Part shown: positions 1 to 38,223 of the stretch, one piece after another
Layout: each line of letters starts with the position of its first letter
Numbering within the stretch: position 1 is the stretch's first letter
Source of the DNA: an uncultured Porphyromonadaceae bacterium
GTDB lineage: Bacteria > Bacteroidota > Bacteroidia > Bacteroidales > Muribaculaceae
DNA: 38,223 nucleotides
Direction of reading: 5' to 3'
Assembly (NCBI GenBank): GCA_947175695.1
Contig: CAMWNT010000012.1
Location: forward strand, 1 to 38,223
Notes under the pieces: model-generated
What the model was told of the DNA's origin: nothing
Seen by the model: the letters and a program-made list of their open reading frames with translations, nothing else
The model's database searches: none
Program-made: the position numbers and the translations under genes

Positions 1-20
1 GTCGCGTTGTCATTGACGCA

Positions 21-680
21 TTACTGCGCGTTGACTGTCGAAGCGGCATTGGATGTCGAAGACTGCATCTGACGGCGACCCCCCTTCTTATTCATTCCAT
101 TCTTTTGCGACGCGCTCTTCATCTCAGCCTTGCGGGCAGCAGCGTTGCTGACGTTCTGCTGATACTTCGCATACTGCTCGGGGGTGAGGATCTTGCTGAG
201 CGCCTTGTCGTATTTCTCGCGGGCCTCTTTCTTTGCTTCGGCCACTTTCTCGCGGGTCTTTTCCTGAGCCTTCTTCACATCGGCCGAGATCTCCTGACGC
301 TCCTCGCGACTCTTGGCGCGAAGGTCTTTGATCTGCTGTTTCTGGGCATCGGTCAGTGTGATGCCGGCGAAAAGGTCTTGCTTCTGTCTCTTGCCTCCCA
401 AGCGCTGTTTGCCACCTTTGCGAGCGCCGGCTTTAGCGTAGCGAGCGCCATCCTTTGCGGCTTTGCCGTTGAATGCCGACGTGCTGTCGTTGGTTTGGCA
501 TTCCTGACGCCGGCCGTCGCGACGCTTGCGGTCTTTACGCTCTTTGCGCTGCTGTTGAGTGTTGGATTCGCCGACATTCTCTGTCGAGTTGACAGGAGTC
601 TGGGCGTTGGAAGTTGCGAGTGCGGGTACAGCCGTCGAAGCGGCGAGGAGCATGGCGAGGCCAAAAATTACTTTCTTCAT
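21..680 (-). CDS. Secreted Spy/CpxP-like helical protein
   Basis: Encodes 219 residues from the ATG at 680. A start further upstream would add 19 residues in front of an obvious signal peptide (MKKVIFGLAMLLAASTAVPALA), so it was not used. A low-complexity region rich in K, R, Q and G follows. Then comes a helical segment with the pattern LTDAQKQQIKDLRAK, a long charged coil, and a second ILTPEQYAKYQQ motif. The LTxxQ pairs are the hallmark of the Spy/CpxP/LTXXQ superfamily of periplasmic chaperone or stress-sensing proteins. Function is inferred only at that level. The very basic, Lys/Arg-rich ends are unusual for Spy itself and resemble the Bacteroidetes relatives often labelled DUF4890. It is transcribed alone toward the window edge. 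Confidence 0.8.
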   Translation of the reverse strand: MKKVIFGLAMLLAASTAVPALATSNAQTPVNSTENVGESNTQQQRKERKDRKRRDGRRQECQTNDSTSAFNGKAAKDGARYAKAGARKGGKQRLGGKRQKQDLFAGITLTDAQKQQIKDLRAKSREERQEISADVKKAQEKTREKVAEAKKEAREKYDKALSKILTPEQYAKYQQNVSNAAARKAEMKSASQKNGMNKKGGRRQMQSSTSNAASTVNAQ

Positions 681-969
681 GTCAAAATTTCGTATTAAAG
701 GGCCGCACCGCCTGATCGCCCTGACGGCGACCTCCATTGAGGAGAGCGACGGGAGAAAGGATCGAGTGAGATGAGAATCTTCACGATGCGGCTCTGTGAT
801 AGTTTCTGCATTCTCAGACTCTGATATAACACTTCCGTTTAATCGAATCCGTCACATTTAACGCGCTTTAACAGCAATTCCTTTCACACTGAAAGTTTTT
901 AAGCTATTTTAATCACCATGCCGCCCATTTTGACCCGCTTATCTTATCATATTGAACAGTTACGACAAT

Positions 970-1335
970 TCAGTCTGTGATCGCCACCACCAGCTCGCTC
1001 AGGATCGTGTAGGGGACGGCGAGGCATTCGCAGCCACGGATATCGCGACGACAGCGACATCCGGCCGGAGGCGATTGAAGGAGCGAACGGTCGCCGGCCG
1101 CATCGGCGGGATAAAACATGTGCCACGTATCCCAGACTCCTCCATAGCGATAGCGCGTTGCAGCGGCAACGCCGCCCGGCGCCGGAGCAAGTAGAGCTAC
1201 GCAGCCCGGCTTCAATCGATCGATCACATCCTGCTGACGCCCGATCTCATCTTCCGGCAAACGCTCGCGCCATGTGGCGGCAAACGGCGCGCCTCCGGCT
1301 TGCGGAGACTGCATTACATCGTCAATTTTATCCAT
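970..1335 (-). CDS. Small uncharacterised protein, Cys-rich C-terminus
   Basis: A 121-residue open frame starting at ATG 1335 and ending with TGA. I do not recognise the family. There is no signal peptide or membrane segment. The middle reads as a possible beta-strand-rich segment (LKPGCVALLAPAPGG, then YRYGGVWDTWHMFYP), and near the C-terminus four cysteines lie in CRCRRDIRGCEC. Codon choice looks like that of the neighbouring genes, and this frame is clearly better than the overlapping frames on the + strand. The gene stands alone, divergent from the FKBP gene at 1779. The call rests on length, start position and codon use only, so it could be a decaying gene or a false frame. Confidence 0.55.
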   Translation of the reverse strand: MDKIDDVMQSPQAGGAPFAATWRERLPEDEIGRQQDVIDRLKPGCVALLAPAPGGVAAATRYRYGGVWDTWHMFYPADAAGDRSLLQSPPAGCRCRRDIRGCECLAVPYTILSELVVAITD

Positions 1336-1369
1336 AACTTAAAAACTTGCGAGACTAAATACTATTTAT

Positions 1370-1377
1370 TAATTTTG
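1370..1377 (+). promoter_or_regulatory. Putative -7 box (TAATTTTG)
   Basis: TAATTTTG followed by CAC matches the Bacteroidetes -7 consensus TAnnTTTG and the same TAATTTTGCA string found before three other genes in the window. It points toward the FKBP gene at 1779. No clear -33 TTTG is visible, so this is tentative. Confidence 0.35.
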
Positions 1378-1583
1378 CACGACCGAGCCGGCGTCATTAC
1401 AACGCCAATCTCACGGCTTTTAACAATTCTTATGCCCGGAGGCGAGAATAGCCCAAAAATCCGAGCATCCGACATTGTTATAACATTGGCATGAGTTGCA
1501 GGGTTGGCATCGCCATCCCGCAGATTGCAATTTTTCTCAAAGCCATTCTTCCGGCTTCGGGGCGACGCCCCGACTGTCGGAAC

Positions 1584-1661
1584 TTAGAGAGTGTTTGAAT
1601 TTAACACGATTAAAGAACTTAGTCGATCGAAAGAGAATCTTTTCATCCAAACACTCTCTAA
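1584..1661. repeat. Short copy of a palindromic MITE-like element
   Basis: The ends form a perfect 14-bp inverted repeat: TTAGAGAGTGTTTG at 1584-1597 and CAAACACTCTCTAA at 1648-1661. The left 30 bases (GAATTTAACACGATTAAAG after the terminal repeat) are identical to the left end of the 199-bp element at 27340-27538, and a GAATCTTT.CATCC block is also shared. The interior of the long copy is missing; its loss maps between two ATCC repeats. Three bases (AAC) match on both flanks, too short to call a target duplication. No transposase is encoded. Confidence 0.75.
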
Positions 1662-1778
1662 AACATCGACACATTATATAACCCGGCCGGACGCGCCGAC
1701 AGCTCAGCGACAAGTTGCCACAACAGCAGCCCGACAGAGCCACCAACCCGCTCCGGCATTCTGAATTTAAATCATATT

Positions 1779-2372
1779 ATGGACAAATTATCTTATGCAT
1801 GGGGTCTCGCAATGGGCATGCAGCTCAAGGCAATGGGCGTAAAAAGCATCGACTCCGAATCGTTCAAAGACGCAGTCAAAGTAGCTTTCGACGGCGGCTC
1901 TCCCGAAATGACTCCCGAAGAAGCCCAGACTCTCATCAACGAATATCTTGAAGACCTCCAGCAGAAAGCAACTGCCGCCGCTCAGGCCGAATCAAAGGCT
2001 TTCCTCGACGAAAACGCTTCGAAAGAGGGCGTGAAAGTGACTGCCTCCGGCCTGCAGTATAAAGTCATCAAAGAGGGTGAAGGCGCTCAGCCGACTGCAG
2101 AAGACGAAGTGACTGTACACTATACAGGCAAACTCCTCAACGGCACTGTCTTCGACAGCTCCGTCAACCGTGGCGAGCCCGCTACATTCCCCCTCAACCG
2201 CGTCATCCCCGGATGGACCGAAGGCGTGCAACTCATGAAAGAGGGCGCTAAATATGAATTCTTCATCCCCTCGGATCTCGCTTACGGCCCCCAGGGCATT
2301 CCGAATGTCATTCCGCCCCATTCGACTCTCGTGTTTGAGGTAGAACTGATCAAGGTTATCAAAAAAGCCTGA
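1779..2372 (+). CDS. FKBP-type peptidyl-prolyl cis-trans isomerase, cytosolic
   Basis: A 197-residue protein with no signal peptide. Residues 1 to about 85 are a short helical FKBP_N-like dimerisation domain (YAWGLAMGMQLKAMG, then a Gln/Ala-rich helix). Residues about 88-197 are a full FKBP domain. The usual pocket residues are visible: HYTG, FDSS, the VIPGW tryptophan, DLAYG and IPP. The enzyme should catalyse X-Pro isomerisation during protein folding, as in the FklB/Mip group. The next gene, a lipoprotein FKBP, begins three bases after the stop, so the two are almost surely co-transcribed and provide cytosolic and envelope versions of the same activity. Confidence 0.93.
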   Translation: MDKLSYAWGLAMGMQLKAMGVKSIDSESFKDAVKVAFDGGSPEMTPEEAQTLINEYLEDLQQKATAAAQAESKAFLDENASKEGVKVTASGLQYKVIKEGEGAQPTAEDEVTVHYTGKLLNGTVFDSSVNRGEPATFPLNRVIPGWTEGVQLMKEGAKYEFFIPSDLAYGPQGIPNVIPPHSTLVFEVELIKVIKKA

Positions 2373-2374
2373 AA

Positions 2375-2962
2375 ATGAAGATGATCAATTCAAAGGCCGC
2401 TTTCGTCGCACTGATGGCCGCAGCTTCGCTCGCCGCCTGCAATTCGGCCGATAAGGATTCGAAAACAGCTGATTCGCAAAATATCACTGTCGATGTGACT
2501 GAAGTCCAGCAGCCGGCGACTCCCGCGAAGACTCAGATGCCATATTCGGCTCAGTTCTTCCAGGATTCCGCCAATAAGGCTGCTTCAACATCGGCCGCTG
2601 ATTCGACATGGGTCGAAACTCCCTCCGGACTCAAATATGCAGTCATCAAAGAGGGCACAGGCAAGTCGCCTCAAGCTACCGACATCGTCACTGTCAACTA
2701 CGCCGGCCAGCTGACCGACATCGACGCCACTGAATTCGACAGTTCCTACGCCCGCAATGAGCCTGCGAGCTTCCCCCTCAACCGCGTCATCGCCGGTTGG
2801 ACCGAGGGCCTGCAGCTCATGAAAGAGGGTGCTGTCTATGAATTCTACATCCCGGCCGATCTCGCCTATGGCCCGCAGGGCAGCGGACCGATCCCCCCGA
2901 ACGCACCCCTCGTGTTTCAGGTGGAGCTGCTGAAGGTCGGTCAGCCCGACGCAGCCCAATAA
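2375..2962 (+). CDS. FKBP-type peptidyl-prolyl isomerase lipoprotein
   Basis: 195 residues with a lipoprotein signal ending in the lipobox SLAAC (Cys near residue 22), so it is predicted to be anchored in the envelope. A Ser/Thr/Asp-rich linker leads to an FKBP domain from about residue 80 to the end. It shows NYAGQL, FDSSYARNEPASFPLNRVIAGW, DLAYGPQG and IPPN, all matching the active pocket. It starts three bases after the upstream FKBP gene and ends before a bidirectional terminator. The ATG six bases further in is an alternative start that would not change the call. The C-terminal domain is clearly similar to that of the upstream protein, suggesting tandem duplication. Confidence 0.93.
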   Translation: MKMINSKAAFVALMAAASLAACNSADKDSKTADSQNITVDVTEVQQPATPAKTQMPYSAQFFQDSANKAASTSAADSTWVETPSGLKYAVIKEGTGKSPQATDIVTVNYAGQLTDIDATEFDSSYARNEPASFPLNRVIAGWTEGLQLMKEGAVYEFYIPADLAYGPQGSGPIPPNAPLVFQVELLKVGQPDAAQ

Positions 2963-3028
2963 CATTGATCCGACATTGATTCCCCCTTCGGGCTCGACCG
3001 GCGGTCGACCCCGATCCGCAAAAAACGA

Positions 3029-3073
3029 AGCGACGCCTTTCGGAACTGAATCCGGCAGGCGTCGCTATTTTTT
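3029..3073. terminator. Bidirectional intrinsic terminator
   Basis: A 9-bp stem AGCGACGCC (3029-3037) pairs with GGCGTCGCT (3058-3066). It is followed by ATTTTTT on the + strand and preceded by an A-rich run (CAAAAAACG) that gives the T-tract on the minus strand. It lies between the convergent FKBP lipoprotein gene and purC and can end both transcripts. Confidence 0.8.
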
Positions 3074-3093
3074 GCTTGCTGTGTAATCGACGA

Positions 3094-4035
3094 TTACTTC
3101 AGATAGTCGGTCACATTCTTTTCGATGCGGGCAGCGAGGTTGGAATCGTCGGCCTTGACGAATTTCCGGCCTGTCACATGCTCATAGAGCTCGATATAGC
3201 GCTCCGATACGCTCTCCACAAATTCAGGAGTCATCTCCGGCATCTGCTGACCCTCTTGACCCATGAAGCCATGGTCGATGAGCCACTGACGCACAAACTC
3301 CTTGCTCAACTGACGCTGAGCCTCACCCTTCTCGAAACGCTCCTCATAGCCCTCGGCATAGAAATAGCGCGAAGAGTCGGGAGTGTGGATCTCGTCGATC
3401 AGAATCACCTTGCCGTCGCGCAGACCGAACTCATATTTGGTGTCGACAAGGATCAGACCCTTCTCGGCGGCCATCTTTGTGCCGAGCTCGAAAAGACGAC
3501 GTGTATAGTCTTCCATCACCTTATAATTCTCCTCGCTGACGAGGCCCCGGGCGATGATCTCTTCGCGCGAGATATTCTCGTCGTGGCCCTCGGCGGCTTT
3601 GGTGGTCGGAGTGATGATCGGCTCGGGGAAGCGCTCATTCTCGCGCATACCCTCCGGAAGCTTCACGCCGCAGAGTTCGCGGCATCCGTTCTTATACTCG
3701 CGCCATGCGCTACCGGTCAGATATCCGCGGATAATCATCTCCACGGGAAACGATTCCGCCTTGACGCCGACTGTAGCCATCGGATCGGGCACAGCCTGCT
3801 TCCAGTTGGGCACAATCTCCGATGAAGCGTCGAGAAAATATGCGGCGATCTGATTGAGCACCTGCCCCTTATAAGGGATACCCTCCGGAAGGATCACGTC
3901 GAAGGCCGAGATGCGGTCGGTCGCGATCATCACCATCGTATCGTCGTTGATTGTGTAGACATCGCGCACTTTGCCGTGATACACACCCGTCTGTCCGGGA
4001 AACTCGAAGTCGGTCTTGACCAATGTTGTAGCCAT
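3094..4035 (-). CDS. purC: Phosphoribosylaminoimidazole-succinocarboxamide synthase
   Basis: 313 residues, the long form found in Bacteroidetes. SAICAR synthase joins aspartate to CAIR using ATP in de novo purine synthesis, in the cytosol. Recognised by the N-terminal GKVRDVY nucleotide-binding strand, [25 protein letters not shown], the [15 protein letters not shown] core, [20 protein letters not shown], and the C-terminal region LVDTKYEFG...[11 protein letters not shown] with DKxE-like acidic ligands. The start at ATG 4035 gives a standard N-terminus. It is transcribed alone, sharing a short divergent promoter region with the lipoprotein gene at 4267. Confidence 0.97.
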
Positions 4036-4151
4036 AACTATTTGAAAGTATAAGTTTTAGTTTAGCGGCAAGCGGACTCGCAAGCCCTTTGCCATAGATT
4101 GGTTTTCGGCTGTAGCCGGTGGATTCGCCACCCGCCGCCGGTTTCACTCTG

Positions 4152-4159
4152 CAAAATTA
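4152..4159 (-). promoter_or_regulatory. Putative purC -7 box (TAATTTTG)
   Basis: On the minus strand TAATTTTGCAG lies about 115 bases before purC. It fits the Bacteroidetes -7 pattern TAnnTTTG and is the same string found before the Na/Pi transporter and korA genes. The -33 element is not obvious. Confidence 0.5.
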
Positions 4160-4182
4160 CTAATTTTTTCGCTATTTTTTAT

Positions 4183-4190
4183 TAAATTTG
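4183..4190 (+). promoter_or_regulatory. Putative -7 box (TAAATTTG) for the 4267 gene
   Basis: TAAATTTGCAT fits TAnnTTTG. It predicts a transcript start near 4196, which rules out ATG 4192 as the start of the following gene and supports ATG 4267. Confidence 0.5.
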
Positions 4191-4266
4191 CATGTCGTTT
4201 ATGCTTGACGGCTCGCCGCGTCGCGCGGCGCGGTCGCCGGCAGTGTTCCCAACGACGCCTCTGAAT

Positions 4267-4476
4267 ATGAAAACCTCCCGACTCCTTTGCGCAGCCGCCG
4301 CCTGCGCCGCAATCTTTCTGACAGGCTGCTCAGGCCGCACTGCCGACAATATGGTCCCGACAGGCGAGACTGTACATGTTGTCATCCCCACCGACGATGT
4401 GGCCCAAGATTCGGCCATCGCCAACAGCGAGGAAATCAACCTGATCGACCAACCCGCCACCCCCGACCGCAAATAA
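4267..4476 (+). CDS. Small lipoprotein, unknown function
   Basis: 69 residues from the ATG at 4267. The N-terminus is a clear lipoprotein signal ending in the lipobox FLTGC (Cys at residue 20), and about 49 residues of polar, acidic mature chain follow. I recognise no domain. The longer frame from 4192 adds 25 residues before the signal and would begin upstream of the predicted transcript start. It is followed after 25 bases by a larger FKBP-like lipoprotein gene, so the two probably share a transcript and a location in the envelope. Confidence 0.75.
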   Translation: MKTSRLLCAAAACAAIFLTGCSGRTADNMVPTGETVHVVIPTDDVAQDSAIANSEEINLIDQPATPDRK

Positions 4477-4501
4477 TTCCAATTTTTAATAAACTCCGAT
4501 A

Positions 4502-5398
4502 ATGAAACTCAGCAACTTCGCATATCTGGCTTCGGCAGCCATAATCGCCGCCGCTTCGCTCGCCTCTTGCTCGGGCGACAATGATTCAAAGACAGTCCGC
4601 CCCCTTTCTGACTATAAAAATCTCACGACAGGCGACTCTGTGGCTTACTACGTAGGCCAGCTCTCCTCGCTCTCCTACTGGCGCGCCGCCAATCAGGACA
4701 CAACTCTTCAGACTCGCGAATCACGCGACCAATATCTCAAGGGTCTCCGCGCCGGATATGAAGCCATCCGCGACAACGAAGCCTACAATCAGGGCTACTA
4801 TATGGGCATGCAGCTCGCCATGCAGCTGAAGGAATTCAACGAAGAATATGGCACATCGACCAATAAGCAGGTGCTCTTCAACGCCATCGAGGATGGCCTG
4901 ATCAATGATTCGATCGTCGACATCAGCGAAGCGCAGATGAACTTCACCCGCCTCAACGACGAGCTCAACGCCCGCAAGGAAGCCGAAGACAAAGTGAAGG
5001 CACTGGAAGCTCTCGCCAAAGACGCCGCCGCCAACGGCTGGACCAAAATCAACGACACGCTCTACGCCTCAGCGGCTCAGGGCGGACAGGGGAATGTGCT
5101 CCGCATCGGCGAGAAGGCCAACGTATCCTTGTCGATCTTCACTATGGCCGGTCGCGAAATCGACCGCCGTCAAAACCCCGACACCGAGATCGGCAAAGGA
5201 TTCCCCGGAGCTATCGGCGACGCTCTTCAGACTATGAAAATAGGCGAAAGCCGCAGCTTCTACACCTACGCCCAGGCTCTCTTCGGCCGACTCTTCGCCC
5301 GCTACGGCCTGAAATCCACCGACATCGTAGAAATCCGCATCAGTGTGGCCGCACCTGAGGCAAAATCCGCTGCCGGCGATGAGCAATCTCAAGACTGA
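4502..5398 (+). CDS. FKBP-like lipoprotein with degenerate isomerase domain
   Basis: 298 residues with a lipoprotein signal (lipobox SLASC, Cys near residue 23). Residues about 40-175 match the FKBP N-terminal dimerisation domain: GDSVAYYVGQL, the QGYYMGMQLAMQLKEF helix and a long charged helix after it. The C-terminal 100 residues align with the FKBP fold by position (GKGFPGAIGDALQTMKIGESRSFYTYAQALFG), but lack the FD, VIxGW and AYG/IPP residues that build the proline pocket. It is therefore probably a chaperone or scaffold, not an active isomerase. Its 3' end overlaps the next gene by 20 bases. Confidence 0.85.
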   Translation: MKLSNFAYLASAAIIAAASLASCSGDNDSKTVRPLSDYKNLTTGDSVAYYVGQLSSLSYWRAANQDTTLQTRESRDQYLKGLRAGYEAIRDNEAYNQGYYMGMQLAMQLKEFNEEYGTSTNKQVLFNAIEDGLINDSIVDISEAQMNFTRLNDELNARKEAEDKVKALEALAKDAAANGWTKINDTLYASAAQGGQGNVLRIGEKANVSLSIFTMAGREIDRRQNPDTEIGKGFPGAIGDALQTMKIGESRSFYTYAQALFGRLFARYGLKSTDIVEIRISVAAPEAKSAAGDEQSQD

Positions 5399-5921
5399 CT
5401 TCAACCCCGTCGACTCCCTGCGCGATAAAATCAGCGCAGGGGAGCACGCGGCGATCCTGTTCGTCTGCCTCGGCAATATCTGCCGCTCGCCGGCCGCCGA
5501 GGAAGTGATGCGCTCGCAGCTCGCGGAGCGCGGACTCGACAAGCTCGTCACCCTCGACTCGGCCGGACTTTATGCCGGCCATCGCGGCGAGCTCCCCGAT
5601 CCGCGAATGCGCGCCCACGCTCAGCGAAGAGGCTACACGCTGACCCATAGAAGCCGACCTGTCAAGACTTCCGACTTCGAAGATTTCGATCTCATCGTCG
5701 GAATGGACCACAGCAATCTCTCGCGACTCCGGGCGTTCGCACCGACCGACGAAGACGAGCTAAAAGTCGTCGGCATGATCGACTTCTGCCGGGCTTACAC
5801 CCACTTCGACCATGTGCCCGACCCCTACTATGAAGGGGCCGAAGGCTTCGAAATCGTGCTCGACCTACTCGAAGACGCGTGTCACGGCCTGGCCGACAGA
5901 ATCGCGCCTCAATCAAACTGA
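5379..5921 (+). CDS. Low-molecular-weight protein-tyrosine phosphatase
   Basis: 180 residues from ATG 5379, overlapping the previous gene by 20 bases; an in-frame start at 5343 would lengthen the overlap. After about 23 unconserved residues comes the P-loop VCLGNICRSPAAE, which holds the nucleophilic Cys and the CX5R arginine. The general acid lies in VPDPYYEG near the C-terminus. The enzyme hydrolyses phosphotyrosine by way of a cysteinyl-phosphate. In Bacteroidetes such enzymes may serve tyrosine kinases of polysaccharide export or act on small phosphoesters. No kinase or capsule gene is adjacent here, so the substrate is unknown. Confidence 0.93.
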   Translation: MSNLKTDFNPVDSLRDKISAGEHAAILFVCLGNICRSPAAEEVMRSQLAERGLDKLVTLDSAGLYAGHRGELPDPRMRAHAQRRGYTLTHRSRPVKTSDFEDFDLIVGMDHSNLSRLRAFAPTDEDELKVVGMIDFCRAYTHFDHVPDPYYEGAEGFEIVLDLLEDACHGLADRIAPQSN

Positions 5922-5966
5922 ATACACACACTATACGGAATTTCTCCGCCAATCCCCCCGATCCCT

Positions 5967-6010
5967 CCGGCGGGGATTGACGGTCGATCCCGCCGGCTTA
6001 CCGATTTTTT
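5967..6010 (+). terminator. GC hairpin followed by T6, possible terminator
   Basis: CCGGCGGGGAT (5967-5977) pairs with ATCCCGCCGG (5987-5996) with one bulged base. A TTTTTT run lies at 6005-6010, directly before the next ATG. The 8-base gap between stem and T-run is long for a textbook terminator, so it may instead be a leader hairpin of the next gene. Confidence 0.4.
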
Positions 6011-6373
6011 ATGAAAAGACTCTTCTTATCCCTTATTCTCTCCGCTGTCGGCTTCCTCTCGATGATGGCCGATTCACCCGCCTCTTTCCCCGGGGGTGAG
6101 GAGGCTATGCTCCAATATTTCGCTGAAAACACAAAATATCCCGAGGCCGCGCGCGAGTTCGGCATCGAAGGTGTGGTCAATGTGGAATGCCGCATTCTGA
6201 CCGACGGCAAAATCGGAAATATCAAAATCACACGCATGCTCGACCCCGATCTGGAGCAGGAAGCAATACGTCTGATAAAATCGATGCCCGCCTGGACCCC
6301 GGCTGAAAAAGGGGGACGCCCGGTGGAACAGACTGTCACAATCCCCGTCAAATTCACTCTCCCCACAGAGTAA
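6011..6373 (+). CDS. Exported stand-alone TonB C-terminal domain protein
   Basis: 120 residues. Residues 1 to about 21 form a signal peptide (MKRLFLSLILSAVGFLSMMA). The rest is one TonB C-terminal domain: FPGGEEAMLQYFAENTKYPEAA, the GVVNVECRILTDGKI strand pair, then AIRLIKSMPAWTPAEKGGRPV and a terminal beta strand (VTIPVKF). Unlike true TonB there is no transmembrane anchor or Pro-rich spanning region. It is unlikely to energise outer membrane transport alone; in Bacteroidetes the same domain is often a protein-interaction module. It lies between the phosphatase gene and a DUF5715-like gene, 48 bases before the latter. Confidence 0.88.
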   Translation: MKRLFLSLILSAVGFLSMMADSPASFPGGEEAMLQYFAENTKYPEAAREFGIEGVVNVECRILTDGKIGNIKITRMLDPDLEQEAIRLIKSMPAWTPAEKGGRPVEQTVTIPVKFTLPTE

Positions 6374-6421
6374 ATTCATCATTTCAACCTTCAATCCCAA
6401 CACTCCGACCCATACCACATC

Positions 6422-7279
6422 GTGAAGAGTTCACATACACTCCACCATTCCTCTTCATTACTGGCAGCCGCAGCGTTGTTGCTGTGTGGCGCGTGCGGGC
6501 ATTCCATGGCCTCAGAAGATTCTTACTCAGAGACTATCACCGCCGAGGAATTCATGGCCGAATGTGAGATCTATGACACTCCGGCCCCGGCCGCCGATTC
6601 CTCCGACGCCGCAGCGAAAAACGCCGATTCCACCTCGGGCGCCGACTCACTCCACGCCGCCCCGGATTCCGCCGCGGCGCCGGATGCGCCGGCTCCCGAA
6701 GCCGATCCGCGTCCTCGAATCAGGGCCGGTCGCGGATTGGGGAATCTCGCCGAACTCTTCAACGACTCCAACCACTATCAGCTGCTCCACGCCCAACGAC
6801 TCGGAATAGAGCCTATCACCGACCTTCGCTCCTTCTATCGCACCAACAGGCCGCTGGTCAAGATCGTCACCAACGAAAACCTCGTCATCGACAAGCTGAC
6901 CCACTCATATCCATATCTTGTGCCTGAAGCGGCTGCGCTGCTCGACGACATCGCACGCAACTTCCGCGACTCCCTCCGCTCGAAAAAAGCGGCCGACTAC
7001 CGCGTCGTCGTCACAAGCATTCTGCGCACGCCAAACACGGTCCGCAAGCTGCGACGCGTCAACCGCAACGCCGTGGAGCTCTCGACCCATCAGTTTGCCA
7101 CAACCTTCGACATCTCCTACAATCATTTCGAGCCCGCCGGAGCCACACCTTCCGCCCTCCCCCCGGCCGACATGAAATATGTGCTCGCCGAAGTCATCCG
7201 CGACCTCCATATCCAGGGCCGATGCATGGTCAAATACGAACGCAAATCCCCCTGCTTCCACATCACGGTCGCCAACTGA
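6422..7279 (+). CDS. DUF5715-like exported protein, M15-peptidase-like fold
   Basis: 285 residues starting at a GTG codon. No in-frame ATG lies upstream, and the first internal Met would remove the lipoprotein-like signal (lipobox-like LLCGAC). Residues about 45-105 are an Ala/Asp/Pro-rich linker. The C-terminal 170 residues contain VVVTSILRTPNTVRKLRRVN, then STHQFATTFDISY, and finally KSPCFHITV. This order of S-x-H, F-D-I and terminal F-H-I resembles the zinc-binding histidines and aspartate of M15 D-Ala-D-Ala peptidases, so a peptidoglycan role is possible but unproven. Likely co-transcribed with the TonB-domain gene. A strong hairpin follows. Confidence 0.75.
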   Translation: MKSSHTLHHSSSLLAAAALLLCGACGHSMASEDSYSETITAEEFMAECEIYDTPAPAADSSDAAAKNADSTSGADSLHAAPDSAAAPDAPAPEADPRPRIRAGRGLGNLAELFNDSNHYQLLHAQRLGIEPITDLRSFYRTNRPLVKIVTNENLVIDKLTHSYPYLVPEAAALLDDIARNFRDSLRSKKAADYRVVVTSILRTPNTVRKLRRVNRNAVELSTHQFATTFDISYNHFEPAGATPSALPPADMKYVLAEVIRDLHIQGRCMVKYERKSPCFHITVAN

Positions 7280-7310
7280 CGGCGCTGTGTGCCGAACCTG
7301 ATACTACGAC

Positions 7311-7365
7311 ATAACGGTTGGCCGGAGAAAGATTGACTGAACATCTTTCCCCGGCCAACCGTTAT
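7311..7365. terminator. Long near-perfect hairpin, probable transcript end
   Basis: ATAACGGTTGGCCGG (7311-7325) pairs perfectly with CCGGCCAACCGTTAT (7351-7365). The stem continues inward through AGAAAGAT/ATCTTTCC with one mismatch, giving about 23 bp around a 9-base loop. No T-tract follows on either strand, so it may end or stabilise the upstream transcript instead of acting as a classical terminator. Confidence 0.5.
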
Positions 7366-7501
7366 AGATTTGAATCGATTTCCCCTCACGATATCATCCT
7401 AATATATCCGCAATTAGCGGCATTTGTCCGCTATTTGACGCCACACTTATCACTCATTGCAGTCGCCCCGGCCTCGCGACTCCGCTCTTTTCAATTCCGC
7501 T

Positions 7502-10500
7502 ATGAACCACACTCCCGTCAACCCTCCACCGACCGACACGGCGCGGCAAGCCGCCCCGCAGCCGGACGCCGCCGCTCCCGCCCGCCGGAAGCGACGCAGA
7601 AGAGTGTGGCTATGGCTCTTAGCGACCCTTTTCTGCCTGATCATCGTGCTGCCGATGGCCATTATCGTCGGCGTCTCGTTATGGCTGACTCCGACCCGAC
7701 TGACCGATCTCGTCAACCGCGAAGCCAGCCTCTATCTGAACGCCGACATACATGCCGAAAATGTCGATTACTCCATTTGGTCGACTTTCCCGAGATTCCG
7801 CGTCACAACCGGACACGTCAGCGTCAGATCGCGCACTCTCGACAACGTCACAGCCGATATCCGACGACAACTCCCCGACAGCGCCGACCGCCTCGGTTCG
7901 ATCCGCAGCTTCTCGGGAGAAATCAACGTGGTCGATCTTTTCATGAACCGCTACGTCATCCACGACGTCCGGGTCGACGGTCTCTCCTTCAACCTCGTGG
8001 CCTATAACGATTCGATCAACAACTACAATATCATCCCCTCCTCCGGCCAACATCTCAAAAGAGTGCCCTACATCTCGGCCAACCGCATCGCGCTCAAGAA
8101 CCCCGGCACACTCTCCTACACCTCGATCTCCACCGACACCCGGGCCTCCGTCAGCCTCGCCGATCTCTCGCTGACACGCCTTCACGGACGCGACATCCCC
8201 GCCAATTCCTATCGGCTCGAACTCGGCGGCGATGTGACCGCCGCCTCCGCCGGACTGCGCATACTCGACAAATTCCCATTCTCGCTGGCCGGCAGGCTCA
8301 GTCTGCGCTTCAACCCGTTCGGAGTCGCCCTCTCCGACTATGCCGTCGACCTGGGCGAGATCCACAGCCGCCTTTCAATGTCGGTGGGCATCGGCGACGA
8401 TCCCCGCATCGAATCGTTCGATTATAAGATATCCAATGTCAGCGTGGCCGGTGTGTTAGGCTATATCCCCCGCCGCTACATCCCCTCAATGCAGGAGCTG
8501 ACGGCCGATCTGCAGGTGAGCGCCACGGCACGCCTCACTTCGGCATGGAACCTCTCAAGCGAGACATTCCCCTCGATGGCCATCGATTTCAAAGTCGCGC
8601 CCGGCAATCTGAACTACACTATCGCCATGCCCGACGGCAATCGCCGGATTCCGACCCGACTCGACCTGCGACATTCGGCAATCGACTGCTCCTTTATTTT
8701 CAACGGGAAGCATCCGGAGCAGAGCTATATCCGGATCCCGCGATTCAATGTCGCCGCCGACGGCATCGACATTAATCTCGAAGCCGTCGTCACGCGGCTG
8801 ACAGGGAGTCCGCTCGTGAAAGCACGCATCGGAGTCGGCGCCGACATCGCCCGCGCGATCGCCGCGCTCCGCCGCCCGCTCCCGGTCAAGGCTTCGGGCA
8901 GAGTCAATGTGGCTACGGATCTCAGTTTCAGCGTGGCCGACCTCTCCCCCGCCTCCATGGCCCGCGGGCTCGACAATCTCGCCGTCTCCTCGACAATCGA
9001 CGCCACCGGCCTGAAGATCGCCGCTCCGCAGTGTAGTCTATATTGCGCGGCCGGGAAGGTCAGAGCCCGGATCGACGAATCCGCCGCCCATCTCGGCTCC
9101 GACGGACTGGTGGATCCGGCCGTCGATGTGGCCGTGGCGCTCGCGCAAAGCCGCATCGACATGCCCGACGGCTTCGCCGATATCCCCTCGCTGAAAATCG
9201 CCACCGCGACTTCGCTGAGCGGACGCTTCTCCACCTCGACATTCCGTCAGGGGGGAATCCCGATCTCAATGGAGGCCCACATCGATTCGGCCCGCTTCGC
9301 ATCGCTACGCCGCGGAGTCGATATCAATGTGAGCGATCTGCATCTGTCAGATAAGTCAGGCAACCGCCGAATCCGGTCGGGCGCCGATCTGCTTGCCGAC
9401 CGACTCATGGCCGATGCCCGTAGAATCACGCTAAAAGCCGGCGAGCGAACCCTCAATCTCCACAATCTCGCACTCGATCTGAACCTTCAGGCCCGTAATG
9501 ACTCTTCGCGCGCCCGAGCGGCGATGATATGCGAAAAGCAGGCCGGGGACGCCTCCGATCCGGCTCTCGCCACACTCCGCCACACACCGGAATTCATCAG
9601 CTTCGACGTTCCCGACGCTCTGCGCCGCTTTATCGAAAATTATACCCTGACAAGCCGCGTCAAGCTGCTCCGCGCCGACATTGACGCTCCGGGCTTCTCA
9701 AGCGGTGACAATATCTCGCGTCTTGATCTCTCTATCAACGACGACAGCGTCACGCTGAGCAATCTCGACGCCATGATCGAAAACACGCGCATCAACATGC
9801 GCGGATCAGTCAGTAGGCTGCGCCCCTTCATGCTCGACGCCCCCTCATGCGACAATCCGTTGCGCGTAGATCTCGATCTGAGCCTCGACACAGTCAATAT
9901 CAACGCCCTCGCCCGCACCTATGTGACCGCCAAAGGGGGAATGGACAAGATCCCTCGCCACGACACAGTCACCCCCGACGACTCCATGGCGCTGCTCGTG
10001 CCCCGCAATCTGCTGGCTCGCATTGCACTCTCCGCCCGCGAGACGGTCTACACCAACCTTCACCTCTACAATCTCGCCGCCGACGTCAATCTGCGGGGCG
10101 GCCGGGCCTTCATCCCATGCCTGCGCATCGCCTCCGACTTCGGCAAGGCTTCGCTCGACGTCGACTACGACAGCTCGGATATCGACAGCCTCAACATGCA
10201 GCTCGGCGTGGCGGTGAAGGATATCAACATCGTCAAATTCTTCCGCAAATTCCACGCTCTGCTCGAAATGATGCCGGAGATGAGCAATCTTTCAGGCATG
10301 ATTTCGGCCGAGGCCAGAATGAGCGGCGACATTTTCCCGGATATGTATGTCAATGTGCCGTCGGCTGTGGTCAATGCCGAAGTCGAAGGGCGCGAACTGA
10401 AAGTGCATCAGTCGGAATTCATCCGCAAGATCACCCGCATGATGCTCATACGCACCGACGACGACATCCATATACGCAACATCGACGTCCACGCCCTTGC

Positions 10501-10822
10501 CCACGACAATCTGCTGCAGCTCGATCCCTTCAATTTCGAATTCGACCGCTATCGGCTGACAATGCTCGGAATCAATAATTTCAACGGCGAACTCTACTAC
10601 CATATCGCCGTCGACAAATCGCCTGTGCCCTTCCCCTTCTCGATCAATATCGAAGGGATGTTTCACCATCCCAAACTCCGGTTTGGCGGTCCCGACTACG
10701 ACACATCGCATGCCGAGCGCATCACATCCGAAATCCAGGAGGAAAACTCTTTCAATATGGTGCAGATCCTGCATAAGTTTCTGAGGGCTTTCATAGGGCG
10801 CGCCGCTCGCTCGGATCAGTAA
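7502..10822 (+). CDS. Giant AsmA-family envelope protein
   Basis: 1106 residues from ATG 7502; an upstream in-frame start at 7457 adds 15 residues with no clear leader. The N-terminus is Pro/Ala-rich, then RRKRRRR (about 28-34) and one membrane helix (about 35-62), giving a cytosolic tail and a very long periplasmic part. This opens with the AsmA pattern LVNREASLYLNADIHAENVDYSIWSTFPRFRV and is otherwise repetitive beta structure with alternating hydrophobics. Near the C-terminus are the AsmA_2-like NFNGELYYHIAVDKSPVPFPFSINIEG and a short amphipathic tail. AsmA/TamB relatives bridge the membranes and are thought to move phospholipids outward. That role is inferred from the family. The gene stands alone between two hairpins. 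Confidence 0.88.
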   Translation: MNHTPVNPPPTDTARQAAPQPDAAAPARRKRRRRVWLWLLATLFCLIIVLPMAIIVGVSLWLTPTRLTDLVNREASLYLNADIHAENVDYSIWSTFPRFRVTTGHVSVRSRTLDNVTADIRRQLPDSADRLGSIRSFSGEINVVDLFMNRYVIHDVRVDGLSFNLVAYNDSINNYNIIPSSGQHLKRVPYISANRIALKNPGTLSYTSISTDTRASVSLADLSLTRLHGRDIPANSYRLELGGDVTAASAGLRILDKFPFSLAGRLSLRFNPFGVALSDYAVDLGEIHSRLSMSVGIGDDPRIESFDYKISNVSVAGVLGYIPRRYIPSMQELTADLQVSATARLTSAWNLSSETFPSMAIDFKVAPGNLNYTIAMPDGNRRIPTRLDLRHSAIDCSFIFNGKHPEQSYIRIPRFNVAADGIDINLEAVVTRLTGSPLVKARIGVGADIARAIAALRRPLPVKASGRVNVATDLSFSVADLSPASMARGLDNLAVSSTIDATGLKIAAPQCSLYCAAGKVRARIDESAAHLGSDGLVDPAVDVAVALAQSRIDMPDGFADIPSLKIATATSLSGRFSTSTFRQGGIPISMEAHIDSARFASLRRGVDINVSDLHLSDKSGNRRIRSGADLLADRLMADARRITLKAGERTLNLHNLALDLNLQARNDSSRARAAMICEKQAGDASDPALATLRHTPEFISFDVPDALRRFIENYTLTSRVKLLRADIDAPGFSSGDNISRLDLSINDDSVTLSNLDAMIENTRINMRGSVSRLRPFMLDAPSCDNPLRVDLDLSLDTVNINALARTYVTAKGGMDKIPRHDTVTPDDSMALLVPRNLLARIALSARETVYTNLHLYNLAADVNLRGGRAFIPCLRIASDFGKASLDVDYDSSDIDSLNMQLGVAVKDINIVKFFRKFHALLEMMPEMSNLSGMISAEARMSGDIFPDMYVNVPSAVVNAEVEGRELKVHQSEFIRKITRMMLIRTDDDIHIRNIDVHALAHDNLLQLDPFNFEFDRYRLTMLGINNFNGELYYHIAVDKSPVPFPFSINIEGMFHHPKLRFGGPDYDTSHAERITSEIQEENSFNMVQILHKFLRAFIGRAARSDQ

Positions 10823-10843
10823 GCTGTTGAAGAGGCAAGTTGT

Positions 10844-10881
10844 CGGATCGGCAGAAGCTATTTGCCGATCCGCCGATTTTT
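10844..10881 (+). terminator. Intrinsic terminator after the AsmA gene
   Basis: CGGATCGGCA (10844-10853) pairs perfectly with TGCCGATCCG (10863-10872) around a 9-base loop, followed by CCGATTTTTA. It ends the AsmA transcript and overlaps the probable aroB promoter (TATTAACTTCG just before its ATG). Confidence 0.75.
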
Positions 10882-10897
10882 ATTAACTTCGCACAAT

Positions 10898-11938
10898 ATG
10901 AATCAATCACTCGTCAATGAAATAACGGCGACGGCGGCCACCGTCGCCCCCGACCGCGTATTTATCCTCTCGGATTCGAATGTGGGCCGCCTGGAGGCTC
11001 CGCTGATCGAAGCGCTTAAAGAGCGACTCGATGCCGTCGCATTCACGACTCCCGCCGGTGAGGAAAACAAGAATCTCGCCTCGCTCGAACGTATTCTCTC
11101 ATTCCTCTCCCAATCGAAAGCCACCCGCAAATCGCTGCTGATATGCATCGGCGGGGGGATGACCACGGATATCGGCGGATTCGCCGCAGCCATTTTCAAG
11201 CGCGGCATGCCCCATATCAATGTGGCCACCACGCTTTTGGCCGCTGTCGATGCGGCTGTCGGCGGAAAAACGGGCATTGATTTCAATGGATTGAAAAACG
11301 AAATAGGCGCGTTCAAGCTCCCTCTGGCGACACTCGCCGATCCCGAGAGCTTCGCGACGCTAACGCTCGCGGAGATTCTGTCGGGCTATGGCGAAGTGAT
11401 CAAGACAGCCCTCATCACTTCGGCCGAAATGACGGAGCGCATTCTCGCCGAGTCGCCCCTTGATGCCGACGACGACACCCTCGACCAAGTCTGCCGATTT
11501 TGCCGCGATGCCAAGATGAGTGTGATCGAACAGGATCCCACCGAGAAAGGATTGCGCAAAATACTGAATTTCGGCCACACCGCAGGACATGCCATCGAAT
11601 CGCTGCTCCTCGAGAAAGGGACCCCTCTCCCCCACGGCTCGGCCATTGCCCACGGCAATCTGGTGGCACTCATTCTGAGCATGATGCTCGAAGGGCTCGA
11701 CAAGTCATGGGTCAGCCGCTATGCCCGCTGGCTCCGCGTCTATCCCGCTGCCCGCTTCACATGCGCCGACTACGACCGCATCTGGCAGCTCGCCACCCAC
11801 GACAAGAAAAACAGCTCGCCCGACTCGCTCGCCTATACGCTTATCTCCGCCCCCGGCCGACCGATCTACGACCGTCCCGTCGACCGCCGTCAGCTATTCG
11901 AAGCCCTCGACCTTTATCAGGAGCTATGCGGGCGATAA
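10898..11938 (+). CDS. aroB: 3-dehydroquinate synthase
   Basis: 346 residues from ATG 10898; a 5' extension to 10862 would run through the terminator stem. The enzyme converts DAHP to 3-dehydroquinate with NAD and a divalent metal, the second step of the shikimate pathway, in the cytosol. Visible signatures are PAGEENKNLASLERIL, the NAD-binding GGGMTTDIGGFAAAIFKRG, VATTLLAAVDAAVGGKTGID, the metal-ligand glutamate region SGYGEVIKTALI, and the two histidine motifs FGHTAGHAIES and HGSAIAHG. The last departs slightly from the common HGEAV form. The stop is only 8 bases from the stop of the convergent gene. Confidence 0.96.
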   Translation: MNQSLVNEITATAATVAPDRVFILSDSNVGRLEAPLIEALKERLDAVAFTTPAGEENKNLASLERILSFLSQSKATRKSLLICIGGGMTTDIGGFAAAIFKRGMPHINVATTLLAAVDAAVGGKTGIDFNGLKNEIGAFKLPLATLADPESFATLTLAEILSGYGEVIKTALITSAEMTERILAESPLDADDDTLDQVCRFCRDAKMSVIEQDPTEKGLRKILNFGHTAGHAIESLLLEKGTPLPHGSAIAHGNLVALILSMMLEGLDKSWVSRYARWLRVYPAARFTCADYDRIWQLATHDKKNSSPDSLAYTLISAPGRPIYDRPVDRRQLFEALDLYQELCGR

Positions 11939-11946
11939 AAACCGAT

Positions 11947-13599
11947 TTACGGAGCCGGAGCGTCGTCGATCATGCGCCCGCGAGGGTTGAAGGCCGGCGA
12001 TATGACGTCGAGAGAATCGGCGTAAAGGCGATAGGATGTGCCTGTGAGCGAAAGTATGGTGTGGATGACGTTGGCGGTCGACAGCGGCCGCCGCGCGGCT
12101 GAGACGATGCGTGAGAGCGTCGCTGAGCGGTCGCGCCTGTAGGCCGGATTGGCATAGACGATGAAAGGCACTTCCACATGGGCGCGGTCGCGGCCATGGA
12201 AATCGCCGTCGTCGAATACATTCTCGCCATGATCGGAAAAATAGACCACTACAGTCGGCCTTCCGCGCCGGGCCGCCATGTCGATGATGCGCGCAAGGAT
12301 GAAGTCGGTGTAGCGGATGCTGTTGTCGTATTGCGCGATTGTCAGGGCCTGCGAGTCGGTCAGGTCGGGTCGTCGCACGGCCCGCTTGACGGAATCGACC
12401 GTAAAATAATCGTATTCGGCTGGATAACGCTGCCGATAGCGCATATGCGACCCTATGAGATGCACTCCGGATATCGCAGGGCCGGGAGTCGACGACAGAA
12501 ATTCCTGTAGCGGAGCCAACGTCAGTTCGTCGAAGCGCTTAAGTGTGGCGTCGTCGGAGCTCGTGTTGCCGACAAACTCCACTCGATCGGCATTGCGCAC
12601 CAACGCCACGATATTGTTGCTCCACGTGCCGCTCATTTCCTGATTCGATATCCAGGCGGTGTGATAGTCGGTAGCGGCCAACACATCGAATAGCGAGGGG
12701 CTGCGGAGCCATTCTTCGGCCGGCTGACGGTCGGTCAGGAAGGTGAAGATCCGATTCATGTTGAACGCCGTGGTGGTCGAGGATCCAAGAGCGTCTTGGA
12801 AGATGACGATGCTGTCGGCCATCGCACGCAGGCGCGGAGTCGTGTCGAGAGGATAGCCATAGACCGAAAGATGCCCCCTTGAGGCCGATTCACCGACCAC
12901 GATGATGATATCGGCATCCATCGTGCTGCCGACAGTGGCGCGATAGGGCAACTCACGCTTATGGCTCAGCAATTCGTCGATACGGGCCTTCTCGCGCCGG
13001 GCACTGATCACGGCCTTGGCCGTCTTGCCGAACACCGACAGACTGACCCTTCCCGACGGCAATCCGGCAATTATGAGGATCGCGACAATCACTCCGGCAA
13101 CGGAAGATGCGATCGCGACCATGCGGAAGGCGCGCCATTTCACCACCCGACACCCCCACAATGCCAATCCGAGCACCGCTACGGCGCAGATCAGCCACGG
13201 GCTCGTCGCAAGCCTAACCAAATTGCTCCAAAGCGAAGGGAGAAACTGCGACACTTCCGACGCGTTGGTCTGCGCCATGACTGTCATCATCTTGATCGTG
13301 ATCCCCATGCCGTAGAGATTCCAGCACACGCCGTTGACAACGCAAAGAAGCGCATAGACCGCGACAACGATCCATACGACGACAGATGCCCAACGCCGCC
13401 CTCGGGCGGCGCAAAGCAACGCGACAAACACCGATGCTTTCAGCATGCAGATCAGCAACGCGGCAATCATTGTCAGCCATCCCGGCAGATTGATGATTCC
13501 CGAGCCGACGCTGTCGGCTATTCCGGCCGCCGAGAGCGCGGTCAGCAGTAGCCAGAGACGGACAATCAGGCTATGAAACGCATTGAGTGGGGAAGGCAT
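11947..13599 (-). CDS. Phosphoethanolamine-transferase-like sulfatase, inner membrane
   Basis: 550 residues. About five hydrophobic helices fill residues 1-180, followed by a periplasmic alkaline-phosphatase/sulfatase fold domain. It has the EptA/CptA-like nucleophile motif IIVVGESASRGHLSVYGYPLDTTPRL, where Ser occupies the usual Thr position of GETAR, then STTTAFNMNRI, HLIGSHMRYRQRYP, and the metal motif VVYFSDHGENVFDDGDFHGRDRAHVEVPF. This family transfers phosphoethanolamine to lipid A, core sugars or other glycans, often changing cationic-peptide resistance. The acceptor here is unknown. It starts 8 bases after manC and is the last gene of a likely three-gene operon. Confidence 0.88.
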   Translation of the reverse strand: MPSPLNAFHSLIVRLWLLLTALSAAGIADSVGSGIINLPGWLTMIAALLICMLKASVFVALLCAARGRRWASVVVWIVVAVYALLCVVNGVCWNLYGMGITIKMMTVMAQTNASEVSQFLPSLWSNLVRLATSPWLICAVAVLGLALWGCRVVKWRAFRMVAIASSVAGVIVAILIIAGLPSGRVSLSVFGKTAKAVISARREKARIDELLSHKRELPYRATVGSTMDADIIIVVGESASRGHLSVYGYPLDTTPRLRAMADSIVIFQDALGSSTTTAFNMNRIFTFLTDRQPAEEWLRSPSLFDVLAATDYHTAWISNQEMSGTWSNNIVALVRNADRVEFVGNTSSDDATLKRFDELTLAPLQEFLSSTPGPAISGVHLIGSHMRYRQRYPAEYDYFTVDSVKRAVRRPDLTDSQALTIAQYDNSIRYTDFILARIIDMAARRGRPTVVVYFSDHGENVFDDGDFHGRDRAHVEVPFIVYANPAYRRDRSATLSRIVSAARRPLSTANVIHTILSLTGTSYRLYADSLDVISPAFNPRGRMIDDAPAP

Positions 13600-13607
13600 C
13601 GGATGGA

Positions 13608-14687
13608 TCAGATATACTCGTCGCCGAAGCGATCTTTGACATCGGTCACAATCTGACGAATCGTCTGCTCTTCGCCGACAGGATAAATCAGCAGGGCATT
13701 TCCGGCGTCGGCCACTATGTAGTCCTTCAGCCCGCAGGCCACAACGAGTTTATTGGGGTCAGAGACTGCAAACACCGTGTTGTCGCAATCGCGGAGCACG
13801 AGCCGGTCGTTGCGCACGACATTGCCGCGTTCATCGCGCGGAGCGGTCTCAAACAAAGCTTTCCAGCTTCCGAGGTCGCTCCAGCCGATATCGACTGTCT
13901 CCACATATACGTTGCGCGCCTTCTCCATGATGGCGTAGTCGATCGAATTCGAGGGAGCCGAGGGGAAGACGGAGTCGATGAATCGCTGTTCGTCGGGAGT
14001 CGCATAGAGGCCTTCGCCGCGGTCGAAGACGGTGGATGTCTCCGGATCAAGCGTCGCAAACGCCTTGAGCAGAGCCGACGCCGTCCAGAGGAAAATACCG
14101 GCGTTCCAATAAAACTCACCGCTGGCCACAAACACCTTGGCCAGATCAAGATCAGGCTTTTCAGTGAAGGATTTCACTTTGAAGAAGTCAGGCCAACCCT
14201 CCACTTTCGCGGCCTGCTGGATATATCCGTAGCCGGTGTGCGGCGAGGCGGGACGGATGCCTAATGTCAGCAGGCGATCCCCCTTTTCTACAAAATCGAA
14301 TCCCTTTCGGAGCGCATCGAGAAACGCACCCTCCTTGAGGATCAGATGATCCGAAGGGAGCACGACCATCGAGGCTTCCGGATCGAGTGCGGCGATATGC
14401 CGTGCGGCCCAGCATAGGCAGGGCGCGGTGTTGCGCCGTGCGGGCTCGAGCAGGATATTGGCCTCCGCCACTTCCGGCAGCTGCTCGCGGATGGTCGGGG
14501 CATAGCGGCGGTTGGTCAACAGTATGATACGCTCGGCGGGCACGATGTCGCGCACACGGTCGAACGTCATCTGCAGCAGGCTGCGGCCCGTGCCGAAGAA
14601 ATCAAGGAATTGCTTCGGACGCTCCTCGCGGCTGAAGGGCCAGAAACGCGACCCGACGCCGCCGCACATTATGACACAGTATCTCAT
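13608..14687 (-). CDS. manC: Mannose-1-phosphate guanylyltransferase
   Basis: 359 residues from the ATG at 14687; an in-frame ATG 12 bases upstream is the alternative start. The nucleotidyltransferase makes GDP-mannose from Man-1-P and GTP for surface glycans. The diagnostic motif MCGGVGSRFWPFSREERPKQF is at the N-terminus, followed by LEPARRNTAPCLCWAA, VVLPSDHLI, and FTEKPDLDLAKVF...YWNAGIFLW. It is the short form, without the C-terminal phosphomannose isomerase domain. Next to a phosphoethanolamine-transferase-like gene it suggests a role in modifying lipopolysaccharide or capsule; that link is inference. Confidence 0.94.
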   Translation of the reverse strand: MRYCVIMCGGVGSRFWPFSREERPKQFLDFFGTGRSLLQMTFDRVRDIVPAERIILLTNRRYAPTIREQLPEVAEANILLEPARRNTAPCLCWAARHIAALDPEASMVVLPSDHLILKEGAFLDALRKGFDFVEKGDRLLTLGIRPASPHTGYGYIQQAAKVEGWPDFFKVKSFTEKPDLDLAKVFVASGEFYWNAGIFLWTASALLKAFATLDPETSTVFDRGEGLYATPDEQRFIDSVFPSAPSNSIDYAIMEKARNVYVETVDIGWSDLGSWKALFETAPRDERGNVVRNDRLVLRDCDNTVFAVSDPNKLVVACGLKDYIVADAGNALLIYPVGEEQTIRQIVTDVKDRFGDEYI

Positions 14688-14727
14688 TGCGATAATCAAG
14701 AATAATCAAGTGGTTAAAAATCAGCCG

Positions 14728-16515
14728 TCAAATCGAAGCGGGCTTGAATTGATGCTTCACGCCCTCAACGACATTGAGCATATAGTCGCCCAGTTTTTCG
14801 GCTTCGCCGATAAGGTCCATGAAGAAGATGCCCTCCTGATAGCCATAGACCTTATTGTTGATGTTATAGATATTGTCGTCGCGCAGACGATTGCGGAAGT
14901 TGTTGATCTCACGCTCTTTGTTGTAGGCTGTGATGATCTTGGAGTCTTCCGGAGTCTCCATTTCCTCAAGAATGGTAAGCATGTTGCCCATGGCGCTTTC
15001 CACCATGTCGAACATCAGATCAATCTCCTTCATGACCCCTTGATCGAACTCAACATGCACCTGATTCTTGCGGTTGAGGGTCTTGGCGACATTGAAGCAG
15101 CCGTCGGCGATCGACTCGATCTCCGACACGACTCTCAGCATTCCGGCGATTCTCATCTTACCCTCGGGCGAAAGACGGCCCTCGGCGATTTTATTGAGGA
15201 ATGTGCCGATTTCGATCTCCATTCGGTCGGAGATATCCTCATATTTTTCAAGGCGGGAGTAGAGATGGGTGTATTCCGCTTCGTCTTCGTCGATATGGAT
15301 CAGCTGGCGGGCCATTTTAAGCATGCGGTCGACACGCTCGGCATATACAAGAATTTCTTTCTGAGCCTGCGTGATGTTGAGCTCGGATGTGCCCATCATG
15401 CCGCGACCGATAAACTTGAGCGAGAAGTCTTCGTCGGCGTCTTTATGGCGCGTAGGCATGATCCAGCATACGATCTTGACATAGATCTTGGTGAACCATA
15501 TCATGATGAAGAGGTTGCACGTGTTGAAGACGGTCGGGAACATCGCGAGCGCGAATGCCATCGATGCCTGCGCTTTTGATGTCAGTCCCCCCTCGGGGGT
15601 CAGGAGTGTGGAATCAGCCATCGACATATCCTCGGCGCGGGTGATGTCGATAGGATTGATGCCGGAGAGCCATTGTGTGATATCGGCGACGAGTGTCACA
15701 AACGGCGTGAAGATGATGAGCACGATAATCGAGCCGAGCACATTGAAAAGCACGTGGCCCATAGCTGTGCGCTTGGCCGCGAGATTACCGCTGAGCGACG
15801 CCAGCACGGGAGTGATCGTCGTTCCGATATTGCCGCCGAGGATGATGGCGCAACCGAGTTCGTAGGTGATCCATCCCTGCGAACACATGATGAGGGTGAT
15901 GGCGAATGTGGCGGCCGAACTCTGGGCCACCATAGTGACGATTATGCCTATCGCAAAGAATATCAGCACACTGCCGTAGCCAAGGGAAGTATAGTTAGTC
16001 AGAAAGCGGAGCATTTCCGGGTTTTCTTGGAGATTGGGCACATAATGCGAAATCAGATCCAGACCCATGAAGAGGAAGCAAAATCCTATGAGGAACTCGC
16101 CAAGCGACTTATATGTGGATTTTTTCATGAATAGCATCGGCACTCCCAAAGCGAGCAGCAAGATGCTATAGTCGGAGATATTGACTTCGAATGAGAAGGC
16201 GGAGATAATCCAGGTGGTGACGGTTGTGCCGACATTCGCACCGAAAATGACGGCCATTGCCTGGCCGAGCGACATAAGGCCTGCGTTGACAAAGCTGACC
16301 ACCATCACGGTCGAAGCTGAAGATGACTGGATCAGGGCGGTGATGAGTATGCCGGTCAAGACGCCGGTCACTCTGTTTTTGGTCATGATTCCGAGAATGT
16401 TGCGGAGGCGGTCGCCTGCCACTTTCTGCAGGCCTTCGCTCATGACCTTCATGCCGTAGAGGAAGAGACAGACAGATCCCAAAAGGGAGATGAAGTCGAA
16501 TACGGTATAGTTCAC
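14728..16515 (-). CDS. Na+/Pi cotransporter with PhoU-like domain
   Basis: 595 residues. Residues 1-310 hold two inverted NptA/PNaS transport repeats. Each has a QSSSA-type signature (ALIQSSSASTVMVVSF and VAQSSAATFAITL) paired with GANVGTTVTTW and GGNIGTTITP, which form the sodium and phosphate sites. Several more membrane helices follow, and from about residue 380 there is a cytosolic all-helical PhoU-like domain rich in charged residues. The protein should import inorganic phosphate with sodium. It is the first gene of the run nptA-manC-transferase (40- and 8-base gaps), so phosphate uptake may be co-expressed with surface glycan functions. Confidence 0.93.
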   Translation of the reverse strand: MNYTVFDFISLLGSVCLFLYGMKVMSEGLQKVAGDRLRNILGIMTKNRVTGVLTGILITALIQSSSASTVMVVSFVNAGLMSLGQAMAVIFGANVGTTVTTWIISAFSFEVNISDYSILLLALGVPMLFMKKSTYKSLGEFLIGFCFLFMGLDLISHYVPNLQENPEMLRFLTNYTSLGYGSVLIFFAIGIIVTMVAQSSAATFAITLIMCSQGWITYELGCAIILGGNIGTTITPVLASLSGNLAAKRTAMGHVLFNVLGSIIVLIIFTPFVTLVADITQWLSGINPIDITRAEDMSMADSTLLTPEGGLTSKAQASMAFALAMFPTVFNTCNLFIMIWFTKIYVKIVCWIMPTRHKDADEDFSLKFIGRGMMGTSELNITQAQKEILVYAERVDRMLKMARQLIHIDEDEAEYTHLYSRLEKYEDISDRMEIEIGTFLNKIAEGRLSPEGKMRIAGMLRVVSEIESIADGCFNVAKTLNRKNQVHVEFDQGVMKEIDLMFDMVESAMGNMLTILEEMETPEDSKIITAYNKEREINNFRNRLRDDNIYNINNKVYGYQEGIFFMDLIGEAEKLGDYMLNVVEGVKHQFKPASI

Positions 16516-16572
16516 TGTGGTGTTGATATTGGGTTAAATTATTGCCGACGCGCTCTATGTCGTCGCATACTG

Positions 16573-16580
16573 CAAAATTA
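16573..16580 (-). promoter_or_regulatory. Putative -7 box for the Na/Pi operon
   Basis: Minus-strand TAATTTTGCAG, about 58 bases before the ATG at 16515, fits TAnnTTTG and equals the box before purC and korA. No clean -33 TTTG is seen at 19-21 bases upstream. Confidence 0.5.
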
Positions 16581-16655
16581 CGACATTATTTTGAATGTTT
16601 GGTAATGACGACGCTATTTTTTGTCGCCCTACGGCTCTGATCCCATCCTTTACAA

Positions 16656-16684
16656 CAAGAAAAAGACCGAAATCACTTCGGCCT
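16656..16684 (-). terminator. Intrinsic terminator without an obvious protein gene
   Basis: On the minus strand AGGCCGAA pairs with TTCGGTCT (8 bp, one G-T pair) around the loop GTGAT and runs into TTTTTC. It lies about 390 bases beyond the stop of the WYL gene, so it ends either a long WYL 3' leader or a separate small RNA. Confidence 0.65.
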
Positions 16685-16905
16685 AATTTCTTCAATTAAA
16701 ACAACAATAACAACTTTTTCAGAACGCTTATAGCAGTATATCTTTATCGGATCCGTCGGAGTGATTTGTCGGCATCCTCTGCCCTGAGAGGCAACTGAGC
16801 GTGCTGCAAATCTTTCGCTCTCGGCTGATATCGACTTTCGCCGGCCGGCCGGAGGGGCTGGACTGAATCCGGCAATTTCATATCGTTCTTACGCTAATAT
16901 AACAT
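16656..16905 (-). ncRNA. Candidate small RNA ending at the 16656 terminator
   Basis: Reading the minus strand from about 16905, several short stems occur in order: GCCGGA/TCCGGC, CGGC/GCCG, CCTCT/AGAGG. An outer pair AGAACG (near 16888) and CGTTCT (near 16722) could close the molecule, and a strong terminator follows. This layout is compatible with a 6S-like or other structured RNA, but I cannot match it to a known family. The 5' end is a guess, as no strong promoter is visible. Confidence 0.3.
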
Positions 16906-16990
16906 TGCGGCCCCGACAATGGTTCGCCCGACGCCGAATTTTTTTCGCCTCGACTCGATTAATGGCGATAATTCCCGACAATTCCCGAGC

Positions 16991-17079
16991 CGATTAATCG
17001 AGATTAATCATGATTAAGCTTGATTAAGCTGACGCCTAAAACCTAAAAACCCAAAACCTAAGACCTAAAACCTAAAAAG
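16991..17079. repeat. GATTAATC palindromes and CCTAAAA repeats at a gene end
   Basis: CGATTAATCG (16991-17000) and TTAATCATGATTAA (17004-17017) are perfect palindromes, followed by an AAGCTTGATTAAGC tail. From 17034 comes a run of CCTAAAA-like units (CCTAAAA, CCTAAAAA, CCCAAAA, CCTAAGA, CCTAAAA, CCTAAAAA). The last unit supplies the TAG stop of the WYL gene. The same two-part layout recurs at the fabF stop. Confidence 0.7.
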
Positions 17080-17971
17080 AATACTGCCCTAACGCATCGC
17101 GGAGCGCTTCGACCACCATCACGCGCAGCTCGGGAGGATCCATCACCTTCACTGAGTCGCCAAACGACAGTATCTCATGCACAAGCTCGTAGTTGAGTTT
17201 CAGTTCATAGGTGAAGATCGAGTAGTCATCGTGGAGTTCTTCCTCCGTCTGTGTAGAATGGAGTGGCAGGGCGCGAAAATACTTCGCCTGCTGCGGCGTC
17301 ACGCGCAGCACAACCCGCTTCGTCGGCGCCTTCGATGTCGTCACTCCCAGGATATGGCCGAAATACTTCTCCGCCTTCTCATCCTTCGGCATCCGGAAGC
17401 GGATGTCGGTCACGGCCATACGACGTATGCGATCGAGCGAATATGTGCGGATATCGCCCCCCTTCTCCTTTTGGCCAAGCATATACCATCGCTGCTTATA
17501 GCGCTTTAGAAAATAGGGAGCAAACACGATGTCGCGCTCGGGGCGCGAATGCGAAAAACCGGCATAAGTGAAAATCAGTTTGCACTCCTTCTGCATCGCC
17601 AGCAACACTGTCGGCAGATACTCGCGCGCCGACGGCACATCCTCAACCTCCACGCGATCATCGCCTACAGGCGTCTCTGCCAATGCACCGTTGACGGCAT
17701 AACTGTCGAGCATCCAATTGGTCAGAGTCTTATTGCGGCTCAGACTCTTTGGGTCGATATAATATTCGCCACGGCGTGTGCAGAGAATGTCGATGTGAAA
17801 GTTCTGTTCAATCGATCGGCGATAATGATAGAATGTGCGCTCGGCGAGAGGCTTGCCGTCGGAAATGCTGCTTTTTTCCCAAAGACGGTTGAAATCCTCG
17901 CGCGAGAGCTTCTCATTGCGCATCAGTGTGTCGACAATCCATACGTAGCGACTAAATAAATCTCGTGTCAT
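17072..17971 (-). CDS. WYL-domain transcriptional regulator
   Basis: 299 residues. The N-terminal 90 residues form a DeoR/HTH-like DNA-binding region (LSREDFNRLWEKSS...ERTFYHYRRSIEQNFHIDI, then RGEYYIDP). Residues about 125-210 are the WYL domain: FTYAGFS, VFAPYFLKRYKQRWYMLGQKE, TYSLDRIRRM. The C-terminal domain (RVVLRVTPQQAKYFRALPLHSTQ...DSVKVMDPPELR) is the usual WCX extension. WYL proteins sense nucleic acids or nucleotides and control stress, defence or mobile genes. No defence gene is adjacent. A TAAATTTG promoter box ends four bases before the ATG, implying a leaderless or very short-leader mRNA. Confidence 0.93.
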   Translation of the reverse strand: MTRDLFSRYVWIVDTLMRNEKLSREDFNRLWEKSSISDGKPLAERTFYHYRRSIEQNFHIDILCTRRGEYYIDPKSLSRNKTLTNWMLDSYAVNGALAETPVGDDRVEVEDVPSAREYLPTVLLAMQKECKLIFTYAGFSHSRPERDIVFAPYFLKRYKQRWYMLGQKEKGGDIRTYSLDRIRRMAVTDIRFRMPKDEKAEKYFGHILGVTTSKAPTKRVVLRVTPQQAKYFRALPLHSTQTEEELHDDYSIFTYELKLNYELVHEILSFGDSVKVMDPPELRVMVVEALRDALGQYSF

Positions 17972-17975
17972 GGAG

Positions 17976-17983
17976 CAAATTTA
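17976..17983 (-). promoter_or_regulatory. Putative WYL-gene -7 box (TAAATTTG)
   Basis: Minus-strand TAAATTTGC fits TAnnTTTG and lies immediately before ATG 17971. The + strand nearby has TAAATTCG (17996-18003), a possible divergent box for the gene at 18106. Confidence 0.4.
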
Positions 17984-18105
17984 CAAAAAAAATCGTAAAT
18001 TCGCATATTGGTGAATTGCCTTCAGCATCACGCGTCGGCCGATAGGTCGATAGGCGCTGTCGGCCGATGTGCGAACCGCACCCAATATCTAACGTCAATT
18101 ACAAT

Positions 18106-19230
18106 ATGCGATCTTTATCCGAATCTACTGTCGGACGGCGCTCCGGGCTGCCGTCGGCGCTCCTGATATTGCTCATTGCCCTGCTGGCCACATCCTGCGT
18201 GAAGAATGAGTTCGCGCTGCAATTCAGGCTTGATGCGAATGTCAATACGACCTGTCGCATCGTCTATTACGGCAGCGACAGCCGCGGGGGGATACTCGTC
18301 GAGTCGGCCATCGCCATCGCCGCCGGCAAGGGGGATCTGACGGGAATCACGAAGAATCCCTGCATGGTGGCTCTTTATGCGGGGAAGAATGTGCTTCCTT
18401 CTTGCGTGATGTTTGCCGAAAGGGGGGATAAGCTTGAAATCAGCGGTTCCGGCTCGAATCCCCTCGACTGGACTGTAGAGGGAGGGAAGGTCAATGCCCG
18501 GCTCTCTGAATGGCGCCTCGCCAATCGGCAGTTGATAGACGACGCGCTTAAGGCGCGCAACGAGCATCAGGAGGCTACACGCCGAAAACTCAATGCGCGA
18601 ATCAGCGAATATGTGGAGAAAAATCCCGGCGCGGTCGAATCGCTGATGATTATGTCGGCCTGGTATGACTCCTCGATTGATCCTAAGGAATTCAAGGCTC
18701 TGACGGCCAAAATGCAAGAAAGCGGAGTGATGGATGAATATCCGTCGTTCCTGGTCAGGCAGGATCTGCTTTCGGGAGTGGCCGCTGTGGCAAGCGAAGG
18801 CGACGGTCTGACCGTGTCGGATATGGTGGTAAAGGGGCGGTTGACGAATATCGACACACTGCGTCTCAAGAGCGGCGACCGCCCCGGGCTGCTCTACATA
18901 TGGACCCGCAACGCCCCGGGGCGTAAAGGCGATATGGATTCGATCCGGACAATTCTCAAGCTTCGCGGCGATTCGGCGCGGATGACAGTGGCGGATCTCT
19001 GCCTCGAACCCGATTCCACGCTCTGGGTCTATGCGCTGCGCGGCGACACGCTCCGGCAGAGCGTGCGCGCGTGGATGCCGCGAGGGATAGCCGACCCGGC
19101 TCTGATGGAGTTGGGTGTGGCCGCCGTGCCGTGGTGGGTTGTGACCGACCGTAAAGGGCGTGTCGTCTATACCGGCGACGGCGCCGCGCAGGCCATGGAG
19201 AGTGTAAGAAAACTACTTGAAACGAAATAA
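18106..19230 (+). CDS. Lipoprotein, DUF4369-like plus thioredoxin fold without active Cys
   Basis: 374 residues from ATG 18106; the frame opens at 18067, but this Met precedes the signal more closely. The lipobox is LLATSC (Cys 31). Residues about 35-130 look like the DUF4369 domain common before thioredoxin-like proteins in Bacteroidetes. A helical middle follows, and a thioredoxin-like C-terminal domain: DRPGLLYIWTRNAPGRKGDMDSIRTIL, where the CxxC motif would be, and AVPWWVVTDRKGRVVYTGDG with the cis-Pro loop. No cysteine remains at the active site, so a thiol-disulfide role is unlikely. It is 15 bases upstream of comM, probably in one transcript. Confidence 0.85.
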   Translation: MRSLSESTVGRRSGLPSALLILLIALLATSCVKNEFALQFRLDANVNTTCRIVYYGSDSRGGILVESAIAIAAGKGDLTGITKNPCMVALYAGKNVLPSCVMFAERGDKLEISGSGSNPLDWTVEGGKVNARLSEWRLANRQLIDDALKARNEHQEATRRKLNARISEYVEKNPGAVESLMIMSAWYDSSIDPKEFKALTAKMQESGVMDEYPSFLVRQDLLSGVAAVASEGDGLTVSDMVVKGRLTNIDTLRLKSGDRPGLLYIWTRNAPGRKGDMDSIRTILKLRGDSARMTVADLCLEPDSTLWVYALRGDTLRQSVRAWMPRGIADPALMELGVAAVPWWVVTDRKGRVVYTGDGAAQAMESVRKLLETK

Positions 19231-19245
19231 AACAAAGAGATCGAC

Positions 19246-20790
19246 GTGCTGTCAAAAGTATATTCAGCGGCCATTCATGGAATTGAGGCCCGCCAGGTGA
19301 TAATAGAGACGAGTGTGGAGCGAGGCTGCGGTTTTTTGATCGTAGGCTTGCCCGACGCATCGGTCAAGGAGAGCCATCAACGCATACTGAGCGCGATGAA
19401 GCACAGCGGCGTGCAGCCTCCGCGCAAGAACGTTGTGATCAATCTCGCGCCGGCCGACGTCAAGAAAGAGGGGGCCGGATTCGACCTTCCGATGGCCGTC
19501 GGGCTGCTTGTGGCCGACGGCCAGTTGACCGTCGACAATCTCGGCGACTACATGATGCTTGGCGAGTTGTCGCTCGACGGCTCGGTGCTCCCCGTGGCCG
19601 GTGCGCTTCCGATGGCGATCAAGGCCCGCGAACTCGGATTTCGCCGACTGATTGTACCCGAAGACAATGTGACGGAGGCGGCCGTGGTCAACAAGGTCGA
19701 GGTGTTCGGAGTGCGCAATCTCCACGATGTCATAGAGATCCTGGCCGGCAGCTCCGATCTTCAGCCGACGCAGATCGACACGCGGGCGATCTTCGCCACA
19801 TCGGCCAACCACTTCGATTTCGACTTCTCAGAGGTCAAAGGGCAGGAGAGTGTCAAGAGAGCCTTTGAGGTGGCGTGTGCGGGTGGACATAACCTGCTGA
19901 TGATCGGTCCGCCGGGAGCGGGCAAATCGATGATGGCCAAGCGTCTCCCCTCGATATTGCCCCCGCTGAGCATGTCGGAGGCGCTTGAGACCACGAAGAT
20001 CCACTCCGTGGCCGGCAAATTGCATCGGGGTTCGATGCTGCTGACGCAACGCCCCTTCCGCACTCCGCACCACACGGTGTCGCCCGTCGCGCTGGTTGGT
20101 GGCGGCACATCGCCGATGCCCGGCGAGATCTCGCTTGCCCACAACGGGGTGCTCTTCCTCGATGAGCTGCCGGAATTTCCACGTCAGGTGCTTGAAGTGT
20201 TGCGTCAGCCGATCGAAGACCGGGTGATCACCGTCTCGCGCGCGAAATATAGCGTCGATTACCCGGCATCGTTCATGCTTGTGGCGTCGATGAATCCCTG
20301 TCCGTGCGGCTACTACGGTCATCCGAAGCGCAGTTGTGTATGCCAGCCGGGGCAAGTGAGCCGCTACAAGAACAAGATATCCGGTCCGCTTCTCGACCGC
20401 ATCGACATTCAGATCGAAATCCAGCCGGTGGAATTCGACGATCTTGCCTCGCGGGCACCGGCCGAAGCTTCGGAAGCGATCCGTGCGCGAGTGCTCGAAG
20501 CGCGCCGCATCCAGCAAGAGCGCTACAAAGACTGCCCCGGCATACACTGCAACGCACAGATGAATTCCCGACTGCTTCATCAATATGCATGGCCCGATGA
20601 AGAGGGGATGAAGCGCCTGAAAGAGAAAATGGAGAAACTGAGCATGTCGGCCCGCGCCTTCGACCGCATCCTGCGCGTGGCGCGCACGATCGCCGACCTT
20701 GCCGGCAGCGCCGACGTCAAAATGGTGCATCTTGCCGAAGCACTCAGCTATCGCAGCCTCGACCGCGAATCCTACGGCAATACATATTAA
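19246..20790 (+). CDS. comM: YifB/ComM-family Mg-chelatase-like AAA+ ATPase
   Basis: 514 residues beginning at a GTG codon; the resulting N-terminus MLSKVYSAAIHGIEA matches the family start, and no nearer ATG exists. The N-terminal lon-like ChlI domain has NLAPADVKKEGAGFDLPMA. The AAA+ core has Walker A GPPGAGKS (about residues 221-228), Walker B VLFLDELPEF, and SMNPCPCGYYGHPKRSCVC, a likely zinc-binding insert, then DRIDIQIE. The C-terminal helical domain follows. ComM is a hexameric helicase that extends branch migration of incoming DNA during natural transformation. In Bacteroidales its role is inferred. Confidence 0.94.
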   Translation: MLSKVYSAAIHGIEARQVIIETSVERGCGFLIVGLPDASVKESHQRILSAMKHSGVQPPRKNVVINLAPADVKKEGAGFDLPMAVGLLVADGQLTVDNLGDYMMLGELSLDGSVLPVAGALPMAIKARELGFRRLIVPEDNVTEAAVVNKVEVFGVRNLHDVIEILAGSSDLQPTQIDTRAIFATSANHFDFDFSEVKGQESVKRAFEVACAGGHNLLMIGPPGAGKSMMAKRLPSILPPLSMSEALETTKIHSVAGKLHRGSMLLTQRPFRTPHHTVSPVALVGGGTSPMPGEISLAHNGVLFLDELPEFPRQVLEVLRQPIEDRVITVSRAKYSVDYPASFMLVASMNPCPCGYYGHPKRSCVCQPGQVSRYKNKISGPLLDRIDIQIEIQPVEFDDLASRAPAEASEAIRARVLEARRIQQERYKDCPGIHCNAQMNSRLLHQYAWPDEEGMKRLKEKMEKLSMSARAFDRILRVARTIADLAGSADVKMVHLAEALSYRSLDRESYGNTY

Positions 20791-20836
20791 CCCACCCTCT
20801 CCCATCCAAATCCGCCTAAGCCCCCATCTAATTTCA

Positions 20837-20946
20837 CCTTACGACAAACCTCTTTCAGCGCGCAAGCCTTGCCTAAGAGGCTCGCAAGCTTTATCGGAGT
20901 CGGAGCCGCTGGAGAGCTTTCCGGCGCAGCAGGTTTGTCGGAGGTG
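20837..20946. repeat. Imperfect inverted repeat upstream of the HUH transposase
   Basis: CACCTTACGACAAACCT (from 20836) is matched in reverse by AGGTTTGTCGGAGGTG (20931-20946), 16 of 17 positions with one gap. The 80 bases between hold further short stems (GAGAGCTTTCC region). It is followed by about 90 bases of purine-rich sequence with repeated CTGAAA units up to the transposase start. It may be the left boundary of the mobile unit. Confidence 0.45.
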
Positions 20947-21037
20947 AAAAGAAGCTGGAAGAAACTGAAAAAGCTGAAAAGAAGCAGAGAAGAACTGAAA
21001 TGAATCTGGAGAAGGAGCAGAAAAAATCGAGAGCATA

Positions 21038-22000
21038 ATGAGCAAATCGGAGATCAAGCCTTTGAAAGAATCGGGAGAGCATTCCTATCATAGGAGAGCA
21101 ATCTCTCATAATTACTATGCTCCTTTCATTTATCATATCATTTTGAAAAAGGCAAGGAGTTGTGAAGATTTCGGTTCAATCGAAGGAAATGCAAGAATAG
21201 CTCCGGGGAGTCCTGGTTGTGCGAGAATAAAAGAATCAGAGTTGGGAAAAATCATAGCAAAGGCGCTCATTCATTTCCCATATCAATTCCACATCATAAA
21301 GCTTCACCAGTTCTGTGTAATGCCCGACCATGTCCATATATTGCTTCAAATCCGCTATCGCTCAGACAAGCATCTCGATTTCTATATTGACCGACTGAGA
21401 GAAAATATAGCAGCAGGATTCTCGATATTGAGCGAGAGGACTGTCAACGATGAAGAAATCTTTATTCCCGGTTATTGCGATAAGCCTCTTTATGATAACC
21501 GCAACCTTGACGGCTGGTATAAATATATCCGCGAAAATCCTCACCGGTTGGCTATGCGGAAACAATATCCCATGTTTTTCAGGCGTGTGCGCAATCTAAA
21601 ATTCGGAGATTATGAATGCCAGGCCTATGGCAATCTCTTCCTCTTACGCAATCCCGACAAGATAGCGGTGAAAATCAGCCGTAGTTTCTCTGCCGATGAG
21701 AGAGCCCGAAAACGCGACTCTTGGCTTTCCGCCGTCGCCCAAGGCACAATCCTTGTCTCACCGTTCATCTCTCCTGCGGAAAAAGAAATCCGCAGCGAAG
21801 CCGAATCCCTTAACGCCAAAATCATTCTCATAACCCACGAACCCTTTCCCGAGCGCTACAAACCCGCCGCCCATAATTTTGCCCTTTGTGAAGAAGGCCG
21901 GTTACTCATCATCTCAATGGCAATGCCAATAGCTACACCTCTCACGCGAGAAATCTGCATGCAGATGAATGCTCTCGCGGGCGAAATAGCGGCTTTGTGA
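21038..22000 (+). CDS. HUH (Y1) transposase, REP-associated type, with C-terminal extra domain
   Basis: 320 residues. Residues about 20-185 match the IS200/REP-associated transposase fold: YAPFIYHIILKK, then HQFCVMPDHVHILLQI containing the HUH metal motif, a helix with the likely nucleophile region FYIDRLRENI, and WYKYIRENPHRLAMRKQYP. Family members cut and rejoin single-stranded DNA at hairpins. Residues about 190-320 are not part of the minimal transposase; GTILVSPFISPAEKEIR, AKIILITHEPFPERYKP and LLIISMAMPIATPL suggest a Rossmann-like, perhaps DprA-like, domain. The gene looks more AT-rich than its neighbours, consistent with transfer. Repeats lie on both sides. Confidence 0.8.
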   Translation: MSKSEIKPLKESGEHSYHRRAISHNYYAPFIYHIILKKARSCEDFGSIEGNARIAPGSPGCARIKESELGKIIAKALIHFPYQFHIIKLHQFCVMPDHVHILLQIRYRSDKHLDFYIDRLRENIAAGFSILSERTVNDEEIFIPGYCDKPLYDNRNLDGWYKYIRENPHRLAMRKQYPMFFRRVRNLKFGDYECQAYGNLFLLRNPDKIAVKISRSFSADERARKRDSWLSAVAQGTILVSPFISPAEKEIRSEAESLNAKIILITHEPFPERYKPAAHNFALCEEGRLLIISMAMPIATPLTREICMQMNALAGEIAAL

Positions 22001-22058
22001 GGGCGTAGGCCTTAGGGATTAGAGGGGGAATAATTGAGGGTTTTTTGGGGGATAAAGC

Positions 22059-22222
22059 GTTAGGTGTTAGGTGTTAGGCTAATAAAGAGAAATCCCGATT
22101 AATCGTGACAAGTCATGATTAATCGGGATTATTCGTAATGGTGATTAGGATCTTTAAGGGCTTTAAGGGCTTTAAGATCCTTAAGGGCTTTAAAGGTCCT
22201 AAAACCTAAGCCCTAAAACCTA
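22059..22222. repeat. TTAGG-type units around a perfect 40-bp palindrome
   Basis: Between the HUH transposase and the fabF stop are: GTTAGGT three times (22059-22078); a 40-base palindrome (22091-22130) whose arms AATCCCGATTAATC and GATTAATCGGGATT are perfect, with an inner TGAC-AA-GTCA; a CTTTAAGGG-rich part with GGATCTT/AAGATCC (22148-22180); and CCTAAAA/CCTAAG units ending beside the fabF TAA. It shares GATTAATC and CCTAAAA parts, in the same order relative to the gene end, with 16991-17079. Confidence 0.75.
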
Positions 22223-23488
22223 TTAATCCTTGTATTTCTTGAGGATGACGCAAGCGTTGTGGCCGCCGAAGCCGAAGGTGTTCGACAGGACAGCGTTGAG
22301 CTCGCGCTTCTGAGCCTTGTTGAAAGTGAAGTTGAGATCGTAGTCAACTTCGGGATCGTTGTCGCCCTCGGTGTAGTTGATGGTGGGGGGCACGATGTTG
22401 TCGGTCAGAGCCTTCACGCTGATCAGAGCTTCGATCGCGCCGGCAGCGCCGAGGAGGTGGCCGGTCATCGACTTGGTCGAGCTGAGATTCATCTTATAGG
22501 CGTGGTCGCCGAACACCTGCTTGATAGCTTTGGCTTCGGAGATATCACCGACGGGAGTCGATGTGCCGTGAAGGTTGATATAATCGATGTCTTCGGGCTT
22601 CATGCCGGCGTCGCGAAGGGCGTTTTCCATCACGAGGCGGGCGCCGAGGCCCTCGGGGTGAGTTGCTGTGATGTGGTAAGCGTCAGCGCTGAGGCCTCCG
22701 CCGGCCACTTCGGCGTAGATATGAGCGCCGCGAGCTTTTGCGTGTTCAAGCTCTTCGAGCACGAGAGCGGCAGCACCTTCGCCGATGACGAAGCCGTCGC
22801 GCGAGCCGCTGAAGGGGCGGGAAGCGCCCTGGGGGTCATCGTTGCGGGTCGAGAGGGCTTTCATCGAATTGAAGCCGCCGACGCCTGCCGGGAAGATGGC
22901 AGCTTCGGCTCCGCCGGCCACAATGGCGTCGGCATGGCCGAGACGGATCAGATTGAACGCGTCGACGATAGCGTTGTTCGACGAAGCGCAAGCCGATACT
23001 GTGCCATAGTTCGGGCCATGGAAGCCATGGTCGATCGAGATATGTCCGGCTGCGATGTCGGCGATCATCTTAGGAATGAAGAAAGGATTGTATTTCGGAC
23101 CCTTTTCGGCATTCATAGCATAATATCCGGCTTCCTCTTCAAAAGTGTGGAGGCCACCGATACCGGCTGCGAACACCACTCCCACACGATTCTTGTCGAC
23201 ACCCTCTTCGGAGTCAAGTTTCGCATCGTCGATAGCTTCCTGAGCGGCCACAAGCGCATACTGCGCATAGAGGTCGAGCTGACGGAGCTTCTTGCGGTCG
23301 AAATGATTTTCGGGATGGAAATCCTTCACCTCGCACGCGAACTGCGTTTTGAAGAGCGAGGCGTCAAAGTGTGTGATGGGGCCGGCGCCGCTCTTTCCCT
23401 CTACGGCTGCTTTCCAAGTCTCCTCGACATTGTTGCCCAGGGGAGTAAGTGCACCGAGTCCGGTGACTACAACTCTTTTTAATTCCAT
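22223..23488 (-). CDS. fabF: 3-oxoacyl-ACP synthase II (KAS II)
   Basis: 421 residues, full length. Condenses malonyl-ACP with acyl-ACP in fatty acid elongation, cytosolic. It begins RVVVTGLGALTPLGNNVEETW. The active-site Cys is in TVSACASSNNAIVDAF, the two catalytic His in NLHGTSTPVGD and STKSMTGHLLGAAGA, with the conserved Lys in the second, and NTFGFGGHNACVILKK closes the fold. acpP lies upstream on the same strand, the usual acpP-fabF order. The common third partner rnc is not downstream; the stop codon instead borders the repeat block and the HUH transposase. Confidence 0.97.
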   Translation of the reverse strand: MELKRVVVTGLGALTPLGNNVEETWKAAVEGKSGAGPITHFDASLFKTQFACEVKDFHPENHFDRKKLRQLDLYAQYALVAAQEAIDDAKLDSEEGVDKNRVGVVFAAGIGGLHTFEEEAGYYAMNAEKGPKYNPFFIPKMIADIAAGHISIDHGFHGPNYGTVSACASSNNAIVDAFNLIRLGHADAIVAGGAEAAIFPAGVGGFNSMKALSTRNDDPQGASRPFSGSRDGFVIGEGAAALVLEELEHAKARGAHIYAEVAGGGLSADAYHITATHPEGLGARLVMENALRDAGMKPEDIDYINLHGTSTPVGDISEAKAIKQVFGDHAYKMNLSSTKSMTGHLLGAAGAIEALISVKALTDNIVPPTINYTEGDNDPEVDYDLNFTFNKAQKRELNAVLSNTFGFGGHNACVILKKYKD

Positions 23489-23821
23489 ATATCAGGTTGT
23501 GTTTATCTTTTCGTTTTCGGTTGGGCGGAGTCGTTGTTGCGTATCCCGGCCCGCAAAAAGCGAGGGCGCCGATGCCGCTGAGGCGTCGTGTCCTCACTCA
23601 AAAACTGCAGGGGGATAAAAATCGCAAAGAGCCGATTCCTCATAAGAGGCCCGACTCATTTGGATTCCTCCGACCCCGGAGGCCCGGGCCGGGGTCGCTC
23701 CCATGATGCGAGCAACCCCGGGCGCGCCTTAGTCGGTTTTATTTTGAGCTGTCAGGCTTATGCCGGGAGGGGGCTACGCTTGCGCGTCGCGCTCCGATAC
23801 GGGGCCTGATGTCACTCATTC
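23489..23821. other. GC-rich spacer between acpP and fabF
   Basis: 333 bases with no credible gene. It contains a perfect 8-bp hairpin GACCCCGG/CCGGGGTC (around 23674-23698) and other GC-rich stems. For an acpP-fabF transcript this is an unusually long spacer. It could hold an attenuator or an mRNA-processing site that sets the acpP to fabF ratio; nothing specific was recognised. Confidence 0.5.
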
Positions 23822-24058
23822 TTATCCCTGGTGGGATTCGATGTATGCGATAGCGTCGCCTACAGTAGTGATCTTCTCAGCGTCCTCGTCGGGGATAGTG
23901 ATGCCGAATGCTTTTTCGAACTCCATGATCAGCTCAACTGTGTCGAGCGAATCTGCGCCGAGATCTTTGCTGAACTCTGCTGTGGGTGTTACTTCTGCCT
24001 CATCTACTGTGAGCTTGTCAACGATGATGTCTTTTACTCTGCTTGCGATATCAGACAT
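23822..24058 (-). CDS. acpP: Acyl carrier protein
   Basis: 78 residues, acidic. The phosphopantetheine attachment serine is in the invariant [15 protein letters not shown]. The flanking [11 protein letters not shown] and the end [20 protein letters not shown] are typical of type II fatty acid synthesis carrier proteins. It carries growing acyl chains for FabF and other enzymes. It is the first gene before fabF on this strand. A TTACTTTG string about 50 bases upstream (24107-24114, minus strand) could be the -7 box. Confidence 0.97.
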
Positions 24059-24146
24059 AGTGCTAATTTGTTAGTTGTTAATATTCGTTGTTAGTGTTTC
24101 AGGGTGCAAAGTAAACTATAAATTTTCAATTATGGAAATTTTTCAG

Positions 24147-24178
24147 TAAAAAATGCACATATTTTTTGATTTCGTGCA
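24147..24178 (-). terminator. Weak intrinsic terminator after korB
   Basis: On the minus strand TGCAC (24178-24174) pairs with GTGCA (24158-24154) around an A-rich loop and runs into TTTTTT. The stem is only 5 bp, but the position, about 50 bases after the korB stop, fits. Confidence 0.4.
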
Positions 24179-24225
24179 GGTTACTACCCTTAAATTTAAC
24201 TTTTTGAGCCTCTTTTTATGTAGTC

Positions 24226-25266
24226 TCACTCTTTTTCAGCTTCGCCTCCCACTGTCCATGTCTCGCTTGTCGAGAGAATCATGTCGCGGAGATTGCGGAA
24301 GTTTTTCTTCCCTTTGACGGCTTCTACCTGCGCCTCGACCTCGGCTTCGTAGGTCGGCGACGCTACGTCGCGAATCACACCGATCGCCAGCGGAAGTTCG
24401 TGGCCGTCCATCATGGCGAGCTGCTGATGAAGGAAGTTGGTCGGAGTCGTGGCGTCGTGCACGAGCACATCGTCGATCGTCCAGCCGTCTTCGCCGATCT
24501 TGACGGCTTTGAGGCCGAATCCGTCTTGCACGAGTCCGCGCTCCATCTCTTTGCCGAAGAGCATCTTTTCTCCCTGGCGGAGGTGGATCGTGTGTTCGTC
24601 GCGGCGCTCTTTGTCGCTGAGGAAGGAGTGGCTGCCGTTGTTGAAGATGACGCAGTTCTGGAGCACTTCCACCACCGACGCGCCGTGATGGCGGGCAGCG
24701 GCGAGCATCACCTCTTTGGTTGTGTCGAGGGCGATGTCGATCGAGCGGGCGAAGAAATTGCCGCGCGCGCCGAATACGAGCTCTGCCGGGATGAAGGGAT
24801 CTTCGGTTGTGCCGTAGGGGGATGATTTGGTGACGGCGCCGCGATCCGATGTCGGCGAATATTGGCCCTTGGTCAGACCGTAGATCTTATTGTTGAAGAG
24901 GAGTATGTTGATGTCGATGTTGCGGCGCACGGCGTGGATGAAGTGGTTGCCGCCGATGGCGAGGCCGTCGCCGTCGCCCGAGATCTGCCATACAGTCATG
25001 TCGGGACGCGCTGTCTTGAGGCCGGTGGCGATGGCTGCCGCGCGGCCGTGGATGGTGTGCATCCCGTAGGTGTTCATATAGTAGGGAAGGCGCGAGGAGC
25101 AGCCGATGCCGGAGATGACGGCGGTCTTTTCCGGCGCCACGCCGAGGTCGGCCATGGCTTTATGAAGCACATTGAGGATTGCGTGGTCGCCGCATCCGGG
25201 ACACCATCTTACACTCTGTTCGCTCTTGAAATCCGCCGGAACGAATTGTTTTTCTGTTGTTTCCAT
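24226..25266 (-). CDS. korB: 2-oxoacid:ferredoxin oxidoreductase, beta subunit
   Basis: 346 residues. This is the thiamine-diphosphate subunit. RWCPGCGDHAILN and SGIGCSSRLPYYMNTYGMHTIHGRA are diagnostic, the TPP motif is GDGDGLAIGGNH...NNKIYGLTKGQYSPTSDRG, and three further regions follow the KorB pattern. Together with the alpha subunit it oxidatively decarboxylates a 2-oxoacid to its acyl-CoA and reduces ferredoxin. The length and fused partner fit the 2-oxoglutarate-type enzyme of Bacteroidetes, but substrate cannot be fixed from sequence alone. It lies 14 bases after the alpha gene in a two-gene operon. Confidence 0.93.
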   Translation of the reverse strand: METTEKQFVPADFKSEQSVRWCPGCGDHAILNVLHKAMADLGVAPEKTAVISGIGCSSRLPYYMNTYGMHTIHGRAAAIATGLKTARPDMTVWQISGDGDGLAIGGNHFIHAVRRNIDINILLFNNKIYGLTKGQYSPTSDRGAVTKSSPYGTTEDPFIPAELVFGARGNFFARSIDIALDTTKEVMLAAARHHGASVVEVLQNCVIFNNGSHSFLSDKERRDEHTIHLRQGEKMLFGKEMERGLVQDGFGLKAVKIGEDGWTIDDVLVHDATTPTNFLHQQLAMMDGHELPLAIGVIRDVASPTYEAEVEAQVEAVKGKKNFRNLRDMILSTSETWTVGGEAEKE

Positions 25267-25280
25267 GGGGTTGTTGATGT

Positions 25281-27176
25281 CTATGCTTCGTTGCTGTTGG
25301 TGTTGCCTGTTTCGTTGATTGAGCCTTCGTTGCCGCCAAGGAAGCTCTTGACTCCCTCTACAATTTCGCGCACCATGAATGGCTGGCCCTCGACTTTATT
25401 GATGCGGTCGACACGCCGGCCGGGGAGGTGCATCTGGAGATAGTCGGCGAATTGGCCGGTGTTGAGCTCGGCGACAATCACGCGGCGATAGCGGCTGAGC
25501 ACTTCGAGCGCGTTTTTCGGAAGGGGGTTGATATAGCGGAAGTGAGCGAACGCGACATCGCAGCCTTCGGCATTTAGTTCTTCAGCGGCGGTGTAGAGAT
25601 GGCCGTAGGTGCCGCCCCAGCCTACGAGGATGGTGTCGGCGTCGGGATTTCCGGCCACTTGGAGCTCGGGGATATCGTTGGCGATGCGGGCGATCTTTTC
25701 GCGACGGATGTTGACCATCTTTTCATGGTTTTTGCCATCGGTCGATATCGCGCTTGTGCGGATGTCTTTTTCAAGTCCGCCGACACGGTGCATGGCGCCG
25801 GGTGTGCCGGGCACAGCCCAGTAGCGCACGAGGTTTTCGTCGCGGTCGAAGGGCTTCCAGCCCTGCTCGAGGCGCGATGCGTCGACGAAGTGGGGGCGAA
25901 TTTCGGGATAGTCTTCCTCTTCGGGCACACGCCATGCGCTGCTGCCGTTGGCGATGAAGGCGTCGGTCAGGAGGATGACGGGGGTCATGTGCTCGATTGC
26001 GATGCGGGCGGCTTCGAAGGCCATGGTGAAGCAGTCGGTCGGGCTTGCCGCGGCGAGCACACAGAGGGGGGATTCGCCGTTGCGGCCATAGAGGGCCTGC
26101 ATGAGGTCGGTCTGTTCGGTTTTGGTCGGCAGTCCGGTGGAGGGGCCGCCGCGCTGCACGTCGATGACCACCAGCGGCAACTCAGCCATCACGGCCAGGC
26201 CGATGCCTTCGCTCTTGAGCGCCAGGCCGGGGCCGGAAGTGGAGGTGACGGCGAGATGTCCGGCATAGCTTGCGCCGATGGCGGAGCAAACGCCGGCGAT
26301 TTCATCTTCCATCTGGCAGGCTTTGACACCAAGGTCTTTGCGCTTTGCGAGTTCGTGGAGGATGTCGGTTGCGGGAGTGATGGGATAGCTGCCGAGGAAG
26401 AGGGGGCGTCCGCTCTTCTCGGAGGCCATGATGAGGCCCCAGGCGGTGGCGGTGTTGCCGTTGACGTCGGTGTATGTGCCGGGCTTGACGGCTTCGGATT
26501 CGATGCGGTAGGTCGGCATCGAGGAGTGGGTGTTATGTCCGTAGTCCCAGCCGGCGCGTATCACTTTTGCGTTGGCTTCATAGACAGCGGGCTTCTTTGC
26601 GAATTTCTTTTCGAGTTTGCGGAGCACACTCTCCACGGGGCTGTCGAAGAGCCAGCAAATGAGGCCGAGGGCGAGCATGTTTTTGCATTTCATGACCGAC
26701 TTGGGGTCCATGCCGCTGTCTTTGAGGGTGTGCTTGAGGAGCGTTGTCATCGGCACAAGCATGATTCTCGCCGGGTCGATGCCGAGCTCGGCCACAGGGT
26801 CGTCGGTGGCATATTCGGCTTTTTTAAGATCGGCGGGACGGAAGGTGTCGACGTCGCAGATGATGATGCCTCCGGGCTTGAGATAGCGGAGGTTGGTCTT
26901 GAGCGCTGCGGGATTCATCGCGACGAGCACATCGGCTTCGTCGCCGGGGGTGTGAACCCCTTTTCCGACATTGACCTGGAAGCCGCTGACTCCGCTGAGC
27001 GAGCCCTGCGGCGCACGGATTTCCGCGGGATAATCGGGGAATGTACTGATCTGGCTACCTTCTCCGGCCGATACGTTGGAGAAGATGTTGCCGGCTAATT
27101 GCATTCCGTCGCCTGAGTCGCCCGAAAAGCGGATGACGACTCTTTCTAATGTCTTTACATTTGTGCCGGGTAGCAT
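25281..27176 (-). CDS. korA: 2-oxoacid:ferredoxin oxidoreductase, fused gamma-alpha subunit
   Basis: 631 residues from ATG 27176. An in-frame start 60 bases upstream adds a polar stretch with no family match. Residues about 10-190 are the gamma domain (VVIRFSGDSGDGMQLAGNIFSNV...FPDYPAEIRAPQGS). The alpha domain starts near 230, with LGSYPITPATDILHELAKR, MEDEIAGVCSAIGASYAG, TSTSGPGLALKSEGIGLAVMAELPLVVIDVQRGGPSTG and a C-terminal GWGGTYGHLYTA domain. The fused gamma-alpha layout is common for KorA in Bacteroidetes. A hairpin-forming repeat at 27340-27538 lies between the gene and its likely promoter. Confidence 0.94.
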   Translation of the reverse strand: MLPGTNVKTLERVVIRFSGDSGDGMQLAGNIFSNVSAGEGSQISTFPDYPAEIRAPQGSLSGVSGFQVNVGKGVHTPGDEADVLVAMNPAALKTNLRYLKPGGIIICDVDTFRPADLKKAEYATDDPVAELGIDPARIMLVPMTTLLKHTLKDSGMDPKSVMKCKNMLALGLICWLFDSPVESVLRKLEKKFAKKPAVYEANAKVIRAGWDYGHNTHSSMPTYRIESEAVKPGTYTDVNGNTATAWGLIMASEKSGRPLFLGSYPITPATDILHELAKRKDLGVKACQMEDEIAGVCSAIGASYAGHLAVTSTSGPGLALKSEGIGLAVMAELPLVVIDVQRGGPSTGLPTKTEQTDLMQALYGRNGESPLCVLAAASPTDCFTMAFEAARIAIEHMTPVILLTDAFIANGSSAWRVPEEEDYPEIRPHFVDASRLEQGWKPFDRDENLVRYWAVPGTPGAMHRVGGLEKDIRTSAISTDGKNHEKMVNIRREKIARIANDIPELQVAGNPDADTILVGWGGTYGHLYTAAEELNAEGCDVAFAHFRYINPLPKNALEVLSRYRRVIVAELNTGQFADYLQMHLPGRRVDRINKVEGQPFMVREIVEGVKSFLGGNEGSINETGNTNSNEA

Positions 27177-27339
27177 AATGAGTTGGGTTTTCGCCGCGTC
27201 GCCCTCGGAGTGGCTTGCGCCGGAGCGATGCGGCATTTGAAATATGATTTAAGGTTGTGTCGAAGTTGTAGCGTGACGCCAGGCGAACGCGATGTCGGCC
27301 GCGACACTTTCAAGAGAGGGTTTTAGTTTAAACCGTCTC

Positions 27340-27538
27340 TTAGAGAGTGTTTGAATTTAACACGATTAAAGGGAGCCGACTCTTCGGAAAGAATCTTTCC
27401 ATCCACTCAAAGGTCTTTTTCGGTGCTTTTCGTCCGAATTCATCGGTCACAATTTGCAATTGCTCCCTCGAATCCGAACGAAAATCCCTCGAAAAATCCT
27501 CTTTGAGTGAATGGAAGTTAAATCCAAACACTCTCTTA
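27340..27538. repeat. Long copy of the palindromic MITE-like element
   Basis: The ends are TTAGAGAGTGTTTG (27340-27353) and CAAACACTCTCTTA (27525-27538), matching at 13 of 14. The arms continue to pair: ATTTAAC/GTTAAAT, CCATCCACTCAAAG with CTTTGAGTGAATGG (one mismatch), and TTTTCGTCCGAATTC with GAATCCGAACGAAAA (two mismatches), around a CAATTTGCAATTG centre. The left arm carries about 33 extra bases. Nearly the whole element is thus one long imperfect hairpin. An open frame on its minus strand seems a by-product of the palindrome. Confidence 0.8.
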
Positions 27539-27543
27539 GTCTG

Positions 27544-27551
27544 CAAAATTA
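27544..27551 (-). promoter_or_regulatory. Putative korAB -7 box (TAATTTTG)
   Basis: Minus-strand TAATTTTGCAG, the same string as before purC and the Na/Pi gene. It would start transcription near 27537, so the 199-bp repeat would be the first part of the korAB leader. Confidence 0.45.
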
Positions 27552-27681
27552 GCAAATATTTCTTATCTCTCAACTATCCGACTGAATTATTTCATGTTTT
27601 TTCGTTTAAGGGCGCTCTTTGCGTCGCCGGCTGCAGTCGGCTGACCCGACAAGAACGTGTATATGGTTAGTCTTTGGGGAT

Positions 27682-27725
27682 AAAAAAGCCGACCGGCAAG
27701 ACCTCGCATTGAAGGTCTTGCCGGT
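27682..27725 (-). terminator. Strong terminator after the nuclease gene
   Basis: On the minus strand a perfect 12-bp stem, ACCGGCAAGACC pairing with GGTCTTGCCGGT (27714-27725 with 27692-27703), is followed by GGCTTTTTTATC. It lies 41 bases past the stop of the gene at 27767. Confidence 0.85.
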
Positions 27726-27766
27726 GGATGTTATAGATTTGGTGGCTGTGTAGACGAATCTTTCGA

Positions 27767-29524
27767 TCAGTGGCGCACAACCTTGCGGGCGGAGCCGTCT
27801 TTGACCACGACGTAGATGCCGGCGGGGAGCTGTTCGAGCGATGCGCCGACTTCCACACCCTGCAGGGTGAAGATGCGGGTGGCCGATTCGGCGGAGACAA
27901 CCACGGGGGCTACACCGGACACATCGTGGTTCTCGACGCAACGGTAGAGTCCGATCTTTTCCTGAGAGGAAGTGTAGCAGCTGAAGCGCGGCGATGAGGA
28001 GTTGTATTGGAGGTTGCCGTAGGTCGAGCCGAAGTTGACAACGACGTTACCTTCGGGGCCGAGCTTGACCTGCGCGGGCATACCCTGCTCGGAGAGCTGA
28101 ATCTTTTTGGCTTCGATCGGAGCGATGTAGCCTGCGGGCTCAAGTGCGAGCGAGTTGACCTGCACATAATATTGGCCGCCGCCGGAGCTGACGAGACGCA
28201 CAACCGCCGATCCTTCGGGGAGCACATTGATCTCGCCGTTTTCGGGCTCAACGTTGCCGGCGACGCTGAGATAGCCGGATGATGAAGTCATGCCGGTTGT
28301 GGTCGACATGACGGCGTTTGCCTTTTCGGAGAGGATGACGTAGAGATCATCGGCATTGATTTCGGAAGCTGAAGTCACTTTTGTCCATTTCGCATGCATA
28401 TAGTCGGTCACCCCCTCTTCGACTGCCGTCAGAGTCAGTGTAGCTGTCGATCCGGGACGCGAGGGATCTGTGGGATCAACGGAGTATGCGCGGATTGTAT
28501 AGGTCTCGCCTGATGCCTTGGCGGCAGGCACAGTCACTACGCCGTTTGAGAGGGTCCAGCTGTTGCTGTCGCCGATGGCGTAGTAGATGTCGCAACCTTC
28601 GGGAGCGGTCAGATAGAGGTCAAACGAATTCCACCATCTGCCGGTCCAGGTGTTGACTCCGGCGAGATAGTAGTCGCCGAATTCAGGAGCGTCGGGACGG
28701 TTGGGCAGAGGCGCTGTCATGGCGTCCTGAAGATCGAAGGGGGTGTTTTTCTTCGAGCCCCACACATATTCGGCCAGTCCGGGGATAGAGATGAAGGGGT
28801 TTTCGTTTTTTTGGAATTCGGCGACACTCGCATTGCGTTGGACCTCGCGCTCGTCGACAGGATCGGCAGCGGCCCATTCGAGCAGCATTTCATAGGCCCA
28901 GGGTTTGAGCGTCGGATAGGATGAGCGGTCGTACATATATGCCGGGGTGTCGGCCCAGCTGATGTCATCGTAGAGCGTGAATATGTAGAAATAGGCTCGT
29001 GCGAAGTCACCTTTGTATTCGTCGGCGGGTTCGAATACTGTCGATGAGCCGCCGCCTGTGGCCGAAGTCGGGCGTCCGATCGTGGTCACTCCGTTGCTCC
29101 ATGTCGGCGAGCCGCTGATAACTCCGAGAGGGTTGTTGCTTTTGCGGCCGTTGGCGTCGGCATCGGAGGGATTGAGATGATGAAGATCTTTGTAGGCTGC
29201 GTTTTTCTTGCCGCCCCACCAGGAATTGGCCACAGAGTGCTCGATATTGAGTGCGGCGTGGCCGTTGGTGACGTAGACGATGCGATTGCTATACATGTCG
29301 AACCATGCTTCGCGACCTCCTATCACACGCACGTCGGAGTGTGCGAACACTTCCCAAGTGGCGTCGCCGTAGGCGATTTCAGTGTGAGGAAGGGCGAGTT
29401 GCTTGACGGCGTTTTTGAGCGCCGCGCCCTTCAGTCCGTTGAGCACGGAGTAGTCGGGCGTAGCGGACAAGGCGGGCATTACAGCCGCGGCTGCCGCGAG
29501 AGTAAGAATGAGTTGATGTTTCAT
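27767..29524 (-). CDS. Secreted EndA-type nuclease with T9SS-like tail
   Basis: 585 residues with a signal peptide (MKHQLILTLAAAAAVMPALS). Residues about 20-260 are an endonuclease I domain. The catalytic-His motif is NIEHSVANSWWGGKKN, then HHLNPSDADANGRKSNNPLG and VFEPADEYKGDFARAYFYI, all typical of the beta-beta-alpha-metal EndA family. Next is a chitobiase/BACON-like beta domain (APEGCDIYYAIGDSNSW...GETYTIRAYSVDP), then a second beta domain. The C-terminus FTLQGVEVGASLEQLPAGIYVVVKDG resembles a type IX secretion sorting domain. It should cleave DNA or RNA outside the cell or at its surface. It follows a closely related nuclease gene by 57 bases. Confidence 0.9.
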   Translation of the reverse strand: MKHQLILTLAAAAAVMPALSATPDYSVLNGLKGAALKNAVKQLALPHTEIAYGDATWEVFAHSDVRVIGGREAWFDMYSNRIVYVTNGHAALNIEHSVANSWWGGKKNAAYKDLHHLNPSDADANGRKSNNPLGVISGSPTWSNGVTTIGRPTSATGGGSSTVFEPADEYKGDFARAYFYIFTLYDDISWADTPAYMYDRSSYPTLKPWAYEMLLEWAAADPVDEREVQRNASVAEFQKNENPFISIPGLAEYVWGSKKNTPFDLQDAMTAPLPNRPDAPEFGDYYLAGVNTWTGRWWNSFDLYLTAPEGCDIYYAIGDSNSWTLSNGVVTVPAAKASGETYTIRAYSVDPTDPSRPGSTATLTLTAVEEGVTDYMHAKWTKVTSASEINADDLYVILSEKANAVMSTTTGMTSSSGYLSVAGNVEPENGEINVLPEGSAVVRLVSSGGGQYYVQVNSLALEPAGYIAPIEAKKIQLSEQGMPAQVKLGPEGNVVVNFGSTYGNLQYNSSSPRFSCYTSSQEKIGLYRCVENHDVSGVAPVVVSAESATRIFTLQGVEVGASLEQLPAGIYVVVKDGSARKVVRH

Positions 29525-29538
29525 ATGGTATCGTTTTT

Positions 29539-29572
29539 GGCTGATCCCGACGGGTGCGCGCCGGGATCAGCC
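29539..29572. other. Hairpin between the two nuclease genes
   Basis: GGCTGATCCCG (29539-29549) and CGGGATCAGCC (29562-29572) pair perfectly. On the coding strand no T-tract follows, so it is more likely a processing or stabilising stem in a shared mRNA than a terminator. Confidence 0.6.
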
Positions 29573-29581
29573 CGGTTAAAG

Positions 29582-31339
29582 TCAGATTACGATTTTCACC
29601 GGCTTGGCCAGTGAGGGGGATGTGATGATGTAGACACCTTTCTGAAGCTCTACCGTGTCGCCGTGGCGGAGCGATGAGTAGTGGCCGGCCTCGCGTCCGG
29701 CGGCGTCGTAGACGGAGATTTCCACTTCGGGGAGTGAAGTCAGAACGCGGATGCCATCTTCACGCCATGCGATCGTGAGAGCCGATTCGGCCGCGACGTT
29801 CGAAACTCCGGAGGCTTCGACGAGCACAGAGTTCGAACGTTCGGAGAGATAGCCAAGGCTGGAGCTGCTGACTGAGTAGCTTTCAGCCACTTCCGGATTG
29901 CGGTCGGTGATGGTGTAGGAGTTGGTGGGGCATTCGATCTGGTCGGTCTCTTCGCCGTCGTTGTAGTAGCGGGTGCGGTAGAGCACGTAGTAGTCGACGG
30001 CTTCGGGAGCGGCGCTCCAGCATGCAGTGTAGGAGTTGCCGGCGACGTCGATCGGGTCGAGAGCCTGGAGTCGGGTCAGGGTGGGCACGGGCTTGGCCTC
30101 GCCTTTGAGGTTGACGAATACGCTCGATGCGAGTCCGCCGTCGTAGATTGTCAGTTTGGCAGTGTGCTCGCCGAGTTCGGTCGGGAGATATTCGATCGGG
30201 AGCATGTATTCTCCGGTGGAGTTGATTTCGGATGCGGAGATAGAGCGTGTGGAGAGGTTGAACATATCGCTGTCAGTGCCGGAGATGCGCAGGCTGAGGG
30301 GGGCGGTGAAGTTCTTGCCTTGGAGCACGACATATGTTGTGCCTATACCGCCGACTGCAACGTCTCCGAAGTCGATCCATTCATCGTTGACGGGATTGGT
30401 CAGCTCAGGATCGCCGGTGATGGGGGGAGTGACGTTTCCGCCGGTCTGATCCGCCACATAGAATGTTTCGGCTGTGCGTGTACCCCAGATGTATTCGGCG
30501 AGTTCGGGGAAGTCGACGAAGGGGTTGCGGTTGCCTTGTGATTTTTCGACAGCGTCGTTGCGGAGGATTTCCTTTTGGCTGACCCGGTCTTCGCGCGCCC
30601 ACTGCAGGAGCATTTCGTAGGCCCAGGGCTGAAGAGTGGGATAAGATGATCTGACAAACATCCAGTTATAGCGGCTCTGCCAGGAGATGTCGTCATAGAC
30701 GCAGGCCATATAGAAGAAGCTGCGGGCGAAGTCGCCTTTATATTCATCCGCAGGCTCGAAGACAACTTCGGCTCCGCCGCCGTAGCCATAGACGGGAACT
30801 CCGACTTTGGTGCAGTTGTTGTCGAACGACGCTCTCTCGACGATGCCGAGCGGATAGTTGCTTTTGGCTTGGTTGGCGGGGCCGTCGGAGGGATAGAGGT
30901 TCCACATGTCGGAGTAAGCGGGAGTATATTCGACATCATTACCCACTTTCCACCATGATTTGGGCACACTGTGCTCGCGCTGCATGCGGTTGGCAGAGAA
31001 GGATGATCGAGCGGTCTGATTGTTGCGGATCAGATAAACTTCATTGGAATACATTTCCCACCATCTGGTCTGTCCGTTGTATTTTTCAGGATATACGTCG
31101 GAGTATTGCCAATAGGTCGGGAGGTCGGTATATCCGAGAGTTTTGTGAGTTTTCACGGCCTCTTTCACAGCGGCCTTGAGTGTTTCTTTACGCTTTCCGT
31201 CGAGACCGGAGTAATATTCCGGGGCGTATTCGGCGTTTGCCTGCAGGGCGAATCCTGCAAACATTGCGATTCCTGCGGCAAGCCGCAGTGTGAAGCGGGC
31301 CGTGGAGATGCTGTTGGTTGATCTGTTTAAGTGTGTCAT
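29582..31339 (-). CDS. Secreted EndA-type nuclease, multidomain
   Basis: 585 residues from ATG 31339. The open frame extends 66 codons upstream without a leader, so the Met just before the signal peptide (residues 1-35, ending near ALQANA) was chosen. The nuclease domain shows MQREHSVPKSWWKVGND, MWNLYPSDGPANQAKSNYPLG and VFEPADEYKGDFARSFFYM. It is followed by a Hydin/BACON-like beta domain (WIDFGDVAVGGIGTTYVVLQG), a fibronectin type III-like domain (YTACWSAAPEAVDYYVLYRT), and a terminal ISVYDAAGREAGHYSSLRHG...KGVYII that resembles a T9SS sorting tail. Domain order after the nuclease differs from its neighbour, suggesting duplication followed by domain exchange. Confidence 0.9.
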   Translation of the reverse strand: MTHLNRSTNSISTARFTLRLAAGIAMFAGFALQANAEYAPEYYSGLDGKRKETLKAAVKEAVKTHKTLGYTDLPTYWQYSDVYPEKYNGQTRWWEMYSNEVYLIRNNQTARSSFSANRMQREHSVPKSWWKVGNDVEYTPAYSDMWNLYPSDGPANQAKSNYPLGIVERASFDNNCTKVGVPVYGYGGGAEVVFEPADEYKGDFARSFFYMACVYDDISWQSRYNWMFVRSSYPTLQPWAYEMLLQWAREDRVSQKEILRNDAVEKSQGNRNPFVDFPELAEYIWGTRTAETFYVADQTGGNVTPPITGDPELTNPVNDEWIDFGDVAVGGIGTTYVVLQGKNFTAPLSLRISGTDSDMFNLSTRSISASEINSTGEYMLPIEYLPTELGEHTAKLTIYDGGLASSVFVNLKGEAKPVPTLTRLQALDPIDVAGNSYTACWSAAPEAVDYYVLYRTRYYNDGEETDQIECPTNSYTITDRNPEVAESYSVSSSSLGYLSERSNSVLVEASGVSNVAAESALTIAWREDGIRVLTSLPEVEISVYDAAGREAGHYSSLRHGDTVELQKGVYIITSPSLAKPVKIVI

Positions 31340-31585
31340 ATTAATTGGTAAGGTATTTCTATCCTTTGTGTTGACTTTTGTCTCGCTTCGGGCGGCCGGG
31401 GGCCGGAGCCGGAATCGAGGCGAAAAGAGCGGTCGGAATGAGCCGTCGCGATGAAGGCTCTTAAGACACCAACCCCCTCCCCGCGCCGAGACGACACGGG
31501 AAGGGGCGAAGTTACTCTTTTCAATGATAAGCCGCAAGCGGCTGCAATTATGCCGACGGCTGCAATAAGAAGCCGTCGCGGCGGA
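31340..31585. other. Spacer between the BACON-like and nuclease genes
   Basis: 246 bases. Downstream of the 31586 stop lie two short stems on the minus strand (CGACGGCT/AGCCGTCG at 31554-31578, and AGCCGC/GCGGCT at 31530-31543) without a T-run. Whether the nucleases belong to the kinase transcript cannot be decided from this. Confidence 0.4.
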
Positions 31586-32569
31586 TCACTTGTATTGGTT
31601 GACGGAGATCTTGAATTGCTTGTAGCCGCATTCAAGGATGATGTCGCCTTTTCTTGTGGCGCCGTAGGGATCGACGATGATTTCGACCACACACTTCGTC
31701 AGGCCCGACGCGTCGGAGGCACGAAGTCCGATGGATTTGAGATCTTTTTCCGAAATGTTGTATTTGACCTCTTTGGGCGCTATTGTGATCCATGACGGAC
31801 ATTCAAGCACCCGCCAGTTGTAGCCGTAGTTGTCGTTGTAGCTCTGCGAGCCGTTGCTGTAGATGTTGAGCGTCTTTTTGTCGCCCTTTTTCTTGGCTTC
31901 GACGATGGTCTTGTCGGCGCGGAGGATGATTTCGCGTCCGCTCTGGCTGACGCATACCCGCTCTTTGGCATCGCCGGCTGTCACCTGCACATATTGCACT
32001 CTGGCTTCGGCATCGTTGTTGTAGGGGACATCGATACGGAATGTGTCGTCGTTGATTTTATTCACTTTAAGGAAGCCGCTGCCGTCGGAGTTGGCCACAG
32101 CGTCAACGTCCCAGCGGGGCTGGTTGGTAGTGACCGTCACTTCGACCTGCGTCGAGGGCTGGCTGAGATAGAAGTTGGTGTTGCTCAGCGAGAGAGTGGC
32201 TTGCGGCTTGGGCGCTTCTTCACGCTTGCTCTCTTTGGGAGCGCGCGGAGTCTGCTGCTTCGGAGCGGAGCCTTTGGAAGCCGAGAGGCTCTTGATGATG
32301 CCGCGGCTGACGCTGATCGCGTCGTCGCATTGCTTCTTCTTGGAGGCGGAGTCGTAGATCTTTTTGGCAGAGTTGAATTTGGCGATGGCCTGGTTTTGCG
32401 ATTCGACGGTCATCACTTTCTGCTTCGCAAGACCTTCGTTGTAGTATTTGTCGCCTTTCGACTGCGCTCCGGCGATGCCGACACATAGGATAATACATGC
32501 GGCCAAAGCGAAAAGGTGACGTGCGATATCGCCGTTTTTCAATCTTGATATGAGTGTAGTTGTGTTCAT
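31586..32569 (-). CDS. Exported BACON-like protein beside the kinase gene
   Basis: 327 residues from ATG 32569; the frame opens 22 codons earlier without a leader. A hydrophobic segment (about 18-35, LFALAACIILCVGIAGA) acts as signal or anchor. Residues 36-100 are helical and repeat-like (GDKYYNEGLAKQK...AIAKFNSAKKIYDSAS), recalling half a TPR. A Lys/Pro linker leads to two BACON-like beta domains: LSLSNTNFYLSQPSTQVEVTVTTNQPRWDV...VQVTAGDAKERVCVSQSG, and LRADKTIVEAKKKGDKKTLNIYSNG...WITIAPKE. BACON modules bind glycans or proteins. It lies 46 bases after the kinase stop, so is probably co-expressed as a partner of the kinase's outer domain. Confidence 0.75.
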   Translation of the reverse strand: MNTTTLISRLKNGDIARHLFALAACIILCVGIAGAQSKGDKYYNEGLAKQKVMTVESQNQAIAKFNSAKKIYDSASKKKQCDDAISVSRGIIKSLSASKGSAPKQQTPRAPKESKREEAPKPQATLSLSNTNFYLSQPSTQVEVTVTTNQPRWDVDAVANSDGSGFLKVNKINDDTFRIDVPYNNDAEARVQYVQVTAGDAKERVCVSQSGREIILRADKTIVEAKKKGDKKTLNIYSNGSQSYNDNYGYNWRVLECPSWITIAPKEVKYNISEKDLKSIGLRASDASGLTKCVVEIIVDPYGATRKGDIILECGYKQFKISVNQYK

Positions 32570-32615
32570 TATCAGGTTGTTGAAATCGGTTATGCGTGAT
32601 TTGGAGACAGCGGAA

Positions 32616-34028
32616 TTATTTGAGCACTTTATCAATGTCGGCGACTCTCCGGCGGAAGGCCGGGGCTTCGGCCACCATCTCGGGATCTTCGTCGGCTTCG
32701 AGCATGGCGGCTTTGTCGGCGAGTTCGGTGCGCGCGCTGCGGAGGGCGTTGTCGCATCGTTCGACAGCAGATCGCTGCAATTTCATGTCGGGTTCAACCC
32801 CCTTTTCGCCGAGCAGCGCTATCGCGGCCGACGCCTTGCCGTATAATTCCTTGGCTTTGACAAGATGCGAGTCGTAGCCTTCGTCGTGAGCCAATCCGAT
32901 CATGGCAAGCGAATCGGCTGAGAGCACACTGTGGCTGACCACATTCTGAAGCGAGTCGATATAGTTTTTCTCTTCGAGCGCTCGGGCGCGACGCTCCATC
33001 GCCCCGCCGTAGAGGATGATGCCGACAACTCCTGCCACAGCCAGCGCCACACCGCCGATTATCATCCGGCGACTCCGGGGATTGATCGCACGCTTGACGT
33101 CGAGGTTTTCAAGGTCGACGCGCATTTCGGCAGCCGTCTGATATCGGAGTTCCTGACGCTTTTCAGTGGCCTTGGATATGATCTGACGCAGTCGGCGGTC
33201 GGCTACACCCTTGAGGGGGAGACGCTCTTTGAGCTGCTTGTCGAGGATGGCGAAGCGTGTGCCTTCGAATGGCACATTGCCTGTGATGCATTGATAGAGA
33301 AGGATTCCGACGGCGTAGATGTCGGTGGTGCGGTTTTGATGCTTGAGGTCGCCGAGCGCGAGCTCGGGCGATGCATATTCGGGCTTGCCCATGAACGCGC
33401 CGGCCACAGTCAGCTGGCGGTCGTTGGTGGTCAGCTGGTTAAGCTGCTTGCAGATGCCGTAGTCGATCAGTTTGACGTGGCCGTCGGCGGTGATGAAGAT
33501 GTTGGAGGGGTCGATGTCGCGGTGGATATATCCGGCGTCGTGGAGCGCCATGAGGCCGGAGAGCACGCTCTTGATGATCACCTTTGCGAAATGGGAGGGA
33601 TCTTTGCTGAAGTCGTTGAGGAGTTTGCGCGCATATGGGATCTCGCGCCCGTTGGGGTCGGTGCATTTCCCCTGCATTATGTCGGCAAGCGAGACGCCGT
33701 GGAGCAGCTCGCTGACCACATGGTAATGCTTGACGGTGCGTCCTTCGCGCACTTCGTCGGTCTCGAAGAAGCCGAGCATCTCGATGAGGTTGTCGTTGCG
33801 GAGGCGCACGGAGGCTTCGCGCCGCGCGCGCTCTACAGCCTGCTCGGGGAGATCCATGAAGAGGAATTTGATGGCCACGGGGCGTGTGACACCGGTCAGC
33901 GTGTTGACACACGTGCCGCGATACACTTTGCCCATGCCACCTTCACCGATAGGCACCGATGCGGAGTCGACTTCGTAATATATCCCGGCTTCTTTTTCCT
34001 GCCGGCCTTGGAGACGTATGATTGCCAT
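32616..34028 (-). CDS. Transmembrane Ser/Thr protein kinase with atypical catalytic loop
   Basis: 470 residues. The kinase domain is residues about 20-290: G-loop IGEGGMGKVYRG (27-38), VAIK lysine 54, a likely alpha-C glutamate at 71, HRDIDPSN (169-176), DYG 189-191 and KPEYASPEL. The general base Asp171 and metal Asp189 are kept, but Lys of the usual HRDxKPxN is Asp173, and DFG is DYG. One membrane helix follows at about 322-342. The outside part (about 345-470) is helical and charged, with no PASTA repeats. The kinase should phosphorylate Ser/Thr in the cytosol in response to an envelope signal. The PP2C gene is upstream; its own promoter lies at 34138-34169. Confidence 0.9.
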   Translation of the reverse strand: MAIIRLQGRQEKEAGIYYEVDSASVPIGEGGMGKVYRGTCVNTLTGVTRPVAIKFLFMDLPEQAVERARREASVRLRNDNLIEMLGFFETDEVREGRTVKHYHVVSELLHGVSLADIMQGKCTDPNGREIPYARKLLNDFSKDPSHFAKVIIKSVLSGLMALHDAGYIHRDIDPSNIFITADGHVKLIDYGICKQLNQLTTNDRQLTVAGAFMGKPEYASPELALGDLKHQNRTTDIYAVGILLYQCITGNVPFEGTRFAILDKQLKERLPLKGVADRRLRQIISKATEKRQELRYQTAAEMRVDLENLDVKRAINPRSRRMIIGGVALAVAGVVGIILYGGAMERRARALEEKNYIDSLQNVVSHSVLSADSLAMIGLAHDEGYDSHLVKAKELYGKASAAIALLGEKGVEPDMKLQRSAVERCDNALRSARTELADKAAMLEADEDPEMVAEAPAFRRRVADIDKVLK

Positions 34029-34137
34029 GACGTTCGATCAGAGAGTAGCCGCTCTCCCCTATTCCGGATTCCCTTTCCGGGCGTCGCCTCGACGGGGTGC
34101 GAGGGGTTAACGGCGTGTGAAATCTGTGTTTAATTAA

Positions 34138-34169
34138 CAAAAATAGTTATTTTTTCCTTACCATCCAAA
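34138..34169 (-). promoter_or_regulatory. Bacteroidetes-type promoter for the kinase gene
   Basis: Minus-strand TTTG (34169-34166), 20 bases, then TATTTTTG (34145-34138): an exact match to TTTG-N19-21-TAnnTTTG. It predicts a start near 34131 and a leader of about 100 nt before ATG 34028. It is the best promoter in the window. Confidence 0.7.
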
Positions 34170-34219
34170 TCCATGCCAGTTCTTTAGCGGTAATCGAGAT
34201 CCCGACAAGCGAAACGGCG

Positions 34220-35977
34220 TCAATCCTCTGATGCTTCCAGCTCGTTGATCATAGTGATGAGTTTCTCGATATTTTTCATGGCATCGCCGGTCACATCGCT
34301 GTGAGAAGTATCGAGAATCTCTATCCGAGATTGCTTGGCAGTCTCGATAATCTTGTCGATCTTATCCTTGCGCTTATCATTTTCACCGAGGGTTTTCCCA
34401 TAATCCTCAAGTTTCCCCACTACGCTCTCAATCTTTGCTTTTCGCTCAGCCTCGCGACTTTCAAACTCCTTTTCGTTATTTTTCTTTGTGAATTTGTTAG
34501 AGTACGGTTTTTTGAGCTCATTAAGATCTTCGACAGCCTCTTTGAGCTTTTCATTTTTAGGCTTTTCGGCAGTTTTCGCATCTTGGAGCTTCGCATCGGT
34601 TTTACCCTCCTTCACTTCATCGACAGCGTCAACGACAGTTTGCGCGTCCAGCAGAGAGATTTTCTTGTTATCGGCTTCTTTGGCTGCTTCTTCAGCGGCT
34701 TGGTCGTCGCGAATCATCATCCAGATATTCCAGGAGATGAGCCCTAAAAGAGCTACGGCTACAACCCAGAAAAGGGCGCGCCATTTGACGCCGCGCCTTT
34801 CTGCTTTCCGCTCTTCGCCGGGAGGAGTATCGTCGGATTCGAGCGAGTAGTTGTCGATTTCAGCCGGTGGAGCCGCTGTTGGGGCGGCTTCGTTTTTCGT
34901 GCACCCCTTCCGCTTTTTCCTCTCTGCGGAGGGATCGGCAGTGGCGGGAGCCCCCTCTTTTCGGGCTGCTCTGCGCTTTTCGGCCACTTCAGCGGCCACT
35001 TTCTCGGCGAGCGTCATCGGCTCGGAGGGGGTCGGAACTACCTGCGGCTCCCGGTTTTTTGCCGCTGCGGGAGCCTGCGAGGGTGCGGCTGACGCTTGAG
35101 CGAGGGCGGAGGATGATGCCGCACTGTCGTCATCTCCACCCGGCCGAGGGTCGGCTTCAAGCGGGATTGCCGGCTCGGGGGCATCGGGCGTCGCCATGAC
35201 CACCCCTGGGAGCTCGATAATGGCGAGGGTCAGATTGTCGTGGCCCCCACCTTTTTCATGGCCTATCGAGTCGATGCCCGAGGCTATCCCCTCGACCGTC
35301 ACCGCGAGGTCGCCTTCGGCTGTGAAAGCGTCGATCAGCGCCTGCTCGGGGATGGCTCCCCAGATGCCGTCGGTCATCAGCGCGAAGCGGTCGTGGGGTG
35401 CGATCGGCACAATGTCGACCTCCGGATCCACCGTTGTGGCGGCGCCGATGGCGCGGGTGATGACGTTGGAATAGTTGGAGTTGCGGGCCTCTTCTTCGGT
35501 CAGAGTGCCGTGGCGCACCATCTCGGCCACATATGAATGGTCGGCCGTGCGAAACACCATTTTGCCGTCGCGCACCTGATAGCAACGGCTGTCGCCGACA
35601 TGAACCACATATCCGCGTCCGGCCTTGAAGAGCACAGCCACGCAGGTTGTGCCCATTCCTCGCAGCGCCGGATTGGCCACAGTGGCCTCGATCACAGCGT
35701 CGTTGGCGTTGATGGCCGCCACACGCAACACCTCGGCCGGATCCATGTCGGGCGTGGCTTGCATGACAGTCGCGGCTATCGTCTCGGCCGCTATCGTGGA
35801 GGCCTCCTTGCCGGCCGGGCCGCCGCCCATGCCGTCGCAGACGGCCACAAGCAGTCCCAACGGCGTGTCGGCCACAATGAAACTGTCTTGGTTTTCGGAT
35901 CGTCCGCCGATACGGGAGGCTACGGCCCCGACGATGCCGGAGCTATGGTTGATACGCTGGAGTTCTGGTTGGTTCAT
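34220..35977 (-). CDS. PP2C-family Ser/Thr phosphatase with TM helix and coiled coil
   Basis: 585 residues from ATG 35977; the frame opens 14 codons upstream. Residues about 14-255 are a complete PP2C domain: RSENQDSF, VCDGMGGGPAGKEAS, MGTTCVAVLF, VHVGDSRCYQVRDG, ADHSYV, LMTDGIWGAI and GGGHDNLTLAII, so all metal-binding Asp are present. An Ala/Pro/Glu-rich linker (about 265-390) leads to one membrane helix (RALFWVVAVALLGLISWNIW, about 397-420). A 165-residue Lys/Glu-rich coiled coil follows on the far side. Soluble PP2C partners of bacterial kinases usually lack these extra parts. It should reverse the kinase reactions. The 3' third looks more AT-rich than the catalytic part. Confidence 0.92.
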   Translation of the reverse strand: MNQPELQRINHSSGIVGAVASRIGGRSENQDSFIVADTPLGLLVAVCDGMGGGPAGKEASTIAAETIAATVMQATPDMDPAEVLRVAAINANDAVIEATVANPALRGMGTTCVAVLFKAGRGYVVHVGDSRCYQVRDGKMVFRTADHSYVAEMVRHGTLTEEEARNSNYSNVITRAIGAATTVDPEVDIVPIAPHDRFALMTDGIWGAIPEQALIDAFTAEGDLAVTVEGIASGIDSIGHEKGGGHDNLTLAIIELPGVVMATPDAPEPAIPLEADPRPGGDDDSAASSSALAQASAAPSQAPAAAKNREPQVVPTPSEPMTLAEKVAAEVAEKRRAARKEGAPATADPSAERKKRKGCTKNEAAPTAAPPAEIDNYSLESDDTPPGEERKAERRGVKWRALFWVVAVALLGLISWNIWMMIRDDQAAEEAAKEADNKKISLLDAQTVVDAVDEVKEGKTDAKLQDAKTAEKPKNEKLKEAVEDLNELKKPYSNKFTKKNNEKEFESREAERKAKIESVVGKLEDYGKTLGENDKRKDKIDKIIETAKQSRIEILDTSHSDVTGDAMKNIEKLITMINELEASED

Positions 35978-36028
35978 TATAGGATCAGGATTGTTGGATG
36001 CGAGTGGCTTTGGCTCCACTCGCCGGAA

Positions 36029-36427
36029 TCAATGGAGTTTCGAGGCGGGGAAGTTGATGCTGATTGAGTCGTCGCCGTTGTAGTAGACAAATTCGATCGA
36101 GGCGTTGGCCTCGACGAGGCGCTTGACCAGTTTGCGGGGGAGCATGCCGCCGCGGAGTTTGCGCAGGGTGCTGTCGCGGAGCTCTTCGCGGTCGATCGCC
36201 GCAAGCGTGGCTGCGGGCACTTCGTTGTGCATATAGAGCGTATTCCCTTTGAATTCGCAATCGGTCAGGGTCGTGTTGTTGTTGATCTTCATCGGAAGAT
36301 CCATATTGTGGACAGCGCGAGCGATCTCTTCTCTCGCCTTTTCGCCTTTGCTCTTGCCGCAGCTTGTCACGCCGACAGCCACGACGGCCACCATGAGCAT
36401 CACCAGGATTCTGAACAGTTTTTTCAT
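36029..36427 (-). CDS. Small lipoprotein in the kinase-phosphatase locus
   Basis: 132 residues with a lipoprotein signal (VGVTSC, Cys 23). The mature part begins with GKSKGEKAREEIARAVHNMDLPMKINNNTTL and has a compact alpha/beta appearance, ending ASIEFVYYNGDDSISINFPASKLH. I do not recognise the family; the pattern of a helix, then NTLYMHNEV, then a terminal strand is shared by some uncharacterised Bacteroidetes lipoproteins. It lies 51 bases upstream of the PP2C gene and is a candidate envelope ligand or sensor for the locus. Confidence 0.75.
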   Translation of the reverse strand: MKKLFRILVMLMVAVVAVGVTSCGKSKGEKAREEIARAVHNMDLPMKINNNTTLTDCEFKGNTLYMHNEVPAATLAAIDREELRDSTLRKLRGGMLPRKLVKRLVEANASIEFVYYNGDDSISINFPASKLH

Positions 36428-36474
36428 CTTGTAAGCAGATTATGACAACCGAAGGTTAGTATGATTTCGCGCAG

Positions 36475-36516
36475 TCTATGCGGCCGGGAGTCGCGGGGCG
36501 CCCCCCGGCCCATAGA
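36475..36516. other. GC-rich hairpin between locus genes
   Basis: TCTATG-C-GGCCGGG (36475-36488) pairs with CCCGGCC-CATAGA (36504-36516), with one bulged base. No T-tract follows on the coding strand. It may set relative mRNA levels within the operon. Confidence 0.5.
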
Positions 36517-36547
36517 TCCTTATCGCAAGTAGTTCGGTAGAGTCGGA

Positions 36548-37531
36548 TTATTCGTAGATCTCGAAAGCTTCTTTTCTGACGAGCACGTCGGAGTCGTAGA
36601 TCTCAAGGCGATAGACGCCGGGAGTCCAGAAGTTTGTGTCGGGAGTGCCGAAGGCATTGAGTTCGATGTCGGTCTCTTTATTGGCTTTCTTGATCTCGAT
36701 GGGAGTGACAGTGGTGAATTCGCTGTGCTTGTTGGGCACAATCAGCTTGCCCTCGGGGTTGTAGAGCTTGACGCCGATGTAGTATTTTCCGGCTTCGTTG
36801 GCACGCACTGTGATTTTCTCGCGGATGAAGCGGCAACGATCCTGGAAGATCTGTCCGTTGTAGTCGATCAGAGGCTTGTTGGCTTCGGAGTTGGAATAGC
36901 TGCCGTAAGTGGCGATCTCGACGTTCGACACAGAGAGGTCGGGATTGACTTTATGACGGATCTCGCCTGCACGCTGGGGAAGCACCACGAGGTTGGGATC
37001 CTGAGTCGACCAGTAGTTGTGGACCGAGTCGGTCACATATTCCATTTTCTTAAACTGGTCATGGAATTGACTTCTTGCCGACTGGAGCTCTTTGAGCACA
37101 TTCGAGAGCTGCTTGATATATTCGGAAGCCGAGGATGCGAAGACGGGGAATGTGAAGTCGACTCTTGTGTGGCGCACTTCGGTTTTGGCCGGAGAGATGC
37201 GGTTGAGCTCGTTGGCGGCGTAGACGGCGCGCTCGTGCTTGCGGTTGGCGGTGTCGTCGTCGTCTTTTTCGGCGCGAAGCTTGAGCGGCTTCACGTGGAG
37301 AGTGTAGAGGATGCCGGAGCCATCGCCTTTGAATGTGATCCAATAGATGAGGTCGCTTTGGCGAAACATGACGCTGTCGTCGTCGGGGTCGATTTCGACT
37401 CTGAATCCCTGGCGGGTCAGATAGTCTTTGACTTCTTTCTGGGCAGCCTTTTCAGCCACAGTCATGGCGTTGGCCACGTTCCAGCCCATCAGGGCAACGA
37501 CGATGAGTAGGATAGCTTTGAAATTCTTCAT
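36548..37531 (-). CDS. Exported protein, YbjN-like N-terminal domain
   Basis: 327 residues with a signal peptide (cleavage near NVANA, residue 22). Residues about 25-160 follow the pattern of the YbjN/type III chaperone-like fold: EVKDYLTRQGFRVEIDPDDDSVMFRQSDLIYWITFKGD, then a long helix with the AANELNR motif, and VDFTFPVFASSASEYIKQLSNVLKEL. The C-terminal part (about 190-327) is a predicted beta-sandwich (FIREKITVRANEAGKYYIGVKLYNPEGKLI...WTPGVYRLEIYDSDVLVRKEAF). The assignment is by eye and moderate. It starts the spacer after the partial kinase by 14 bases, so is surely in that transcript and is exported, unlike typical YbjN. Confidence 0.7.
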   Translation of the reverse strand: MKNFKAILLIVVALMGWNVANAMTVAEKAAQKEVKDYLTRQGFRVEIDPDDDSVMFRQSDLIYWITFKGDGSGILYTLHVKPLKLRAEKDDDDTANRKHERAVYAANELNRISPAKTEVRHTRVDFTFPVFASSASEYIKQLSNVLKELQSARSQFHDQFKKMEYVTDSVHNYWSTQDPNLVVLPQRAGEIRHKVNPDLSVSNVEIATYGSYSNSEANKPLIDYNGQIFQDRCRFIREKITVRANEAGKYYIGVKLYNPEGKLIVPNKHSEFTTVTPIEIKKANKETDIELNAFGTPDTNFWTPGVYRLEIYDSDVLVRKEAFEIYE

Positions 37532-37545
37532 TGTGTATGGATATT

Positions 37546-38223
37546 TTATTTGATTTTTTCGTAATCGAGGATGTAGAATGTCTCGCCGTCGGTGTCTTCA
37601 AGCTCGACATAGTCGGGATCTCCTTCGGAGGTGTAGTGGAATTTCGCCTCTGCGTAGTTGCCGGCCCAGAACGCGCTGTCGGGCTGAGCCTTGGCATCGA
37701 CGTCGGCTCCGACATGGGAGATGTGGTCGATGCGGTCGCCGACATAGCTGATGACGTAGTATTCATCGAGGTCGGGGAGCTGATTTTCGTAGAGATCGTC
37801 TACGCCGCGTGGAGTTCCGTCGGGTGCTACATCTATGGTTGTGAAATAGTCTTTCCGGGTCTTTTCGGTGCTGAGCCTTGAATAGGCCAGCCATCCGAGG
37901 GTTCCTAATATAAGGATTGCCCCGACGATAATTCCTATCACCAAGGCGCCCCCGGTTTTTTTCTCTTTTTTATCGGCGACTGATCGGCTTTGGGCTCCGG
38001 CACCTTTCAAAATGCGGTAGGCATCCCGGCATCCGGCGGGGCGTGCGGCGGCCTGAGGGTCGGTGGTGGCGTCGACGAATGCCTGGGTGGCGGCTGTCGT
38101 GTAGGCGTAGCGTTCGGCGATCCGGGGGAGGAGCGAGTCGTCGCCGGCGGTGCGACGGGGCTTGAGTCCGGTCAGCATCTCGTAGGCCGTCATTCCGAGT
38201 GAGTAAATATCGCTCGACTGCGT
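37546..38223 (-). CDS. Transmembrane Ser/Thr protein kinase, 3' part only
   Basis: Only the C-terminal 225 codons are in the window; the frame stays open to the edge, so the gene continues beyond 38223. The visible residues start with SSDIYSLGMTAYEMLTG, kinase subdomain IX, preceding the Met at 38193 that would otherwise look like a start. A helical kinase C-lobe end follows (ATTDPQAAARPAGCRDAYRIL), then a basic stop, one membrane helix (ALVIGIIVGAILILGTLGWLAY), and about 105 outside residues rich in Asp/Glu and aromatics (DEYYVISYVGDRIDHISHVG, YVELEDTDGETFYIL). The outside domain is not PASTA and I do not recognise it. Catalytic loop residues lie outside the window. Confidence 0.88.
   Translation of the reverse strand, partial: TQSSDIYSLGMTAYEMLTGLKPRRTAGDDSLLPRIAERYAYTTAATQAFVDATTDPQAAARPAGCRDAYRILKGAGAQSRSVADKKEKKTGGALVIGIIVGAILILGTLGWLAYSRLSTEKTRKDYFTTIDVAPDGTPRGVDDLYENQLPDLDEYYVISYVGDRIDHISHVGADVDAKAQPDSAFWAGNYAEAKFHYTSEGDPDYVELEDTDGETFYILDYEKIK

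Follow-up and report, generated by a model that had tools for sequence, protein, structure and literature searches.

Organisation of the locus

The window analysed here is a whole stretch of 38,223 nucleotides of contig C12 from an uncultured Muribaculaceae bacterium, and six ORFs near its end, all on the minus strand, encode a kinase-like fragment, an exported protein (w2), a lipoprotein (w3), a membrane PP2C phosphatase, a membrane Hanks kinase and an exported BACON protein (w6). The gaps between ORF ends are 43, 191, 51, 120 and 14 bases in ascending coordinate order, as the sequence-only reading that preceded this work had described in speaking of six genes with small gaps on one strand. 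The ATG starts at 32572 for the BACON gene and at 35977 for the phosphatase gene are our choice; the listed ORFs start earlier, at TTG or GTG. That reading also expected the locus to extend past base 38223, which is the end of the contig, and it does: positions 38170..38223, a feature without strand, match exactly 54 bases at the end of contig C40. On C40 this overlap is followed by 44 bases resembling sequencing-adapter read-through (2 mismatches in 34). The join is supported by one relative (L105/L106), in which the same gene order runs across the junction without a break. The six ORFs make up the distal part of a cluster of about 15 genes in a gut Bacteroidales bacterium, which also encodes five FHA proteins, an FHA-fused kinase, another membrane PP2C and a caspase-like protein that looks exported. 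A membrane kinase, a membrane PP2C and exported proteins do share one conserved cluster, as had been proposed. A tRNA scan found none.

A kinase with its catalytic residues, a pseudokinase and a membrane phosphatase

Topology was assigned by hydropathy scan, which gives a single helix each to Kin2 (residues 322-340), to the phosphatase PP2Cb (396-414) and to the joined frame of Kin1 (282-300), and an N-terminal signal-like helix to w2, w3 and the BACON protein. Kin2 (32616-34028, minus strand) is a Hanks Ser/Thr kinase (Pfam Pkinase, E=4.5e-34) with an outer segment of about 130 residues, and the alignment has its catalytic residues in place (VAIK, HRDIDPSN, DYG); in a sequence comparison with the PDB, the best 60 of its 1688 matches are all kinases. 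Pfam scans found no PASTA domain in the cluster proteins scanned or in relatives, and the score for the NCBIfam model PknB_PASTA_kin is 159 bits, against a cut-off of 450.

Kin1 is represented in the window by its C-terminal part (37546-38223, minus strand), its front lying on C40 (L014:10298-10915); joined through the 54-base overlap, the frame is 413 aa long. The fragment in the window scores 13.5 bits against Pfam Pkinase, and in the alignment the catalytic Lys, the HRD Asp, the Asn and the DFG Asp have all been lost, while all six aligned orthologs retain the catalytic residues. Judged by these residues, Kin1 is a pseudokinase in its own genome, so that of the two Ser/Thr kinases first proposed for the window one stands as such and the partial one does not. 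Three relatives (L103, L107 and L110) have no Kin1.

PP2Cb (34220-35977, minus strand) matches Pfam PP2C_2 (E=1.3e-17), and its metal-site motifs DGMGG, GDSR, DG and GGHDN are invariant in all five aligned sequences. The score for the Stp1/IreP type of PP2C, 186 bits, is below the NCBIfam cut-off of 230. A transmembrane helix is found in 63 of 67 PP2Cb ORFs; the draw of 119 genomes held no close PP2Cb in the 6 other genomes of the genus. The premise that the PP2C partner of a bacterial kinase is usually soluble is not a general one, because PstP of M. tuberculosis is transmembrane (PMC12088040).

The description of the outer domains as unfamiliar was borne out, since Pfam scans of the window proteins and their relatives found no known sensor family in them, and in hhalign comparisons the outer segments of Kin2 and PP2Cb resemble neither one another nor any of the exported proteins (at most 25%). 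A helical domain common to the Kin2 outer segment and the BACON N-terminus was considered and rejected on the same measure (not above 25%). The proposal that every outer domain senses a cue fares less well: the PP2Cb outer segment, 171 residues long here, ranges from 112 to 215 among seven compared and has no match there, and some orthologs (L164, L170) are just 284-290 residues long in total.

The exported proteins and candidate proteases

The BACON protein w6 (31586-32572, minus strand; Pfam BACON, E=1.2e-08; 11-member alignment A4) consists of an N-terminal segment, helical by eye, and BACON/Ig-like domains. The small lipoprotein w3 (36029-36427, minus strand) belongs to no Pfam family and has a lipobox-type Cys23 that is invariant in 8/8 sequences (A5). 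Its neighbour w2 (36548-37531, minus strand; alignments A1/A3) has sub-threshold Pfam matches only. Thus the lipoprotein and the BACON protein of the sequence-only reading stand, whereas the label "YbjN-like" for the N-terminal part of w2 is a weak one, the YbjN model matching in one relative only, at E=0.023 and below cut-off. Two PDB matches from sequence searches were dismissed: for w2 a cilia-associated protein (E=0.0098, its sole match), and for w3 Potempin A (E=0.028), where the alignment begins in the signal peptide.

A w2 match at E<=1e-5 occurs in 25 of 397 family genomes. Where w2 is strong (blastp E<1e-30 or phmmer >120 bits), w2 and w3 adjoin in 9/9 genomes (G000, which is the genome of the window, L142-L146, L110, L181 and L182); the weaker relatives L073 and L200 have no recognisable w3 alongside. 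At a second kinase locus of the window's genome, on contig C17, an exported-looking protein combines an N-terminus of the BACON family and BACON domains with the C-terminal domain of w2 (hhalign probability 97.7%); its neighbours are an FHA-kinase, a further kinase and a PP2C. This fusion suggests a joint function for w2 and BACON proteins.

Candidate proteases accompany these genes. A protein labelled FHA-FHA-TM-trypsin is present in 48 of 64 analysed loci, and the serine motif G[SAN T]SGS is kept in 41 of 54 trypsin-like copies; the other 13 do not have it by the pattern used, one of them being a cut fragment. The caspase-like protein has its His motif in 5/6 copies, its Cys motif in 5/6 and both in 4/6. 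From gene neighbourhood and motifs only, a periplasmic protease would be the most plausible local output.

Conservation and exchange of parts

Conservation of the six-gene order had been named as a check on the locus, and the outcome is mixed. The full order recurs in one relative only (G261), and the five-gene order from w2 to BACON in three of the five genomes of the genus with a strong w2 (G261, G390, G218); G299 is without Kin2 and BACON at the locus, and G302 without PP2Cb, Kin2 and BACON. Among other Bacteroidales, L181 and L182 keep the order but for one or two small intervening ORFs. (Some records carry two labels: L142-L146 are G261, G390, G299, G218 and G235, and L161, L187, L189 and L192 are G104, G062, G010 and G015.)

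Neighbourhoods were counted in 64 loci, that is, 78 minus 14 distant ones (L204, L206-L215, L217-L219), with ORFs chosen greedily, longest first, and each named after its best phmmer hit (E<=1e-3, 15 bits); the label "Kin2" merges two reference kinases here, and some genes were missed, such as the PP2Cb of L146 (5015-5770). Kin2 and BACON are adjacent 10 times, where shuffling gives a mean of 0.76, and w2 and w3 7 times, where it gives 0.63; the adjacency of PP2Cb and Kin2 is unexceptional (10 against 4.2, shuffle maximum 12). All 10 BACON-family members in these loci come after a Kin2-type kinase.

The cluster recurs in parts across Bacteroidales, related loci being found in Phocaeicola massiliensis (L148), P. 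faecalis (L151), Bacteroides ilei (L174) and Xylanibacter rarus (L198), and the periplasmic cassettes are exchangeable. The distribution is patchy and the locus is not core, both in the 119-genome draw and in the 397 family genomes.

Proposed function and alternatives

We consider it probable, at roughly 0.6, that the six genes form the distal end of a locus of about 15 genes for Ser/Thr phosphorylation signalling from the envelope to the cytoplasm. Gene content and order, hydropathy topology, catalytic residues, the losses in Kin1 and the recurrence of modules are what the sequence provides for this. The precedent for envelope-damage sensing is TagQRST-PpkA (PMC11881912). On the best reading the pathway would operate in the manner of TagQRST-PpkA-PppA-Fha but with no type VI system, its signal and output being inferred. 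The locus shares with the H1-T6SS pathway of P. aeruginosa (TagQRST-PpkA-PppA-Fha1) a membrane Hanks kinase with an outer domain, here Kin2, a phosphatase of the PP2C class, FHA readers and envelope lipoprotein or periplasmic partners, to which some relatives add an ABC ATPase, an FtsX-like permease and a vWA protein. It differs in having several kinases and FHA proteins and in its membrane-anchored PP2Cs, PppA being a soluble PP2C, and its genome has no match to the T6SSiii sheath; among the cluster proteins scanned with Pfam there is no permease and ATPase of the TagS/TagT type.

In such a pathway w2, the w3 lipoprotein and the BACON protein would form or report the state of the periplasm or outer membrane, and this state would reach the kinase Kin2 and the pseudokinase Kin1 through their outer segments. 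Thr/Ser sites on proteins of the cytosol or the membrane may then be phosphorylated by Kin2 and by the FHA-fused kinase and reset by the two membrane PP2Cs, while several FHA proteins would bind the phospho-sites and pass the signal on, probably to membrane-associated effectors. The local output would be a periplasmic protease, the exported caspase-like protein here and the FHA-FHA-TM-trypsin-like protein in many relatives. The ligand, the phosphorylation targets, the direction of signalling and the output are what we infer. Nothing in the sequence justifies the term "relay"; what is present are kinases, phosphatases and FHA readers.

The TssR domains found in relatives give some weight to a different view, in which the locus regulates a secretion or surface machine post-translationally, by T6SS-like threonine phosphorylation or on a motor of the T9SS/gliding type. 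A TssR-like protein, an ABC ATPase and an FtsX-like permease lie within the locus in four family loci (L051, L053, L056, L059), and TssR domains are recognised in the TssR-like proteins of relatives, L224 matching all four models (PF17643, PF20780-20782); in G023 a related module is followed by OmpA-GldL-GldM genes. These TssR-like genes sit with ABC/FtsX in genomes without a match to the T6SSiii TssC (PF17541), which matches 3 of 16 genomes tested, the three with strong TssR, and neither the window's own genome, nor four of four genus relatives, nor the four TssR-locus members. The own genome has no TssR match either, and at 88% completeness its assembly does not make either absence a proof. 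VipB (PF05943) was set aside as a T6SS test, as it was too insensitive and missed three TssC-carrying genomes. A second GldL beside such a locus occurs in 1 of 119 genomes; G057 has two equal-score GldL hits near both ends of one contig. On balance we regard this view as unlikely.

Phage defence or a toxin-antitoxin function of the KKP or PD-T4-6 type, in which toxic kinases are held by a PP2C antitoxin until infection tips the balance, appears improbable to us. Kinases and PP2C are indeed clustered as in the KKP kinase-kinase-phosphatase module, a defence precedent (PMC11341870), and PADLOC models match Kin2 and the FHA-kinase alike (MADS6 and PD-T4-6 in both cases), the exported caspase-like protein (E=4.8e-13) and, weakly, the two PP2Cs (candidate PDC-M21C, E=3e-10 and 5e-07). 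However, each kinase is matched by 34 PADLOC kinase models simultaneously, the behaviour expected of a generic Hanks domain, and because so many match together we read them as generic kinase similarity. The membrane topology with outer segments, conserved in PP2Cb as its helix, the several FHA proteins and the exported look of the caspase-like protein and three others also depart from KKP. On the downstream side, which the scan covered, the eight window genes (two endonuclease I, pyruvate oxidoreductase subunits, ketoacyl synthase, Mg-chelatase-like, DUF4369 and a sub-threshold transposase match) do not make up a defence island.

Control of wall growth, with kinases reading peptidoglycan precursors and tuning synthesis as in the actinobacterial operon of PknA/PknB-PstP-FhaA/FhaB, has similar ingredients in its membrane kinases, transmembrane PP2C and FHA proteins, but is improbable for a patchy locus in which Pfam recognises neither PASTA domains nor wall-synthesis genes and which adds exported partners, BACON and caspase-like proteins. 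For PknB, the outer domain is reported to interact with lipid II (PMC6428115).

Returning to envelope-to-cytoplasm phosphorylation, we tentatively suggest that the locus belongs to an undescribed modular envelope-surveillance pathway of Bacteroidota, with TagQRST-like damage sensing outside type VI secretion and periplasmic proteolysis as its output. Its recurring core would be membrane Hanks kinases, membrane PP2Cs, FHA readers and an FHA-tethered periplasmic protease, and its exchangeable input cassettes BACON, w2 with the lipoprotein, a WG-repeat protein with an outer-membrane barrel, and TssR with an ABC/FtsX transporter. No description of this locus is apparent in the literature found by our searches, and a possible sensing of envelope state by Ser/Thr phosphorylation in Bacteroidota seems little explored. 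The locus offers a concrete, repeated set of partners for such work, including a kinase turned pseudokinase in its own genome and, in genomes where the T6SSiii sheath has no match, the TssR-ABC-FtsX cassette.

The cluster proteins scanned include no vWA domain, which a TerY-P triad would have beside its PP2C and kinase. Outside the cluster, contig C101 carries a vWA-PP2C-kinase set (vWA by eye).

Extent and gene content of the locus

Six same-direction open reading frames fill 31586-38223 on the minus strand, with gaps of 43, 191, 51, 120 and 14 bases; the ATG starts of two of them are our choice. A Pfam scan identified the BACON protein (31586-32572), the kinase Kin2 (32616-34028) and the PP2C phosphatase PP2Cb (34220-35977), gave only sub-threshold matches for the exported protein w2 (36548-37531), left the small lipoprotein w3 without a family and matched the fragment of Kin1 that reaches the window end at 38223 to the kinase model at 13.5 bits, all on the minus strand. 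By hydropathy scan, Kin1, PP2Cb and Kin2 each carry one transmembrane (TM) helix, and w2, w3 and the BACON protein each have a signal-like helix at the N-terminal end. The two scans agree with the sequence-only reading of kinases and a PP2C with one membrane helix apiece, interleaved with three exported proteins. Immediately downstream of the BACON gene lies a tandem pair of endonuclease I genes (27767-31474); the relatives L103 and L106 have three at this place.

The locus had also been expected to continue past 38223, and it does. Because the window spans contig C12 from end to end, in an assembly of 2.48 Mb in 187 contigs (88% complete), 38223 is an assembly break. In the terminal 98 bases of contig C40, 54 match the first 54 of the window's minus strand exactly and 44 more follow; 34 of these 44 fit, with 2 mismatches, what we take to be a sequencing adapter, the sole such match in the eight sequences scanned. 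The C40 end (L014:10916-10959) thus appears to retain adapter read-through, which is probably why the two contigs were left unjoined. Joining them yields an open gene of 413 codons, Kin1, and in the relative G261 these genes run on unbroken in this order (L105, L106), which independently backs the join.

In transcription order, genes 1-5 encode an FHA protein with a TM helix, an exported caspase-like protein, a zinc-ribbon FHA protein, an FHA protein and an FHA-TM protein; genes 6-9 a protein whose EF-hand match is sub-threshold, an FHA protein, the phosphatase PP2Ca with a TM helix and a kinase-FHA-DUF805 protein; and genes 10-15 Kin1, w2, w3, PP2Cb with its TM helix, Kin2 and the BACON protein. 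This anatomy is that of a putative system for Ser/Thr signalling across the membrane, read out by FHA proteins.

Kin1 as a pseudokinase

Two kinases had been proposed: Kin2 is one, but Kin1 in this genome is a pseudokinase. In alignment, the joined Kin1 has substitutions at the VAIK lysine, the HRD aspartate, the catalytic asparagine and the DFG aspartate; its APE motif and TM helix are retained. All four positions are kept in 6/6 aligned orthologs, that of L146 having HLD where others have HRD. Length varies from 435 (L142) and 603 residues (L144) to 1116-1121 (L146, L181, L182), with at least 957 in L198, where the locus end cuts the gene; Kin1 is absent from L103, L107 and L110. These catalytic losses, together with the variability among relatives, suggest that Kin1 is decaying or repurposed in its own lineage.

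Conservation and gene order

A PP2C match at E<=1e-10 was found in 54 of 119 family genomes, ten of which, in eight other genera, hold closer orthologs (44-49% identity in the best segment); the six other genus members among the 119 gave a distant match in two and none in four. The w2 protein is matched at E<=1e-5 in 25/397 family genomes, strongly (E<1e-30) in seven including its own. That the six-gene order is conserved across Bacteroidales holds in part. Among the five same-genus genomes with strong w2, the full six-gene order is found only in G261; G390 and G218 have w2 to BACON ordered, without Kin1, but G299 and G302 lack Kin2 and BACON. Further afield in Bacteroidales, L181 (Prevotellaceae) and L182 share the order u7-PP2Ca-kinase/FHA-Kin1-w2-w3-PP2Cb; one or two small open reading frames then separate it from Kin2 and BACON downstream.

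Across the 64 of 78 named loci that were analysed, PP2Cb occurs in 60, FHA-TM in 51, a Kin2-type kinase in 50, FHA-FHA-TM-trypsin in 48, a WG-repeat protein in 34, a TssR-like protein in 12 and BACON in 10. When gene order was shuffled within these loci, three adjacencies stood out: PP2Cb-FHATM (46 observed vs 3.7), Kin2-BACON (10 vs 0.76) and w2-w3 (7 vs 0.63). PP2Cb-Kin2 adjacency was unexceptional (10 vs 4.2, shuffle maximum 12). In 63/67 PP2Cb open reading frames a TM helix comes after the catalytic domain.

A smaller second kinase locus in the same genome, on contig C17, comprises a zinc ribbon (by eye), kinase-FHA, PP2C-TM, kinase-TM and an exported-looking protein, whose signal helix the hydropathy scan flagged in the G261 relative and not in this copy. 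In a comparison using a profile built from two sequences only, this protein combines three elements: an N-terminal segment of the BACON family (82.8%), BACON domains (95-96%) and the w2 C-terminal domain (97.7%). Domains divided between two proteins in the window are here a single one, a fusion that speaks for joint action of w2 and the BACON protein.

Relation to known systems

The nearest mechanistic precedent is TagQRST-PpkA-Fha-PppA, which signals outer-membrane damage (PMC11881912). PstP is transmembrane (PMC12088040) and so contradicts the sequence-only view of PP2C partners as soluble. The serine motif of the trypsin-like FHA protein is retained in 41/54 copies, and the exported caspase-like protein keeps its His motif in 5/6, its Cys motif in 5/6 and both in 4/6; given this retention, regulated periplasmic proteolysis would be the preferred output. 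A wider reading of the locus, as a modular surveillance pathway, we put at a probability of 35%.

A role as a defence system is not established. At four family loci (L051, L053, L056, L059), the second kinase adjoins a block of outer-membrane barrel, TssR-like vWA, ABC ATPase and FtsX-like permease genes, which we read as an exchangeable cassette; TssR is a lipoprotein of the T6SS membrane complex of Bacteroidota (PMC10781749). TssR_VWA matches among 119 family genomes are confined to these four. A search of 16 genomes for T6SSiii TssC matched three order genomes with strong TssR, and found none in the four family genomes, in four further order genomes whose TssR is weaker, or in the present genome (88% complete) and four genus relatives; TssR with ABC/FtsX therefore occurs where no T6SSiii sheath is matched. 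VipB negatives were set aside, since the VipB model overlooks T6SSiii. On the tests made, the locus is neither a T6SSiii regulator nor a PASTA kinase locus.

The TssR-ABC/FtsX set adjoins kinase, PP2C and FHA genes in those four loci and in L224; none is labelled within ~20 kb in L220, L221 and L223, and L222 has TssR alone. A TssR-like gene stands beside the ABC ATPase and FtsX-like permease in L220, L221, L223 and L224, in genomes without a TssC match, and in L221 and L223 the latter two are one fused protein of 1065 or 1080 aa.

Other kinase loci

A related FHA/PP2C/kinase module in G023 is directly followed by a second OmpA-GldL-GldM set and then a w2-like gene (L073:5533-8474). The start of C20 (L016:3-4138), with FHA-like, kinase-TM and exported WG-repeat genes, is a further locus of the same wider kind as that in the window. 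On C101 (L017:324-6563), three vWA-like genes (by eye), one other gene, a PP2C and a kinase resemble what we take to be a TerY-P type locus. On C1 (L018:5914-6696), the gene for a small kinase-like protein that has its TM helix at the C-terminus adjoins seryl-tRNA synthetase-like and methyltransferase-like genes (by eye).
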